From contig JACAVV010000007.1 in assembly GCA_024648695.1 (NCBI GenBank), forward strand, positions 124,001 to 188,000: a stretch of DNA of 64,000 nt. The letters are read 5' to 3'. Positions 1-64,000 of this stretch are shown here, in pieces; within the stretch, counting starts at the first letter, position 1; every line of letters begins with the position of its first letter. The position numbers and the translations under genes were made by a program. Source of the stretch: Nitrospina sp. (lineage in GTDB: Bacteria > Nitrospinota > Nitrospinia > Nitrospinales > JACRGP01). Below the pieces are notes generated by a model. The model made no database searches, was not told where the DNA came from, and saw only the letters and a list, made by a program, of their open reading frames with translations.

Positions 1-373
1 TCTCCCTCATCATGCCTGTATTTCCTGTTTTGGGGCTCGCGATTGTTCACCAACTCGGTAGGAATTATTCTGGATATTGAATAATTTGCGTCCGACAGGA
101 GCTTATTCTTTCCGAATCAACTCGTGTATGACCCCAAACTGATTTTCACGATTCCAACCGTTCAACAATATTTTGAATTCTCAGACAGAATAATGCGGTT
201 TGACAACAGTGGGCTGAACAGTGTTTCTATGACTTCAGAAGCGAGGATTAACTGGGAAAGAAAAAAATAAAATTCATTCAAGAAAATGAATTTCCAATTG
301 TGCTTAAAATTCCTTGGGCAGTTAGGTTGTGGAACTTTGCGGCTCTCTAGCAAACTATCCCAACGGCGAGTAG
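1..373. other. Intergenic, no gene supported
   Basis: No convincing coding region is present. A 63-codon minus-strand frame (162-353) has no family resemblance and no visible ribosome binding site. The last bases before the first tRNA (acggcgagtag) are repeated just outside the second serine tRNA at 635-644. Confidence 0.5.
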
Positions 374-464
<91 letters not shown>

Positions 465-644
465 AGAATTCCGTCCGGTTTTTCCAATGGGGAATTGGAA
501 AAACTTCCAATCTGTAACAGTTCCAAAATAAGGAACCTTAAAAATCATTATTCCCTGCCAATTTGAAAGGCAGGGGTTAACAGCGAATCGTCGAACCTAA
601 AAGACCATTGCATCACGCCAGCAAATAGCCCCTACGGCGAGTAG

Positions 645-736
<92 letters not shown>

Positions 737-839
737 GTTCTTGTATTTTTTAATCTTCTCTTCAGGAGAAGATTCTATTGAATTGTTCTTGCTTATAAAC
801 AACTTTGCAATTTTGACCTTGGCATCGACACTTGGCCGG

Positions 840-925
840 TGGCGGAGGGAGTAGGATTCGAACCCACGGAACTTTCGTTCAACGGTTTTCAAGACCGCCG
901 CCTTAAACCACTCGGCCATCCCTCC
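840..925 (-). tRNA. tRNA-Ser (anticodon TGA)
   Basis: The minus strand starts GGAGGGA, pairing with TCCCTCC, then G and encoded CCA. The anticodon loop CTTGAAA gives TGA. The variable arm (TTGAACGAAAGTTCC) forms the long class II arm. Third member of a serine isoacceptor cluster. Reads UCA and probably other UCN codons. Confidence 0.95.
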
Positions 926-1321
926 GAATGACCGCCAAGTCTAAAATTTTTCTTAATCTACCTCATAAAATGTCTTTGGTTTTAAAGGCAGTCCTAGTTT
1001 TAAACACTTCTGAAAAAAAGTCAAGAAGCCAGTTGAATCAATTTGTAAATCCTCTTCCTCATTGCTCGAATCACGGTAAATATCATTGCTTCACCCTAAA
1101 CTTTTATCTATTCCCGGGAGAATCGGATAGTAGAACTACTACAAGACAATTCGAAAAACAACCTCACACCTTTCGTAGTCCGCGCGATTTCTTCCTTCTC
1201 CCGCATTATATATATTGAAAACATCGAGACCGGAAATGTATCTACCTGGTTTCCTTATTAAAACAAAATCCCCGTCAGGGAATTTAAACAATTTTTAAAA
1301 CTATAGATTGGGAGAATGGAT
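926..1321. other. Intergenic; upstream of DUF1264-type gene
   Basis: A 96-codon plus-strand frame (928-1218) begins at the edge of a tRNA, has a low-complexity, non-protein-like composition and no family resemblance, so it is not called. The final bases contain the GGGAG ribosome binding site of the next gene. No clear promoter could be assigned. Confidence 0.4.
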
Positions 1322-1852
1322 ATGAAAACGAATCGAAAATTGGGATTTGGAATGCTGGTGTTGGCAAGCTTTATTTTTACCGGATCTGTTGGCTGGGCCG
1401 ATGAGGCGCCTCCTAATCCTCTAAGCGGCTACACCATTCATGTGTCGGCACCGCATATGATGAATGGCGAAGTGGTTGGCCCTTTCCATCACTATTGCAA
1501 GCCAATCAACAAAGACATCATTCAATGCATCCTGTTTGAGTCCACAGACCCCAATGCCCGGATGACGGAAGTGGAGTACATGGTGTCGAAAGAACTGGCG
1601 CGAAAAGTCATTCCCAAATGGTCTCACGATCAATTTTGGCACGACCACGATGAAGAAATCAAAACCGGCCGTGTCGCTATCCATAATCCCACAGACCCGG
1701 AAGAGCAAAAGAAACTGGCGGACTACGTGGCGAAAACCGATGGCATCATCTTCCATCTCTGGCCCCACGACGCACCTATTCCCGATGGAACCGTCGCAAT
1801 TCCACAATCAGTGGGCCACTGGGAAGCCAAGCATGGGAAGGTTAATAAATAA
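1322..1852 (+). CDS. Exported DUF1264 / OBAP-like protein
   Basis: The 176-residue product begins with a signal peptide (KTNRKLGFGMLVLASFIF...GWADEA), so it should be periplasmic. The body resembles the DUF1264 family (bacterial relatives of plant oil-body-associated proteins): HHYCKP followed by QCILFES, a VEYMVS segment, and a histidine-rich WSHDQFWHDHDEE stretch, ending in IPQSVGHW. The molecular function of the family is not known. An ATG six bases upstream (1316) is possible, but GGGAG lies only 1 nt from it and 7 nt from the ATG at 1322, which favours 1322. The same-strand neighbours are another exported protein and a cytochrome c, suggesting a periplasmic or envelope unit. Confidence 0.8.
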   Translation: MKTNRKLGFGMLVLASFIFTGSVGWADEAPPNPLSGYTIHVSAPHMMNGEVVGPFHHYCKPINKDIIQCILFESTDPNARMTEVEYMVSKELARKVIPKWSHDQFWHDHDEEIKTGRVAIHNPTDPEEQKKLADYVAKTDGIIFHLWPHDAPIPDGTVAIPQSVGHWEAKHGKVNK

Positions 1853-1884
1853 GTGCTACCAACTTTAATATCAAAGGAACTGTT

Positions 1885-2400
1885 ATGTGTCGAAACAAAA
1901 ATTTTAAATTTTGTGTTTTATTGACGATCGGGTTTTTATTGGCGGGCAGTGATGTTGCGTTTGCTCTCGGGGGATCAGTCAGTGCCGAGCAGGAACTTGA
2001 TGCTATAAAAAAAGAGTTCGGTCCTGTCATTGGCTTGAAGGGAACGGCGAAAAAAGAGATCAATGCCATCGCCAATCTGTTCACTCCCAAATCCAAACTG
2101 GCCGCTATCGATATTTCAAAAAACAGCGGCGAGTATTGCATGCTGGAAACGGTAACGAAACACAACATGGTCCACTTTTCCGAGCACCCGGAAAATACCC
2201 ACGAGGACATTGTCTACTACTTCAATCCTGAACAATTTATAAAGAACGGACTGGATGTAAGCGCTATGCCCCGGCAACCAAAGGAGCTTGGAAAGATGAA
2301 ACCCCTCACCTGGTATTTCTATGATGGTACTTACGTCGAACCGCATCAAGGGACCCGGATGAACAAGGAGTTTGTCATCATGACTGTTAACGTTAAGTGA
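1885..2400 (+). CDS. Secreted protein of unknown function
   Basis: The 171-residue product has a clear signal peptide (residues 1 to about 28: charged start, hydrophobic CVLLTIGFLLAGSDV, AFA cleavage region). The mature part has no family I recognise. It contains EYCMLETVTKHNMVHFSEHP and ends in TRMNKEFVIMTVNVK. A ribosome binding site (AAAGGA) precedes the ATG. The gene follows the DUF1264-type gene by 32 bp and precedes a cytochrome c gene by about 95 bp, so co-expression of the exported set is likely. Function is not inferred. Confidence 0.7.
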   Translation: MCRNKNFKFCVLLTIGFLLAGSDVAFALGGSVSAEQELDAIKKEFGPVIGLKGTAKKEINAIANLFTPKSKLAAIDISKNSGEYCMLETVTKHNMVHFSEHPENTHEDIVYYFNPEQFIKNGLDVSAMPRQPKELGKMKPLTWYFYDGTYVEPHQGTRMNKEFVIMTVNVK

Positions 2401-2462
2401 TATTAGCGGGAGGATAGCTCGCCGGTTCTCTCCTGTTGGGGTGCTTGGGCGCAACGGAACCA

Positions 2463-2484
2463 GCGGGCTTTCTCCCGCATTTTT
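2463..2484 (+). terminator. Possible weak hairpin before cytochrome c gene
   Basis: GCGGG and CCCGC form a 5-bp stem around CTTTCT, followed by ATTTTT. It sits directly upstream of the GGAGG ribosome binding site of the cytochrome gene, so it may instead be part of the leader. Confidence 0.3.
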
Positions 2485-2494
2485 GGAGGCTGAC

Positions 2495-2953
2495 ATGCAA
2501 TTCCTGAAAAAACACGGCTTAAAATCCTTGTTGGCGGGCTCTATATTTACCATTACAATTTTCTTGATAAGTTATACTCAATCCGTGTCCGCTTTCCATC
2601 CGGACGTGTACCATCCCCGGGTCCCGAAAGAAAACCTGGAAGAGGTACAGGAAATGGAAAACCCGTTTCCTCCTTCCCTGGAACGGGTCGAAGCGGGCCG
2701 CAAAATTTATTTCGGAAAGGGCCTGTGTGTCACGTGCCATAGCAATAATGGCAAGGGGGTGAGACTTCCCGGCCATTCGCCCCGCAACTTTACGGATCCG
2801 GTCTGGCAAGAGGCTCGTACCGATGGCGAATTGATGTGGGTTCTGAAAAACGGCAGTCCCGGAACCGGGATGCCCCAGCGCGTCGGCAAAGTGATCTCTG
2901 AGGAAGAGGGATGGAATGTGATCCATTTCATTCGCACGTTTAACGGCACATGA
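2495..2953 (+). CDS. Exported class I cytochrome c, single haem
   Basis: The 152-residue product has an N-terminal hydrophobic signal or anchor (SLLAGSIFTITIFLISYTQSV) and one covalent haem motif, CVTCH, in KIYFGKGLCVTCHSNNGKG. A downstream methionine (GTGMPQR) is a plausible axial ligand, and the C-terminal helix (EEGWNVIHFIRTF) is typical of small class I cytochromes. It should act in the periplasm as an electron carrier. The open frame extends upstream to 2441, but the ATG at 2495 has a strong GGAGG 5 nt before it and starts the signal sequence, so it is preferred. It directly precedes the CoA-disulfide-reductase/rhodanese fusion, which hints at a thiol or sulfur redox context, though this is inference. 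Confidence 0.9.
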   Translation: MQFLKKHGLKSLLAGSIFTITIFLISYTQSVSAFHPDVYHPRVPKENLEEVQEMENPFPPSLERVEAGRKIYFGKGLCVTCHSNNGKGVRLPGHSPRNFTDPVWQEARTDGELMWVLKNGSPGTGMPQRVGKVISEEEGWNVIHFIRTFNGT

Positions 2954-2987
2954 TAATTTGGAAAAAACGCGAAAGGAAATCCCAGCC

Positions 2988-4658
2988 ATGTCCAAACGCA
3001 TTGTGATTGTAGGGGGTGTAGCCGGTGGCGCCACCGCCGCCGCCCATGCCAGAAGGCTCAGCGAACAGTCGGAGATCATCGTTTTCGAACGCGGACCCCA
3101 TGTGTCCTTTGCCAATTGCGGATTGCCTTATTTTATTGGAGGCGAAATTCCAGACAAGGAGGATTTACTGGTCCAGACTCCGGAAAGCCTCAGGGCACGA
3201 TTCAATCTGGATGTGCGCGTGATGTCCGAAGTGATGTCCATAGACCCTGTGTCTCAGGAAGTTGAAATCTATAATCATGAAACCGGAAAGCTCTACCGCG
3301 AAAAATATGACGATCTGATCCTTTCCCCCGGTGCTTCCCCACTCAAACCACCCATTCCCGGTATTGACCAGTCGGGCCATTTTGTGGTTCGCAGTGTGCC
3401 GGATGTGGAAGCCCTGTCGGCGTGGATAAAAGAGCACTCCTGCCAAAACGCAGTGGTGATCGGTGGTGGTTTCATCGGACTGGAAATGGTCGAACAGTTG
3501 CACCGGTTGGGACTCCACATCAGTCTGGTCGAGGCCCTGTCCCAGGTGATGTCTCCCCTGGACCCGGAAATGGCCGCCTGGCTCCATCAAGAACTACGTA
3601 ATCACAATGTGGATTTATTTTTTAACAATCCCGTAAGCCATTTTGATAAACCCATGCCCGGTAAAGCAAAAGCATCGGTGGTTCATTTGAAAAACGGAGT
3701 GTCGCTCAATGCCGATCTGGTCATCCTGGGGTTGGGCGTCAAACCGGAGACTTCGCTGGCGGAGAAAGCCGGACTTGAAATCGGTTCGCGCGGTGGCATT
3801 CGAGTGGACGACCGCTTTCAAACCAGTAAGCCCCACATATGGGCCATCGGCGATGCGGTCGAGGTGAAGGATTTCACAACCGGCGAATGGACGCTCATTC
3901 CCCTGGCCGGACCCGCCAATCGGCAGGGCCGCATCGTGGCAGAAAATGTTTTCGACGCAAATCTCAGCTATGCCGGTACCCTGGGCACCTCTATTTTGCG
4001 ATGCTTCGGCGTGGCCGCAGGATGCACCGGCGCGAACGAAAAAACGCTAAGCCGGGCCAGCATGGAGCATCAGGCCATCCATCTTCATCCCCCGGCACAT
4101 GCGTCCTATTATCCGGAAGCAGAACGTATTGCCCTCAAGATTTTGTTCCATCCCGAATCGGGAAAACTGTTAGGTGCACAAGCGGTTGGAAAAGATGGCG
4201 TCGATAAACGTATCGACGTTCTCGCAACCGCCATCAAAGCCGGTATGACGGTGCATGACCTGGAAGACCTCGAACTGGCCTATGCGCCTCCCTTTGGATC
4301 GGCCAAAGATCCTGTCAACCTCGCCGGGATGGTGGCGCAACACGTGGTGCATCACGATGTCGGCGTCGCGCACTGGCACGAAATCGATTCTTTGGACTAT
4401 TCTCAAAGCTATTTGCTGGACGTTCGTGACGAGGATGAATTTGTGGACGGCGCGATTCCCGGAGCCAACAACATCCCTTTATCGGAACTCCGCGACCGCA
4501 AAAGTGAACTGCCACGCGACAAGGAACTGGTTGTCTACTGCCAATCCGGCCAGCGCTCCTATTTCGCCTGCCGTTACCTGTCGCAGGAAGGCTTTCGCGT
4601 CCGCAACCTTTCCGGGGCCTACCTTACGTGGAAGATGGCAAAACATTGTTTTGATTAA
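2988..4658 (+). CDS. CoA-disulfide reductase-like FAD enzyme fused to rhodanese
   Basis: The 556-residue product is a pyridine nucleotide-disulfide oxidoreductase of the CoA-disulfide reductase/NADH oxidase type with a C-terminal rhodanese domain. Residues 1-40 hold the FAD-binding GGVAGG motif. Cys44 in SFANCGLPYFIGG is the single redox-active cysteine of the family. A second Rossmann motif (VVIGGGFIGLEMVEQL) binds NAD(P)H. An FAD motif (IWAIGDAVE) and a dimerisation domain follow. The rhodanese domain occupies about the last 95 residues, with Cys518 in the loop CQSGQRS. Such fusions act on CoA persulfide, CoA disulfide or polysulfide (family knowledge; the substrate is not visible). The start at 2988 has AGGAA 8 nt upstream; a TTG at 2958 is less likely. 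Cytoplasmic. Confidence 0.93.
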   Translation: MSKRIVIVGGVAGGATAAAHARRLSEQSEIIVFERGPHVSFANCGLPYFIGGEIPDKEDLLVQTPESLRARFNLDVRVMSEVMSIDPVSQEVEIYNHETGKLYREKYDDLILSPGASPLKPPIPGIDQSGHFVVRSVPDVEALSAWIKEHSCQNAVVIGGGFIGLEMVEQLHRLGLHISLVEALSQVMSPLDPEMAAWLHQELRNHNVDLFFNNPVSHFDKPMPGKAKASVVHLKNGVSLNADLVILGLGVKPETSLAEKAGLEIGSRGGIRVDDRFQTSKPHIWAIGDAVEVKDFTTGEWTLIPLAGPANRQGRIVAENVFDANLSYAGTLGTSILRCFGVAAGCTGANEKTLSRASMEHQAIHLHPPAHASYYPEAERIALKILFHPESGKLLGAQAVGKDGVDKRIDVLATAIKAGMTVHDLEDLELAYAPPFGSAKDPVNLAGMVAQHVVHHDVGVAHWHEIDSLDYSQSYLLDVRDEDEFVDGAIPGANNIPLSELRDRKSELPRDKELVVYCQSGQRSYFACRYLSQEGFRVRNLSGAYLTWKMAKHCFD

Positions 4659-4791
4659 GTTGTTTTCTCTATAGCCAGGGACAGAGGAAAATTTCACCAA
4701 ACAGGTAAACTGATTAACCGACAAACCTCTACTTTAAATCTACAAAAACCTCGTTATAATATTGTATTGAATTCAATCTTGCATCTTCACT

Positions 4792-6948
4792 ATGCCGAAG
4801 TTTCGTACAATACAATATGCCATTTTGATGGCCTTCATTTTCCTTTCTACTGTGGCCCATTCCGGGACGCGTGGAATGAATGTAGTGACGGTGATCGATC
4901 CTGCAGGTCAGGAAATTGCCATGTATCGCGAAAGTCATGCGCTTCTCATTGGTGTCAGCGATTACGAGCATTGGCCGGATCTGCCGGGTGTGGTCAAGGA
5001 TGTCCGGCTGGTTCAGGAGGGGCTGGAGAAAAAGGGATTTAATGTTGTTCGTGTCGACAACCCCAATCAGCGCCAACTCGAAAATGCATACAATGATTTC
5101 ATTCTGGAATACGGACAGGATGTAAACAATCGTTTGTTGTTTTACTTTGCCGGTCATGGCCATACCCTGAAACTTTCCTATGGCGGCGAGATGGGCTACA
5201 TCGTGCCCACGGACGCGCCGAATCCGAATAAAGACGAGGCGGGGTTTCGCTCACAGGCGGTGGACATGCAGATGATGGAGGTGTTCTCAAAACGCATTCA
5301 GGCGAAACATGCCTTGTTCCTGTTCGACAGTTGTTTTTCCGGATCGATCTTTTCCCTGAGCCGCGCCATTCCCGAAAACATCAGTTACAAGACAAGCAAA
5401 CCGGTGCGCCAGTTCATCACCGCCGGCAGTGCCAACGAAACGGTTCCCGATGAAAGTGTGTTCCGCCAACAGTTTCTCGAAGCGCTGGAAGGGGAAGGGG
5501 ACTCCGATGGCGACGGTTACGTCACTGGTGTCGAATTGGGCGAATTTCTTCAAAAGAACGTCATCAATTATTCGCGCGGCACTCAGCATCCCCAATACGG
5601 CAAAATCAGAGACCCGAACCTGGACGACGGTGATTTTGTCTTTTCCACGCCGAAGCGATCAGGGGCCTCCCGCCCTTCTCCACTGGTAGTGAATGGTAGC
5701 GCTCATTCTTCAAAGCTGGAATCTTTGGAAGCGCAAAAAAAGGCTTTGGAAGAGGCGCGTATGGCTCTCAAGGCGGAGCGCAAACGCCTGGATGAGGAAA
5801 AGCGTATTGTCAAAGAGCGACGAAAAATCGATGTCACCCCTACACAACCTTCCAAAATTATGTCTCAAACCCAGGCGTCTGATGGGCGACAAAATGTAAG
5901 AAACAATACAAAGGATTCCAGAGTTGAAAGGCAACAAAAGTATTTTGAAGAACGCCAGAGAAAAAAAGAAGAGCATTTGCAGCAACGGAGGGAAAATAAA
6001 CTTGCCAGCGAACGCAAGCAACTGGAACGTGATCGCAACCGATTGGAGTTGGCTTTTAACCGGTTACAAAAGGATCAAGCCCGCTTGAAACCAGGACGGG
6101 GCCGCGACGCCAGAGAAAAAAGGCTTTCCAAACGTTATCAGAAGCTCATGGATAAATCCCGAACTCTGGAGGAAAAGTTTGAGCAACTGAATCAAAAAGA
6201 AGAAGCCTTTTATGCCACTCCCAAGGAAATGGAAGAGGCCCGTCTGGTGCCATTGAATCCTTCCATCAAAGGTATGGGTCCCGATGATATGGTGTATGTG
6301 TCCTATGGCCGGTTCACTATGGGCACGTTGAAAATGCAGACCAGGGATTCTCCACGTCATACGATCAATATCGATTCTTTTTACATCGACCGGTATGAAG
6401 TCACGCAAGCCGCCTACGAATATGTGATGAAGAGCAATCCTTCTGTGCATAAAGGAAAAGACCTTCCCGTCGAGAATGTCACCTGGCACGAAGCCGAGGC
6501 CTTCTGTCGGACCATCGGCAAACGATTGCCCACAGAAGCGGAATGGGAAAAAGCCGCCTGGGGTGGCGCCCGGCCCATCAAGGTGGTATACCGCCTGAAG
6601 GAAGAAATCGGGGACTACGCCTGGCATGGTACCAATTCCAGTCGGCAAACGCATCCGGTCGGACAAAAGAAAGCGAACGGCATCGGCATCTATGATATTT
6701 TGGGCAATGTCGCTGAATGGGTAAGCGACTGGTATGGAGAAACGTATTACAAAAAAAGTCCTAAAAGCAATCCTTCCGGACCCGCATCCGGAGCCGCGAA
6801 AGTCCTGCGCGGCGGCAGTTGGTCCTATTCTCCACTGGACGTACGTCCCTCCTTCCGCCGTCACCTGGTACCCAGGCAGAAATCCAGCAGTGTCGGGTTT
6901 CGTTGCGCTCGCCACTCGAACGGACAAATCATGACAGGTGGCGGTTGA
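4792..6948 (+). CDS. Secreted metacaspase-like protease with EF-hand, coiled coil and FGE-fold domain
   Basis: The 718-residue product has a signal peptide (residues 1-23). A caspase-like domain covers about residues 44-270: His122 in LLFYFAGHGH and Cys181 in LFDSCFSGS are the expected catalytic dyad. An EF-hand-like loop lies in it (D237, D239, D241, E248), suggesting calcium dependence as in many metacaspases. Residues about 305-480 are rich in Arg, Glu, Lys and Gln and should form a long coiled coil. The last ~220 residues are a formylglycine-generating-enzyme (SUMF1) fold with GNVAEW, LRGGSW and VGFRCAR. The two copper-binding cysteines expected between LRGGSW and VGFRCA are absent, so this domain is probably structural or ligand-binding. 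No partner or substrate is visible nearby. Confidence 0.9.
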   Translation: MPKFRTIQYAILMAFIFLSTVAHSGTRGMNVVTVIDPAGQEIAMYRESHALLIGVSDYEHWPDLPGVVKDVRLVQEGLEKKGFNVVRVDNPNQRQLENAYNDFILEYGQDVNNRLLFYFAGHGHTLKLSYGGEMGYIVPTDAPNPNKDEAGFRSQAVDMQMMEVFSKRIQAKHALFLFDSCFSGSIFSLSRAIPENISYKTSKPVRQFITAGSANETVPDESVFRQQFLEALEGEGDSDGDGYVTGVELGEFLQKNVINYSRGTQHPQYGKIRDPNLDDGDFVFSTPKRSGASRPSPLVVNGSAHSSKLESLEAQKKALEEARMALKAERKRLDEEKRIVKERRKIDVTPTQPSKIMSQTQASDGRQNVRNNTKDSRVERQQKYFEERQRKKEEHLQQRRENKLASERKQLERDRNRLELAFNRLQKDQARLKPGRGRDAREKRLSKRYQKLMDKSRTLEEKFEQLNQKEEAFYATPKEMEEARLVPLNPSIKGMGPDDMVYVSYGRFTMGTLKMQTRDSPRHTINIDSFYIDRYEVTQAAYEYVMKSNPSVHKGKDLPVENVTWHEAEAFCRTIGKRLPTEAEWEKAAWGGARPIKVVYRLKEEIGDYAWHGTNSSRQTHPVGQKKANGIGIYDILGNVAEWVSDWYGETYYKKSPKSNPSGPASGAAKVLRGGSWSYSPLDVRPSFRRHLVPRQKSSSVGFRCARHSNGQIMTGGG

Positions 6949-7118
6949 TCCGGATTGTTTTCGGGTTCTGCTTAAAAAAGAATTGTCGGGGAATTCAAAC
7001 TTCCTTTCCAAACACGTTTTCCCGGATAATGAAAAATTAATCATTCCCGCCATTTTTTCATTGGAAAAACCGCAGGGGCTGGTTATTATCTTTTTATTTT
7101 TCAAAAGGATTTCCGGGT

Positions 7119-7583
7119 ATGTTCCAGGTATTGATCAATTTCATTCATATGCTTAGCCTCACCTGCTGGCTGGGTAGCATTGTGTTTTTTTCCTTTTTCG
7201 CCGCCCCAGCCGTTTTCCAGACTCTGGAACGTGAGCAGGCTGGGGATCTGATTGGCAAGATGTTCCCCCGATACTACTGGATCGGATACGTTTGCGGTGG
7301 CTTGCTTCTGATTACGCTTCTCACCAACCATCCCACGTTATTCAACATTAAAATGATATTCCTGCTGGTGATGATGGCTTGTACTTTTTACGCCGGCCTC
7401 GCGGTGCGACCACAGGCGGCAGAATTGAAAGCGCGCATTCGCACGTCTGAACCCGGTGAAACGCTGGAAGCTCTGGAGGGCAAATTTAAAAGCATCCATT
7501 CCCTTTCTGTAAAACTGAATGCCACCGTTCTGGTAGTAGGATTGGGCTTTTTATGGCTGACGGCGGATGGCCTGAATTTATGA
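7119..7583 (+). CDS. DUF4149-like integral membrane protein
   Basis: The 154-residue product has about four hydrophobic segments, starting with FHMLSLTCWLGSIVFFSFFAAP-type sequence. An early His, a Trp-Leu-Gly turn and FAAPAVF followed by GKMFPRYYWIG match the DUF4149 (TMEM205-like) pattern. It is expected in the inner membrane; the biochemical role of the family is unclear. The ATG is preceded by AAAGGA. It lies 170 bp after the metacaspase gene and 75 bp before the PhnE-type gene. Confidence 0.78.
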   Translation: MFQVLINFIHMLSLTCWLGSIVFFSFFAAPAVFQTLEREQAGDLIGKMFPRYYWIGYVCGGLLLITLLTNHPTLFNIKMIFLLVMMACTFYAGLAVRPQAAELKARIRTSEPGETLEALEGKFKSIHSLSVKLNATVLVVGLGFLWLTADGLNL

Positions 7584-7658
7584 TTTGGCCATGAATCGCC
7601 TTCGGTTGAGTTTCCCCGACTTTTTATTTCCATAACCTTCACAGTAAGAAGACCAGTC

Positions 7659-8849
7659 ATGGCGTCTTCCAAAAGCCCCTCACGGGAAGAACCATCGCCT
7701 GAATTTCCCTCCCCTCCACGTCCTTTTTATTTAAAGTCCCGTTACATTTTACTGTTTCTTTTCGCTGTGCTGGTTTACGGATACGGATGGAAACAAACTG
7801 AAATCGATTTGGGCGAACTGGTGCGCGACGCCCATTTGGTCAAGCCCCTCATTCGCGACCTCCTTCGACCAGACTTGTTCACTCCAAACACCGGGACCCA
7901 AACGGTTTCGGCAGATTTTCAGTTAACCCGTCAATCGGTTCCGGATCAACAGCCACAACCGCTTGAAACTGAAAAACCCGCATTGCTTCTATCCAAAACC
8001 AAAGGCCGGGTGGGAGATTCTCTTGAGATTGAAGGGGTTCGGTTGGCAAAGGATCAAAAGGGAACGCTCTATTGGGTGAACTCCATTGAACAGGAGTTTC
8101 CTTTGGAAGAAGTCCTCACGGATTCCGAAGGCCAATTTCGGCTGGAAACTCATGTGCCCGAAATGGCACGTGGTGATAAGCAACGCATCAAACTGGAAAT
8201 CACATGGAACACCGGCGGCTACCGCATCAGCGAAACTTTAAAGCTGGCGTTCGATAAAATCGTCGAGACCCTGTTTCTTGCCTTGATGGCCACATCGATG
8301 GCCGTTCTGCTGGCGGTACCGCTCAGTTTTCTAGGAGCCCGCAATTTGATGTGTGGGAACCCCGCGGGTACGGCCGTTTATTATGGGGTACGCACGGTTT
8401 TTAATGTTTTGCGCTCCATCGAACCGCTTATTCTGGCGATCCTGTTTGCAGTGTGGGTGGGCATCGGACCCTTTGCCGGGGTGCTGGCCCTGGGATTTCA
8501 TTCCATCGCGGCCCTGGGCAAACTATATTCGGAACAGATCGAAAACATCGATCCCGGTCCTTTGGAAGCCATCACCGCTACCGGAGCGAAACCCTTGCAG
8601 ATCGTTCTTTACGGAGTGGTGCCGCAAATTTTCCCCTCCTTTTTAGCCTTCACTTTTTATCGCTGGGATATCAATGTCCGCATGTCGACCATCATCGGTT
8701 TTGTGGGCGGAGGAGGCATCGGGTTTTTGCTTCAGCAATGGATCAACCTGCTCCAGTACAGGCAAGCGGGCACCGCATTGTTGCTGATCGCAGTGGTCGT
8801 CATCGCGCTCGACACCTTGAGTGCAAAAATTCGTGAAAAAGTGATATAA
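7659..8849 (+). CDS. phnE: PhnE-type ABC transporter permease, orphan
   Basis: The 396-residue product has one N-terminal transmembrane segment (SRYILLFLFAVLVYGYGW), then about 160 mostly hydrophilic residues, then a permease core from about residue 195 with several membrane segments. The ABC-coupling EAA loop is present (EAITATGAKPLQIVLYGVVPQI). The core resembles phosphonate/phosphite/phosphate permeases of the PhnE type. Typical PhnE is about 260-280 residues; here the extra region between the first helix and the core carries an Ig- or IPT-like segment (GRVGDSLEIEGVRLAKDQKG). No ATPase (PhnC) or binding protein (PhnD) lies within the window, so the partner components must be elsewhere or the protein has a different job. 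Confidence 0.85.
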   Translation: MASSKSPSREEPSPEFPSPPRPFYLKSRYILLFLFAVLVYGYGWKQTEIDLGELVRDAHLVKPLIRDLLRPDLFTPNTGTQTVSADFQLTRQSVPDQQPQPLETEKPALLLSKTKGRVGDSLEIEGVRLAKDQKGTLYWVNSIEQEFPLEEVLTDSEGQFRLETHVPEMARGDKQRIKLEITWNTGGYRISETLKLAFDKIVETLFLALMATSMAVLLAVPLSFLGARNLMCGNPAGTAVYYGVRTVFNVLRSIEPLILAILFAVWVGIGPFAGVLALGFHSIAALGKLYSEQIENIDPGPLEAITATGAKPLQIVLYGVVPQIFPSFLAFTFYRWDINVRMSTIIGFVGGGGIGFLLQQWINLLQYRQAGTALLLIAVVVIALDTLSAKIREKVI

Positions 8850-8888
8850 AAGAGGGACGCCTTTCGACGGATCGACCAACTTTTGGAA

Positions 8889-9281
8889 ATGTCATTGAAA
8901 TCAAAAAATCCATTAATAAATCCCAAAGCGCCGGTGGGGGACGATTATCCCGAATGGGCGCTGGCCATTTTTGCAGAACGCATCGAACGCTACGACGAGT
9001 TTATTGAAAAAAAGGGGAATGCCGGTGCGATCAATCCGTGCAAAATCTGCGAAACCACCAAATTCGTCCGCCGAAAAACCTGGGATTGCGAGGTTTGTAT
9101 TCTTGGTGACGGCAACGGGCCGGATGCCTTTGGCACGCCCCCCTGTTTCAGCGAGAACACGCCCCGCCTCAAAGTGGTGGAGCATGTTCCCCCAAAATAT
9201 CAGGTGGCGTCTCTGATACGACGCAGACAATGGGTCATAGACAAGTTCAGCGCCCACGGAGTTCGCATCACTTACGAATGA
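8889..9281 (+). CDS. Small cysteine-containing protein, unknown
   Basis: The 130-residue product has no signal peptide. Cysteine pairs occur as CKIC, then CEVC about 20 residues later, suggesting a metal-binding knuckle, with one more Cys in TPPCFSE. The N-terminal half (YPEWALAIFAERIERYDEF) should be helical. I do not recognise the family. The ATG at 8889 is preferred over TTG at 8883. It starts 39 bp after the permease gene and may be co-transcribed. Confidence 0.65.
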   Translation: MSLKSKNPLINPKAPVGDDYPEWALAIFAERIERYDEFIEKKGNAGAINPCKICETTKFVRRKTWDCEVCILGDGNGPDAFGTPPCFSENTPRLKVVEHVPPKYQVASLIRRRQWVIDKFSAHGVRITYE

Positions 9282-9322
9282 AAAAAATTTGACTCCAACT
9301 CCCCTCTCCTTCACGATAACGT

Positions 9323-10147
9323 ATGCAAAACCTTGCTTTAATCATTCTCCTAATTTTTGCCCACACTGGCACGCTCTGGGCCGACTCTCTCGAAGACCGT
9401 ATATCCCAATTGGACTTCAGGGGCATGTGCCTGAAAAGCGCAGACGATTTTGAACGTTATGCAAAGGATAAACTGTTCCTGACCGATCACCGTTTTAACG
9501 CTTCGGAGTCTGCGCGCATTCAATGGAAAATTGCCGAAGGCCTGCTGAAACAAGCCTACCTCCACCGTGGAAGTGACAAGGAGCGCGGATGCTACGCCTT
9601 GTGCGAGCATTTCGGGGAACGGGCGGTGCAGGCGGAACAAAGTTTGCCGCAAAAGGACCGGTCGCCTGAAAGTTTGTATTACAAGTCGTTTTGCAAAGCG
9701 CAGAAGGTGCGGGTCAGCGGCGTGTTCAATCCGGACAACATCCGTACCTTGTGCAGTATTCCGTTTCTCAACCGGGGAACGCGAATTCTGATCAGCCTGG
9801 GTGCCGATCAATTTATTCAGGATATGCAAACGGTGATTCGTCAAAAAGAATGTATCGATCGCGCAGGAGCCCATCGCAATCTGGGATACCTGTATTACCT
9901 GATGTGCCGGGACAAGGATTCGCTCAAGCAGTTTCAGCAAGCGATCAAAAATTGCAAGCCGGTCCCCTTAAACCAGTGCCTGCTGGCCCGATCCTATTAT
10001 GAAAACGGCAAGCAATCTAAAAAGGAAGCCAAAGAAGCCGCTAAACAATGCCTTCAAGCCAAAAGCAGTCGCGCTTTCGTCCAGGAACAACAAACCAAAG
10101 TGAAACAATGGTACCCCCACGCCACTCCACAAGGTTCCGGCCAATAA
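9323..10147 (+). CDS. Exported TPR-like protein
   Basis: The 274-residue product begins with a signal peptide (ALIILLIFAHTGTLWA). The mature part is helical with many cysteines. The segment AHRNLGYLYYLMCRDKDSLKQFQQAI and the following KPVPLNQCLLARSYYENGK resemble tetratricopeptide hairpins. Regularly spaced cysteines (CLKS, CYALC, CKAQ, CSI, CIDR, CRDK, CKP, CLL) suggest disulfide-stabilised Sel1/TPR-like repeats in the periplasm. No family is assigned. It is the last gene of the same-strand run before a long non-coding stretch. Confidence 0.65.
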   Translation: MQNLALIILLIFAHTGTLWADSLEDRISQLDFRGMCLKSADDFERYAKDKLFLTDHRFNASESARIQWKIAEGLLKQAYLHRGSDKERGCYALCEHFGERAVQAEQSLPQKDRSPESLYYKSFCKAQKVRVSGVFNPDNIRTLCSIPFLNRGTRILISLGADQFIQDMQTVIRQKECIDRAGAHRNLGYLYYLMCRDKDSLKQFQQAIKNCKPVPLNQCLLARSYYENGKQSKKEAKEAAKQCLQAKSSRAFVQEQQTKVKQWYPHATPQGSGQ

Positions 10148-10389
10148 AGTAGATTGTTTACAACCCTCCACCTGCCGGGGAATGCTGTAATTAACCCGAT
10201 TTACCGTTGGACTCACCATGCTCATGCACCGCGAAGTGACACTGTGTGGAACCCCGAAGATTGGAGTCATTTCTAGAGAAACAAACTTTTTGGTATACCA
10301 CTTGTTTTCTACCCGCCTTTGCCTACTCTACAAGAGATTCCCCTAGTCTATGATCAATCCTTAATCCATAATTTCCAACAAAAACACTT

Positions 10390-10545
10390 ACCTTACCAAA
10401 ACTTAAAGACATCGAAACTCTAATATTTTCATGTTTTCGAAAAAGATTTGACCGCAAACCTTTTGATTTTTAAGTTTTGTCCGAAAATACCCTAAAAATA
10501 GTAAATTATAGCCTAGACAATTTGCTTATAAGGGCCTACAGTTCC
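10390..10545 (+). promoter_or_regulatory. Promoter A of SBBP-PKD gene, shared regulatory element
   Basis: About 155 bp is clearly similar to the region at 15927-16085. The two share a 21-bp identical stretch (10483-10503 here) containing CCTAAAAATAGTA. Ten bases later comes TAGACA (10514-10519), then exactly 17 bases, then TACAGT (10537-10542), which fits a -35/-10 pair. The same layout occurs at 16030 and 17750. It lies about 240 bp upstream of the SBBP gene; the rest of 10148-10785 is AT-rich leader with no gene. Confidence 0.6.
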
Positions 10546-10785
10546 AATTTTTCTCGCCAAACGGAAATAATTTTATAAAAATCAAACGCTTGAAAACTAC
10601 TTGGTCTGTAGCTTTTAATTTTTCGTTTAGAACAGTAGATATAAATAAAATCCTAATTTCTATAAATTGTTCAAAAATCATAGTAAGCACTGTGAACGCA
10701 AAGTCGAAAAACCCGTAACTTGTTCTTTGAATCCTAGTTGAGTTTAAAAAACCAAATTTTAATTTCAAGCTGAAAGGAAAAGCTC

Positions 10786-13700
10786 ATGTTGCACTTCAAA
10801 ACAATTTGTAAAAATTTATGGTTATTGCTTCTTTTGGTGTTTATTTCAATACCAGCCCATGCTTCCGTTCCGGAAGTTGATAAAATTCAATCCAAAAATG
10901 CCAGCCAGGCTAAAGCGATCAAGTCATTCGCAAAAGTCCCGCTTCATTTTGAAAGCAACCAAGGACAAACAAACAATGAGGTGAAGTTTTTCTCACGTGG
11001 GCCAGGATATGGGTTGTTTTTGACCCAGGATGAAGCCGTGTTGTCTTTTAAAGCCGGGTCCGAGGAAACCTCTTCCTCAGTTCGAATGCAACTGGTCGGG
11101 GCTAATCCGAAACCCAAAGTAATCGGTGAAGACAAACTGGCTTCGATTTCCAATTATTTCATCGGCAACGATTCATCTCAATGGCATAGTAATATAGCCA
11201 ACTACGGAAAGGTTCGATACCAGGAAGTCTATCCTGGAATCGATCTGGTGTATTACGGGAACCAGCAACACCTGGAATACGATTTCATCGTTCAGCCAGG
11301 AGCCGATCCTAAAAACATTCGATTGTCGTATGAGGGTATCGACGGTTATCACATTGAAGGTGGCGATTTGGTTCTGGAGTCCAAATCAGGCGAAGAAGTA
11401 ATTTTTAAGGCTCCGGTAATGTATCAGGAAATCGGAGGCAAACGCGAAAACGTTGACGGCAATTTCATCTTTCTCGACGGCCAGCAGGTCTCTTTTTATA
11501 TCCGTGACTATGATAAAAACCAACCATTGATTATTGATCCTGTTCTCGCTTTTTCAACTTATCTAGGAGGCAGTGAAACTGATTTGGGTATGGATGTTGC
11601 CGTTGATAACAATGGGGATGTTTATATTACGGGTCAGACAGAATCATTATTTCCAACGTCCACGGGTTCATTTGATACTTCATTTAATGGAAATTGGGAT
11701 GCTTTTGTTTCCAAACTGAGTTCGGATGGTTCCACCCTTATTTATTCAACCTACATTGGGGGGGATGCCAATGATAGATCGTATGGCATTGCTGTGGATT
11801 CAGGGGGAAATGCCTATATCACTGGGGAAATTCAGGGTCCGGCGACAGTTGATTATCCAACCACGGCTGGGGCGTTTGACAGCACCCGAGATGGCTCCTG
11901 GGTTGCGTTTGTAACCAAGCTTAGTCCAGACGGTTCATCTCTTGTTTATTCTACTGTTATAGAGCCAACTAATCCATTTCACCTATCAACCGGACAAGCT
12001 TCAGGGGGGGATATTGTGGTTAATGCAAGTGGAAATGCATTTATCACTGGACGTTCCACCTCCTCAAGTTTTCCATTAACTCCTGGGGCCTTTTTTAGTT
12101 CGAACTCCCCCGGAGGTAACAACATTATTATTGTCAAATTAAGTGCCGATGGCTCCTCTTTAGTTTGGTCTTCCTTTTTTGGAGATTACTCAGGGATAAC
12201 AGGTCAGGCAATTGCCTTAGATAGTGCCGAAAATGTTTATGTAACAGGGGCAACCCAGTCAAACAGCCTTAATTTATCAGGTCCCCCTTTTCCCACAACA
12301 CCGGGTGCCTATGACACTTCCCATAATGGGTCAAACGATGTATTTGTAAGTAAAATAAGTGCAGATGGTTCCACTTTAGTTTATTCGACTTTTATTGGCG
12401 GTGATGGCACAGATTTTGCCTTGGATATTGCGGTAGATTCCAGTGGAAATGCCTATGTGACAGGGTATACCCAAGGAAATAGCACCAGTCTTGAATTTCC
12501 AACAACGGTTGGAGCTTTTAATACCACTTCTAACGGGGGTCGGGATGTCATTGTAAGTAAAATAAGTGCGGATGGTAGCACACTTCTATTTTCGACCTAT
12601 CTTGGAGGTGATAACTTTGACCGGGGAGCTGGGATTGCTTTAGATTCCAATGAAAATGTTTATATATCAGGGTCTACTTTTGGAGGTTCAAGTATTGTTT
12701 TTCCAACTACCCCGGACGCTATTGATTCCTCCCATAGCGGTGGATCAAATAATGATGCATTTGTAAGCAAGCTGAGTGCTGATGGATCAACACTCCTTTT
12801 TTCCACCTTCTTGGGTGGGGATGGGAATGATTTGGCCAGAAGAATTGCTCTGGATAGCAATGGAAATATTTTTATTGCCGGTGTGACAGATGGGGGAACT
12901 GATGAAGTTTTCCCTTCAACAGTCGGTGCATTTGATACCGCTCACAATGGTGTTAGAGATGCTTTTATTGCTAAAATTGGCGGTTTTGGTCCTACTGTTA
13001 CAGCCGACGCCGGTCCCGACCAAACGGTGGATGAGGGTGAATCTGTTGTTCTGGATGGTACGGCGAGCAGTCATTCTCAGGGTGAGCCATTAAACTATGA
13101 CTGGTCGCAAGTTGCTGGCCCTGCTGTAACACTGGATTTAACCGATCCGGCGCAACCCGTCTTCACCGCCCCGTATGTTTCCAGCAACCAGACCCTGACA
13201 TTTGAACTGATTGTTGATGATGGAACCAATTTTAGCGATCCGGATTCTGTCGATATCACTGTGGTGAATGTAAACACGCCTCCCATTGCGGATGCGGGCG
13301 ATGATGGCACAGTCAAGGAAGCGGCCATTGCCACTCTGGATGGCAGTAACAGCTTCGATAACGAAGGAGATCCTATCACCTATCAGTGGACTCAGGTTTC
13401 AGGACCTGCCGTTTCCCTTCAGCCCAACGATACTGTGTCCAATCCTACTTTCACCGCGCCTCTGGGAATCGGAAGCGTGCTTGAGTTCGAATTGGTGGTG
13501 AGTGATGGTAAGGAGCCAAGCTCCCCCGATAAGGTATTCGTGACCATTGTGGAAAACAGTCCACCAATCGCAGATGCAGGCCCCGACCAAACCAAAGACG
13601 AAGGAAACCCGGTCACTCTGGACGGTACGGCCAGTAGCGATCCTGATGGCGGGGATGTGCTCTCCTTTTCGTGGTCACAAACAGGTGGACCTTCAGTGAC

Positions 13701-14256
13701 TCTTAGCGATGTCTCTGTGGCAACACCTTCATTTGATGCCCCTGCAGTCGCGGCGGGAGGAGATACCTTATCGTTTGAATTGACGGTTACCGATAACGAT
13801 CCGGTAAACCCTAAGTCGGATGTCGACACAGTGGACATCCATGTTCTGAATGCAAACGATCCTCCCAGTTGTGACTTGGCCGTGGCCAACCCCGACAAAT
13901 TGTGGCCGCCCAATCACAAGATGGTCCAGGTGGAAATCGACGGGGTGATGGACAGTGACGCCGAGTATGGTGATGTAACTCTTGAAATCACCGGTGTCAC
14001 CCAGGACGAGCCAGTAAACGGTTTGGGAGACGGAGACTCCAGTCCTGATGCGGTGGTTCAGGTCAGCGCTCCAAGCGATTCCGTACTCATCCGGTCCGAA
14101 CGTTCCGGCAATGAGAACGGACGGGTGTACCAGGTGAACTTCACCGCGGATGACGGATTCGAAAGTTGTACCGGATCAGTGAATGTCTCAGTCCCGCACA
14201 GCCGTAAATCCACGGCAGTGGACGATGGGCAAACGGTGGACTCCACCCTGCCATAA
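10786..14256 (+). CDS. Secreted SBBP-repeat and PKD-domain surface protein
   Basis: The 1156-residue product has a signal peptide (residues 1-27). Residues about 45-260 form a DUF7948-type N-terminal domain (HFESNQGQTNNEVKFFSRG). Residues about 260-735 hold a chain of SBBP beta-propeller repeats marked by STYLGG, GNAYVTG and FVSKLSADGS. Three PKD/REJ-like Ig domains follow (about 737-1022), each opening with ADAGPDQT or similar and containing WSQ(V/T)GP. The last ~130 residues begin PPSCDLAVANPDKLWPPNHKM and end in VDDGQTVDSTLP, a tail seen again in two remnants at 19.2 and 21.9 kb. A GAAAGGA ribosome binding site precedes the ATG. Likely cell-surface or matrix protein; its promoter is shared with two LuxR-type regulator genes nearby. 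Confidence 0.9.
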   Translation: MLHFKTICKNLWLLLLLVFISIPAHASVPEVDKIQSKNASQAKAIKSFAKVPLHFESNQGQTNNEVKFFSRGPGYGLFLTQDEAVLSFKAGSEETSSSVRMQLVGANPKPKVIGEDKLASISNYFIGNDSSQWHSNIANYGKVRYQEVYPGIDLVYYGNQQHLEYDFIVQPGADPKNIRLSYEGIDGYHIEGGDLVLESKSGEEVIFKAPVMYQEIGGKRENVDGNFIFLDGQQVSFYIRDYDKNQPLIIDPVLAFSTYLGGSETDLGMDVAVDNNGDVYITGQTESLFPTSTGSFDTSFNGNWDAFVSKLSSDGSTLIYSTYIGGDANDRSYGIAVDSGGNAYITGEIQGPATVDYPTTAGAFDSTRDGSWVAFVTKLSPDGSSLVYSTVIEPTNPFHLSTGQASGGDIVVNASGNAFITGRSTSSSFPLTPGAFFSSNSPGGNNIIIVKLSADGSSLVWSSFFGDYSGITGQAIALDSAENVYVTGATQSNSLNLSGPPFPTTPGAYDTSHNGSNDVFVSKISADGSTLVYSTFIGGDGTDFALDIAVDSSGNAYVTGYTQGNSTSLEFPTTVGAFNTTSNGGRDVIVSKISADGSTLLFSTYLGGDNFDRGAGIALDSNENVYISGSTFGGSSIVFPTTPDAIDSSHSGGSNNDAFVSKLSADGSTLLFSTFLGGDGNDLARRIALDSNGNIFIAGVTDGGTDEVFPSTVGAFDTAHNGVRDAFIAKIGGFGPTVTADAGPDQTVDEGESVVLDGTASSHSQGEPLNYDWSQVAGPAVTLDLTDPAQPVFTAPYVSSNQTLTFELIVDDGTNFSDPDSVDITVVNVNTPPIADAGDDGTVKEAAIATLDGSNSFDNEGDPITYQWTQVSGPAVSLQPNDTVSNPTFTAPLGIGSVLEFELVVSDGKEPSSPDKVFVTIVENSPPIADAGPDQTKDEGNPVTLDGTASSDPDGGDVLSFSWSQTGGPSVTLSDVSVATPSFDAPAVAAGGDTLSFELTVTDNDPVNPKSDVDTVDIHVLNANDPPSCDLAVANPDKLWPPNHKMVQVEIDGVMDSDAEYGDVTLEITGVTQDEPVNGLGDGDSSPDAVVQVSAPSDSVLIRSERSGNENGRVYQVNFTADDGFESCTGSVNVSVPHSRKSTAVDDGQTVDSTLP

Positions 14257-14292
14257 AGGTGGTTTTCATTTCATCCAATCGTTGTGCCAGAC

Positions 14293-14316
14293 AGAGGAAG
14301 CCTTCGGGCTTCCTCT
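14293..14316 (+). terminator. Hairpin with UUCG loop after SBBP-PKD gene
   Basis: A perfect 10-bp stem AGAGGAAGCC closes a TTCG tetraloop, followed a few bases later by CTTTTTG. Almost the same hairpin follows the signal-peptidase-like gene at 24337. Confidence 0.75.
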
Positions 14317-14407
14317 ACAACTTTTTGCCAAAGGGAATGAAGCTTCCCCCTCCTCTCGGTCTTCTCCCGTGGTGGGATGAAGGAAATTTTGAAATCCTTT
14401 ATTATTG

Positions 14408-14445
14408 TCCCTCACCTTAATCCTCTCCCTCCAGGGGAGTGAGTG
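14408..14445. repeat. CCCTCACC/CCTCTCCC-type dispersed repeat remnant
   Basis: The segment with CCCTCACCTTAATCCTCTCC followed by CCAGGGGAG resembles the degenerate intergenic repeats found in many bacterial genomes. A second, more diverged piece lies at 15752-15835. Confidence 0.5.
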
Positions 14446-14469
14446 TTCCTTTATCCAAAGCTCAGGTTA

Positions 14470-14486
14470 AGTACATTTTATGTACT
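14470..14486 (+). promoter_or_regulatory. Inverted repeat upstream of AhpD-like gene
   Basis: AGTACAT and ATGTACT flank TTT in a perfect 7-3-7 inverted repeat, 73 bp before the AhpD-like start. It is directly followed by AGTTAAAAATTGAG. Size and placement fit an operator. Confidence 0.4.
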
Positions 14487-14558
14487 AGTTAAAAATTGAG
14501 TCTGTTCTTAAAATTGAAATCACTTACTTAATCTAAAACTCTTGTAAGGAGAACAGAC

Positions 14559-15671
14559 ATGTTGCCATCAAAATTTCGCTACTGGTTGTTCGATAAACTT
14601 TCCGTACAAACCATGCGCTACGTATCCGCAGTTCCTGATCGCAAAGCTGAGGGACTGACCCAAAAAGTCTACGATATGATCCGGGAAGATTTTTTCAAGA
14701 ACGGATCCCTGACCAGCCGATCCAAAGTTCCTGAACTCATGGCCGCCATTTGGACAGGTGGACGAGAATCCATGCTGGTAGCCGATAAGGTTGACCGAAC
14801 AACTAAAGATGCGATATCGGCCGTTTTGTCCCAAATGAACTATTGTCCTTACTGCGAGGACATGCTCATCAGTCTGGTGCACGCCGGTGACGAACATGGA
14901 GCCGCAAAAGACATTTTCGGGCAAAAGGGGTTCGATGCTACCGATGATTTATTGCGCCGCCGCCTTGAGTGGGTCAAGGCGATAGCCGGACCAAGTAATG
15001 ATCCAATCCCGAAGACTCCTTTTACCCAGGACCAATTACCCGAAGTGATTGGAACCCTTATGGGAATGAGCGACATCAATCGTTTCAGCCACGTGGTCAT
15101 GGAAGACTCTCCGGTTTCAGCCCCCTTCGGAATCCAAACGGTAAAAGCCCTTGCCTTACGGATGTTCGGTTCGGAATTAAAAGCAACTCGCCGGTTGCCC
15201 CTTGTTCCCGGTCGCGCGTTGGACCTCCTTCCACCAGCCGATTTGCCAGCGGACATGCAATGGGCCAACGCCAATCCCAGGGTAGCGGACGCCATTGCCC
15301 GGTGGACCCGCACCGTCGAGTGTGAAGGAGCAAAGGTTATTTCCCCTGGCGCCCGAAAAGTGATCATCGATTCGTTGAACCAATGGCATTGCGAACAAAT
15401 GCCGCTCGACCATAAATGGATGGATCTTGAAGTAAAAGGACTCGATGGCCAGGATAGAGCCATCGCGCTACTGGCCCTCGTTCTCGCCAAAGCCCCCTAT
15501 CGCGTTACCGAAAAGATGGTCCAGGATGTCTTGGGCCACAATCGTGATGAGGAACGTTTCATTCGAATATTGGCATGGTCCTCATTTACTGCCGCCAGGA
15601 GGTTTGCAAAAGTTGTCGCAAACAAAGTGGCGACTAAGGATTCTTTCAAAACCCATACGATTGCCGCTTGA
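14559..15671 (+). CDS. AhpD / carboxymuconolactone decarboxylase-like protein
   Basis: The 370-residue product carries the CxxC signature of the AhpD-like fold at Cys96 and Cys99 (SQMNYCPYCEDMLISLVHAG), preceded by the usual helix (KDAISAVLSQMN). Relatives use this pair as a peroxide- or thiol-reducing centre. The protein is about twice the length of a single AhpD domain; the second half (about 180-370, with LLPPADLPADMQW and a helical segment around ALLALVLAKAPYRVTEKM) may be a second degenerate copy of the fold. There is no signal peptide, so it is cytoplasmic. AAGGAG lies upstream of the ATG. It stands between a surface-protein gene and a LuxR-type regulator, with an inverted repeat in its promoter region. 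Confidence 0.75.
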   Translation: MLPSKFRYWLFDKLSVQTMRYVSAVPDRKAEGLTQKVYDMIREDFFKNGSLTSRSKVPELMAAIWTGGRESMLVADKVDRTTKDAISAVLSQMNYCPYCEDMLISLVHAGDEHGAAKDIFGQKGFDATDDLLRRRLEWVKAIAGPSNDPIPKTPFTQDQLPEVIGTLMGMSDINRFSHVVMEDSPVSAPFGIQTVKALALRMFGSELKATRRLPLVPGRALDLLPPADLPADMQWANANPRVADAIARWTRTVECEGAKVISPGARKVIIDSLNQWHCEQMPLDHKWMDLEVKGLDGQDRAIALLALVLAKAPYRVTEKMVQDVLGHNRDEERFIRILAWSSFTAARRFAKVVANKVATKDSFKTHTIAA

Positions 15672-15696
15672 TGGAAACTTATTGATTTGCTTTAAA

Positions 15697-15722
15697 CCTG
15701 GTTTCTCATGAGAAACACCAGG
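15697..15722 (+). terminator. Hairpin after AhpD-like gene
   Basis: CCTGG, then the perfect palindrome GTTTCTCATGAGAAAC, then ACCAGG forms a near-perfect hairpin 25 bp after the stop codon. There is no long T tract, so it may be a terminator or a transcript-stabilising structure. Confidence 0.5.
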
Positions 15723-15751
15723 CTTTGCATGGTGCCAGGCAGGGTTTAGCC

Positions 15752-15835
15752 TCATCCCTACCTTCTCCTGTCAGGGAAAAAACAAACTGCGCTCCCTCTC
15801 CCCACCGCGGGAGAGGAACAGGGGGACAATGTTTT
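15752..15835. repeat. CCTCTCCC-type dispersed repeat remnant
   Basis: CATCCCTACCTTCTCCTGTC and further on CCCTCTCCCCACCGCGGGAG form pieces of the same class of degenerate intergenic repeat as at 14408. Confidence 0.4.
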
Positions 15836-15926
15836 TCCTTATTTCTTTACAGGCGTATAAAAAAGTGGACTAAAGAGTTATCCCTTCTAACGTTAGTCCA
15901 TTTTCCACAAATTTTCTGAAAAATAT

Positions 15927-16085
15927 CTCCCTTACAAAAGCCACTAACATTAAAACTCTAGTATTTTCACAATTTCGAAATAAATTTCGACTCCTAAACC
16001 TTTGTTTTTTATGTTGCATCAGAAAATACCCTAAAAATAGTACTAAAGCAGAGTAGACCATAGGCCCATAATGTCATATAATTAC
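15927..16085 (+). promoter_or_regulatory. Promoter B of LuxR-type regulator, shared element
   Basis: Similar over about 150 bp to the element at 10390-10545. CCTAAAAATAGTA (16030-16042) is followed 11 nt later by TAGACC (16054-16059), 17 nt, then TATAAT (16077-16082). The start codon is about 47 bp beyond the -10. A second partially similar box (AAACTCTAGTATTTTC, 15953) lies 85 bp upstream of TAGTA, as in element A. Confidence 0.65.
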
Positions 16086-16128
16086 GACTCTTTTCTTATT
16101 TAGTGAGTATTAATCTCCAGGTATCTTA

Positions 16129-17250
16129 ATGACAGAACCAAAAAATGTATCACTGACTGAAGACGATTATTTAAGCATTCTAACTATTATCGACAAGGTA
16201 TATTCTTGCGAAACCATTAATGCATTAAAAGATGTATTTGATCGCAACATCTTGCCTTTGTTGGGAGCGCACGCAGTGGTTTTTGCCCTTCTGGAAAAAG
16301 ATATTGCCGATGTCGAAGTCATAGATGCTGTCAATATTCCGCAACCTTCCGTTACAGCCCTTCAACTGTTTCTTCCCAACAACCAACTTAGCAGGATGGC
16401 TTCTACAAGTAATCGACCTGTTGTCGCTTATGACGTGGATCGTGATAAAAAAGAATTGGATGAGGAAATGACACGTTTTTTTCACGAAAATCCCCAGTAC
16501 AAAAAAGATCTTCTTCCTTATGTTCAAACCGTCTCAAGTGTCATGGTAGCCATCGACCGCCCCGAGCCAAACCTTGGTTTCGGAATTCACAGGCTCAACT
16601 CCATCCAGCCAATGACGCATAGAGAGATTCGTATAATGGAATTATTACGTTCTCACCTGATTAAAGCCTTGAGGTATGTGGTATTAAAGGAGGAGTTCCA
16701 TAAATTCAAATCAATTACGGAAGCGCTAACCAATTCGCCCACAGCGGTGGCTTTGATTAACAGAAACACCCATGTATTATTTCTTAACCAGGCTTTTAAA
16801 AGCCTTTTTTCCCTGCAAGCGGGACAATTACTTCCTGATCCTTTCGCAAGTTTTATAAAAGGGAAAATAGTCGATTATAAGCCCGATTTGGAAAACCTAA
16901 GCTCGGTCTCGGATCTGCCTTTTTTCAATATTGCGCGTATGACTTTTTGGATTACGCTGATTCCCGTTACTCCTTCGGAAAAAAGTGATGATTTACGGTG
17001 GATTATCAAATTAAAACCTGTCAGTGAACCCCATTCCAGGACCGCATTGGAAATGGAACAATTCAGTTTAACTCCCCGGGAAATGGAAATTTGTTGGCTT
17101 GTCAAGGACGGTATAGAAAACCAAGAAATTGCTACTCGGTTATTCATCGCACAAAGTACCGTTGTCACCCACCTTAGAAGTATTTTTTCTAAATTTAATG
17201 TCAACTCTCGAGTTCAACTCATTCAAAAGTTAAATTTGGCCCAAGATTAA
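16129..17250 (+). CDS. LuxR-family regulator with PAS-like sensor domain
   Basis: The 373-residue product has an N-terminal helical/GAF-like region (1-185), a PAS-like segment (about 190-300, opening EEFHKFKSITEALTNSPTAV), and a C-terminal LuxR/GerE helix-turn-helix (about 310-370: LTPREMEICWLVKDG, NQEIATRLFIAQSTVVTHL, FNVNSRVQLIQKL). There is no phosphoacceptor receiver domain, so it probably senses a ligand or protein partner. Its own promoter shares the A/B/C architecture with the SBBP-PKD gene and the next LuxR gene, so autoregulation and joint control are plausible. AT-rich flanks separate it from both neighbours. Confidence 0.88.
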   Translation: MTEPKNVSLTEDDYLSILTIIDKVYSCETINALKDVFDRNILPLLGAHAVVFALLEKDIADVEVIDAVNIPQPSVTALQLFLPNNQLSRMASTSNRPVVAYDVDRDKKELDEEMTRFFHENPQYKKDLLPYVQTVSSVMVAIDRPEPNLGFGIHRLNSIQPMTHREIRIMELLRSHLIKALRYVVLKEEFHKFKSITEALTNSPTAVALINRNTHVLFLNQAFKSLFSLQAGQLLPDPFASFIKGKIVDYKPDLENLSSVSDLPFFNIARMTFWITLIPVTPSEKSDDLRWIIKLKPVSEPHSRTALEMEQFSLTPREMEICWLVKDGIENQEIATRLFIAQSTVVTHLRSIFSKFNVNSRVQLIQKLNLAQD

Positions 17251-17451
17251 TATAGGTGGAATAGATGTGATCAAATTTTTGCTTCGAATTTGATGGGATC
17301 CTTTTTCAACTCAAACAGACTCTTATGCTCTTAAAAATCAAAATATGGATTTAATTATCACATCCATAAAGGTACCTTTTACCTTCTCAACTTTTTGAAG
17401 AATATATTCTTTAATAAGCCAATCCCCCTCCAATTTTATGCCTGCTCAAAA

Positions 17452-17469
17452 ATACCAAAATTTTGGTAT
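17452..17469. promoter_or_regulatory. Perfect 18-bp palindrome
   Basis: ATACCAAAATTTTGGTAT is its own reverse complement and lies about 470 bp upstream of the CsgD-like gene and 200 bp past the previous stop. Size and symmetry fit a dimeric operator; no T tract follows, so it is not an ordinary terminator. Confidence 0.45.
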
Positions 17470-17746
17470 GTTCAAACCTATTAATTACTTAATAAAATAT
17501 AAAACCTGACAGTGCATTAATTTTAATAATCTTTAGGAAACTCCTGATTCAAAAAGTAAATATGGTAAGAACTTTTTAATAACTTTTAATAGAGTTTTTT
17601 AAATTGAACTCCAAGTGATGGGTTCCAAAAAATTATTGAAATGACTTGAAACAATTAATAATGAGTTTATCTGGCCATTTTTGGAAAAACGTTTATTTTT
17701 TAAACAAGTTGATTTTAAAGCACAGTTTTTTAAATTCTTAAAGAAG

Positions 17747-17803
17747 TCGATCTAAAACTAGTACTTTAGGGTGATAGACGCAGAGTCCAAACTGGCATAA
17801 AAT
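17747..17803 (+). promoter_or_regulatory. Promoter C of CsgD-like regulator
   Basis: TCTAAAACTAGTA (17751-17763) is followed 11 nt later by TAGACG (17775-17780), 17 nt, then TAAAAT (17798-17803). This repeats the layout of elements A and B. The similarity to B continues past the -10 (CATAAAATTACTC here, CATATAATTACGACTC there). Confidence 0.65.
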
Positions 17804-17925
17804 TACTCATTTTATAGAAGTTTTTAATCGTTATTTTTTTGGTTAGGCTTTGCTGGTTTTTCCAAAACAATTTTTATTGTTTGATTTGGCATGAATGAAT
17901 AGTCTCCGTTGGTAGAGATAAAACT

Positions 17926-18684
17926 TTGAATATCTTGATAAAAGCCATTCATATTATTTCGGAACAAATATTCTTGACCCAAACGCTCCTCCAGGTGATT
18001 GAAAAAGAAACAGGTCTGCCCTGCAGGGGGTCTCCCCAATGGCCCAGGGAATCTGCGGGGATTAGGGACCCGGGTGGTGAAACTCTAATTTTGGTCGATG
18101 CTCAGAGCACTTTCTTTCAAGAAAAATGCTCCTCCGGCCAATCTAAAAGGTTCGATCCACCCGGGGGCTCCCCTTACCTTTTCATTAACTTCGAAAACGG
18201 CCATCCACTGCAACCCCTTGACCTGGCGAAAGGGTTGCGAGGCGTTTTTTATGACGGAGATTCCATCATCGCTATCTGCAAAGGGGTGAATGCGGTGTTG
18301 TTGGGTGACCTGTGGTTTCCCAGAAAACTCTTGGGGAATTGGGTCCTACAAACCTTCAACTCCAAAGAATCCCTAAACATTGGTTCACCCATTACTAACG
18401 AAAAAAATGATCTATTAATTTCAACCATTTTCGAGGCCAGGGTGGATGCCATTCAACAGGAAGTAGGGGAGAAGACGCAGGCTGTTCTCACCAAAAGGGA
18501 AAAGGAAATCCTGGTCGCCGTCGCCTCTGGCTCCAGCAATGAGGAAATCGCCCAAAAATATTACATCAGTCTCCACACCGCCAAAAAACACCTCAACAAT
18601 ATTTACAAAAAAATCAATGTTCAAAGCCGCCTGCAAGCCGCTCTTTGGGTAACAGACAACTTCCAGACCGAATCTTCCGAATAA
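17926..18684 (+). CDS. CsgD-like LuxR-type transcription regulator
   Basis: The 252-residue product begins at a TTG (MNILIKAIHIISEQIFLTQTLLQVIE), which matches the start of CsgD-type pseudo-receiver domains. The middle carries the family pattern HPLQPLDLAKGLRGVFYDGDS followed by CKGVNAVLLGDLWFPRKLL. The C-terminus is a LuxR helix-turn-helix (LTKREKEILVAVASG, NEEIAQKYYISLHTAKKHL, KINVQSRLQAALW). CsgD controls extracellular matrix genes in enterobacteria; here the surrounding surface-protein genes suggest a similar role, but this is inference. The N-terminal domain lacks an obvious phosphoacceptor Asp pair. The next gene encodes a PilZ protein, a possible c-di-GMP link. Confidence 0.85.
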   Translation: MNILIKAIHIISEQIFLTQTLLQVIEKETGLPCRGSPQWPRESAGIRDPGGETLILVDAQSTFFQEKCSSGQSKRFDPPGGSPYLFINFENGHPLQPLDLAKGLRGVFYDGDSIIAICKGVNAVLLGDLWFPRKLLGNWVLQTFNSKESLNIGSPITNEKNDLLISTIFEARVDAIQQEVGEKTQAVLTKREKEILVAVASGSSNEEIAQKYYISLHTAKKHLNNIYKKINVQSRLQAALWVTDNFQTESSE

Positions 18685-18867
18685 GGTCCGGAGAAACTCG
18701 GAAAATACATTCAATACCTCTAAAGAAGTAGAAAAATAATAAAAAATGAAATTTTGCTAATCAAAATGCCTCCTATGGCTAATATCCAAAACTCTCGCAA
18801 TTGAATACATTTGTTTGAACGCATTTTTCCTTTTTGAAATGTTTTTTTAAGGGACCCGTCTATAGGA

Positions 18868-19218
18868 ATGGAAAAACGAAAATCAGCACGCTTTTCCTTA
18901 AATTTGTCTGCGCGAGTGACTTTAATTCAGGAAACCGGTGACCAAGAGGCATCGCATGCCTTTCAAACCAGGAATATCAGTTCGACCGGCGGTTATTTTC
19001 AAAATGAAAAAGCCCTGCCACTCAGCTCCCTGGTAGAAATCGACCTGGTGCTCCCACTGGACCAATTGAAAGAGCTTTCTGGAAATCGCGCTTGGATAAA
19101 GTTGTCCGGACAAGTAGTGCGTGTTGAGGGTAATGGCATGGGCGTTAGCTTCGACGAGGAATACGAGATCGTACCGCTGGATCTCCGGCCCGATTGGACA
19201 ATAGTTCCAGATGGATGA
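18868..19218 (+). CDS. PilZ-domain protein (c-di-GMP receptor candidate)
   Basis: The 116-residue product is a single PilZ domain: an Arg-rich start (EKRKSARFSLNLSARV), the NISSTGG motif in place of (D/N)xSxxG, and a final VEGNGMGVSF strand. Both halves of the c-di-GMP site (RxxxR-like and NxSxxG) appear present. It is cytoplasmic. The position next to a CsgD-like regulator and surface-protein genes fits a biofilm-control role. Directly after its stop lies a remnant of an unrelated protein tail (19236-19292), showing that this locus has been rearranged. Confidence 0.85.
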   Translation: MEKRKSARFSLNLSARVTLIQETGDQEASHAFQTRNISSTGGYFQNEKALPLSSLVEIDLVLPLDQLKELSGNRAWIKLSGQVVRVEGNGMGVSFDEEYEIVPLDLRPDWTIVPDG

Positions 19219-19235
19219 TTTTCTCCGTCCTATAA

Positions 19236-19292
19236 AACCAAAAATCCACAGAAGTGGATGACGGACACACGGTGGTCTCCACCCTCCCATAA
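19236..19292 (+). pseudogene. Remnant of a DDGQTVDSTLP protein C-terminus
   Basis: The frame reads NQKSTEVDDGHTVVSTLP then TAA, closely matching the end of the SBBP-PKD protein (RKSTAVDDGQTVDSTLP then TAA). An in-frame stop (19233) lies just upstream and there is no start, so only the last 18 codons of a former gene remain. A hairpin follows, as in the intact gene. Confidence 0.75.
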
Positions 19293-19337
19293 GGCTGATT
19301 CGTTTCCGGGGGGAAATTACCAGCCTTGATATGGAGA

Positions 19338-19360
19338 AGGGGAAGCTTAGTGCTTCCCCT
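19338..19360 (+). terminator. Hairpin after remnant tail
   Basis: AGGGGAAGC and GCTTCCCCT pair around TTAGT (9-bp stem). It matches the hairpin at 21952 in stem and position relative to a tail remnant. There is no strong T tract; CAAAAAATTTAAAG follows. Confidence 0.6.
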
Positions 19361-19423
19361 GATCCCGTCAAAAAATTTAAAGAAGGTTTAAATTCTAACT
19401 CAATAAATTAAGGAGTCGAGGGC

Positions 19424-21712
19424 ATGAGACATCCAAAATCAATATCCAAGATGAGCTTATGGGTTTTGTTCTTTCTGATATTTTTCACTTCGCCCGCATG
19501 GGCTGTGAATGTAACCATCGATCCCGGAGACTACCAGGGAAATTATTCCGTTAATGGGACATCTTTTATTAGGGTCATAGGAATCCAGGATGTAGATATT
19601 CCTGTGGGCACAACACGAATTCAAATTGCCCATATCGGTGGTTTTGATATTGAGGTGGATGCATCTGGTGATGTAACTTCTCAAAACCCTGATGCTGCTG
19701 TGGGAGGTGCAGGTACTTTAACATTCAACAATAAGGATGTTCAAATTGATCCTGGAGATTACAATGGCCACCAAAATTTTTATCGTTTGGTTTGGTCTAC
19801 TGGAAATCTAACGGGACCTCAAACCATTGCACTTGTTCCAGAGATTCCCTTTAGTCTTGAAATTTCAGCAGACTCGGGGAAGCATTTTTTAATAGATGCC
19901 AATGGGAACACCCAGCCTGCAGGTATTGGTGGGCCTAGTGATCCATCAGACTCATTCACTTTTTCAGGAAATACGATTACTTTTAAAACTACACCCATTA
20001 ACATTGACGTCGCTGATTATTCAGGATCTTTCCATGTCTCTCTGGCAAGTCCTTTATTGACAGGTTCGCAAACCTTATCCTTAGTAAAAGGATATAGATA
20101 TGCAATAGACCTTGGGAACCGATTTGAAGATAGCAAACACTTTGAAATCGATGCAGTAGGAAACGTAGTATCCTCCTCGGAGCATAACAGCCGGAATTCC
20201 ACCGATTCGTTTGACCTGACAGGCGATACCGTTACTTTCAAAACGGCTCAAATCCATATCGACCCAGGGGCTTATTCTCAATCAGACCACGATTACAACT
20301 TAAGAGGCTGGAGGAACGGTCCTCTGACTATTACCCTTTTGAAAGACTACTACTTTACGTTAAGGGTTGGTTCTGAATGGAGAACCGGAGGGGCCGATTT
20401 CAGGGTTCATGTAACCCCTGATGGAAATATTGCAGATGCCCCTGATTGCATGCCCTGGGGGTGTTGGAATGCAGATCCTAATGGACCGTTTGACTTTAAC
20501 GGATCAACTCTCAGCTTTCGAACGCAAGAAATTTCAATCGATCCCGATGGCTACTCCGGGAGATATACTTTTAGCACTCAGTCTGGATGGGCTGCTACCT
20601 CTCCCACTACAAATACCCTTGTCAAAGGTACGGATTTTAGTGTTCGAATTGGTTGCTCTGGCGGCGCGTTTTTTCATCTCGATGCAGATGGAAATCTTCA
20701 ACCGATGGATTTTCAAGGTACAGATGCCAATGACGTCCTGACGCTTTCGGGAGCCCATATGGCCTTTAATACCGCAAATATTCATATTGAACCGGTGGAC
20801 CATACGCAGGGATATAGGCTGTGCGGCGTACATTCAGATGCGATAACCTTTCAAGAACCTGTAGATGTTGATTTAGTTCTGGGTACAGATTACAATTTTT
20901 CCCTTCCCGGGTTTGGTGGGGGAGTGTTTAGCTTGGAAAACCCCTGCGCTGTCATTCCTTCCGAAACAGTCACTGCTGGTACCGATCCAAATACAGTGGA
21001 TTTTAACGTAACCTGTCCTAACCCGATTGTAGATATTGACGAAGATGGCGTTGCGGATACTGCAGATAACTGTCCAAATGTTGCAAACGCTGATCAGCTA
21101 GACCAAGATAACGACGGTGAAGGTGATCTTTGTGATGCCGATCTGGATGGCGACACCGTGGAAAACGAAGTTGATAATTGTCCCTCCCTGGCTAACGTCG
21201 ACCAGAGTGATCTGGATGAAGATGGTATCGGCGATGCCTGCGACACCGATGTTGATGGCGATAGTGTTCCAGACGATCAGGACAATTGCCCGAACGTATG
21301 GAACACCGGCCAGGAAGACGGAGATTTTGATGGCCAAGGCGACGCCTGTGATGCCGATGACGACAACGACGGCGTTGATGACGTGGACGATAATTGCCCG
21401 ACAATTGCCAACGAAGATCAAGCCGATGACGATGGTGACGATTTGGGCAATGTGTGTGACTCCGATGCCGATGGCGATGGTGTCTTCAATGAAGCCGACC
21501 TGTGCCCAGGAACTTCCTTGGGTGAACCGGTGACACTAGATGGTTGCAGTGGCATTCAGTTCATCGAACTTTTCTGTGTGAAGGAAGACTTTCCGAACCA
21601 CGGGCGGTTTGTCAGTTGTGTGGCACACACGGCTAAAGACCTGGTGGATCAAGGCTTGATCTCAAACAATGAAAAAGCCCGTTTTGTCAACCAAGCAGCG
21701 AAAAACAAGTAG
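19424..21712 (+). CDS. Secreted six-repeat protein with thrombospondin type 3 calcium repeats
   Basis: The 762-residue product has a signal peptide (MRHPKSISKMSLWVLF...SPAWA). Six tandem repeats of about 85 residues follow (about 26-530). Each opens with IDPGDYxG or a variant, has a central LVxGxxF stretch and HFxIDAxGN, and ends with FxxSGxTITFKT. I do not recognise this repeat. Residues about 535-695 are a run of thrombospondin type 3 repeats (DEDGVADTADNCPN type, cysteine-paired, calcium-binding). The C-terminal 60 residues include FCVKEDFPNHGRFVSCVAHT and a helix. AAGGAG precedes the ATG. It is likely a calcium-stabilised surface or secreted protein. The leader just upstream is nearly the same as that of the collagen-like gene at 22038. 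Confidence 0.85.
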   Translation: MRHPKSISKMSLWVLFFLIFFTSPAWAVNVTIDPGDYQGNYSVNGTSFIRVIGIQDVDIPVGTTRIQIAHIGGFDIEVDASGDVTSQNPDAAVGGAGTLTFNNKDVQIDPGDYNGHQNFYRLVWSTGNLTGPQTIALVPEIPFSLEISADSGKHFLIDANGNTQPAGIGGPSDPSDSFTFSGNTITFKTTPINIDVADYSGSFHVSLASPLLTGSQTLSLVKGYRYAIDLGNRFEDSKHFEIDAVGNVVSSSEHNSRNSTDSFDLTGDTVTFKTAQIHIDPGAYSQSDHDYNLRGWRNGPLTITLLKDYYFTLRVGSEWRTGGADFRVHVTPDGNIADAPDCMPWGCWNADPNGPFDFNGSTLSFRTQEISIDPDGYSGRYTFSTQSGWAATSPTTNTLVKGTDFSVRIGCSGGAFFHLDADGNLQPMDFQGTDANDVLTLSGAHMAFNTANIHIEPVDHTQGYRLCGVHSDAITFQEPVDVDLVLGTDYNFSLPGFGGGVFSLENPCAVIPSETVTAGTDPNTVDFNVTCPNPIVDIDEDGVADTADNCPNVANADQLDQDNDGEGDLCDADLDGDTVENEVDNCPSLANVDQSDLDEDGIGDACDTDVDGDSVPDDQDNCPNVWNTGQEDGDFDGQGDACDADDDNDGVDDVDDNCPTIANEDQADDDGDDLGNVCDSDADGDGVFNEADLCPGTSLGEPVTLDGCSGIQFIELFCVKEDFPNHGRFVSCVAHTAKDLVDQGLISNNEKARFVNQAAKNK

Positions 21713-21721
21713 TTAGTTCCA

Positions 21722-21758
21722 GAAAGTCCGGGTGTCCCAATAGGGCACCTGGACTTTC
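21722..21758 (+). terminator. Strong hairpin terminator after TSP3 gene
   Basis: GAAAGTCCGGGTGTCCC pairs with GGGCACCTGGACTTTC (one mismatch and one bulge) 9 bp after the stop codon, then AATTTGTCAATTTT. Confidence 0.75.
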
Positions 21759-21802
21759 AATTTGTCAATTTTAAAATAAATTTTTGTTTCAGGAGAATAC
21801 AA

Positions 21803-21919
21803 ATGCGAAACAAAAATTCGATACACATAGACATGTGGACTGCACTGTTTTTACTTTTTTTATCCGCGCCTGCCTGGGCGGTGAATGACGGCCAAACTGT
21901 GGATTCCACTCTTCCATAA
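21803..21919 (+). pseudogene. Mini-gene: signal peptide joined directly to DDGQTVDSTLP tail
   Basis: A 38-codon frame starts at ATG with AGGAG 9 nt upstream. Its first 27 residues (MRNKNSIHIDM...SAPAWAVN) resemble the signal peptide of the neighbouring 762-residue protein (shared MR...SI..M..W..LF...PAWAVN). They run directly into DGQTVDSTLP and TAA, the tail of the SBBP-PKD protein. The simplest reading is an in-frame internal deletion that removed the whole mature domain; alternatively it is a real tiny secreted peptide. Upstream ends in a strong terminator and downstream in a hairpin, so it is a complete transcription-unit shell. Confidence 0.7.
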
Positions 21920-21951
21920 AGTTGTAACCTGAACAGCATTTATAAGACAAG

Positions 21952-21972
21952 GGGGAAGCTTCACGCTTCCCC
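21952..21972 (+). terminator. Hairpin after mini-gene
   Basis: GGGGAAGC and GCTTCCCC pair around TTCAC. Stem and position match the hairpin at 19338. CTGATTTGG follows, so termination strength is uncertain. Confidence 0.6.
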
Positions 21973-22037
21973 TGATTTGGCTATAGCAATCAAAGATATT
22001 TAAATTTAACTCAATAAATTAAGGAATCAAGGGCCTT

Positions 22038-23501
22038 ATGAAAAGTTCTAAACTAAAATCCGTATTGTCGTTATTAGCCGTATTCTTAATATCTTTAGTG
22101 ATCGCATCACCAGCATTTGCAGATCGCGACGACGATCAGGACAATGATCGCATTGGATTGAAGCACCGTGTAGATGCGTTGGAAGTCCAGGTTAACAACA
22201 TTGAATTGACTCCAGGTCCCGAAGGTCCGCAAGGTCCGCAAGGCGATCCTGGACCTCAAGGTCCTCAGGGTGAACAGGGAATCCAAGGAATCGCCGGGGC
22301 GGATGGCGCCACTGGTCCACAAGGTCCTGCTGGTCCCACTGGCCCACAAGGTCCACAGGGAGATCCGGGTGATCCTCTGGCAATTGCAGATGGCACTTTG
22401 CCTGGAGCCAAACTGGTACCGGATTCTGTGACCACGACGCAGATTCTCGACGGTCCGGGAAGTGGTCTTGATGCGGACCTGATTGATGGCCTCCATGCAT
22501 CGGAAATTATCGATGCCGCATCTGAGGATGCGCGAATTCCTATTTCCACGGTACCCCTCTTAATCACTCAATCCGGTTCTTATTATTTTACTGAAGATTT
22601 AAGTGTTGCCGGGGGATCCTACGGTATAAATATTGACTCCGACAATGTAACTATTGATCTAAACGGGTTTAGTTTAATTGGTCCCGGGGCTACAAGTGGA
22701 TTAACTACCATAGGTTTAATGATTACCCAGCAGTCCAATATCGAAATCCGAAATGGCACTATAAGAGATTTTCCTGCTCAGGGTATTCGCGAGAACGTTT
22801 ATAGCGGAAGTAGTGGGTACAGGATCCTTAACATGCGCGTTCATAATAATGGTGGTAATGGAATCCAGATTCACGGAAGCGACCACTTGGTAAAAGGATG
22901 CCATGTTTTAAATAATGGGGGTTACGGAATCGGTGGTTCCACAGGTGATACTTTGATAACGGAAAACGTTGTGTCCGACAATACCCTAGAAGGAATCATC
23001 ATTAATGATGGATCCGTTATTAATAACGAGGTTTACAGAAATGACTCCCATGGGATCCGTGTTGGAGGAAAAATTGTTGGGAATCATTCTTCCCGAAATG
23101 GAGGCCGTGGAATTTTTGGTGGATCAGCAACCCTTATTAAGAATAACACTGCAATATTGAATGGGTTATCAGGTATTCATTCTAGCGGAGGCTCATTGAT
23201 ATTTGAAAACACGGTCAAGGACAACAATCTCGATTCAGATCCCAATGAAGCGGGAATTTTGGTTTCGTTTCAAACTTTCGTGAAGGATAATAGTATTTAC
23301 GCTAATAGAATCCAAAATATGATCGTGACTTCCAGTGGTAACAACATTGAGAATAATTTTTTAAGTAATACGCCTGTTGGTATCAACTTTTTAGATTCTA
23401 ACAACTATTATTCAAATAATCGCTCTTCCGCAACTGCAAGTGATTTTGCAGGAAGTCTTCCTGCGGGAGCTTTGGACGGTGGTGGAAATATCGGGTTCTA
23501 A
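22038..23501 (+). CDS. Secreted collagen-like protein with right-handed beta-helix
   Basis: The 487-residue product has a signal peptide (1-28), an acidic patch ([10 protein letters not shown]), a short heptad helix (about 41-57, [17 protein letters not shown]) suited to trimerisation, then 18 uninterrupted Gly-X-Y triplets (60-113, mostly GPQ, GDP, GPA). A linker containing [17 protein letters not shown] follows. From about residue 185 to the end are repeated short strands with N-G, GNGI and NNE patterns typical of a right-handed parallel beta-helix (NosD-like). Likely a trimeric fibre with a beta-helical head, on the surface or in the matrix. AAGGA lies upstream of the ATG. The next gene, 32 bp on, encodes an atypical signal-peptidase-like protein. 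Confidence 0.87.
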
Positions 23502-23533
23502 ATTTTTAAAAAATTTTGGGGCCATTCAGGATT

Positions 23534-24325
23534 ATGAAATATCTGGTTACTGTTTACATTTTGCTATTTACCTTCCCGGCGGTGGCAACAACCACCTCCG
23601 CAGGAATAATTGTAGAATCAGCCTCCGAGGGGGTTCGAATTGAATTTAAAGATTCCTCTCTTGGAGAAACTCTGCGGTCCATTAGCAAAGCTTCGGGAAT
23701 CAAATTTCAGGTTCCCGAGGCGATGGAGGGGGACCTCACGACGGTTTCCATTCATGTAAAGGATTGGCCTTCTGCTATTTCCCAACTTCTTGAGGGTTTC
23801 AATGTTGTCGCAGTTTGGAACGAAGACCTCTCGAAAAGCCGAATTACCATTTTGAATTATGGTAATGGAACTGAAACCACGAATGCATCGGCTAAGGAAC
23901 CTCCAGGGGAACAGTCTTTACGGTGGTTGAAGGTGAACGGATCTTCCATGCAACCGACTTTGAATCCGGGGGACCGGGTGCAATGGGATGCTGACTATTT
24001 CCAGACCCATTCCCCGCAAAAGGGTGATTTGGTAGCCATCAAATTCCAGTCTCGAAAGCGGATGATGGTCAAGCGTGTTCTGGCCATTCCTGGAGATCAT
24101 GTGGAGATGGCGTCCGGTCGGCTGTCGGTCAATGGGGCAAAACCCAGAACCCTTTCGGGAAAGTCTTCCCGCTCCCGGGTGTTAAGCCTGCAACTGAAGC
24201 GGTACGGAAACCGGGTTCCGGAAAATAACTTTCTGGTCATGGGAGACAACACCGGGCGAAGTTTCGACTCCGCGGATTATGGTTTCGTTTCATATAATCA
24301 GCTCGCAGGAAAAATCATACCTTAG
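23534..24325 (+). CDS. Signal peptidase I-like protease with N-terminal STN-like domain
   Basis: The 263-residue product has an N-terminal hydrophobic signal or anchor (1-18). Residues about 32-108 look like a secretin/TonB short N-terminal (STN) domain: SSLGETLRSISKASGIKFQV and WPSAISQLLEGFNVVAVW, then a final strand. A linker leads to a signal peptidase S26 domain: Ser138 in VNGSSMQPTL is the nucleophile, Lys180 in RMMVKRVLAIPGD is the general base, and MGDNTGRSFDSADYG is the conserved end box. Standard SPase I has one or two anchors and no STN domain. The ATG at 23534 has CAGGA close upstream and begins the hydrophobic stretch, so it is chosen over 23516. Placement directly after the collagen-like gene suggests it processes a surface protein. 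Confidence 0.85.
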   Translation: MKYLVTVYILLFTFPAVATTTSAGIIVESASEGVRIEFKDSSLGETLRSISKASGIKFQVPEAMEGDLTTVSIHVKDWPSAISQLLEGFNVVAVWNEDLSKSRITILNYGNGTETTNASAKEPPGEQSLRWLKVNGSSMQPTLNPGDRVQWDADYFQTHSPQKGDLVAIKFQSRKRMMVKRVLAIPGDHVEMASGRLSVNGAKPRTLSGKSSRSRVLSLQLKRYGNRVPENNFLVMGDNTGRSFDSADYGFVSYNQLAGKIIP

Positions 24326-24336
24326 AGCATATTGAT

Positions 24337-24362
24337 CAGAGGAAGCCTTCGGGCTTCCTCTG
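24337..24362 (+). terminator. Hairpin with UUCG loop after SPase-like gene
   Basis: CAGAGGAAGCC and GGCTTCCTCTG form a perfect 11-bp stem closed by TTCG. Its core is the same as the hairpin at 14293. Confidence 0.75.
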
Positions 24363-24410
24363 AATCTCCCCACTTAAGCACAACATGCTTTTCTTTAAAA
24401 AACCTTCCTT

Positions 24411-24462
24411 TTCAATTTTTTTGTATCTTCTTCCAATTCAATTTTTTTATATCTTCTTCCAA
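24411..24462. repeat. Tandem 26-bp duplication
   Basis: Two adjacent 26-bp copies (24411-24436 and 24437-24462), beginning TTCAATTTTTTT and ending CTTCTTCCAA, differ at one base. They lie in the leader of the TPR-methyltransferase gene, which argues against coding use of this stretch. Confidence 0.8.
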
Positions 24463-24613
24463 AAAACGGTTGTTTCCAAGATTCAATATTACTGGCCGTG
24501 CTCAAGCTCATCCTGTAAGCTATTGTGTGTTGCACCCGCTTGTCCCAAAACATTTTCTGATTTTTCACAAATCAGTTCCCCAAAAAAAATTACGCCTGAT
24601 TTCACTTCAATTT

Positions 24614-26143
24614 ATGACCCGCACGTTAGAACCGACTAAACCTGAAAACGCCTTTTTTCAGAATTTTCTGGGAACCCTCCGTTTGGAGGAAGGGGATTCG
24701 CAGGCGGCGATGGCTTGCTTTCAAAAGGCGGTCGCGTTGAATCCCGGTTATGCGGAAGCTCAAATGAATCTTGGCCGGATTCTTAAAGCGCGTGGTGATT
24801 GGGTCAATGCGCGTCCTGCTTTCGAACAAGCCGCCAAAGCTAATACGTCGGATGCTGAATCCTGCTACCAGTGGGCGTTGTCTGCGGACCATCTGAAACA
24901 TTTTGATGAAGCCGAAAATGCATATCGCGAAACTGTGAGCAGGGCGCCGGACCATGCTTTGGCCTGGTGTGCTCTAGGCGTTCTTTTGAAACAGCAGGAC
25001 CGTCTGGATTCAGCGCGCGATTGTTATTTCCAATCCATCGCCCTCAATCCTCGAAGCGCAAATGGCTGGTACAATCTGGCGCTGGTTCTGGAGTCTTTGG
25101 ATGAACCTACTTACGCTGAATTGTGTTATCGCAAGGTGCTTGCCCTGGATGGGAGTTATATTCAGGCTCACAACAATCTGGGTGTGCTTCTTAAGCAGGC
25201 GGGCCGATTGGAGGATGCACGTAACCATTATCTGCGCGCATTGGCAATCGATGAGGAGTTTGCGCAGGCCCAGTTCAACATGGCGCTGGTGTATGAACAG
25301 GAAGAACAGATTGATTCTGCCATCGACTGGTACCGGAAAGCGATTGCCACTTCGCCGCAATTCTCCGCGGCGCACAATAATCTGTGCATTCTCCTGAAGC
25401 AATCGGGACGCAGAGAGGAGGCCATTGTTGCCTACCGCCAGGCGCTGGAGGCCAATCCGGACAACGAAACCGCACGCCACATGCTCTCTGCACAATTGGG
25501 CGAAACCACGGAGTCGGCGCCGCCGGGATACGTCCGCGCTTTATTCAACGGTTATTCGCGTCGATTTGAAAAACATTTGAACGATGCGCTTGAGTACCGG
25601 ACCCCCTCTGCCCTGCTGAATCTCTGGACCCGAAGTCACCCCTGCCCGCCGATGTTGCAGAATCTAGTCGATCTCGGATGCGGAACTGGTTTGGCGGGGA
25701 TGCAGTTTCGGGATCATGCCCGTCGTTTGGTGGGACTCGATTTGTCCTCCGGGATGATTGCCGAAGCTCGCAAAAAACAGATTTATGATGAATTGCAGGA
25801 ATCGGAGATCATCGAATTTTTATCAGACCATCCTGATACCTTCGATGGATTTTTAGCCGCGGACGTTTTCAATTATTTCGGCAACCTCCATCCTTTGTTT
25901 GAGGGCATTTGCCGTGCCTCCAGGAAACAGGGTGCCTGGCTGATCTTTTCAGTGGAGAGCTTATCCGGATCTGGATACCAGTTGGGGCCTCATGGAAGGT
26001 TTGCGCACTCGAACAAATACGTCCACACCCTTGCCCAGCAAACCGGGTTGGAAGTTTTTGCCCACCATCAGGAAAACCTTCGCAAGGAAAAAGGCCAATG
26101 GGTGGAAGGTTTAGTTTATATCATGAAAATTATAGCTTGCTGA
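24614..26143 (+). CDS. TPR-repeat protein with C-terminal SAM methyltransferase domain
   Basis: The 509-residue product has about eight to nine tetratricopeptide repeats in its first ~300 residues (A..NLG..L...GR...A...Y..AL..(N/D)P pattern). A class I methyltransferase domain follows, with the SAM motif LVDLGCGTGLAG and LVGLDLSSGMIAEAR. TPR-methyltransferase fusions of this layout are common in environmental Gram-negatives; substrates are mostly unknown, with the TPR arm presumably binding the protein substrate. The frame is open upstream to 24332, but that part is low-complexity and includes a 26-bp tandem repeat, so the ATG at 24614 is preferred although no strong ribosome binding site is visible there. 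Cytoplasmic. Confidence 0.85.
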   Translation: MTRTLEPTKPENAFFQNFLGTLRLEEGDSQAAMACFQKAVALNPGYAEAQMNLGRILKARGDWVNARPAFEQAAKANTSDAESCYQWALSADHLKHFDEAENAYRETVSRAPDHALAWCALGVLLKQQDRLDSARDCYFQSIALNPRSANGWYNLALVLESLDEPTYAELCYRKVLALDGSYIQAHNNLGVLLKQAGRLEDARNHYLRALAIDEEFAQAQFNMALVYEQEEQIDSAIDWYRKAIATSPQFSAAHNNLCILLKQSGRREEAIVAYRQALEANPDNETARHMLSAQLGETTESAPPGYVRALFNGYSRRFEKHLNDALEYRTPSALLNLWTRSHPCPPMLQNLVDLGCGTGLAGMQFRDHARRLVGLDLSSGMIAEARKKQIYDELQESEIIEFLSDHPDTFDGFLAADVFNYFGNLHPLFEGICRASRKQGAWLIFSVESLSGSGYQLGPHGRFAHSNKYVHTLAQQTGLEVFAHHQENLRKEKGQWVEGLVYIMKIIAC

Positions 26144-26172
26144 AATTCAATGACCCAGCCCTCTTTCTAACG

Positions 26173-26196
26173 TTATTAACACAATTGTGTTAATAA
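26173..26196. promoter_or_regulatory. Perfect 24-bp palindrome
   Basis: TTATTAACACAA followed by its exact reverse complement lies 30 bp after the TPR-methyltransferase stop. It could be a terminator stem without a loop, but no T tract follows, and AT-rich perfect symmetry fits an operator at the start of the 26.2-26.7 kb regulatory region. Confidence 0.5.
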
Positions 26197-26696
26197 GCTT
26201 GCTATTATTTCATACAGTTCTCAAAAAATTCGGGGAATTGTGCCCCTGGGAAGCCATCAATTGCACATGAAAAAATTTAATTTCCAGGAAACCTGTTCCA
26301 ACCTGGACCGATAAAAATTATAACTTCTTTTAAAACAGTGCTTTATTTTAATTGTTAAGCTTTTGATTTGAGAGAATGCATTCGTAAGGATTTTTGGTGT
26401 GGAAAGATAAATAAGATTGGAATAAATTTTGCAGATATATCCCTATACTATAATAAGTGTTGGAGAATAATATATTCATTAAAAGTAAGTGAAATTGCTT
26501 ATCGCGCATGATTTGTTGAGTTTTAAGTGAATTTCTGGCATTTTAATTTCGTTAGTAACCCCTTTAGTTTTATTAACAATCTATGTTACAATAGTTTGTT
26601 ATAATTCAATATTTCATTTTTTAAGATTCTCATGGGAACGCCTGATTCAAGGTCCCATTGGGGATAACAACACCCTATGATCGGTCAGAGACTTCT
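26197..26696. other. AT-rich region upstream of giant secreted protein
   Basis: 500 bp without a gene. It contains the 16-bp sequence CCTATACTATAATAAG (26442-26457), which recurs at 53422-53437 near the other giant gene, and several TATAAT-like boxes (for example near 26600). No promoter can be fixed by eye. Confidence 0.4.
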
Positions 26697-29600
26697 ATGA
26701 AACGTAAATTCAATCCTTTAAAAATTCCACTGTACTATTTTCTGCTAACCCTGTTCCTGCTTTCACCCTTTTTCGGGCTGGATGTGTTTTTGCCTTCCAC
26801 ACAGGATCATAATGTGATTCCGGGAAACAGCTCTTATTCCGGTATGGGTGATACGGTTGTAAAAACAACAGGTCTTGCACATAACTCAGCCCAAACAGTC
26901 AGGGTGCAAAAGGTTTCTACCTTGAGCTCTACCATGCCTTTGACTGCTACGGTTTCTGGTTTGGGAAACAGTGGATCGGGAAATGGAAACGTTTCACAGG
27001 GCGACAGTTTTCTTTTTCCTGCCGTGCAGGTCAACCCTCTCGTTAGTGATGATTTTGAAAGCGGTTCTGCCGATGCGTTCTGGACCACGTCTACAGGTAC
27101 GGTGGATACCAGCTCCAAAGTCGATGGAGCCAATTCGCTGGCACTGGCCGCTTCCGGTGACCGCGTGACAAAAAGTGGATTGAGTCTGACTTTTTCCCGG
27201 GTGAAATTTTCCCTGTTGGTGGACAGTGCTTCTACAGCCGTTAACAATAAAAAAGTCCGTTGGGATATATTTAAAAATGGTTCCGATATTATCCATTTCT
27301 GGATCAGTAAAGATGACACTATTTTTAAAATAGGAGTCAATACGGAAGCCGCTACGGCGGCAGAACTGTTCACTCTGACACCAGACGTTGTTCATGATAT
27401 AGAAATTGACGCGGATACTTCTGATAGTTCCTGGGTTTTAAGAGTGGATGGAACACAGGTTGCTACGGGAAGTCATACGATTACGTCGCCAACAGTAATC
27501 AGTGATTTATTGATAGGATATGAAGGATTCGACTCCACCGATTTCACCTCCTTTCTGGATAACGTCGTGGTGTATGACGAAAAACCCGGAGACGACGAAG
27601 TGGCCGCGGTGCCCACCCGATTGAATTACGGTTTGGGTTTGGTGAACGAAGGCCTCACCAAATCGGTTGAAATCACCAACACCGACGATGCCAGTATCAC
27701 TCTTCAAACCACTTCATTTTCAGGAACCGATGCGGCAATCTTCACGGAGAGTTTTGATGATGTGAATGGAGTCGTTCTGGCCGCTGGGGCTTCAACTTCG
27801 TTTAATGTCACTTTTACGCCAACTTCTACCGGGGACAAGGAAGCTATATTGGAATTAACCCATACCGGGGCCAACACTCCCTTGCTAATTCCCTTAGCGG
27901 GAACCGGTGCTAATGATATTCCCATCAGTTTCGGAAAAAGTGTTTTGTCCGGGACCTCATTGACAAATCCGACCACACTGCAATTCGGTCCGGATGGCAG
28001 ATTGTATGTGGGCCAGCAAGATGGTTTGCTTTCGATCTTTTCCATTGCCCGAAACGGTGTCAATAATTATTCAGTGATTCTCACGGAAACCATTACCGAT
28101 GTCCAATCCATCGTCAACCACGACGATGATGGTACGGTGAATGGGTCCGTCAACACCCGTCAGGTAACGGGCTTGTTGGTGGCCGGAACTTCAACCAACC
28201 CGATTCTCTATGTCAGTTCCAGTGACCCCCGGATTGGGGCAGGAGATGGAGGTACCGGGGATCTGGGACTTGATACGAATTCAGGGATCGTCACGCGCTT
28301 GACCTGGAACGGTTCGGCCTGGGATAAAGTCGATCTGGTTCGAGGTTTACCGCGCTCGGAAGAAAACCATTCGGTGAATGGAATGCAGTTGGATGAAACC
28401 AATAACATCCTGTACCTTGCGGTTGGCGGGAACACCAATGAAGGTGCACCCTCCACCAATTTTGCGCTTCTTCCGGAATATGCGCTTTCCGCGGCTATTT
28501 TAAAGATTGACCTGGATGCCATCGGGGATACAACTTACGACATTCCTACTCTGGATGATGACACCCGCGCAGGAACCGATGATGCCAACGATCCCTTCGG
28601 GGGCAACGATGGTAAAAATCAGGCCAAGCTGGTACCCGGTGGACCGGTTCAGGTATATTCTCCCGGCTGGAGAAATCCTTATGACCTGGTCATCACGGAA
28701 TCCGGGCGAATGTATTCCATCGACAACGGTGGAAACGCCGGTTGGGGGGATGTTCCAGTCAGTGAAGGTCCGGGTGGAACTTGTACAAATGATCAGAACG
28801 AACCGGGGCTTACCGATAAAGACCAGCTTCATTTTATAACAGGTGAAGGTTTCTACGCCGGGCATCCCAATCCGACACGTGGCAACATGTCCAATACCTT
28901 TAACTCGGATAACCAGTCGCCGGTAAGTTCCGCCAATGCTGTGGAATGCGATTACCTGGATCCCGACCCCGGTATGGAAGACGGTGGTCTGGTACTGTTC
29001 AGTGCTTCAACCAATGGCATCACTGAATACACGGCGTCGAATTTCCAGAACAAGATGAAAGGCGACCTTTTGTCCGCCGCTCACGACAACAAGATTTACC
29101 GCACCGAACTGAGTGCGGACGGAACCTCGGCAGATGCCAACACTGCTCTGGTTTCCAGTGTCGGCACCCTGCCTCTGGACGTTGTGGCACAGGGAGATAG
29201 CGATCCGTTTCCTGGCACGGTTTGGATTGCGGATCACCAGACCAACGGCATCATCATTCTGGAGCCCGGCGACTTTGGCGGCGCTTCCTTACCGGTCTGT
29301 AATGGAACCGATTCAGGGGCTCTGGATGAGGATGGAGATAATTATAAAAATAACGATGAAATCGACGCTGGTACAAACCCATGTTCATCCGCTGATGTTC
29401 CGGCGGATCAGGACGGCGACTTTGTCTCCGATATCAACGATCCGGATGATGATAATGATGGAAAAATAGATTCAGCAGATATTTTCGCATTGGATAGCAA
29501 CGATGGTATGACCACCAGTATCCCGATCTCATTCACCTGGGACAATGATGAAAGTGCTTTGGGTGGTATTCTCAATTCCGGGTTTACCGGACTGATGCAC

Positions 29601-31967
29601 CAGGATACTTTCAATTACAGTTTCCTGTTCGATCCCACCAAAATGACAGTAGGTGGTGCCGCTGGTGCGTTTACCGTCGATGAGGTGACGGAGGGCACGG
29701 CGAACTTCGGTACCCAGGAAAACGGTTTTCAAGTGGGTTTTAAAGTGGATAATACCAGTCCGGTATTTGTCGTAAAGACCCGCATTTTAGCGCCCTTTGC
29801 GGGAGTTACGCCCGAAGATTTCCAGTCCATGGGAATTTTTGTCGGAGACGGCACTCAAACCAATTACGTTAAGGTTGTCGTAGAAGCCCTGGCCGGAGAC
29901 GGTGGATTGGAATTGGCTAAAGAGGAGGACAACGTTTTCACCAGGGTCGCCAGAGTCCCGAACACTGTACCGGGTCCTTCTTTTATAGATTTGTTCCTAA
30001 CCGTGAACCCTCAAAATGCGACGGTTCAAGCCAGTTATGAGAATAACTTTGGTGGTAATAATGGAAACCGGGTCAATGTGGGCGAAGTGCAACAGGTCCC
30101 TGCCAGTTGGTTCGATGGCACGAAGGCGGTAGCCGCAGGTATCATTTCCACCAGCATTGACGCCTCCTTCAAGCACAGCGCAACCTGGGATTTCTTTAAG
30201 GTGGAGGTCGTGGATACCGAATCCATTGCCAAAATTCAGGTGACTCCGGATCAGGATATCGATGCATCAACTTTTGAAGGGGATTCTATCAGGATAGATA
30301 ATCTGTCGACCGGAAACCAGAAAATCGAAAAGGTGGTCATCGATTTAAGTACAGGTATATTGCGGGATATGGTGTTCGATCCTACCAGTGGCGCAGGTGA
30401 CACCATTGCAAAGGATTTTACCGTCAACTCTGGCGGATCCGATACCGGTTTCACCACCAACACATTTTCCAGTGCACACGATACCGGATTCGATAAACTG
30501 GAGATCAATTTTAACGATTTTGATCCCGGTGAACGCTTCGGTTTCTCCGTAGACATTGATCCCACGAGCATTCAGGGAGTCACTGCACCCGGACCCAACG
30601 AGTCAGGTAGTGTTTCCGGACTGGAATTGACGGGAGCGACGGTAACCGTTACTTTCGACAATGCGGCAGAGTATACCGGTTACCTGTTTGCGCAAAGCAA
30701 CAGTGTGAGTGGAGCGCAAGCTCGCATTCGCGCCAATTTGCCGACCGCTCCAGGAGCGTCTATACCGGGGATTGCAACATTTCCCACCACGGTGTCAGAT
30801 GCTTCACTTCCTGTCAAAATTACTGGAAGTCATGAGGACAGTATTAAAATTTTAACAGTGGAATCCGGATTGTTTGTTACTGGAGTTCCCGGCAACGGGT
30901 TCGATCTGGACGCAAATGAAACCAATAGTATTATCAATCTTTCACAAAGCAGTGCATCCGTGGATAATAACGGTTCCGTTTTTATCCCCGTTAATTTGAC
31001 TCACACCATTCCTGGTGAAGGCCAGAACATGCTCGTTTTTACCAAACGCGAATCCGATGGTGCCACAGGAGCTATCAAGACTCTGGGTCCGATACAATTC
31101 ACTCCGAAACTTGCTGTTACCCCGGACACTGGATTGTCGACCAGTGCATCGGAGGGTAATACGGTTAATAACGGGTCCAAAACGTACACGCTGACCAACA
31201 ACAGCGGTGTCCAGGTGAGTTACTCCGTTACCAATGCTCCCAACTGGATAACGGTGACGGATAATGGCAGTGGCAGTTTGGCGGCCAGTGGGTCTACCAC
31301 CGTGGATGTCGCCATCAACGCAAATGTCCTGGCCCTGACTCCCGGGACCCATATGGTGAATCTTAGTTTTAACGATTTGACTCACAGTCAATCGTATTTG
31401 CGCGAGTTTATTTTAAATATCAGTTCCGGAGCCACCAACTCCAGTACGGTTGCCGCGGCCTTTAATGTAGTTTCACCTTATTGGCAGGCAGATAGCGCTT
31501 CCTATACTTTTATTTCGGTGACGCATCCGTCGCTTTCGGACATGAGTTCGCAAATCGGTGTGGTAATGAAGGCCTTACTAAATTCCGGTCCGGCTCCATC
31601 CGACACCTTTTTGCAACCCAATGGCGACGGGGTTCTGGAGTTCACAGTTTCTCACGGTTCGACGCAAAGGATATTCATTGCCGGGACCAACGACCCTATC
31701 TTCAACCCGGGTGTCATTTCGGAAGGATTGCTGGTGGTGAACTCGCCCACTTCAGCGCATGGTTCCCTGCGGTTTGCCCCCAAAGCTTCCTTTCCCAATG
31801 TGATTTTAGGATCCGGTGAAGGCATGGGGTATCCCGATGTATCCAGGCTTTCGATTTGGGGGGCCATCGTGGTTCAGAGTACGAGTACCGGGTTTGCCAT
31901 GGAATTCATCGGAGACCTCAATGATTCTCGCGCTACTAATAATGGCAATTTCAGTGGTGTAAATTAA
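26697..31967 (+). CDS. Giant secreted multidomain surface protein (beta-propeller, anchor-D, TSP3-like)
   Basis: The 1756-residue product starts at ATG 26697 with a signal peptide (KRKFNPLKIPLYYFLLTLFLLS). In order: a low-complexity entry segment, a LamG-like jelly-roll (about 105-295), a choice-of-anchor-D/HYDIN Ig domain (about 305-405, NYGLGLVNEGLTKSVEITNT), a glucose/sorbosone-dehydrogenase-like beta-propeller (about 409-865, FGPDGRLYVGQQDG, SPGWRNPYDLV), calcium-binding Asp-rich repeats (about 870-935, DEDGDNYKNNDE, DPDDDNDGKID), another LamG-like region, and a BACON-like Ig domain (about 1468-1575). The last ~165 residues (from VVSPYWQ, about 1590, to the C-terminus) match the end of the 2165-residue protein at 46822. 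Likely surface-bound or matrix. A strong terminator follows. Confidence 0.87.
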   Translation: MKRKFNPLKIPLYYFLLTLFLLSPFFGLDVFLPSTQDHNVIPGNSSYSGMGDTVVKTTGLAHNSAQTVRVQKVSTLSSTMPLTATVSGLGNSGSGNGNVSQGDSFLFPAVQVNPLVSDDFESGSADAFWTTSTGTVDTSSKVDGANSLALAASGDRVTKSGLSLTFSRVKFSLLVDSASTAVNNKKVRWDIFKNGSDIIHFWISKDDTIFKIGVNTEAATAAELFTLTPDVVHDIEIDADTSDSSWVLRVDGTQVATGSHTITSPTVISDLLIGYEGFDSTDFTSFLDNVVVYDEKPGDDEVAAVPTRLNYGLGLVNEGLTKSVEITNTDDASITLQTTSFSGTDAAIFTESFDDVNGVVLAAGASTSFNVTFTPTSTGDKEAILELTHTGANTPLLIPLAGTGANDIPISFGKSVLSGTSLTNPTTLQFGPDGRLYVGQQDGLLSIFSIARNGVNNYSVILTETITDVQSIVNHDDDGTVNGSVNTRQVTGLLVAGTSTNPILYVSSSDPRIGAGDGGTGDLGLDTNSGIVTRLTWNGSAWDKVDLVRGLPRSEENHSVNGMQLDETNNILYLAVGGNTNEGAPSTNFALLPEYALSAAILKIDLDAIGDTTYDIPTLDDDTRAGTDDANDPFGGNDGKNQAKLVPGGPVQVYSPGWRNPYDLVITESGRMYSIDNGGNAGWGDVPVSEGPGGTCTNDQNEPGLTDKDQLHFITGEGFYAGHPNPTRGNMSNTFNSDNQSPVSSANAVECDYLDPDPGMEDGGLVLFSASTNGITEYTASNFQNKMKGDLLSAAHDNKIYRTELSADGTSADANTALVSSVGTLPLDVVAQGDSDPFPGTVWIADHQTNGIIILEPGDFGGASLPVCNGTDSGALDEDGDNYKNNDEIDAGTNPCSSADVPADQDGDFVSDINDPDDDNDGKIDSADIFALDSNDGMTTSIPISFTWDNDESALGGILNSGFTGLMHQDTFNYSFLFDPTKMTVGGAAGAFTVDEVTEGTANFGTQENGFQVGFKVDNTSPVFVVKTRILAPFAGVTPEDFQSMGIFVGDGTQTNYVKVVVEALAGDGGLELAKEEDNVFTRVARVPNTVPGPSFIDLFLTVNPQNATVQASYENNFGGNNGNRVNVGEVQQVPASWFDGTKAVAAGIISTSIDASFKHSATWDFFKVEVVDTESIAKIQVTPDQDIDASTFEGDSIRIDNLSTGNQKIEKVVIDLSTGILRDMVFDPTSGAGDTIAKDFTVNSGGSDTGFTTNTFSSAHDTGFDKLEINFNDFDPGERFGFSVDIDPTSIQGVTAPGPNESGSVSGLELTGATVTVTFDNAAEYTGYLFAQSNSVSGAQARIRANLPTAPGASIPGIATFPTTVSDASLPVKITGSHEDSIKILTVESGLFVTGVPGNGFDLDANETNSIINLSQSSASVDNNGSVFIPVNLTHTIPGEGQNMLVFTKRESDGATGAIKTLGPIQFTPKLAVTPDTGLSTSASEGNTVNNGSKTYTLTNNSGVQVSYSVTNAPNWITVTDNGSGSLAASGSTTVDVAINANVLALTPGTHMVNLSFNDLTHSQSYLREFILNISSGATNSSTVAAAFNVVSPYWQADSASYTFISVTHPSLSDMSSQIGVVMKALLNSGPAPSDTFLQPNGDGVLEFTVSHGSTQRIFIAGTNDPIFNPGVISEGLLVVNSPTSAHGSLRFAPKASFPNVILGSGEGMGYPDVSRLSIWGAIVVQSTSTGFAMEFIGDLNDSRATNNGNFSGVN

Positions 31968-31984
31968 TCAACGCATCCATAACC

Positions 31985-32015
31985 GCCCCCGGGTTCTCCC
32001 GGGGGCTTTTTTTTT
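31985..32015 (+). terminator. Rho-independent terminator
   Basis: GCCCCCGGG and CCCGGGGGC form a perfect 9-bp GC stem around TTCT, followed by nine Ts. It ends the giant secreted-protein gene. Confidence 0.95.
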
Positions 32016-32074
32016 GGAACAATTAGTCCACCGAAAGCTATTTAGATTTGATAACAAACTCGGAAAAAAATAAA

Positions 32075-32659
32075 TCAAACCTGTTCTTTACTGCTGACGT
32101 CCTCGTTTAAACCCTGACAGGGAGGAGGGGACAGGTCCAGACGAATCGCCCGGGCCAATTGCTCAGGGTTTTGGGAACCGAAGAACAGGCATTGACCGTC
32201 AGCCAATTCCAGATGCAATCCTTTATGACCACTCAAAGTGTAAATATCTTTTCGGTCCAGAATTCTTGAGTCCCAATGCCGCAGTTCGCCCACCGATTTA
32301 AAGTTCCGTATCTTCATATCTTTCAATTTTTCCAGGGCAACTCGGTTCATCTTTCGATGAAAAGGGAAGTACCCGTAATAAAACCCATTCAGGCGAACTT
32401 CCGTGATCAGGCAAGCCATGCCCATCATGGCCAGAAAACCGACCACCGACAAAATGAGCAGGGATCCGGCCCCGATCAAAATAGGTGTCGGTAACGGTTC
32501 TGCCCCCACCGGCTCTCCCAGCAGTAATTGTTTGATCATCACATAACTGACGAATCCGATTAAAAAAACGGAGAAAAAAACCAGGACCACCCAAAGCTGG
32601 GGCTGTCGAAATTTTTGCACTTCCCGGAATAATAGGCGATCGGGATCTTCTGCCTGCAT
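32075..32659 (-). CDS. Membrane protein with PH-like tail, possibly DUF6141
   Basis: The 194-residue product opens with LLFREVQKFRQPQLWVVL, a pattern I associate with DUF6141-type proteins, followed by two transmembrane helices (about 22-45 and 60-88). The cytoplasmic part ends in a beta-rich region (YYGYFPFHRKMNR, DIYTLSGHKGLHLEL, FFGSQNPEQLARAI) resembling bacterial PH-like domains. Function is unknown. It is convergent with the giant gene and divergent from the glycosyltransferase operon. The ATG has AGGAAG upstream. Confidence 0.65.
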   Translation of the reverse strand: MQAEDPDRLLFREVQKFRQPQLWVVLVFFSVFLIGFVSYVMIKQLLLGEPVGAEPLPTPILIGAGSLLILSVVGFLAMMGMACLITEVRLNGFYYGYFPFHRKMNRVALEKLKDMKIRNFKSVGELRHWDSRILDRKDIYTLSGHKGLHLELADGQCLFFGSQNPEQLARAIRLDLSPPPCQGLNEDVSSKEQV

Positions 32660-32934
32660 AGCTTTCCTTCCTATTTATTGACGTTTGTTTTTGTCTGGGA
32701 TCATATTAATAGAAACCTGAAAAAATTTCAAAATTTCTATGGTTTTGATCTGGAATTACCGGCTCTTCCCATTCCACAATCACGCCAAAATCTAATTTTG
32801 TCTAAATGAAACGCTAAAACTTTCATCTTATTATCTTCAAGATGTGTTCCGCAAAAACACATTTATCTTTTTGGGGTTTTTGCTTTTAAATAGATTTTAC
32901 AAATTATTGACTAAACACCATCTTTGGCCCATAT

Positions 32935-34332
32935 ATGTACAGTTTCAGGACTCTTCCTTATTTCTTCAATGCTCCCGTTTTAGGAAAAAGACTATTTCAA
33001 AAACTTGAAAGCGCCACATCCCTAAAACCCTCATCACCCCTACGAGTGGGCGTTTTGGTAGGTTTGAAGCATACTATGACCGCGGGAGGACATGTGAAAT
33101 GCTGGGAACGATTTGCGGAAGCGGCAGTTCAAATCCCGCAATACATTGATCTTTCCATACACTTTCTGGGCGAGGAAGACAAATCCATTCCTCTGTCCCC
33201 TAACGTCCGGTACATTCATCACCGGCCCGTATTCAGCACACAATGCTTACCCTTCCTGGGCGAAGGGCCGGGTCACACGGATTTATTTCCAATTCATTTC
33301 GGATTGCAATCCTGTTTAAAAAACTATGATGTGATCCACTGCACAGACATTTTCTCATTCGGTCAAACCGCTCTGAAGTTCTGTCGCAAAAACCGGATTC
33401 CGCTGGTCAAATCGATCCACACCAATGTAGTGGAATTCACTCGAGTCTATTCGAAACTGGCGATGGCCAATTTAACGGGTAAATGGGTGCAGGAAAATGT
33501 GTTGAGCGCATGGTTTGGTTTAGAAAAAAAGTTTGCAAACAATATCGAGAAAAAATTAAACCGTTTTGTTCGCGAATGCGATGGTGTGGTGGTATCGAAT
33601 GATGATGATTGGAAGCGGGTACAAACCCTGAAAACCCCCTCAAAAATTCATTACCTTCGCAGAGGAATCGACAAAGACAGGTTTAATCCAAAAAACAGAA
33701 ATGTCCCGGCTTTGGCAAAATACAATATTCCCCAGGACAAGCTTCTCCTTTTATTTGTCGGAAGGGTCGATGACAGCAAGGGAGTCATGATCTTGGGTCA
33801 GGCGGCGAAGAAGCTATTGAATAAAGGTTGCGCGATTCACGTGGTCGTAGCAGGGCAAGGATCCCGAAGTGGTGATTTAAAACATTTGCTGGGAGAAAAT
33901 GTTTCCTTACTGGGTTCTATCCAGCAATCCCGTTTGGGCGAATTGTATGCCTCCTGCGATTTGTTTGTTTTTCCTTCCCGTTCTGAAGTCAGCCCAAATG
34001 CGGTGCTGGAAGCTTGTGCCTCCGGATTGCCTGTCATGGTTTCTGCCCATGATGGGGGCGCCCAATTTGTCAAACAGGAGGGTAAGGATGGATTTCTGAT
34101 TGATAATGACCATCCGCAAACCTGGGCCACGGCCATTGAACCCCTGATTGAAAATCCGGTTCGACTAAAAGAAGTGGGGAAAAAGGCCTCAAAAGAAATT
34201 CATCAGAATTCTCCTTCCTGGGAAGAAGTTTTAAAGTCAGACCTTCTGCCCGTTTGGCAAACGGCGGCCTCTGGCAATATGGAACCCTGCGAAGTGCTTC
34301 CACACGTGGCTTCGATATTTTATTGTTTATGA
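32935..34332 (+). CDS. GT4-family glycosyltransferase, first gene of lipid-type operon
   Basis: The 465-residue product is a GT-B fold retaining glycosyltransferase of family 4. The N-terminal half begins with LRVGVLVGLKHTMTAGGHVKCWERFAEAA; the C-terminal half has LLLFVGRVDDSKGV and the nucleotide-sugar E-x7-E signature in FVFPSRSEVSPNAVLEACASGLPV. The donor is a nucleotide sugar; the acceptor is not visible. No ribosome binding site is evident at ATG 32935, and TTGACT-17-CATATA overlaps it, so the true start may be somewhat downstream. Its stop overlaps the next gene's start (ATGA), indicating translational coupling. It heads a four-gene operon to 38910. Confidence 0.88.
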   Translation: MYSFRTLPYFFNAPVLGKRLFQKLESATSLKPSSPLRVGVLVGLKHTMTAGGHVKCWERFAEAAVQIPQYIDLSIHFLGEEDKSIPLSPNVRYIHHRPVFSTQCLPFLGEGPGHTDLFPIHFGLQSCLKNYDVIHCTDIFSFGQTALKFCRKNRIPLVKSIHTNVVEFTRVYSKLAMANLTGKWVQENVLSAWFGLEKKFANNIEKKLNRFVRECDGVVVSNDDDWKRVQTLKTPSKIHYLRRGIDKDRFNPKNRNVPALAKYNIPQDKLLLLFVGRVDDSKGVMILGQAAKKLLNKGCAIHVVVAGQGSRSGDLKHLLGENVSLLGSIQQSRLGELYASCDLFVFPSRSEVSPNAVLEACASGLPVMVSAHDGGAQFVKQEGKDGFLIDNDHPQTWATAIEPLIENPVRLKEVGKKASKEIHQNSPSWEEVLKSDLLPVWQTAASGNMEPCEVLPHVASIFYCL

Positions 34333-36770
34333 TTGAAAACGACCTGCCGAAGCTTTCGCAATCTCCTTCGACGATCAATATTTCAAATGCCTTCAGCGAG
34401 TTAGGGGTCGACCCCTCCAGGTCAGAAAACTGGATCGAGGCGCTTCCTTTTTCCGACAGGGATACCACGGCAGGAGCGGAAAGCGAGATGCACTCGCTCG
34501 TTCTGGGTAGCAAGGACGATGTCGACTTGCCCTCTATTCTGCAACAATCCAACTTTTTCGAAAATATTCTGAAACGTTCCATTGCAGGAGAAACTTCCTA
34601 CAAGCGGATAGGCGATTTGAATCGGTTTTTGGAGGCTAACGGGGAAAATGTCTGGGATAACAGCTGGGTCCGGATAGATCGCCAATGTCTTTCCGGTTAT
34701 TCCTGGTCGGTATTCAGAAAAGATCTCCTGAAAGACAAAGGGCATCCGGATTTGGGATTGAGAGATGACTGGAAATCCTTTTATTGCGATGAAGGGGCCG
34801 AGGAACAAATCAGAATCCCTATCAGTTACCTTTTAAAACTTTCCCTGGCTGATGTTTTGGGGGATATCGAGAACTTACCGGGTTCCATTAACCATTTGGG
34901 CCAACGGTTGCTTAACCACTTTTTAAACGATAACACGTCTCCCGAAATCCATTCTTTTTATGTCTGTCGGCTGAGTTCCGAATCGGGCAATGGAATGGCC
35001 ATTGCCAGGGAAACGTCAAAACGGTTTTTGATGACCCAGCTTCTGGTCATGTACGCCAATAACAAGTTTGGGCTAAAAAAAAGCGGACAAACGGTCCGGG
35101 TGTTTTATTCGCCCTTGCCCCCGCAACGGCAGAGGAACCTGAATGAAATCATTCCCGATTCCTTTTACCGCGAGCTGTACATGAGCCCCTGCCTTTCGGG
35201 CTGGGATAAGGGAGAGGACAAACATGCTTATATGGAACTTTGCCACGAAGTTCTCAGCCGAAGCCAATTAAACGCCTTATCCAAATTGAAGGAAGCGGGA
35301 ATCATCACCAGAAACCTGGTGGTTCTGCCGAACACCTCAAATGTTAGCCTGGCCAATAACGGCACACATTTGAGTCTGGGCAGTTTGAAATTGTCTCAGG
35401 CCTTAAAATCACCCAACAAAGATTTCAACCAACTTCACGAAAAACAAATTGGGGATTTGGCCATCAAGGTGATGGAACATTTTCTTCCCCTTTTCGTTGG
35501 AACCTATTCCGCCGCACCCAACCGAATGGAGTTTTTTAACTTTCATCCGGAAACGGCTTTGGGCTTTTTACCTCATGAACTTCATTTTACCCACTTGAGG
35601 ATGATCTGGAGGCGGTGGCGCAAAAAAGCCAAGTTGAAAGTGTTCAACCGGCCTATCACTCCCTTTGGCCCAATTTGGCTTGATAATATTGTCAATCAGG
35701 TTTTCTCGTTCAAGGGAGACTACCTGCCCGATTATCGCCTTGTGGACTACATGGTGTCTTTGTTGGGAACAGAAACCTGTTCAGCTCTCAATGGAGAATT
35801 GGGTAATGTGGAAGCGCTTCAAAAGGAATTGATGCAAATGGGCGTGTTTGACAAAAGGATGTCCCTGTATCAATTCATCAAACTCCGCTCCTTTGGTAAC
35901 ATGGGCTATTCGGGGTTTGAGGGCAGGCATTATTCGTTATTCTACAACTTGCTGGATGACTTTTCACAGGCCGCCAATTTGCAACACCTGCTTTCCTTAT
36001 TTGCCCTCAAATTAATTGCGCAAGGTCGTATCACCCACCAGCATATTCCGGATAAACCTTTTTGGGAAAGCGAGCGACGCCAAATGGTGTTTGGGTGCGC
36101 ATTGGGAATTCCTACCTTCTTTGTGCAACTACACAGTCAAAATGAATTTTTGAAATGGATATTGAAACGGGTCAACAATTGCCGGGTGAGCAAAAGGTAC
36201 ACCGACTCGGTACGTGTTTATAGCAATGAGTATCAATTAGGACTGCTGAAGGTTTTAAAAGAGGAAGCGAGTGACTTGATTGAACACCTCAACATGGAAA
36301 CTACCATTTGGGATTTGGAAATGCGCTTAAAGGAACCGGATATCTGTTCCTCCTTTGGGCAAATTTCCAACGCGATCCTTTTAGAGGGAGGCAAAACTTC
36401 TGCTTTCGATTTTTCCAGTGATGATTTCAACATGACGGCAGAACGCTATTACAGAACCCGGCTCAGGACAAAACATTTGAGGGAATCGTACGATTTGTTA
36501 AAAACCAATCTTGCCAAAAAACTTGAGCAAGGACAACTTCCTCAGGAGATAACACCCGAATTTGCCCAGGGCATCAGTCCCACTCGAGTCATTGAATATT
36601 TAGACTCCCTGGGATCTCCTTTAATGAGAGAAAAAGTGGATGTGCCCGACCTGAAAAATTTGATCCATCTGGTTTTAATCGATACTTATCTGGAACAGAT
36701 AACTCAAAATAAAAACATGGAACTATCCAATCAAACCCAAGCCTCGTCAAAGTCGGCTTTGATTTCATAG
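34329..36770 (+). CDS. Large cytoplasmic protein of unknown function in GT4-PSD-Lgt operon
   Basis: The 813-residue product starts at ATG 34329, overlapping the glycosyltransferase stop by 4 bp, so coupling fixes the start (an upstream start at 34254 would overlap it by 79 bp). There is no signal peptide and no clear membrane segment. I recognise no domain. Features seen: a basic stretch (RMIWRRWRKKAKLK), FVCRLSSESGNG-like region near residue 215, YRTRLRTKHLRESYDLLKTNLAKKLEQ near 710 predicted helical. Its conserved place between a glycosyltransferase and a phosphatidylserine-decarboxylase-like enzyme suggests it acts on the same product, possibly as a carrier-dependent or multi-subunit enzyme; this is inference only. 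Confidence 0.75.
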   Translation: MIENDLPKLSQSPSTINISNAFSELGVDPSRSENWIEALPFSDRDTTAGAESEMHSLVLGSKDDVDLPSILQQSNFFENILKRSIAGETSYKRIGDLNRFLEANGENVWDNSWVRIDRQCLSGYSWSVFRKDLLKDKGHPDLGLRDDWKSFYCDEGAEEQIRIPISYLLKLSLADVLGDIENLPGSINHLGQRLLNHFLNDNTSPEIHSFYVCRLSSESGNGMAIARETSKRFLMTQLLVMYANNKFGLKKSGQTVRVFYSPLPPQRQRNLNEIIPDSFYRELYMSPCLSGWDKGEDKHAYMELCHEVLSRSQLNALSKLKEAGIITRNLVVLPNTSNVSLANNGTHLSLGSLKLSQALKSPNKDFNQLHEKQIGDLAIKVMEHFLPLFVGTYSAAPNRMEFFNFHPETALGFLPHELHFTHLRMIWRRWRKKAKLKVFNRPITPFGPIWLDNIVNQVFSFKGDYLPDYRLVDYMVSLLGTETCSALNGELGNVEALQKELMQMGVFDKRMSLYQFIKLRSFGNMGYSGFEGRHYSLFYNLLDDFSQAANLQHLLSLFALKLIAQGRITHQHIPDKPFWESERRQMVFGCALGIPTFFVQLHSQNEFLKWILKRVNNCRVSKRYTDSVRVYSNEYQLGLLKVLKEEASDLIEHLNMETTIWDLEMRLKEPDICSSFGQISNAILLEGGKTSAFDFSSDDFNMTAERYYRTRLRTKHLRESYDLLKTNLAKKLEQGQLPQEITPEFAQGISPTRVIEYLDSLGSPLMREKVDVPDLKNLIHLVLIDTYLEQITQNKNMELSNQTQASSKSALIS

Positions 36771-36812
36771 GAATAATTAAAACATATTGCAGGATTGGAA
36801 ATTGAGGAAATA

Positions 36813-37844
36813 ATGCTGTTTCAACCCACCCGCGTGCCGCATCAATATATTGTCGCAGAAACCAAAGAAGTCAAAACCGAAACTCTGTTTGCCGACAGTT
36901 TGGTGAACTGGATGTATTCATCCGTTCGCGAAAAGACACCCAAACTATTTGATTGCCTGACCAGCCAGCGTATGACCCAGGTGTTGGGATTTGTGAATTA
37001 TGAGACGCTTTTGGGGTCTCGGCTTACCGGCAACAAAAAGTTCATTTCCCAATCAGGAATCAATAAAAACGAGTGCCTGGACGATGTGTATTCCCTGGAC
37101 ACTCCAAAAAAATTTTTCGAGCGCAAAATCAAATACTGGGAATATCGACCTTTGCCAATGGATCCGGACGCCATTGTTTCTCCTTGCGATTCACGGGTTT
37201 TACTGGGATCTTTCGAAACCAGTTCGTCCCTGTTTATTAAAGAAAAGTTTTTTGATTTCGAAGAACTCATTGGCCAGGACAAAACCACCTGGATGAAAAC
37301 GTTCCGTCACGGCGATTTCGGAGTGTTCCGCCTGACGCCGGAAAAGTACCATTACAATCATTCTCCTGTATCGGGAAAGGTGGTCGATTTTTATTCTCTG
37401 GATGGCAACTACCATTCATGCAACCCGAATGCAATTATTCAACTGGCATCCTTGTACAGCAAGAACAAACGAATTATTACAGTGATCGATACCAATGTTG
37501 AAGGAGGTTCGGGAATCGGCAAGGTCATGATGATTGAAGTGGTCGCATTGATGATCGGAGATATTGCCCAGTGTTATAGCACCAAAAAGTACCAGGATCC
37601 ACAACCTGTCCAATTGGGCTTGTTCATGAACAAAGGACAACCCAAAAGCCTGTTTCGGCCCGGAAGCAGTACCACGGTTTTGATTTTTGAAAAAGATAAA
37701 GTGTCCTTCGATCAAGAAATATTAGAAAACATGAACGATTCCCGCGCGCACAGCCGGTTCTCATATAATTTTAATGAACCTCTAGTGGAAACGGAAGTTA
37801 GAGTGAGGTCCTACATTGGAGACCCGTTAAGGAAAAAGGATTGA
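36813..37844 (+). CDS. Phosphatidylserine decarboxylase-like pyruvoyl enzyme
   Basis: The 343-residue product keeps the hallmarks of the PSD family: SPCDSRV (Asp126, in place of SPADGRV), FRLTPEKYHYNHSPVSG (His183 region), VQLGLFMNKGQP in place of ELGxFxxG, and the self-cleavage site FRPGSSTTVLIF, where Ser285 after Gly284 would become the pyruvoyl group. PSD makes phosphatidylethanolamine from phosphatidylserine. The N-terminal ~115 residues are an extension of the kind found in longer PSD homologues. The start at 36813 has TTGAGGAAATA upstream; a TTG at 36795 is less likely. In an operon with a glycosyltransferase and an Lgt-like enzyme it may act on a special lipid or lipid-linked substrate rather than bulk phosphatidylserine. 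Confidence 0.87.
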   Translation: MLFQPTRVPHQYIVAETKEVKTETLFADSLVNWMYSSVREKTPKLFDCLTSQRMTQVLGFVNYETLLGSRLTGNKKFISQSGINKNECLDDVYSLDTPKKFFERKIKYWEYRPLPMDPDAIVSPCDSRVLLGSFETSSSLFIKEKFFDFEELIGQDKTTWMKTFRHGDFGVFRLTPEKYHYNHSPVSGKVVDFYSLDGNYHSCNPNAIIQLASLYSKNKRIITVIDTNVEGGSGIGKVMMIEVVALMIGDIAQCYSTKKYQDPQPVQLGLFMNKGQPKSLFRPGSSTTVLIFEKDKVSFDQEILENMNDSRAHSRFSYNFNEPLVETEVRVRSYIGDPLRKKD

Positions 37845-37851
37845 GCCTTTT

Positions 37852-38910
37852 ATGAATTACAATAATATATTTTCCTTCAGCTTGTTTTTCGCCTGCATCG
37901 CCTATCTTGCATGGGGATTTATCCGATTGCCAGGGGAGGACAAACAATTTGTGGCGGTGATTCCCGGATTCAAACAAAAAGAGGGCCATTGGGAAGGGAT
38001 CAACTTTACCTATTATGGTCTGATAATAGCGAATTCCGTTTGTCTTTCCGCGTTCCTCTTTTTGATTTTAATCGCGGCTCTGAAAATACCTCTTCAAAAG
38101 GGATTGTTCGCGTTGATTTCCATTTTGCTTGTCACCATTCCCGCTTCAAAATGGATTGCCCGCTGGGTGGAGAAAAAAGACAGTACGTTCACCGTTGGCG
38201 GAGCCTGGTTCGCGGGCTCCCTGCTCAGTCCAATAATTGTAGCTGTCATGAATTTTTTCAATGGAAATCCGGAAACCCATTTGGAGTTTACTCCGATACT
38301 TTCTGCTATGCTGATCGCCTATTGTTTCGGGGAAGGACTGGGTCGGCTGGCGTGCATCAGTTTCGGGTGTTGCTATGGCAAACCCCTGTCACAGTTTCCC
38401 GATTGGGTGCAATCCTGTTTCAAACGGTTTAACTTTAAATTTTATGGCCGAACTAAAAAGGTCGTTTATGCCGAGAACTGGGAAGGCGTGAGCCTGTTTC
38501 CGATTCAGGGAGTCACCGCAATCTTTTTTGTGATGGTGGGAATCATCAGCCTTTTCTTGTTCATTCAGCGCCAATATTTTAGTTCGATGTTAACCAGTTT
38601 GATAGCAACACAAGGGTGGCGATTTTTTTCCGAGTTTTTTCGTTCCGATCATTTAGGCCACCAAAGGGGTTGGTCCTGGTATCAAATCTTTTCCCTGATC
38701 TCTATAATTTACCTGGTTAGCTTTTCACTCATTGTACGCGTAGGGGCCATATATCCGCAGGTAAATATCATCCAGGGACTTCATACCCTTTGGACCCCCT
38801 GGATAATCCTGTTCTTTTTCGCCTTATGGTCCGCCGTTTTTATCTATTTTGGAAAAAGTAAAGTCACCGGATCCTACCTGTCCTTTTCCGTTAAAACCAA
38901 AAACATTTAA
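37852..38910 (+). CDS. Lgt-like prolipoprotein diacylglyceryl transferase homologue
   Basis: The 352-residue product is polytopic (about seven to eight membrane segments) and carries the Lgt-type signature in altered form: EGLGRLACISFGCCYGKPLS in place of GRxGNFxNxExxG. WEGINFTYYGLIIA near residue 45 resembles the Lgt entry region. Lgt moves diacylglycerol from phosphatidylglycerol to the lipobox cysteine of prolipoproteins. Divergence from housekeeping Lgt, and location 7 bp after a PSD-like gene, suggest a paralogue with its own acceptor or lipid. It is the last gene of the operon; about 230 bp of non-coding DNA separates it from tRNA-His. Confidence 0.8.
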   Translation: MNYNNIFSFSLFFACIAYLAWGFIRLPGEDKQFVAVIPGFKQKEGHWEGINFTYYGLIIANSVCLSAFLFLILIAALKIPLQKGLFALISILLVTIPASKWIARWVEKKDSTFTVGGAWFAGSLLSPIIVAVMNFFNGNPETHLEFTPILSAMLIAYCFGEGLGRLACISFGCCYGKPLSQFPDWVQSCFKRFNFKFYGRTKKVVYAENWEGVSLFPIQGVTAIFFVMVGIISLFLFIQRQYFSSMLTSLIATQGWRFFSEFFRSDHLGHQRGWSWYQIFSLISIIYLVSFSLIVRVGAIYPQVNIIQGLHTLWTPWIILFFFALWSAVFIYFGKSKVTGSYLSFSVKTKNI

Positions 38911-39141
38911 TTCCCCTGTTTAAGGCCTGAAAAGGCCATGTGCCTCCCAGTGGCAAGAGAACACTGGGGCTCTTATGAAACCTTTGCATGTGGTAAAGCT
39001 TTCATTGGCATTTCCCATTCTGTAGCCGCATGCTTTCTCAAGGCGTTGCCTTTATTTTTTTCTTTTACTTTACTAATAGGATGGTTTAAACTTACTTCCC
39101 TGCACGAGGAAACTTACGCAAAAAAATTCAAACAAGACAAC

Positions 39142-39218
39142 GGTGGGCGTAGCTCAGTTGGTAGAGCACTGGATTGTGGCTCCAGTGGTCGCGGGTTCAA
39201 GTCCCGTCGCTCACCCCA
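39142..39218 (+). tRNA. tRNA-His (anticodon GTG)
   Basis: Acceptor GTGGGCG pairs with CGCTCAC. An extra 5' G (39142) opposes discriminator C, the histidine identity element. CCA is encoded. The anticodon loop TTGTGGC gives GTG. Confidence 0.96.
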
Positions 39219-39223
39219 AACAT

Positions 39224-39300
<77 letters not shown>

Positions 39301-39457
39301 AATTATTAGCACAGGAGAGTTTGGACTCAGGGAAATTCCAAAAAATACATTCGAAATGTGGGAAATCGTGATTCGATAACTAAACGCTCACATAAGTTTT
39401 ATATTCTTTTTTTGAATTGTTGAACGAAAACGCTTTTAATGGTTTAGGGAGGAAGGC

Positions 39458-39862
39458 ATGCTGAGAAAAGAATTCAAACGGAACGTCATTTCAGGAATTG
39501 GAACCTTATTGGTGTTTACGGTACCGACGCTGTCTCAGGGAGCCGCAATCGACTCCATCAGCAACGGCAGTTACGGAGCCTTTGTTTATGGGCAGTCCGC
39601 CCCGGCCAAGGCGTCGCCTGCGAAAACAGAAGGATCCGCAAGTAAAACTATGAAGCACGAAGGCAGAAAAAGCAGTCTCATGGATTCCATTGGCAACGGC
39701 AGTTATGGCGCATACAGTCATGGGGGTACTGCATCGAAGAGAACCAGTAAACCCCCAACAGATGGCCCGGACCCGAAACCGGCCATGAAAAAAGAAGGTA
39801 GTAAGGGAAATATCATGGACAGCATTGGTAACGGAAGTTATGGAGGTTATCAACATTCCTGA
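39458..39862 (+). CDS. Secreted protein with three MDSIGNGSYG repeats
   Basis: The 134-residue product has a signal peptide (about 1-30). Three copies of a motif follow at about 35-residue spacing: IDSISNGSYGAF, MDSIGNGSYGAY and MDSIGNGSYGGY, each followed by (V/S/Q)xHG or similar. Between them are basic linkers with KTEGSASK, KHEGRKSS and KKEGSKGN. I know no family with this motif. GGGAGGAAGG lies upstream of the ATG. The next gene shares both motifs, so the two products are probably partners. Confidence 0.75.
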   Translation: MLRKEFKRNVISGIGTLLVFTVPTLSQGAAIDSISNGSYGAFVYGQSAPAKASPAKTEGSASKTMKHEGRKSSLMDSIGNGSYGAYSHGGTASKRTSKPPTDGPDPKPAMKKEGSKGNIMDSIGNGSYGGYQHS

Positions 39863-39925
39863 GCAAAAATTTGATATGATAGGACATGAAGGTCCTAAAT
39901 TTTTGAATTAGAGGAGAACTTAATA

Positions 39926-40822
39926 ATGTTCCCAAAACACCAAACAGTATCAGGATGGATGCTCACTCTGATCTTTCTTGCAGGCTTGATCGCCTTACCG
40001 CTCAATGCTTTCGGGTCCACTATTATGGATTCCATTGGAACGGGGAGTGCCGGGAGTTATGACCATTCCAGTCCCCAAAAAGAGGAAGGCAGTAAAAGCA
40101 AAGGCGTTACGCCCGGAAAAGAAGAGCATAAAAAGTATTTCTTAAATAAAAGCGAAGGCAGTAAAAATAGAGGATACGGCTATCGGGAAAAAGCCGGACC
40201 GGGTTTTAAAAATGCTCACCCTAAAAAAGAAGGCAGTAAAGGGAAATCCTACAGCCGACATGGTAAATCCGGTCACGGCCATGGTGGCTATGGCAAAGGC
40301 CATCACGGTGGATACGGTAAAGGCCATAATCGTGGTCATGGGAAATACGGCGGGTATGGTAGGCATGAGGGCAGTGGCGCAGGAAGAAAACATCACGCCT
40401 CTAAACACCACGGGTATAAAAAACATGATGGTAGTCATGGGAAAAGTTATGGAAAAGGTTTCGACCATGGCGCTTACGGTAATAAGCACAAGGGCCACAA
40501 GCATGATCCTTTCAGGCATCTGCTTCGATACAAAGACAAGCTAGGCCTGACTAAAGGCCAGTTGCGGCAGATTCGGAAAATGCAATTTGATTACAAAAAG
40601 GATTCCATTTTGGCCAAAGCGGATCACAAGATTTCCCATATGGAACTCGACCGCGAAGTGCATTCGGGTCAAGTGAACGAAACCAGAATCCGGGAAATCG
40701 CAAGAGATATGGCCGCTATCAAATCGAGCATGATCTTGTCCATGGCGGACTACAAGATCAAGCTGTTAAAGTTATTGACCCCCCATCAACGCATGATGGT
40801 CACGGAGATGCACGGCGACTAA
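39926..40822 (+). CDS. Secreted His/Gly/Lys-rich protein with Spy/CnrX-like C-terminal domain
   Basis: The 298-residue product has a signal peptide, then MDSIGTGSAGSY and several (K/S)xEGSK motifs shared with the previous gene. Residues about 100-195 are a low-complexity His-, Gly- and Lys-rich stretch (GHGKYGGYGRHEGSGAG and similar) able to bind metal. The last ~95 residues are helical and begin with LTKGQLRQIRKMQFDY, an LTxxQ-type opening; together with the later long helices they resemble the Spy/CpxP/CnrX periplasmic family, which senses or binds metals or acts as a chaperone. AGAGGAG precedes the ATG. tRNA-Pro begins 23 bp after the stop. Confidence 0.8.
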   Translation: MFPKHQTVSGWMLTLIFLAGLIALPLNAFGSTIMDSIGTGSAGSYDHSSPQKEEGSKSKGVTPGKEEHKKYFLNKSEGSKNRGYGYREKAGPGFKNAHPKKEGSKGKSYSRHGKSGHGHGGYGKGHHGGYGKGHNRGHGKYGGYGRHEGSGAGRKHHASKHHGYKKHDGSHGKSYGKGFDHGAYGNKHKGHKHDPFRHLLRYKDKLGLTKGQLRQIRKMQFDYKKDSILAKADHKISHMELDREVHSGQVNETRIREIARDMAAIKSSMILSMADYKIKLLKLLTPHQRMMVTEMHGD

Positions 40823-40844
40823 TCCTGGGGACATCAGAATAATT

Positions 40845-40922
<78 letters not shown>

Positions 40923-40930
40923 TTTTTTAA

Positions 40931-40965
40931 AAGGCTTACGGTGTGACCCACCGTAAGCCTTTTTT
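40931..40965 (+). terminator. Rho-independent terminator after tRNA-Pro
   Basis: AAGGCTTACGGTG and CACCGTAAGCCTT form a 13-bp stem followed by a T run. The A run on the other side means it may serve the convergent FGE-fold gene as well. Confidence 0.92.
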
Positions 40966-40983
40966 GTTGGATCGACGTGGCGC

Positions 40984-41712
40984 TTACATGTCGGCGCGCT
41001 TGACACAACGGAACCCATCGTAGTTGTGTCGAAAAGAAATAAAACCATCAAAGCGGCTGGTGACTCTGGAGTATTTTGGCAAATGGTACCAGGACCCGCC
41101 ACGCAGACCGCGGTGCTTTCCTTTTCCAGGGCCTTTCGGATTTGTTTGCGGTTCCGCGGTGTAGGGGGCGTAAACATCTAGAACCCATTCGCGTACATTG
41201 CCGATCATATCGAAAAGGCCGTAACCATTTGGCTTGAAGCTTCCCACCGGAGACGTTTCTTTCCAGTCCCATTGACTCCCGCAATCCTTGCAGTTGGCGT
41301 TGTTTTTGCCAACCTCATCGCCCCAGGGAAATTTTGTGTTGGTACCACCACGGGCCGCCCACTCCCATTCCGCTTCAGTCGGAAGATCCTTGCCCAGCTT
41401 TCCGCAATATTCCTTCGCCTGTTTCCAGGTGACCATCTCCACAGGCCGGTCGGGACCTTTGAATTTGGACGGATTGTTACCCATTACCTTTTCATATTCC
41501 GCCTGAGTGACCTCATGGGTGTCCATCATAAACGCATCGACATGAACTTTATGAGGCGGTTTCTCATCCGTTTCTATTTCCGATCCCATCACGAATTCAC
41601 CGGCAGGGATCTTGGCCATGCCTTTTGATTTATCTTCAGCGAGGGTATCAGCCGGTATAATAGAAAATGCAAACCAGGTGAGTGTTGCAAAGAAACAAGT
41701 TTTCCGGGTCAT
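40984..41712 (-). CDS. Secreted FGE-fold (SUMF1/EgtB-like) protein without active-site cysteines
   Basis: The 242-residue product has a signal peptide (about 1-25) and a full FGE-sulfatase fold: IPAGEFVMGS, DEKPPHKVHVDAF, DTHEVTQAEYEKVMG, LPTEAEWEWAARGG, FPWGDE, GNVREWVLD, LRGGSWYHLP and DGFRCVKR. In true formylglycine-generating enzymes two cysteines lie between LRGGSW and GFRCA; here that segment (RVTSRFDGFISFRHNY) has none, so oxidase activity is unlikely. A CKDCG pair is present near residue 140. Periplasmic role unknown. It is convergent with tRNA-Pro and divergent from the next small membrane protein. Confidence 0.88.
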   Translation of the reverse strand: MTRKTCFFATLTWFAFSIIPADTLAEDKSKGMAKIPAGEFVMGSEIETDEKPPHKVHVDAFMMDTHEVTQAEYEKVMGNNPSKFKGPDRPVEMVTWKQAKEYCGKLGKDLPTEAEWEWAARGGTNTKFPWGDEVGKNNANCKDCGSQWDWKETSPVGSFKPNGYGLFDMIGNVREWVLDVYAPYTAEPQTNPKGPGKGKHRGLRGGSWYHLPKYSRVTSRFDGFISFRHNYDGFRCVKRADM

Positions 41713-41839
41713 GACATTTCCCCCAAAATAAAAGAATATTTTAAAAAAGTATCACTCTTTATAATAGACCAGTGAAAAGTCTGGCGCAAACGTCAGAGAT
41801 TTTTTAGGGCAAGGCCTCTCACCAAAAAGGAGAATCAAA

Positions 41840-42085
41840 ATGACACTCGAAACCTTACGCGATGTCTTTGGATGGTGCTCGCTAATGAACCTGGGCATTC
41901 TGCTGTTTTGGGCAGGATTCTGGATATTCGCACACGATTGGGTATTCCGCGTTCATAGCAAATGGTTTCAGCTGACTCCCGAGCAGTTCGAAAGCCTCCA
42001 TTACGGCGGCATCATGGGATTCAAGATGGCGGTGTTTCTGTTTAATATCGTGCCTTATTTTGCATTGCGAATAGTAAGCGGCTAG
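41840..42085 (+). CDS. DUF6868-type small membrane protein
   Basis: The 81-residue product has two hydrophobic segments (MNLGILLFWAGFWIFAH and KMAVFLFNIVPYFALRIV) around WFQLTPEQFESLHYGGIMG, matching the DUF6868 pattern. Inner membrane, function unknown. AAGGAG precedes the ATG. It lies 10 bp before the VOC gene and probably shares its transcript. Confidence 0.75.
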   Translation: MTLETLRDVFGWCSLMNLGILLFWAGFWIFAHDWVFRVHSKWFQLTPEQFESLHYGGIMGFKMAVFLFNIVPYFALRIVSG

Positions 42086-42095
42086 GAGAAGAAAC

Positions 42096-42626
42096 ATGCG
42101 ACTTAGGGGACTCCACCACATAGAGATCAACATCCCGCAATACGTTAAGAATCTTCCATTTTATGATCGCATGTTCGGTTGGTTGGGTTACTCCAGTTTT
42201 GAAACTTTAGGGATCGAATACATGAGCACTTATTTTGTTGCTTTTCCCCACAGTTATATCGGCATCCAACCCGCCAAAGGTGAGGAACCTTATAGCTACG
42301 AGGATTTTAAAACCGGAATCAACCACATCGCTTTGCAGGCAAAAAATCGTAAAGAAATCGAAACGTTTCACAAAGAATTCTTGCTGAAAGAAAAAATCGA
42401 GGTTCTTGATCCGCCGCAGGAGTACCCCTTGTACGCACCAAAATATTACGCAGTCTTTTTTCTGGATCCTTGCGGCATCAAGTGGGAGTTGGCCCATTTC
42501 CCCTTAATTCCCGGTCCCTGGACATTTTGGAAATGGTATCAGCTACTAAAAGGGGAAAAGGAAAAGCATCCCGAATGGAAACACCATCCCATTAAAGAAG
42601 GCGTGAGAAAATTGCCCAAGCCATGA
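42096..42626 (+). CDS. Glyoxalase/VOC superfamily protein
   Basis: The 176-residue product opens with LRGLHHIEINIPQYVKNLPFYDRMFGWLGY, the usual first beta-alpha-beta module of vicinal-oxygen-chelate proteins, with His7 or His8 as a metal-ligand candidate; GINHIALQAKNRKEIETF begins the second module with another His, and FFLDPCGIKWELAHF supplies a Glu near the end. Members act as lyases, dioxygenases or resistance proteins; the substrate is not visible. GGAGAAG precedes the ATG. Cytoplasmic. Confidence 0.88.
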   Translation: MRLRGLHHIEINIPQYVKNLPFYDRMFGWLGYSSFETLGIEYMSTYFVAFPHSYIGIQPAKGEEPYSYEDFKTGINHIALQAKNRKEIETFHKEFLLKEKIEVLDPPQEYPLYAPKYYAVFFLDPCGIKWELAHFPLIPGPWTFWKWYQLLKGEKEKHPEWKHHPIKEGVRKLPKP

Positions 42627-42678
42627 TACTCAAGGACCATTTCCTTTTCCTTTTTCTACCACTCAGCCAACGATCCGG

Positions 42679-43461
42679 CTAAATGATTTTCTCTTCTTCG
42701 CGCAGGATGCGGACCAGTTCTTTCGCCGCTTCTTCCGGCGAACCTTCGAGCATGCGAACCGCGCCCCGTTTCGGTGGCAAGGTAAAATCTATCTGCCGCA
42801 CTTTCTTTTGTCCGTCCGTAGCCGGGTCAAACCCGATGTCCTGCGCCGTCATCACTTCCACCTGCTTTTTCTTCGCCGCCATGATTCCCTTCAAAGACGG
42901 CAATTTCGGCACGTTCAGTCCCTTTTGACACGTTAGCAATAAGGGCAGGGGGCCTTCCAGAGTTTCCGATCCGCCTTCAATCTGACGCGTGACCGTGGCC
43001 TGAGTGCCGTCTTCGGACAGGTCCAGTTTGGTGATGACACTCACACAGGGTATCCCGAGAAGTACAGCCAGAGCCGGTCCCACCTGCGCCATATCGTCGT
43101 CGACCGCCTGGCGGCCGCAAAGCACGAGGTCGTATTCCATTTTACCAATAGCTTTGGCGAGGGCTTTGGCGACGCCCAAATTGTCGAGTCCCTCAAACGC
43201 ACTGTCGAGCAAATGCACGGCACGGTCCGCTCCCATTGCGAGTCCCGTCTTGAGCACATCTTTAAAACTTTCCGGTCCGAGACTGAGCACCGCGATGTGG
43301 CTGTCGGGTCGTTTTTCCTTGATGCGACGGGCTTCTTCCACAGCAAACTCGTCATAAGGATTCATGACCCTTGGGCTTCCCTCAGCATCGACCTGCCCGT
43401 CTTTTACTTTTATTTTCGCGGCGGTGTCCACCACCTGTTTCACACATACGATGATCTTCAT
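42679..43461 (-). CDS. etfB: Electron transfer flavoprotein beta subunit
   Basis: The 260-residue product has the EtfB start (MKIIVCVKQVVDTAAKIKVKDG), MNPYDEFAVEEARRIKEK, the signature GADRAVHLLDS, and the AMP/FAD-region DLVLCGRQAVDDDMAQVGPALA. Length is normal. EtfB pairs with EtfA to carry electrons from acyl-CoA or other dehydrogenases to the quinone pool. EtfA is usually the next gene downstream; here the next gene on that strand (toward lower coordinates) is not EtfA, so the partner must be elsewhere. No CxxC pair of the bifurcating type is evident. Confidence 0.95.
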   Translation of the reverse strand: MKIIVCVKQVVDTAAKIKVKDGQVDAEGSPRVMNPYDEFAVEEARRIKEKRPDSHIAVLSLGPESFKDVLKTGLAMGADRAVHLLDSAFEGLDNLGVAKALAKAIGKMEYDLVLCGRQAVDDDMAQVGPALAVLLGIPCVSVITKLDLSEDGTQATVTRQIEGGSETLEGPLPLLLTCQKGLNVPKLPSLKGIMAAKKKQVEVMTAQDIGFDPATDGQKKVRQIDFTLPPKRGAVRMLEGSPEEAAKELVRILREEEKII

Positions 43462-43608
43462 TGTTATCCTGAATTATTAATATCGATTTGGACACATATT
43501 ATCGCATGAAACGTAACTCAGGAAAACCTGCCTTGCGTTAATGGGACACAAACTTTTTCCCCAGGCTGGCCTATTGCGCGTGGTCTCGTTTCTGCTAAAA
43601 TTCTGCAG

Positions 43609-45177
43609 ATGAATTCTCCAGATGCCATAGAATCCAGTACATCCGAAAGTTCCTTCATCCCGGGTTTTCCATTTCTGGTCCGGGCGATGGTTTTCACTTT
43701 CGCGTTGTACCAGTTTTCTTACATCTTCGCCGACCCGGACTTGTGGGGCCATTTGACTTTTGGCGGCGATATCGTGTCAGCCGGAGCCATCCACGCCACC
43801 GACCCTTATTCCTACACGGCCCGGGGCCATCGCTGGATCAACCACGAGTGGTTGACGGAGGTGCTGTTTCATAGTTTGTACCGTCTCACCAACAACACCA
43901 TGCCTTTGTTGGTTTTTAAATTGGCGCTGGGATTTTTTATTTTGGTCCTGCTTTCGAATGAAGTGCTGAAGGGGAAAACCGGCATCCGAATCTATTTCCT
44001 ATACGCGGTGATCTTCTTCCTCGCTGTGTCTGTCATCGCGCCGGCTTTCATGATGCGTCCCCATTTGATGACCCTGCTGTTTCTCACCCTGATGATCCTG
44101 GCCTTGTACCAATACAAAGACGGGCACTTTCACGCTCTCGCCCGAGTTCCGCTTATTATCCTCGCCTGGGTCAACTGTCACGGCGGAGTGGTGGCCGGGT
44201 TAGGCCTGTTCGGGCTTTTCATTATTATCGAACTTTTAAGGTTTCTGCGCGAAGGTGACAAGCGGTGGCGCTGGCTGGTGCTTTATGGTGGACTCGCTTG
44301 CGGTGCGGCTTTGATCAATCCATACGGCTACAAGTTGTGGTTGTTTTTCGTGGAGTCCCTGGGAAAGGACCGACCCATAGGCGAATGGGCTCCGGTGAAT
44401 TTGTTAGATGGCTCGCACTGGCAATTCAAATTACTGGCAATCGCCTTTGTGGCCACTTTGTTCACGCGTACAAAGAAACGTTTGTGGGAGGTGGTGCTGA
44501 TCGGGTTTGCTCTCATATACGGATTCAAACACCAACGCCACACCGTGCTGGCGGCAATATTACTCATCCCTTACCTTCATCGACAAGGCGAAGCGGTCTG
44601 GGAACGTTGGCAATGGCCGCCGGTGCGCTTCGAAATGACCGCGGTTATGCGTCACGGTTTGCGCGGAGCCTTGATCCTGTTCATCGGATGGCAGGCGTTC
44701 AACATTCACTCCGCACATAAGCTGAACGGGTATCAGGTTCTGGTTGAACCACATGTTTATCCCACGCACCTGGCCCGTTTCATGAACGACAACGGCATTC
44801 ATGGCAATCTGGTGGTGCCCTTCGACTGGGGTGAATATTTCATCTGGAAACAACCCGAATCCAAAGTATCGATCGACGGCAGATTCCGCACGGTGTATCC
44901 GGAGGAGATTATCGAACTCAACTGGCGTTTTCAACAAGGCGAACCGGGAGGTGACCCGTTATTGACGCGATTCCCCACCGATGCCATCATCATTCGCCGC
45001 AGGGACGGACCCCAAAAGCAGTTGGATACCAGTCTGCATTGGGAAAAAATTTACCAGGACCCGCTATCTGCATTGTATATTCCGAGGACCGATCCACCGG
45101 GTCCGCTCCTGCAACAGTTCCGTGCTGGAACCTTAAAAATAGACAACGCTCTTCCCCCCTACCAGTTCCCCGGCTGA
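43609..45177 (+). CDS. Polytopic membrane protein, glycosyltransferase-like
   Basis: The 522-residue product has about ten transmembrane segments. The early loop ADPDLWGHLTFGGD followed by DPYSYTARGHRWINHEWLTEVLF resembles membrane glycosyltransferases of the GT-C kind (acidic residues in the first loop) and a family of hypothetical proteins common in environmental bacteria. The C-terminal ~140 residues are periplasmic and contain VPFDWGEYFIWKQPESKVSIDGRFRTVYP. Acceptor and donor are unknown. No ribosome binding site is obvious. It stands alone between etfB (divergent) and the SelO gene. Confidence 0.75.
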   Translation: MNSPDAIESSTSESSFIPGFPFLVRAMVFTFALYQFSYIFADPDLWGHLTFGGDIVSAGAIHATDPYSYTARGHRWINHEWLTEVLFHSLYRLTNNTMPLLVFKLALGFFILVLLSNEVLKGKTGIRIYFLYAVIFFLAVSVIAPAFMMRPHLMTLLFLTLMILALYQYKDGHFHALARVPLIILAWVNCHGGVVAGLGLFGLFIIIELLRFLREGDKRWRWLVLYGGLACGAALINPYGYKLWLFFVESLGKDRPIGEWAPVNLLDGSHWQFKLLAIAFVATLFTRTKKRLWEVVLIGFALIYGFKHQRHTVLAAILLIPYLHRQGEAVWERWQWPPVRFEMTAVMRHGLRGALILFIGWQAFNIHSAHKLNGYQVLVEPHVYPTHLARFMNDNGIHGNLVVPFDWGEYFIWKQPESKVSIDGRFRTVYPEEIIELNWRFQQGEPGGDPLLTRFPTDAIIIRRRDGPQKQLDTSLHWEKIYQDPLSALYIPRTDPPGPLLQQFRAGTLKIDNALPPYQFPG

Positions 45178-45292
45178 TGAAATATTGAAAAAATTAAAAA
45201 CCCATTCCCCGTTTTTATTCTCTAAATTGAAGAAGTTAATACCTGGAAAATTTTCCTGGCGTTTAACAGATATAACCAATGGCTGACATACT

Positions 45293-46765
45293 ATGAATCC
45301 TTGTTTCAATTTCGACAACAGTTACGCCCGAACCTTTGAAGGCTTTTTTGCCCCCTGCAAAGCAGACCCCGCGTCCGCTCCGAAACTCCTGCAATTCAAC
45401 CATGCGCTGGCCGAGGAGCTTGGTCTGGATCCGGTCGCCCTCGATTCCGAAGCGGGCCTGGCGATTTTCTCGGGTATAGCGGTTCCCGAAGGAGCCGAAC
45501 CCATTGCGCAGGCTTATGCCGGACATCAGTTCGGAGGTTTCGCACCGCAACTTGGGGACGGACGCGCGCTTCTCCTCGGCGAGGTGATCGATAAAAATCA
45601 ACGACGCCGCGATATCCAGTTGAAAGGTTCGGGGGCCACTCCCTTCTCTCGGGGCGGAGACGGCAAAGCTTCTCTCGGTCCGGTCCTGCGCGAATACCTG
45701 ATCGGAGAAAGCATGCACGCGCTGGGCGTCCCGACCACACGTGCCCTGGCGGCAGTCACCACGGGTGAACTGGTTTATCGGGAGAGGCCTTTTCCAGGTG
45801 CGGTCTTAACTCGGGTTGCGGCCAGCCACATCCGCGTTGGCACCTTTGAGTTTTTCGCCAGACGAGGGGGTGTGGACAAAGTGCGTGACCTGGCTGATTA
45901 TGCTATAGCACGACACTATCCCGACACGGCGGATGCGGAAAATCCATATCTCGCATTTTTTAGAGCTGTATGCGATGCTCAGTCTGCCCTGGTGGCAAAT
46001 TGGATGAATATCGGTTTCATTCACGGCGTGATAAACACCGATAATATGACGATCTCCGGCGAGACCATTGACTATGGTCCCTGCGCCTTTATGGACAGCT
46101 ATGACCCGGATACCGTGTTCAGTTCTATCGACAGGCAAGGGCGTTATGCCTATGGCAATCAGCCAAACATATTGTCCTGGAACCTCACCCGATTGGCAGA
46201 AACGCTGATTCCGCTGGTTGATCCGGATAAAGACCGGGCCATCGAACTTCTGACCGAAATCCTGCAAGGCATTCCATCCATTTACGAGAAACACTGGCTG
46301 ACCGGAATGCGGTCCAAACTGGGTTTGTCAACGGAAGATCCGGACGATTTGGAATTGGTCAACGATCTGCTATGGGTGATGAAGGATGGAGAAGCGGATT
46401 TCACTCTCGTTTTTAGACGTCTCTCTCAGGTCTTGCGCGGTAATGGTGAAGCCATACAAACCCTGTTCGAACAATCCGGCGCATTCGACGTCTGGGCTCG
46501 CCGCTGGCGGAAGCGACAGGAGCAGGAAGGCATTCCCGCGGAGAAAGTTGCACTGGCAATGGACCGGGTCAATCCAATCTATATACCCCGCAACCATAAA
46601 GTGGAAGAAGCCCTGGACGCCGCAGTTGAGGAAACCGACATGATACCTTTTACAAAATTGTTGGCCGTTTTAACCCATCCCTACGACGAAGACGCCCAAA
46701 ACAATGCCTACGCCGAGCCAGCACCCGCGACAGATATCCCCTATAAAACCTTCTGCGGAACCTAG
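45293..46765 (+). CDS. selO: Protein adenylyltransferase SelO (YdiU family)
   Basis: The 490-residue product matches SelO along its length: YARTFEGFFAPC near the start, AYAGHQFGGFAPQLGDGRALLLGEV, DIQLKGSGATPFSRGGDGKASLGPVLREYL, GVPTTRALAAVTTGE, HGVINTDNMTISGETIDYGPCAFMD and NQPNILSWNLTRLAETLIPL. SelO is a pseudokinase-fold enzyme that transfers AMP to Ser, Thr or Tyr of proteins, tied to redox stress. The C-terminus ends FCGT, with Cys at the third-last position where eukaryotic SelO has selenocysteine. Length is typical (E. coli about 480). Convergent with the giant Calx-beta gene, 56 bp apart. Confidence 0.97.
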   Translation: MNPCFNFDNSYARTFEGFFAPCKADPASAPKLLQFNHALAEELGLDPVALDSEAGLAIFSGIAVPEGAEPIAQAYAGHQFGGFAPQLGDGRALLLGEVIDKNQRRRDIQLKGSGATPFSRGGDGKASLGPVLREYLIGESMHALGVPTTRALAAVTTGELVYRERPFPGAVLTRVAASHIRVGTFEFFARRGGVDKVRDLADYAIARHYPDTADAENPYLAFFRAVCDAQSALVANWMNIGFIHGVINTDNMTISGETIDYGPCAFMDSYDPDTVFSSIDRQGRYAYGNQPNILSWNLTRLAETLIPLVDPDKDRAIELLTEILQGIPSIYEKHWLTGMRSKLGLSTEDPDDLELVNDLLWVMKDGEADFTLVFRRLSQVLRGNGEAIQTLFEQSGAFDVWARRWRKRQEQEGIPAEKVALAMDRVNPIYIPRNHKVEEALDAAVEETDMIPFTKLLAVLTHPYDEDAQNNAYAEPAPATDIPYKTFCGT

Positions 46766-46821
46766 TGATAAAAAATCTGATTAATGGGGTTGTAAGTTTT
46801 AAGGAATCCCTTAGGCGTTCC

Positions 46822-49800
46822 CTAGTTGAGGCCAGTGGGGGGAGTGATGGTGTTGAAGGATCTGGAATCGCGGACGTCGCCGACAAATTCCATGGCGAAC
46901 CCGGTGCTGGTTTCCTGGACCACCACTGCGCCCCAGAAGCTGAGCATGGTGATATCCGGAAACCCGCTTCCGATGGCATTGGCATTGCCCAGTTTCAAGT
47001 GAGGATTGTCCGCTTTGGGGCTGATCACCAACTGGCCGTGGGAGAAACTGGACGTTGCAGAAATAAAGGTAGCCGTCGGAATATTGTTTGAATTGATGCT
47101 GGAATTATTGGTCCCCACAATAAACAACTTATGCGTGGACCCTGACCGCACGGTGAACTCAATCGTATTGCCATAGATGGAGCCATCGTTTTCTACGGCA
47201 GACATCACCACACCGATCTGCGAATTCATGCCGGACAACGAAGGATGCGTCACACCTATAAACGTATAACTTCCACTGTCGGTCTGCCAGTAGGGTGAAA
47301 CCACTCGTTGGGATGAAGGAACATTTGGGAACGCTTGAGAACCGAAATCCAGCTTCACCGTATTGAATGCCAGAACTTCCCCCGTGTCTGTGTCCTGAAC
47401 AATGATCGAACCCTGGGTGTCTTCAGGTTCCAGATCCTGAACATTGGAATTGATCCTCACATCGAATTCCAAACTTTCTCCCAGACCCAATGTTCCGCTA
47501 AACGTAAGGTCTCCGGCGGAATCACCCTGCGACTCCGAGTCAGTTGTATTGACAATAAGGTCCAGCCATTCCTGGGTCAATGTGATTGAAAAGCGCAGGG
47601 GTTCGACCTTGCCATTGATGATTTCCAATAATTGCTCCTGGGTGCCTGGAAGATTAAGAATTTGCTGAATCTGTTCCAGGGTGAAACCTTCGTCCAAAAA
47701 GTTTTCCACCACATCCCGGATCGTTTCCTCAAAGGCCTGGAACGCTTCCATATTGGTCAGGGTGTACGTTTTTGATTCCAATTCACAACCGGTGGAATCA
47801 CAGCGAGTGATGAAATCATTACCTTCCAGCGTCACCTCTTCATTGAGTTGTCCATCATCAATGATCAAATTCAATTCCCTTTCAGCATCGCCCCAGCCAC
47901 CACTCAGATTGTTGAACGAGATCACATCCACATTGAGACCTTCAGTCTGATTCGTAGCGGATTCATTGAATTGAAAATTGACAACCAGCGACTGTCCCGG
48001 TTCCAGTGACCCGGAATCAGAGTCGAAGCTTCCCCAGGACTGAGTGTGAGACACTGAGAATTCCAAAGGCATTCCACCTTCATTGGAAACCTGGTATGAA
48101 ATGGTTTCCGGATTGATAAACTCCGATTCAAAATTGGTAGCGAAAACTTCTCTTTCGGGAAAGACGTTCAAAATTCCAAGAGAGCGCACGCTTAGATTAA
48201 AACTGCCATCAACCGATAACACGAGGGCATCATTGGCGGAACCGGTAACGGCCGCTTCATTACTGACAGTAACATGGATAACACAATCTTTTGATTCGCC
48301 TGATCCATTTTCGGGGGCGGCCCAAACCACTTGAGGCAGTGAAGCCGAATCGAACGTACCGTTGTCATCGCTCCAGGCGCTACAATCTGCGGTCCACAAG
48401 TAATCGAGATCGAATCCCCGGGTATCTTCGGCGACCACAAAAAACTCAACTTCAGAAAGGGAATCCGCCGGATTGCTCAAGCTGTCGGGTCCAGAGGTGA
48501 TGGTGAGATGGTGCTCGGGTAATACTTCCAGGTTGACGACACGAGTGATGTCCACACCATTCGTAATATCCCTGAAGGTCAAAGTGTCCGAATAATCGCC
48601 CACATTCAGCGCGTTGGCCGAGGCATTGATTTGCAGGGTCAATTGAACGCTGGAGTTGGCGGCAAGCGTGCCGGTCGAATCCGGTTGCGCCAGAGTCAAC
48701 CAGGTTTCATTGTGGCTCACGGAATACTCAATCGAGGCGTCGCCCGTGTTGCTCAAGGTGATGTCGACGGAATCAGGGCTGAACGGACCACCCACTGTAC
48801 CCGCAACGAGGATTCCTCTTCCCGGCAATACTTCCAACAAGGGGTCTTCGGGATTGCCGCTACCGCTTTCTTCGTCATCATCCAGAATGGTGAAGGTGTG
48901 CGAGGTCAAAGTACCCAACAACGCGCCTGATGGATTGCTTAAGGAAAGGATCACCGTTTCATCATCTTCAATATCGCTGTCGTTTCCAATGTCAATATGG
49001 ATGGATTGCTGGATTACTCCGGGATCGAAATTTAAGGTTCCCGTACCTGTCAAAGAGAAATCGAATCCATTGAAAGCATTTCCGCCGGTGACTTCATAAT
49101 TCACAGTAACCGTTTCATCCGCTTCCTCGGATAAGCTCACCTGAATGGAAGCTGTTGTATTGGCTTCGCTTGTTTCGGAACCGGCCAAATCGAAAGCAAC
49201 CAGAATTTCCGGAGGCGCGGGATCGTTGTCCAGAATGGTAAAGGTATGTTCAAATTCGGATCCCAATGTGGCGCTCACCGGATCACTCAATTGAAGCGTG
49301 AGCGTTTCATCAGGATCGAACACCTCATCATCCACCAAAGCCAGATCAATATTAGCTTCTGCGGTGCCTGCAGGGAAAATTAGTGTGCCCGTCCCCAGCA
49401 ACGTGAAATCCTCTCCCTCTCCAGTGGCTGTTCCACCAGTCAATTGATAGGTAACCGCAACCTCTACAGTGGTTACCTCGGACAACCGGACCGGAATATT
49501 AACAACCGGCGTGGCTTCGTCCTCTGAAGAATCAGGAGAAACAAAAGCGACTTCGGGGACTACGGGCTCATCATCGTCCAATATGGAATAGGCGCTTTCG
49601 ATTATAGTGCCTAATTGGGCATTCTCTGGATTCGTTAATTGCAAATCGATGGTTTCATCGGCTTCATCAAGATCATCATTAACAATCTCAATTGAGACGG
49701 ATTGTTCGGTTACTCCGGGAGTAAATTCAAGCACCAATCCTTCGGCTAAAGAAAAATCAACTCCACCGCCTTCAGCGGTTCCACCGGCATGAGAAAATTC

Positions 49801-52800
49801 CACCGTGACAACTTCACTGGTGGCATGAGAAAGAGTTACGAGGATGGTCGCGGAACTTTGTGATTCGGGCCCGTTGACTTCCGCTACATCAAAGGACACT
49901 GTCGGTTCGCTCTCGTTATCCAGCAGGGTCAATTCATATTGTAAGTCGGTGCCCAATTCAGCGTTGCCCGGATTCGACAACATAAATAAAACCGTTTCAT
50001 TTGCCTCATGCAGAGAATCGTCCGTCACCTCAACCAGAAAGGTCTTTTGAATTTCACCCGGCGCGAAACTCAGTTGGCCCGAACCCGGCACATTAAAATC
50101 CACTCCACCGCCTGTGGCAGTACCCCCTGAAACAGAGTAGTCTACAGTAACCGGAAGGCCCGAGGAATTCGATAGCTTAACCGAAAGGTTCACCGAGCCA
50201 TCGGATTCCGATACGGACGATTCGGCAATTTCAAAAAAGACGGAAGGCTGGCCTTCATCATCGATGATACTGTATTCGTGATTGGCAATTTCACCCAGAA
50301 CGGCATTCACAGGTTCCGTAAGACCTATTTCAATCGTTTCGTCAGTTTCATCCAGTAAGTCGTCCAAAACACTCAGATCAATAAACTGTTCCGTCACACC
50401 TGGATCGAATACCAACTGTTGACCGTTTAAAGAAAAGTCGAACGGATCCCCCTGCCCCTGCTCCGTCGCGGTTCCACCCAGGACATTATAATTCACAGTG
50501 ACCTGCGAGTCGGAAGGATTAGACAAGATGACCGGGATGACCGGAAGCGCAACCGTTTCCAAACCATCAGAATGATCCCGTGAAAAAGCCACTGTCGGCG
50601 TTCCGTCATTATCCAGAATCGTGTGCGTGAGGCTATTCGTGTCCCCGAGTAAAGCATTAGTGGGTTGTGACAGTTCCAGCACAACCGTCTCGCCGGCTTC
50701 ATCGATGAGGTCGTCGGTAATAGACAATTCAAGAGTACGTACCGTTTCCCCAGGAATGAACTCAAGAAGGCCGGAATCTAAAAATTCGTAATCGACTCCT
50801 GCGCCGGTCGCCGTGCCTCCGGAAACCGCAACATCCACCGAAACGGTGGAGGCGGAAGGGTTCGACAAAACCACGCGAACCTCGGAGGGAGTAACCGATT
50901 CATCTCCCTCTTGTTTCGAAGATTCAAAAGCAACCGTTGGAATTCCGTCATTGTCCTGAATCGTGAACTCATGATTTACATGGGTCCCTGACTGGGCATT
51001 TAATGGATCGGCTAAAATCAATAAAACCGTTTCGTCAGGTTCATCCAAAAGGTCATCGTTAATCGACAGGTCAATGGATTTATGAGTTTCTCCCGGGGTA
51101 AAGTCAAGGGTTCCGGAGCCCAACAATTGATAGTCGACTCCGCCACCCGTGGCACCTCCCCCGCTTATTGAATAGTCTACCGCGACGGAAAGACCGGATG
51201 CGTTGGATAAAGAAACACTAATGCTTGCAGAAGCCTGCGACTCCGAAGCACTAGAAGTATCCGCATCGAACGATACACTGGGAACTCCGTCGTTATCCAG
51301 GATAGTGTGAATATGCGTACCCGGTTCCTGCAGAACCGCACCTTGCGGATTGGTTAAACCCAGTTCCACCGTTTCATTGTTTTCGTCGAGGGAGTCGTCG
51401 GTAATAGCGAGATTCACCGACTTCACCGTTTCGCCTGCAGAAAATTCCACGGTAAGGTTTTCAGGAAGGTCAAAGTCCATTCCCCCACCCAATGCACTGC
51501 CGCCCGTATGGGCGATATCCACACTAACCGGCTCACCAGAAGGATTGGTGAGAACCACATTTATCATTGCAGGAGTAGCAAATTCCGAACCCTCAGATGC
51601 CCCCGTTTCAAAAGCCACACCTGGAACCGGGTCATCATCAAGAATCGTGACTGTGTGGTCTGTCAAGCCATTCAATGTAGCACCTACTGCATCACTTAAA
51701 GTCAGGAGGACAGTTTCATCCGATTCGTCAATTTCATCGTCATTGATAAGTAGTTCAATCGATTCGCTGGTATCACCCGGAGCAAAGGTCAAGGTGCCAA
51801 TACCCGGCGCATCGTAATCCACGCCGCCGCCCTGCGCCGAGCCGCCAGTTATGGAGTACATCACGGTAACCGAATTTCCCGAAGGTTTCGACAAAACCAC
51901 TTCGACGGACGACCCCAGGGATCCTTCTTCGGAAAAAGAAGCATCCGCAGAAAAACCGATTTCGGGCGGACCATCGTTGTCGGTTATTTTAAGGGTATGG
52001 GAATTGGGCGAACCTGAATGGGCATTGACCGGATTGGATAATGTGAGAACGACCGTTTCATCGTCTTCGTCCATGACATCATCCACAATCGAAAGCATCA
52101 AATTTTTTTCGGTTTCTCCTGGATCGAAAGCGAGACTGCCAGTGCCTAAAAGAAAATAGTCCGTTCCTCCTCCTGCCGCGGTTCCCCCGGAAGCCTGGTA
52201 ATCAACCTCCACAGGAAGTGCCGAGGAAGAACTGAGTTGAACTTGAACCACCACCTGACCAACAGATTCCGATGCAGAGGAACTGGAATTGTTAAACGAA
52301 ACCAGAGGAAGTGTTACCGCTCCATCCTCCTGAACCGCCAAAAAGTTGGGAGAACGCAAACTGGAATCCGGAATGGGCAATATCCCAAGGAGAGCCCCGC
52401 TGTCCGGATGGAATTTTGGAATATCCTTGTTTCGGGTATCCACGACATAAAGAACATTCGACTCGTCATCGAAAGCCAAATCGATGGGCCGGTTGAGATC
52501 CGCATTACTTCCGGGAAACGCGGATTGGGCTGTTCCTGAATTACCATCAAATTTATGAATCTGGAATCCACCGAAATCAGCAACGAACAGATTTCCTGTA
52601 GATGCTTGAAAAACCATTCCGCGGGCGATGGACATTTCATCTCCGGTATCTCCAAAAACACCGATGAAGCTTCCCGTAGCGTTATCAAACTCGCGCGCCT
52701 CCCCGCCATTACCCCCACTTACCAGCAGGTTCGAAGTCACCGGATGGAAGAGAATGTGTTTCGGGTTGGTTAAAAAGTTTGCCGAATCACCAAAAGAACC

Positions 52801-53319
52801 AATAAAGGCACCTGTCGTGCCATCAAATTCTCGCACATCGTCATGGGTCGCGTCGGCCACGAACAAGTTACCGGATGCAGGATGAAAAGCGAGGCCGAAA
52901 GGGGCGAGCAGGTTGGGTTCGGTTTGCCCAAACACACCTAGAAAACTGCCGTCGTTTCCATCAAATTCCAGAACCTTGCCCAGAAAGGAGTCAGCCACCA
53001 GCAAATTTTTTGTAACAGGATGAAACGCCAGGCCTTCCGGCTTAGTAAGCTCAGCCGCTGTTTGACCGAAGGAGCCGGAATAGCTGTTGGCCTCCAGATC
53101 GAACACCCGCACATCTCCTGTTCCCGAATCCGAGATCAGCAAATTCTTCGCAAACGCCAAACCCGGCGAGACGAAAAATAGGAATAAAACGAGTAGGACC
53201 GCAAGGGTGTTAATCCAAACCCGTTCATTTCTGCATTTGAATTTTTCTATTTTTGTAAACACAAAAAATTTAACCTGACAATGAAACCATGTAGGAAAAA
53301 TTAAATCCTGAAATGCCAA
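46822..53319 (-). CDS. Giant secreted NHL and Calx-beta repeat protein
   Basis: The 2165-residue product (start uncertain; a GTG at 53262 would shorten it by 19 residues and still keep the signal peptide WINTLAVLLVLFLFFVSPGLAFA) is secreted. Residues about 57-330 form an NHL-type beta-propeller (LAFHPVTKNLLVADS, GVFGQTEP). Ten Calx-beta domains follow (about 334-1485), each opening near PxVxF and ending (H)T(I/F)LD(N/D)D, with acidic DDxxDExDE calcium-binding edges. Then come a BACON-like Ig domain (about 1490-1600), further Ig-like domains, and a C-terminal ~160-residue domain from VVSPYWQ (about 2006) that also ends the 1756-residue protein at 26697. It probably forms a calcium-dependent surface adhesin or matrix component. 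Confidence 0.9.
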   Translation of the reverse strand: MAFQDLIFPTWFHCQVKFFVFTKIEKFKCRNERVWINTLAVLLVLFLFFVSPGLAFAKNLLISDSGTGDVRVFDLEANSYSGSFGQTAAELTKPEGLAFHPVTKNLLVADSFLGKVLEFDGNDGSFLGVFGQTEPNLLAPFGLAFHPASGNLFVADATHDDVREFDGTTGAFIGSFGDSANFLTNPKHILFHPVTSNLLVSGGNGGEAREFDNATGSFIGVFGDTGDEMSIARGMVFQASTGNLFVADFGGFQIHKFDGNSGTAQSAFPGSNADLNRPIDLAFDDESNVLYVVDTRNKDIPKFHPDSGALLGILPIPDSSLRSPNFLAVQEDGAVTLPLVSFNNSSSSASESVGQVVVQVQLSSSSALPVEVDYQASGGTAAGGGTDYFLLGTGSLAFDPGETEKNLMLSIVDDVMDEDDETVVLTLSNPVNAHSGSPNSHTLKITDNDGPPEIGFSADASFSEEGSLGSSVEVVLSKPSGNSVTVMYSITGGSAQGGGVDYDAPGIGTLTFAPGDTSESIELLINDDEIDESDETVLLTLSDAVGATLNGLTDHTVTILDDDPVPGVAFETGASEGSEFATPAMINVVLTNPSGEPVSVDIAHTGGSALGGGMDFDLPENLTVEFSAGETVKSVNLAITDDSLDENNETVELGLTNPQGAVLQEPGTHIHTILDNDGVPSVSFDADTSSASESQASASISVSLSNASGLSVAVDYSISGGGATGGGVDYQLLGSGTLDFTPGETHKSIDLSINDDLLDEPDETVLLILADPLNAQSGTHVNHEFTIQDNDGIPTVAFESSKQEGDESVTPSEVRVVLSNPSASTVSVDVAVSGGTATGAGVDYEFLDSGLLEFIPGETVRTLELSITDDLIDEAGETVVLELSQPTNALLGDTNSLTHTILDNDGTPTVAFSRDHSDGLETVALPVIPVILSNPSDSQVTVNYNVLGGTATEQGQGDPFDFSLNGQQLVFDPGVTEQFIDLSVLDDLLDETDETIEIGLTEPVNAVLGEIANHEYSIIDDEGQPSVFFEIAESSVSESDGSVNLSVKLSNSSGLPVTVDYSVSGGTATGGGVDFNVPGSGQLSFAPGEIQKTFLVEVTDDSLHEANETVLFMLSNPGNAELGTDLQYELTLLDNESEPTVSFDVAEVNGPESQSSATILVTLSHATSEVVTVEFSHAGGTAEGGGVDFSLAEGLVLEFTPGVTEQSVSIEIVNDDLDEADETIDLQLTNPENAQLGTIIESAYSILDDDEPVVPEVAFVSPDSSEDEATPVVNIPVRLSEVTTVEVAVTYQLTGGTATGEGEDFTLLGTGTLIFPAGTAEANIDLALVDDEVFDPDETLTLQLSDPVSATLGSEFEHTFTILDNDPAPPEILVAFDLAGSETSEANTTASIQVSLSEEADETVTVNYEVTGGNAFNGFDFSLTGTGTLNFDPGVIQQSIHIDIGNDSDIEDDETVILSLSNPSGALLGTLTSHTFTILDDDEESGSGNPEDPLLEVLPGRGILVAGTVGGPFSPDSVDITLSNTGDASIEYSVSHNETWLTLAQPDSTGTLAANSSVQLTLQINASANALNVGDYSDTLTFRDITNGVDITRVVNLEVLPEHHLTITSGPDSLSNPADSLSEVEFFVVAEDTRGFDLDYLWTADCSAWSDDNGTFDSASLPQVVWAAPENGSGESKDCVIHVTVSNEAAVTGSANDALVLSVDGSFNLSVRSLGILNVFPEREVFATNFESEFINPETISYQVSNEGGMPLEFSVSHTQSWGSFDSDSGSLEPGQSLVVNFQFNESATNQTEGLNVDVISFNNLSGGWGDAERELNLIIDDGQLNEEVTLEGNDFITRCDSTGCELESKTYTLTNMEAFQAFEETIRDVVENFLDEGFTLEQIQQILNLPGTQEQLLEIINGKVEPLRFSITLTQEWLDLIVNTTDSESQGDSAGDLTFSGTLGLGESLEFDVRINSNVQDLEPEDTQGSIIVQDTDTGEVLAFNTVKLDFGSQAFPNVPSSQRVVSPYWQTDSGSYTFIGVTHPSLSGMNSQIGVVMSAVENDGSIYGNTIEFTVRSGSTHKLFIVGTNNSSINSNNIPTATFISATSSFSHGQLVISPKADNPHLKLGNANAIGSGFPDITMLSFWGAVVVQETSTGFAMEFVGDVRDSRSFNTITPPTGLN

Positions 53320-53421
53320 TGGAACTTAAAAATTTTTTTCTTCCAGGGAATACTTTCAACCCTTTTACAATCGAATCAGAAAGCTGTAAAAGGAAAGCTC
53401 AATATCATGACACAATGCTCG

Positions 53422-53463
53422 CCTATACTATAATAAGCTAATATGTTGCCATCCCCTTGGCAA
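53422..53463. promoter_or_regulatory. Shared 16-mer and inverted repeat upstream of giant gene
   Basis: CCTATACTATAATAAG (53422-53437) also occurs at 26442 upstream of the other giant gene, though on the opposite strand relative to its gene. TTGCCA and TGGCAA flank six bases at 53446-53463. The 374 bp between 53320 and 53692 hold no convincing gene. Confidence 0.4.
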
Positions 53464-53692
53464 GGGCTAATCAAGAAAATTTTAAAATACTCTAACCAGG
53501 CTAAATTCAAGGTTTTTCAAGTCTGTTTTTCGAATAAAATAGAGTGAGAACAGAGGAATCCTGTTGACTTCCAGTCAAAATTACAAGGAATTAAATGGTA
53601 ATTTATTCTTGTTTCTTAAGGAGATTTATCTACCAATGCAGGGAAAGATAAGAAAACAGGAAGGGAAAACGGGCTTTATGACATCCTGCTTT

Positions 53693-55054
53693 TTAAGTGG
53701 TAGGGGTGGTTTTTGGAATTTGGTCAGGATAAGAAATAATAAATTCGGTTCCAGGTCCCGGACCTAATTCAATCTCACCTTCCATTTGTTTTTCTACCAG
53801 AGTGACCACCAGGTTCAATCCTGAGGTCTTTTGCTTCCAGTCAAAGTTTGAAGGCAGTCCGGGTCCATTGTCACGAAACGTTAGAAAGGTTTTGCCAAGC
53901 TCTATATCCTGAATAAGTTGAATCGATAATTCATTCATTTTTGAGGACTGAAACGCGTGTTTAATAGAATTGGTCACCAACTCATTAACAATGAGTCCCA
54001 AATACAAGGATTTTCCCATATCCAAAGACCGGCCCTCTGTCCATAAAGACAAAGAAAATTCTTCAGGAGGGTAACCGTAAGAACAAACGATTTCATTGAC
54101 CAAATCACGAAAGTAGTCCTGGCAATCGATATTGGAAAGATCATTTTCCTGAACCACCTTATTATGAATACGGCCAATGACTTGAATTTGATTCAAAACC
54201 TCCTTGAGCAACTCGCTGAATTTGGGGTCGCCGACCTGTCTCATTTTCAACTTGATCAGACTGGAAATAATTTGAAGGTTGTTTTTGGTTCGGTGGTAGA
54301 CCTCTTTTAAGAGGATTTCCTTTTCTTCCAAAGACGCCCTCAATTGTTTTTCGACCATCATTCGATCAGAGTTTTCCAGTCTCAGTTTTTCATTGGACAT
54401 TCGCGATTGGTGAGTGTGCTCCATGACCTGATACTCCAGGCTGAGCCGCGAAGCATGCAATTCTTCTGTCGCCTTTTCTTCCCGCAAATCACTGTCATAG
54501 GCGTGCAGGAGGTTTCCACAGGTAACAAGTAAGGGTCTGAGGAATGCAACGAGTTCATCACTATAATCCCGGTTATGATCTGCCAGACAAACCAAACCCA
54601 TCAAAGTACTGCCATAAAAACAGGGCAGGCCCAGAAAGTTTTTCCAATCCGGACGTTCCAGGCCGGCCGGACAGTTTCTGGAATCATTTTTCGGGTCATT
54701 AGAAATCACCGGAATGGCACTGGTAATGACACTACCATACAACGTGTTCCTATCGCACAAAGCAGTGTCGGTTTCCGGCCTGGTTTCAAAAGGCGGCCAG
54801 TTTTTTTTATCAGAAAACTTGTTTGACACAGCCACAGGTTTGAGAACGCGTTGTTCTTCATCTGTCGAAACCAATTCGCCAACGAACGCATATTTACTTT
54901 CGCAAAGCTGGCAAACCCTTTCCAGCAATTCAGCAAAAACGATGTGTTTGGGAAGGCGATTAATGTATTGAAGTTGAGCGTAATTAAGGGATTCCAGCAA
55001 CTCTTTGGCTTCTTTTTGTTTCTTAAAAAAGCCTGACCAATGGATTAGGTTCAT
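53693..55054 (-). CDS. HisKA_2-type sensor histidine kinase with GAF domain
   Basis: The 453-residue product has an N-terminal helical region, a GAF domain (about 37-186, with CESKYAFVGEL and GLPCFYGSTLMGLVCLADH), a coiled-coil linker (about 190-245), the HisKA_2 dimerisation box with His254 in LLKEVYHRTKNNLQIISSLI, and a HATPase domain (about 330-445: GLIVNELVTNSIKHAF, FRDNGPGLP, TSGLNLVVTLVEKQM). No transmembrane segment, so it senses a cytoplasmic signal. No receiver partner is adjacent. It is divergent from the small membrane gene at 55433. Confidence 0.92.
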   Translation of the reverse strand: MNLIHWSGFFKKQKEAKELLESLNYAQLQYINRLPKHIVFAELLERVCQLCESKYAFVGELVSTDEEQRVLKPVAVSNKFSDKKNWPPFETRPETDTALCDRNTLYGSVITSAIPVISNDPKNDSRNCPAGLERPDWKNFLGLPCFYGSTLMGLVCLADHNRDYSDELVAFLRPLLVTCGNLLHAYDSDLREEKATEELHASRLSLEYQVMEHTHQSRMSNEKLRLENSDRMMVEKQLRASLEEKEILLKEVYHRTKNNLQIISSLIKLKMRQVGDPKFSELLKEVLNQIQVIGRIHNKVVQENDLSNIDCQDYFRDLVNEIVCSYGYPPEEFSLSLWTEGRSLDMGKSLYLGLIVNELVTNSIKHAFQSSKMNELSIQLIQDIELGKTFLTFRDNGPGLPSNFDWKQKTSGLNLVVTLVEKQMEGEIELGPGPGTEFIISYPDQIPKTTPTT

Positions 55055-55432
55055 ACGGGTTTTATTTTCACCATTTTAAAAAGTTGGGATCGAGTATCAG
55101 GTTATTTCTTATAGCATAAAAGGTGACAGGATCTGCAGGCAAAGTTAATAAAAGCTTTTTCAACCCTGGCAAACTGGTTCCAATTTCAAAGATTTTTCAT
55201 ACAGGAGCGAGAATACTCAAGGTCTGTCTGCGGACAGGAACGGAGGCCATTCTCAGGATTTCCTGGTTAAGATCTGGCGGCTCCGGGAATAATAAGCAGA
55301 AGTATAATAAAAATATTCTATTATAATTTGAGTCGTGTTAGCAATATCAGAGTTTTTTGCAGAATACGTTGCAGGGGAAATAGATATAAGATATTTTCAG
55401 AGCTATTGCGATTCTTTAAGTGGAGATTGACG
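55055..55432. other. Intergenic between sensor kinase and small membrane gene
   Basis: About 380 bp without a supportable gene. It should contain divergent promoters; AT-rich TATAAT-like boxes occur near 55300-55325. Nothing more can be fixed. Confidence 0.4.
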
Positions 55433-55603
55433 ATGGATTCGAATCCCCAAAATATAGTCATCCTGGTTCTGGTGGGCCTGGCCTCAATTTATGTTTTAGG
55501 AACTTTATTTTCCTGGTTGCTCAAAAACCTTATCATGATCATCCTGTTATTCGTTATCCTCGGCGGATTGGGCTTTTTCCTTTTGAAAAAGGAGGGAGGT
55601 TGA
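55433..55603 (+). CDS. Small two-helix membrane protein
   Basis: The 56-residue product starts at ATG 55433 with GGAG 8 nt upstream (a longer frame from 55328 lacks one). It has two hydrophobic stretches (NIVILVLVGLASIYVLG and LLKNLIMIILLFVILGGLGFF) and a basic end (LLKKEGG). It is a plausible inner-membrane small protein of unknown function. Confidence 0.6.
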   Translation: MDSNPQNIVILVLVGLASIYVLGTLFSWLLKNLIMIILLFVILGGLGFFLLKKEGG

Positions 55604-55659
55604 TTTGGCAGGAACAGGGAGTTTGACCGTATAATTCGCTAAACCCGGTTAGCATCAAT

Positions 55660-56130
55660 TCAAGGTTCTTCTTTTGTCCACACAAAGGCTTGATATTTTT
55701 TTTCATCAATTGCCAAAAGTCTGTCTGGATCACAACGATAAAAATTTATTGCATCGTTTTTATTAATTTCATCCATAGTGAAAGCGATCGCACGAGAAAA
55801 AAGATGACTGGAACTTTGCCCCGGTTTTCCAATTTTTTCTTTGGAAACATTTTTGCAATTTGAAAAAAAGTTGTCGGCCTCAGAAAAGCTAAAAAACAAA
55901 AAAGCATCCTTCGTATCCAGGTCATGAACCTCAAAAATATCCACCGCCGATTGCGGAATCCATTGAGGAATCCATCCTTTTTGAAAAATTAAAGGATCGG
56001 AAACGAGTTCCTCGTAATTTGCATAATGAGATTGAACTATATCCAGTCTGGCTAAAACATAGAACAGGAGTAGGAATAAAGAAACTGTCGCAAGGGCAAT
56101 CAATCCGGCTTTTTTTGATTTTAATTTCAA
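55660..56130 (-). CDS. YbbD-like membrane-anchored protein
   Basis: The 156-residue product has one N-terminal transmembrane helix (LIALATVSLFLLLFYVLARL). The extracytoplasmic part has QKGWIPQWIPQSAVDIFEVHDLDTKDAFLFFSF, a pattern like the YbbD head-domain family (GxxPxxxPxSAxDIxExHxxDT). Function unknown. It lies alone between the small two-helix gene (convergent) and the VWA gene. Confidence 0.65.
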   Translation of the reverse strand: MKLKSKKAGLIALATVSLFLLLFYVLARLDIVQSHYANYEELVSDPLIFQKGWIPQWIPQSAVDIFEVHDLDTKDAFLFFSFSEADNFFSNCKNVSKEKIGKPGQSSSHLFSRAIAFTMDEINKNDAINFYRCDPDRLLAIDEKKYQAFVWTKEEP

Positions 56131-56378
56131 AGAAGACCTTGAATCATAAAAAAGTGCTTAATTATCAGGTAAACAACAGGAAAAGGAGGAGTGGGCGCGT
56201 AATTTTTTTAAGTCAAATATTAAAGAGGTTTCACCGTCCCACTAACCCAAAATTTGTGGAGAATTTTTATACCACAAATTGGATTGTGGAGCGTATTTTT
56301 TGGTTTAATGTTCTACATTTTGGTTGTGGCGTCTGAAGGCTCCTCAAATAAATTTAAGCTGTTCTCTGCCAGTAAAAA
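56131..56378. other. Non-coding gap after VWA gene
   Basis: About 250 bp. Plus-strand frames here overlap the end of the VWA gene and are shadows. No clear terminator could be seen. Confidence 0.35.
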
Positions 56379-57416
56379 TCACTCCATTTTTGCGGTGGAT
56401 TCACTCGGTTCTTTTAACGCATTATCTTGCGGTGAGGGTTCCTCAGGTGTGGATTGTTCCTTGGTCAGGCAGGCGGGACAAAAACCGGAGGCGCCGGAAG
56501 CCATTCGAAACAGACCTTTCAAGGTGTGAATCCGTTCAGGCGAGTTGATCAGGAAAAACCCCTGTCCCGGTGAATGCTTCGGGCAAACGTTGGCGATCTT
56601 TTTCATTTGCCGGATACCAAAAGAATCCTCTTCGCCAATGTAGGCGGACAGCACGACTGACTGATCTTCCCGTTCAAAAGGATTGGTCACGGCGGAGGTC
56701 ACGTTGTGTTCGCCATCTGTGTAGATCAACACCCGTCCGTTGGGTACAGAAATGAAACTTTCTTCTCCCGATTCTTCCGTACGCACCAGAGAATGCATGA
56801 TGGGTTGAAAGTCGCTGGGTCCCCCAAATCCCGCCAAATCGCCGGACAAATAATCTTTATACAGACCGTAGGATAGTTCCAGCGCTTCGCGAATGTTGGT
56901 CAATTTTTGTTCAGGGGTTTCCTCTTTCAGAATGCGGACCAGTTCGTCTGCGAAGGCGGGTTTGTCTCTGAACTCCTCTATAATCTCCCGTACGCTTTTG
57001 ATCCACACCAGCTTCGAGCTCCCCGCAAAAACGCACAGGGCGATGTAAGCCGATTCCGAATGCGTCATATTCCTAAGCGACCAGATACCTCCTGCGGCGT
57101 TCATGGCGACCAGTTTGTACTTGTCGCCGGGATAATCCGTGCTTGGAAAAGCTTCGTCGCCCATTGAAAGCGATCCGTCCATCATCAGGATACAAAATCC
57201 GATCTCATTTTTGAAATCAATGGACGGCGGTTCGGCGGGTGTTTGTTCTGGTTCCGGTACTGCCGTTTCCTGGCTTTGTGGCATTTCCGTCGTCACGGTA
57301 ATTTCTTTCAGCCAGCCCGACCCGTATTCACAATCGGGTTGATTGGTGCAAAAGCCGTCTTCGGTTTGGGAATCGTATTCTTGTCCGCATTGGGTGCAAA
57401 TATATCGAGTCGGCAT
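56379..57416 (-). CDS. VWA-domain protein with N-terminal zinc ribbon, TssK-linked
   Basis: The 345-residue product starts at ATG 57416, with AAGGAAG upstream (a longer frame to 57449 lacks this). Residues 1-35 hold a zinc-ribbon-like CTQCGQEYDSQTEDGFC...C. A proline- and glutamate-rich linker follows, then a von Willebrand A domain (about 65-290) with the MIDAS motif DGSLSM and the strand RVLIYTDGEHNV. The end has FCPACLTKEQ, another Cys pair. Cytoplasmic. It lies 131 bp downstream of the TssK gene on the same strand, so it may be a regulator or assembly factor of that system. Confidence 0.82.
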   Translation of the reverse strand: MPTRYICTQCGQEYDSQTEDGFCTNQPDCEYGSGWLKEITVTTEMPQSQETAVPEPEQTPAEPPSIDFKNEIGFCILMMDGSLSMGDEAFPSTDYPGDKYKLVAMNAAGGIWSLRNMTHSESAYIALCVFAGSSKLVWIKSVREIIEEFRDKPAFADELVRILKEETPEQKLTNIREALELSYGLYKDYLSGDLAGFGGPSDFQPIMHSLVRTEESGEESFISVPNGRVLIYTDGEHNVTSAVTNPFEREDQSVVLSAYIGEEDSFGIRQMKKIANVCPKHSPGQGFFLINSPERIHTLKGLFRMASGASGFCPACLTKEQSTPEEPSPQDNALKEPSESTAKME

Positions 57417-57547
57417 AATTCTTCCTTTACTAATTAGATAAACAAACAAGGTGGGGTTCGGGAACTATTAAAGATGTGACAGCTCGGCGACAGGAGGAAA
57501 AGCAAACAGAAAAAAGCTTACTGAGACCCCAACCTTAAGGTGAGAGG

Positions 57548-58882
57548 CTACACGTCTGCTTTCTTTTTCACGTACATGACGATTTCGGTAGGACGGTCGC
57601 CGATGCTGGAGGTGTTGTACACATTCAGTTTTTCGTTGGGAATGATGTATTCCGGATCGATTTTAAGGGCAAACAGGATCACCCCGCGGGCAGGCACCAG
57701 TTCTTCCACCCGTTCGATGCGTTTGCGTTCGGGACCCAGAATCCTTTTATCCCGCATGGATTGAATTTTCGATTCCGACCCAATCCAGCTCTTTTCAATC
57801 CAACCGATAACCTCTTTTTCCGTCATGCCCACTTGTCCGCGCACGCCCAGATAGATGGGACGATCCATCCAGGTTGCATCGAATTGAGTGCCGTACATTT
57901 CATTTTCAAAATAGAAGGGGATCGAGGTGAACGCTTCGCTGATACCCTCGTCGATCATGCGGAAAACATATTGTTGCGCCTGCTCGAATGACGAACGGAT
58001 ATCGTTGTGGTTGTACGGATTCAGCACCGGAGGCACCAGGGTTCCAAGCGAAGCCAGGTTACCAACCAGAGAGCACAAGGCCAAATACACATGGTAAGGA
58101 TGAGATACACCGGTACTGATCACTGCTTCGAACATGGGCAAAGCGGCGACCATGGTTTGAATGAGCGTTTTTGTTTCCAGCACCAGCGGCATGCCCGAAG
58201 TGGACGATGGTGCCAAAACTTCATAGGATAAAAAAACCGCCTTTTCGCGCAAACGTTTGGCCACCTGCGAACACATGGTACCAATGGGAGACTGCACCGG
58301 CACCCTGAGGGTTGGTGGAATGTAATCAGTCAGAGAGAACGATTCGTTGGAATACGAAACCTGGGCCAGCGGAAAGCTCACGTATTTTTGCGGCGGATTA
58401 TCGGTAACCAGCAAGCTGAGGCGGGGTCTCAGCCTGGGGATGAGCAGTTCGTTATCCCCGGTGTTTTCGTCCAGAACCCCTTTGCCTTCGATGGAATCAA
58501 AACGCGGCAAATCGCCTTTAAAGGAAGCTTCGCCAGGTTTTTTAGCCGGTAGCACCAGGTGGATGAATTGCGGGCTTTGTTTCATACTTTCCGAATGCGG
58601 CGTCAAGTCCACTTCCAAAGCATTTTCACCCTGGAACCCATAGGAAACTACCATGCCGTCTGGCATGATTGCCTCCATTTCGATCACACGGAAAATACCC
58701 GAAACCAGGAGTCCGTGGTCGATTTGCATATGCTGGACTCCCCAGTAAAAAGGAGACATCGTGCAGATGTTATAATGCAATAAGGAATCCTGGCGCTGGA
58801 CCAGTTCCTGGAAATGTTGCGGGGAAAGCAACATCCCCTCGTGCCATTGAATGGCGTCTGGAATTTCATTTGCAGAACTCAT
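57548..58882 (-). CDS. tssK: Type VI secretion baseplate protein TssK
   Basis: The 444-residue product has the TssK opening (IPDAIQWHEGMLLSPQHFQELVQRQDSLLHY) and family regions including GVQHMQIDHGLLVSGIFRV, SMKQSPQFIHLVLPAKKP and CSLVGNLASLGTLVPPVLNPYNHNDI. Length is normal. TssK links the T6SS baseplate to the membrane complex. The ATG at 58882 starts the conserved part and has GGAG 7 nt before it; a longer frame to 58945 is possible. TssJ lies just upstream. No TssB, TssC, Hcp, VgrG, ClpV or TssM is in the window, so the rest of any T6SS is elsewhere or missing. Confidence 0.92.
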   Translation of the reverse strand: MSSANEIPDAIQWHEGMLLSPQHFQELVQRQDSLLHYNICTMSPFYWGVQHMQIDHGLLVSGIFRVIEMEAIMPDGMVVSYGFQGENALEVDLTPHSESMKQSPQFIHLVLPAKKPGEASFKGDLPRFDSIEGKGVLDENTGDNELLIPRLRPRLSLLVTDNPPQKYVSFPLAQVSYSNESFSLTDYIPPTLRVPVQSPIGTMCSQVAKRLREKAVFLSYEVLAPSSTSGMPLVLETKTLIQTMVAALPMFEAVISTGVSHPYHVYLALCSLVGNLASLGTLVPPVLNPYNHNDIRSSFEQAQQYVFRMIDEGISEAFTSIPFYFENEMYGTQFDATWMDRPIYLGVRGQVGMTEKEVIGWIEKSWIGSESKIQSMRDKRILGPERKRIERVEELVPARGVILFALKIDPEYIIPNEKLNVYNTSSIGDRPTEIVMYVKKKADV

Positions 58883-58952
58883 TTCCTGTCTCCAAACCTC
58901 CTCCGTGGAGGGCGAAAATTTAAAGGTTTCGGGAATTGCAGGCAATTCAGGT

Positions 58953-59426
58953 TCATTGCGGATCCACGACGAAACTATCTTCTAATAAGGTTATATTAAG
59001 GCTTTGATGCGGGTCCACCCGTGCTCTGTGGTCACCCTTTGAGAAATAATTGGCGTAGATGATTCCCCCTTCAGCGCTGGCCTCAAGGGGCAAGGCTTTT
59101 TCCTCAATTTTTTGTCCCGGCACCCATTCCCAGTTCCATGAGTTGAATCCGGAGTCTTCAGGATAATCTCGTTTGTATTGATCCTTTTGTTCAAACCACT
59201 CGCGGGCAGGGAGTTTTTCCAGTTCTTTCAACAGGTCCTCGTCATATACCAGAACGTAATCGACGGCAACCGGGTTATTCTGATTGGCGGATTCGGTCAT
59301 TTCCACGTTCAAACGGACTTTTTTCCCAAAAAGCGATTGAGTTCGGACAGTAATGCCACAAGCGCTAAAAAAAAGTAACAGGAATATCAGGAATAAGGCC
59401 AAGCGGAACTTTTGATTTCCGGTCAC
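58953..59426 (-). CDS. tssJ: Type VI secretion outer-membrane lipoprotein TssJ
   Basis: The 157-residue product has a lipoprotein signal peptide ending in the lipobox FFSACG (Cys to be lipidated). The mature part is a TssJ/SciN-like beta-sandwich with LNVEMTESANQNNPVAVDYVLVYDEDLL and EASAEGGIIYANYF. TssJ anchors the T6SS membrane complex to the outer membrane. A GTG at 59426 has AAGGA 7 nt upstream and gives a normal-length signal peptide; the ATG at 59453 lacks a visible ribosome binding site, so GTG is preferred. TssK follows 70 bp downstream on the same strand. Confidence 0.88.
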   Translation of the reverse strand: MTGNQKFRLALFLIFLLLFFSACGITVRTQSLFGKKVRLNVEMTESANQNNPVAVDYVLVYDEDLLKELEKLPAREWFEQKDQYKRDYPEDSGFNSWNWEWVPGQKIEEKALPLEASAEGGIIYANYFSKGDHRARVDPHQSLNITLLEDSFVVDPQ

Positions 59427-59585
59427 ATGAAGTTCCTTGACAACATTCCTCATTTACAAGTCTCTATTAAAGGGAGTGTGTGGGCAGATTTCCAAATCAT
59501 TAAAGCGACGGAGGAAACAATATTTTAATTAGGAGGGGCGGGATCCTTTTAAAAATTCAAAAAGTACTTTCCGCTAAAAGAATCA

Positions 59586-59697
59586 GGTCGGCCAATACAG
59601 TGAAACAGGAATAGGATATTGGCCAGGAAGAAAATTTTCAGAAAAAAATTCCGGTTAATTTTTTAAAAATAAGGTTTTGCAAACCGGTCAGCCAATA
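59586..59697. promoter_or_regulatory. Repeated GGTCRGCCAATA boxes upstream of TssJ
   Basis: GGTCGGCCAATA (59586-59597) and GGTCAGCCAATA (59686-59697) are direct copies 100 bp apart. TATTGGCC (59617-59624) is the inverse of the first, so the first two form an 8-bp inverted repeat. They lie between the divergent TssJ and CheW genes and could be binding sites of a regulator of either. Confidence 0.4.
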
Positions 59698-60273
59698 GCA
59701 AGGGTCCGCTACCCTAACCCTAAAAAATAATTATATCAAGTTAGAACATCACTGGCAGGTTGTCAAGAGAAAGGTAAAAAAAACAAGAGTTTCCACCGGT
59801 CAAGGGAGTCTTGCGGTGCCAGCCCTGAGCGAGTTGCCAGGAAAGCCCGATCGAGGTTTTCCAATGAATATCCCTGTAAGGATTGAGTGCGAAAAATATG
59901 CCCCAAAGCCTGTCCCCAAAGATAAATTCAGGTGAATTTTAAGAAAAAATCGTAGGGAAAATTATACAAAATCCCAAAAAGTAGACTTATGCGGCGACTT
60001 CATCAAATTAGGAATTCCTTCCCGACGCGAAAATTATCGTTGCATCCAACCCGAAATTTATTTTAAAGTATTGATATTTCTATTTCAGTAGGAATTTTGA
60101 CATCTCAAAAAAGTGGCCTGAAGCTTAATTTCTTTGGAGAGAAAATCAGAACTTTTGGGCGCGCCAAAAACGCATTGGGGTAACCCCGGAATGGAAAGGA
60201 ACTTTTCAATTCACGATCCCGTAATCTGGGTAAAATCAAATACAAACCGGCATTTCCTGCCAAGGGGTGTGCA
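59698..60273. other. Long intergenic region before chemosensory cluster
   Basis: About 575 bp without a gene. I looked for a c-di-GMP riboswitch, given the chemosensory cluster, and saw no match. Nothing else is called. Confidence 0.4.
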
Positions 60274-60798
60274 GTGACCGACGAAAATGGAAAATTGAAA
60301 AGCGATAAAATCCTGGAAGATCTAAAAAAAAACCAGGAGGGGAACAAAATCGTCGAGGTCGAAGAAAAGAAAGTGAAGCTTGTAATCTTCACTTTAATGG
60401 ATTCTTATTTCGCGTTTTATGGGGATGATGTCAAAGAAATTCTGCCTATTTTAAATATATATTTTGTCCCCGGCTCACCGGATTATATTCTTGGCATTGT
60501 CAATGTGCGCGGTGATATTCAATCTGTCCTCGATATCAATATTGTCATGGGCCTGGGCAAGCACGATTTTGATAACGATAGCCGCATTATCATTGCGGAG
60601 AAAAAAAATATTCGGTCCGGAATCCAGGTGGATTCGGTAGTGGATGTTCTGGACCTTGCCGAAAGTTCTATTCGGGATACCATTTCTACCCTGAACGATA
60701 ATGTCAGTTTTTTTGTGGCTGGGGAAATCAGCTACAAAGACCGGAATGTAACTCTGCTGGATGTGGGAAAACTATTTGAAAAAATTACTCAGGAATAA
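60274..60798 (+). CDS. CheW-domain chemotaxis coupling protein
   Basis: The 174-residue product starts at GTG 60274 with AAGGGG upstream. After a charged N-terminus (about 1-33), a CheW domain follows (about 34-172): LVIFTLMDSYFAFYGDDVKEIL, VPGSPDYILGIVNVRGDIQSVLDI, DSRIIIAEKKNIRSGIQVDSVVDVL, and GEISYKDRNVTLLDVGKLF. CheW joins receptors to the CheA kinase. First gene of a chemosensory cluster that continues past the window end. Confidence 0.93.
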   Translation: MTDENGKLKSDKILEDLKKNQEGNKIVEVEEKKVKLVIFTLMDSYFAFYGDDVKEILPILNIYFVPGSPDYILGIVNVRGDIQSVLDINIVMGLGKHDFDNDSRIIIAEKKNIRSGIQVDSVVDVLDLAESSIRDTISTLNDNVSFFVAGEISYKDRNVTLLDVGKLFEKITQE

Positions 60799-60841
60799 AG
60801 ATTAAGGCGGGTTATCAGGCGAAAACCCAAAAGGATGCCGC

Positions 60842-61282
60842 ATGGAAGAATCAGATAACGAAATCAGTGAAATTCAACTTCTGGTGTTTAGTGTCATGGG
60901 CATCCGGTTTGGGGCGGATATGGAGCAGATCGATGAAATGATCGAGCCCGCGCGGGCTGAAGAATTGCAAATAGATGTGGTTCCTTTTCATGAACTGGTG
61001 CCCGTAGGAACCGACTCTGTGAGCTACACTTCCCACCGGGTTTTGCTGATTGATTTTCAGGGCCAGGAATTGGGAATTCAGATCGGCTTGCCGGAAAATA
61101 TTATTAATTTGCCGACCCGGTCGATCGCATTACTGCCCAGAATCGTTGAGTACAGGAGGAAAATCAAGGCGATCTGGGGCGTGGCCTTTATGAATGACGA
61201 GCCGGTATTGATGATCGATTTTTACAAGTTGTTGACAGAACGGGATACACAGGAAGCACTGAAGGAAGTCAGCGAATCTTAA
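60842..61282 (+). CDS. Second, divergent CheW-like protein
   Basis: The 146-residue product has CheW features: LLVFSVMGIRFGADMEQIDEMIEP at the start, HRVLLIDFQGQELGIQIGLPENI in the middle, and KAIWGVAFMNDEPVLMIDFYKLL near the end. It is more diverged than the first CheW and may be an additional coupling or adaptor subunit for the same receptor. It starts 43 bp after the first CheW gene. Confidence 0.85.
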   Translation: MEESDNEISEIQLLVFSVMGIRFGADMEQIDEMIEPARAEELQIDVVPFHELVPVGTDSVSYTSHRVLLIDFQGQELGIQIGLPENIINLPTRSIALLPRIVEYRRKIKAIWGVAFMNDEPVLMIDFYKLLTERDTQEALKEVSES

Positions 61283-61429
61283 GAGCAGGATTGAAGTAGT
61301 AGCCTTTTGTAGGATGCGTTTGGGTGCTGGACGCTCTAAGGCCAAGGCATCGGCAACCTTTCAAATAATTGGATGAGGGACAATGAGCGTTTCCCTATGT
61401 ATACCAATTCAACCGGGAGAAATTGGGAG

Positions 61430-63871
61430 ATGAAAAATTATTCAATCAAACAAAAAACCATCGGGATTTTTCTGGTATTGATCCTCGTGGTTGTGGGAGC
61501 GGGTCTATTTATAATACATTCTCTCGGTAAAGCAAAAGAAGATGCCGATATTACCAATGCGCTGGGCCGTTTACGTATGCTCAGTCAATCCATGGGTAAA
61601 TCCGCTTTGGGTTCCGCTATGGCCAAAAGCCGGAAGAAAACCATCGAGCAAAATGTTGTTTCCCTGAACCGTTATATCACCAAAATGCGCGCGGTTTACA
61701 CCAGGGACGTCATCGTACCGGCTAAACGATCTAAAATTGATGTGAGTATGGATCCGGCTAATGAACCCCATCCTGCCGTTCCGTTCCCTGCAACCTTTAC
61801 CCGAATGGTGAATGCGAAATTTGGTGAGGGCCATATTTTTGGAATCGACATCATCAATGAAGACCCCGTCAACCCGGAAAAAGTGTTAAAAACCGGTCTG
61901 GATAAGGATGCTTACAGTTTCCTTAAAAACTCCCCCGACAAAGTGTTTTCCAAAGTCTATGAAGAAGATGGCAAATTGTTCATGGGATTGTATACCGCAG
62001 ACCGCGCTACGGTAAATGCCTGTGTGGCCTGCCATATTGCCCTAAAGGGGAAGCAATTTAAAATAGGTGACATGCTGGGTATCCGCAGTTTTAAACTTTT
62101 GTATTCGGACGATGTGGGTCTGGGCCGGTCCGAATTAAAAGCCAGCATGGATGAATTCAAACAATCTCGGAATGTATTTAACAAAACCATCGTCGCCATG
62201 AAAAATGGCGGTGAATATCCCTTGAACCTGGCCATGACCATGCATAAGACAGTTGCACCCCTGCCAGGCGAAGCGGCGCAAAACAAATTAAACCAGGTGG
62301 ATAAGAAATTCAAGGAATTGGTACGGAACGTAGATAATCTAATGGGGTCCGAAGTCAACTCCCTGCCTTACCGAAAAGCCCAGCAAAAGATTTTGGTCAA
62401 TTCGAATCAGTTGCGGACCTTCAGTAACGACCTTGTCGAAATTTTTACGAATCATGCGGCACAAAACCAGCAGAGTATTCAAGTCTCTGTCATATTTGCA
62501 ATCATCTTGACCATTATCATTGTTGGAGTTGCTTATTACTATCTGGCAACCTTTGTGGTCCAGCCCATTGGTGGAATTTCTAAAAAACTGGGTGAGGTGA
62601 GCAAAGGCAACTTCGTTCAGGATAAGTTAACCGTGACCAGCGGGGATGAGATTGGCGAGTTATCCAAAACCTACAACACCATGCTGGATACGATGAACGA
62701 TATCGTGAACCAGGCCGAAGACATTGCGGCCGGCAACCTGGACAAGGAATACGAATTGAAGGGCGATTTGGCGCATGCCTTTGGCAAAATGGTGCAGGAA
62801 TTGAAGGATAAACATAAAGCCGATGCCAAATTCAAGGAACTCGCCCTGGAGCGTGACCGCCATTCTCAGGACTTGCAGAAAAAGGTCGACAACATGTTGC
62901 AGGTGGTAAGCGCCGCCGCCAAGGGTGATTTGACCCGTAAAGTTGCAGTCACGGGTAAAGATGCCATCGGCCAGATGGGTAACGGCTTGCTGATTTTCTT
63001 CAAGAAACTCAGCGAAAGCATGGCGGCGATTTCACAAACCGCGAATGCCCTGGCGCGTTCTTCCAAGGAAATCTCGTCTGCGGTTCAGGATCAAGCCAAT
63101 GTGGCTTCGGAGCAATCCTCCTCGGTCACAGAAATCTCTTCCACAGTGGAAGAGTTGGCGGCTTCTTCAACCATGGTCGCTGAAAATGCCAACTCGGTGG
63201 CTGAAATTTCCAAAAACGCCTTGAATGAGTCTGAACGGGGAATGCAGGCCATTGATGCTCTGAAAGCAAAGATCGATGGAATTTCGGAAGACAATGACGC
63301 CAGCATTAAGGAAATTGTGGATCTTGGCAAGAAGTCCAATGAAATCGGAAAAGTGATGGAGATTATCAATAACATCGCCGATCAAACCAAGCTGATCGCG
63401 TTTAACGCCGCCATTGAAGCTTCCAGTGCCGGTGAAGCGGGTAAACGGTTCGGCGTAGTGGCTGTAGAAATCCGGCGTCTTGCTGATAACGTTATGGAAT
63501 CGACCGGAGAAATTCAAAGCAAGATCGATGAGATTCAGCAAGCGATCAATCGCCTGGTGATCAATTCTGAAAAAGGTTCCAAACGGATTCAGGAAGGTAC
63601 CGATCTGGCGGGTCAGACCTTTAGCGAACTGGAACGCCTGGTGGCAGGTGCCAAATCGGCCTCCGATGCCGCGTCGCAGATTTCTTTGTCGACGCAACAA
63701 CAGAAGACCGCTACCAATCAGGTGCTTGCGGCTTTGAAAGAGATTGTGAGCGGAACCAAGCAGTCCTCGTCAGCGATCACACAAACCTCTTCGGTCACAG
63801 CGAAGCTTTCGGATATGTCGAATGAACTGAGGGCCATGGTGAACAAATTCAAAATCAACACCCAAGGCTGA
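61430..63871 (+). CDS. Methyl-accepting chemotaxis protein with periplasmic haem-c sensor (DUF3365-like)
   Basis: The 813-residue product has a transmembrane helix (about 11-30), a large periplasmic domain with a c-type haem motif CVACH (Cys198, Cys201, His202) in a DUF3365/Tll0287-like setting, a second membrane helix (about 345-368), a HAMP domain and linker, and an MCP signalling domain whose tip is VMEIINNIADQTKLIAFNAAIEAS followed by GKRFGVVAVEIRRLADNV. The covalent haem suggests sensing of a gas or redox state. The start at 61430 gives a standard first helix and has GGGAG about 10 nt upstream; a longer frame to 61373 is unlikely. Follows the two CheW genes. Confidence 0.93.
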   Translation: MKNYSIKQKTIGIFLVLILVVVGAGLFIIHSLGKAKEDADITNALGRLRMLSQSMGKSALGSAMAKSRKKTIEQNVVSLNRYITKMRAVYTRDVIVPAKRSKIDVSMDPANEPHPAVPFPATFTRMVNAKFGEGHIFGIDIINEDPVNPEKVLKTGLDKDAYSFLKNSPDKVFSKVYEEDGKLFMGLYTADRATVNACVACHIALKGKQFKIGDMLGIRSFKLLYSDDVGLGRSELKASMDEFKQSRNVFNKTIVAMKNGGEYPLNLAMTMHKTVAPLPGEAAQNKLNQVDKKFKELVRNVDNLMGSEVNSLPYRKAQQKILVNSNQLRTFSNDLVEIFTNHAAQNQQSIQVSVIFAIILTIIIVGVAYYYLATFVVQPIGGISKKLGEVSKGNFVQDKLTVTSGDEIGELSKTYNTMLDTMNDIVNQAEDIAAGNLDKEYELKGDLAHAFGKMVQELKDKHKADAKFKELALERDRHSQDLQKKVDNMLQVVSAAAKGDLTRKVAVTGKDAIGQMGNGLLIFFKKLSESMAAISQTANALARSSKEISSAVQDQANVASEQSSSVTEISSTVEELAASSTMVAENANSVAEISKNALNESERGMQAIDALKAKIDGISEDNDASIKEIVDLGKKSNEIGKVMEIINNIADQTKLIAFNAAIEASSAGEAGKRFGVVAVEIRRLADNVMESTGEIQSKIDEIQQAINRLVINSEKGSKRIQEGTDLAGQTFSELERLVAGAKSASDAASQISLSTQQQKTATNQVLAALKEIVSGTKQSSSAITQTSSVTAKLSDMSNELRAMVNKFKINTQG

Positions 63872-63951
63872 TGAGGCCGTTATTTTAGGGGTTATTTAAC
63901 AATTATTGCTTGGGACATGAATCAATCCCTGGCCAAAATGGGAGTCCACCG

Positions 63952-64000
63952 ATGTCGCGTATCAGGGTATTAATCGTTGATGATAGTTTTCTTGTTCAGG
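63952..64000 (+). CDS. Receiver-domain protein, 5' part only (CheB or CheY type)
   Basis: The first 16 codons (MSRIRVLIVDDSFLVQ) match the start of a receiver domain with the acidic pair DD. The frame runs off the window end. The position after a chemoreceptor gene and the SRIRVLIVDDS start resemble CheB methylesterase, but CheY or another regulator is equally possible from this fragment. GGAG lies upstream of the ATG. Confidence 0.75.
   Translation, partial: MSRIRVLIVDDSFLVQ

Follow-up and report, generated by a model that had tools for sequence, protein, structure and literature searches.

The closest described systems are those for lipid remodelling under phosphorus deficiency, namely PlcP-Agt and btaBA (PMC4796936). 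The sulfate reducer Desulfovibrio alaskensis G20 forms phosphorus-free lipids via the glycosyltransferase Agt and the ornithine-lipid protein OlsF, and lipids of this kind are prevalent in anoxic, stratified environments (PMC5193443). The locus considered here lies in a window of 64,000 nucleotides (the whole stretch of DNA analysed, from Nitrospina sp. contig JACAVV010000007.1), and includes genes for a large protein, X, for a relative of phosphatidylserine decarboxylase (PSD-like) and for a relative of Lgt (Lgt-like). As in PlcP-Agt and btaBA, lipid-enzyme genes are linked to phosphate-starvation genes, and at one related locus (L086) an LpxH-like phosphoesterase gene and a GT4 glycosyltransferase gene, a pair resembling PlcP-Agt, lie directly downstream of the module. 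However, the conserved module has no phospholipase C (PlcP), phosphoesterase or betaine-lipid gene, and employs instead a decarboxylase, an Lgt-like transferase and X. The likeness to D. alaskensis G20 is that of a sulfate reducer meeting phosphate limitation with phosphorus-free lipids, whereas Agt and OlsF, the genes named in that study (PMC5193443), are not module genes. In literature searches, which covered open-licence papers, this combination of genes was not described.

The initial annotation had drawn the locus as four tightly packed genes, and all four open reading frames are present exactly where, and with the spacing, it had given (Table 1). The GT4 and X genes share an ATGA junction with a 4-bp overlap, and gaps of 42 bp and 7 bp separate X from the PSD-like gene and the PSD-like from the Lgt-like gene, respectively. 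Gene calls are simple longest-ORF calls. The PSD-like gene could alternatively start at an in-frame TTG at 36795.

Table 1. Genes of the locus, with positions in the window.
Gene product	Position	Strand	Length	Pfam match
GT4 glycosyltransferase, accessory (non-core)	32935..34332	+	465 aa	PF00534, E=4.7e-30
X, first core gene, family unassigned	34329..36770	+	813 aa	
PSD-like pyruvoyl decarboxylase, second core gene	36813..37844	+	343 aa	PF02666, E=1.9e-37
Lgt-like membrane enzyme, third core gene	37852..38910	+	352 aa	PF01790, 33.7 bits (six-frame genome search)

Directly 3' of the module are genes for tRNA-His and tRNA-Arg (39143-39300), and three consecutive tRNA-Ser genes are found at 374-925 of the window. 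Two adjacent small proteins, apparently secreted, are encoded at 39458-40822 and have in common a repeated MDSIGNGSYG-like motif, the second also giving a weak LTXXQ match. Other products encoded in the window include a protein with collagen repeats and a right-handed beta-helix (22038-23501), a 522-aa apparent membrane protein without a Pfam match (43609-45177) whose gene is 5' of a SelO-family gene (45293-46765), and a 2165-aa protein with ten Calx-beta stretches (46822-53319).

The distribution of X was surveyed in two phyla, that of the window (77 genomes) and a second one that contains Desulfococcus multivorans (395 genomes). X was found in 5 of the 77 genomes, these five representing three families and four genera, and in 44 of the 395; a further two of the 46 genomes matched in the second phylum gave short chance matches and were left out. 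The first relative outside the window's phylum was a Deltaproteobacteria MAG contig in the genome collection (L005, genome G077), and the module is also carried by genome G238, inferred to be that of D. multivorans DSM 2059, at about 1.658-1.663 Mb of the chromosome. The order X, PSD-like, Lgt-like on one strand was the same in all 45 neighbourhoods read. Each of the three subfamilies occurs in about 44 of the 395 second-phylum genomes, and the sets of genomes are identical except for two cases at contig ends. For the PSD-like subfamily the threshold was at least 500 bits, the next best score being 145, and for the Lgt-like subfamily it was at least 388 bits for full-length genes, lower scores belonging to fragments or distant Lgts. 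Distance matrices of the three proteins were correlated (r=0.58-0.77), with none of 2000 permutations reaching values as high. With 45 of 45 neighbourhoods alike, joint conservation of these three genes, out of the four, is far above what chance would give. In the midpoint-rooted tree of X, the proteins from the window's phylum form one clade within the diversity of the second phylum, and the patchy presence of X in the window's phylum is suggestive of horizontal transfer. Relatives of X were found neither in viral contigs nor on plasmids, and the Lgt-like protein had no plasmid matches.

Outside the three genes the context is not conserved across neighbourhoods, and the commonest flanking families are of signalling and DksA types rather than lipid genes. 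Occasional insertions within the module comprise a DksA-like gene, a transposase or a fusion of PHP and GT4 domains (PHP-GT4). A DksA/TraR-type zinc-finger gene lies between the PSD-like and Lgt-like genes at three loci (L057:7591-7992, L058:11660-12061 and L062:4790-5230), and a fragment of an IS1595-type transposase is present in another module (L085:12923-13321). One copy of X (L045, genome G405) has an internal TAG; this copy and the L085 module are possibly decaying copies or assembly errors.

The glycosyltransferase gene falls outside the conserved unit. An orthologue of GT4 is present in only 2 of the 77 genomes of the window's phylum, both of them X-positive and both with the gene adjoining the module, upstream in the window and downstream in genome G021. 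On this ground, and because different glycosyltransferases are found at other loci (PHP-GT4, Agt-like GT4 or MGDG-synthase-like), GT4 was rejected as a fourth core gene and is regarded as accessory. Hence, of the four-gene unit that had been proposed, X and the two lipid-enzyme homologues stand and GT4 does not. PHP-GT4 fusions recur near the module (L047, L048, L074, L128 and L005); the one in L047 adjoins a short second PSD-like ORF, and that in L048 is within the operon.

The genome of the window (4.2 Mb, 97% complete) encodes a further Psd (G000:C45:184677), downstream of which is an ORF resembling CDP-alcohol phosphatidyltransferases and read from the sequence as pssA-like, and a further Lgt (G000:C45:53152), adjoining ORFs read as lspA-like and ileS-like. 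The module enzymes are therefore not the only copies in the genome, whereas sole copies would have been the housekeeping enzymes, and the presence of separate housekeeping copies indicates that both are specialised paralogues.

The PSD-like protein scores 129.3 bits against PF02666 (cut-off 22) and has in common with phosphatidylserine decarboxylases (PRK00723-like) the fold family, the catalytic D/H/S residues and the G-S cleavage site. Residues Asp126, His183 and Ser285, which had been reported as kept, are invariant in 40 of 40 proteins, as is the G284-S285 self-cleavage site. It differs from the decarboxylases in that it falls below every curated NCBIfam equivalog cut-off (152 against 371 bits and 94.5 against 111.75 bits), in its P-G-S-S-T cleavage site and in always occurring with X and the Lgt-like protein.

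The match of the Lgt-like protein to PF01790 exceeded the cut-off of 24.9 bits in a six-frame genome search; hmmscan of the protein against Pfam lists nothing, and its NCBIfam match is weak. The residues essential in Escherichia coli Lgt are Y26, R143, G154 and R239 (PMC13251419). Their equivalents in the Lgt-like protein, Y55, R165, G176 and R257, are kept in 40-41 of 41 sequences, as are E261 and R264, the equivalents of E243 and R246, and the P-x-Q and E-x-x-R-x-D motifs of Lgt are also present. By contrast, the position of H103 is occupied by V, A, I, L, T or C in all 41 sequences, and not by H, Y, W or F, in a region where the alignment has only 22% identity. The Lgt-like protein further differs from Lgt in having extra N-terminal and C-terminal segments and in that its gene does not adjoin lspA. 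At the position of N146 all 41 sequences have Cys, as does the housekeeping Lgt, and this replacement has been reported in distant Lgts (PMC13251419). The signature GRLACISFGCCYG, which the initial annotation took to be altered, is no peculiarity of the paralogue, given that the housekeeping Lgt of the same genome reads GRWGCFFAGCCYG; GCCYG was rejected as an altered signature as it occurs in both. Retention of the decarboxylase and Lgt residues is, in itself, no proof that the substrates are lipids.

Protein X had been described as lacking a recognisable domain, and this was borne out by searches of Pfam (even at E≤10), NCBIfam and PDB sequences, none of which gave a match for X alone or for a 44-member profile. 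A PDB match to NifB (E=0.3) covered a 32-residue stretch and was treated as a chance match. An AlphaFold model built with a single relative (the L005 fragment) had a pLDDT of 34 and was not used. The alignment of 44 members includes about 105 invariant columns, many of them charged or His/Cys, and X therefore looks like an enzyme.

Reading of the neighbourhoods revealed Pst genes beside X at several loci. NCBIfam models for PstS, PstC, PstB and PhoU scored above their cut-offs near X, and a PhoB-like regulator reached 279 bits (cut-off 296). PstB (TIGR00972) was then searched for in 48 genomes with X, five of them from the window's phylum. It lies within 10 kb of X in 6 of the 48 (0.36 expected, P=1.6e-6), within 20 kb in 10 (0.73 expected, P=2.0e-9) and within 30 kb in 12 (1.09 expected, P=4.5e-10), where the expected values are upper bounds and the P values take no account of common descent and do not come from an independent sample, as some of these loci had prompted the hypothesis of a Pst link. 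Of the genomes linked within 20 kb, at least four (G233, G305, G138 and G166) emerged only in this search for PstB. The linked loci are scattered across the X tree, the closest pair being 59% identical, and their arrangements differ. The linkage to Pst genes is thus non-random, and it is limited to about a quarter of X loci. Neither PstB copy in the genome of the window is on the contig of the module, and PstB is not close to the module in D. multivorans either. Pho-box-like sites 5' of X (45 loci) were slightly enriched relative to other upstream regions (p=0.0013, and p=0.12 at a stricter cut-off), with base composition uncontrolled, and the region upstream of the operon in the window has no significant Pho box.

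The most informative neighbourhood found is that of genome G138 (L124:11885-19278), in which the three module genes are followed on the same strand by genes for a diacylglycerol kinase (PF00781), a PAP2 protein (PF01569) and an MGDG-synthase-like protein (PF06925), beyond which lie a phosphate-selective porin gene (PF07396) and a set of PstS, PstC, PstA, PstB, PhoU and regulator genes. At another locus (L074), DgkA and GT4 genes are upstream of the module.

Judged from these sequence data, X, the PSD-like and the Lgt-like protein would form a three-step module for synthesis or remodelling of membrane lipids that is probably used under phosphate scarcity, with the Lgt-like enzyme moving diacylglycerol from a phospholipid to a different head group; we put the probability of this reading at about 50%. 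In the Lgt reaction, a cysteine thiol receives diacylglycerol from phosphatidylglycerol and glycerol-1-phosphate is left over, and in the Psd reaction a carboxyl adjacent to a free amine is lost. The Lgt-like enzyme, which retains the two arginines that in true Lgt hold the phosphate of phosphatidylglycerol, would release glycerol phosphate from a phospholipid and pass the diacylglyceryl group to a head-group acceptor that is not a prolipoprotein. X may make or activate this head group, and the PSD-like enzyme may decarboxylate an amino-acid-like head group, either before or after diacylglyceryl transfer. Glycosyltransferases would be optional partners, namely GT4 in the window and PHP-GT4, MGDG-synthase-like or Agt-like proteins elsewhere. 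Coupled to a head-group-supplying enzyme, the chemistries of Lgt and Psd could exchange phosphoglycerol in a phospholipid for a phosphate-free amino head group, and the product would be a lipid, perhaps a phosphorus-free or phosphorus-sparing one.

A more specific possibility for X is a very remote kinship with glutamate-cysteine ligase, a carboxylate-amine ligase, in which case the module would lead to a peptidyl or amino-acid lipid through ATP-dependent amide formation. This is a sub-hypothesis compatible with the lipid-remodelling reading, and it is doubtful. An ordered chain of motifs (G-x-E-x-E, D-x(4)-E, G-T-H, S-A-x-P and E-x-R) is present in 34 of 44 X proteins, in none of 178 unrelated proteins and in 22 of 22000 shuffles, and residues E51, E53, E206, H347, E531 and R533 are invariant; however, the pattern was written post hoc, after the X sequence had been inspected. 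Comparisons with glutamate-cysteine ligases by hhalign and by our own profile method also remained within noise, whereas the positive control, GshA against YbdK, scored clearly. As the profile tests did not support homology to GshA, YbdK or the plant-type GCS, X was not filed under the glutamate-cysteine ligases, and the resemblance is retained as a lead at the motif level. PF04262 (GshA) is absent from 247 second-phylum genomes. A bolder version, which we hold to be very improbable, is a new class of phosphorus-free aminolipid, in which X would represent a new family of ATP-dependent ligases and assemble the head group, an amino acid or peptide, the Lgt-like enzyme would swap the phosphoglycerol of phosphatidylglycerol for this head group via its thiol or hydroxyl, and the PSD-like enzyme would decarboxylate the product to an ethanolamine-like zwitterion, so that phosphate is recovered and a PE-like membrane is kept.

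The retained catalytic residues of both enzymes, and a best NCBIfam match of the PSD-like protein to phosphatidylserine decarboxylase, would also suit an alternative or stress-specific route to phosphatidylethanolamine, with a second phosphatidylserine decarboxylase, a second Lgt and X as a regulator or scaffold. We consider such a route unlikely, because X is enzyme-like, the PSD-like protein is below the equivalog cut-offs, the H103 position of the Lgt-like protein is aliphatic or small throughout and the triad is obligate. The initial annotation had offered both a special phospholipid or glycolipid pathway and the lipidation of a specific protein. In the latter case, the Lgt-like enzyme would add diacylglycerol to a particular cysteine of a protein or peptide and the PSD-like enzyme would decarboxylate a residue at one end of the substrate so modified. 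Homology to Lgt with most catalytic residues kept fits this proposal, as does the fact that pyruvoyl decarboxylases accept amino acids besides phosphatidylserine, tryptophan decarboxylases being among the PDB matches of the PSD-like protein. However, only three genes are conserved, and no gene for a small protein, lipoprotein, protease or other partner is conserved beside them, which makes protein modification quite unlikely. The special-lipid proposal holds in general terms, given the specialised Psd and Lgt paralogues, the strict module and the lipid and phosphate neighbours at other loci.

If lipid remodelling under phosphate scarcity is indeed the function, the module would represent a bacterial lipid pathway not described before, including a large protein family devoid of known domains and spread between phyla that include sulfate reducers, and the Lgt fold would act on a substrate other than prolipoprotein. 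The presence of the module in D. multivorans DSM 2059 makes this testable in a cultured strain. The three genes would provide a concrete, testable gene set that may account for part of the phosphorus-free lipids of anoxic, stratified environments (PMC5193443).
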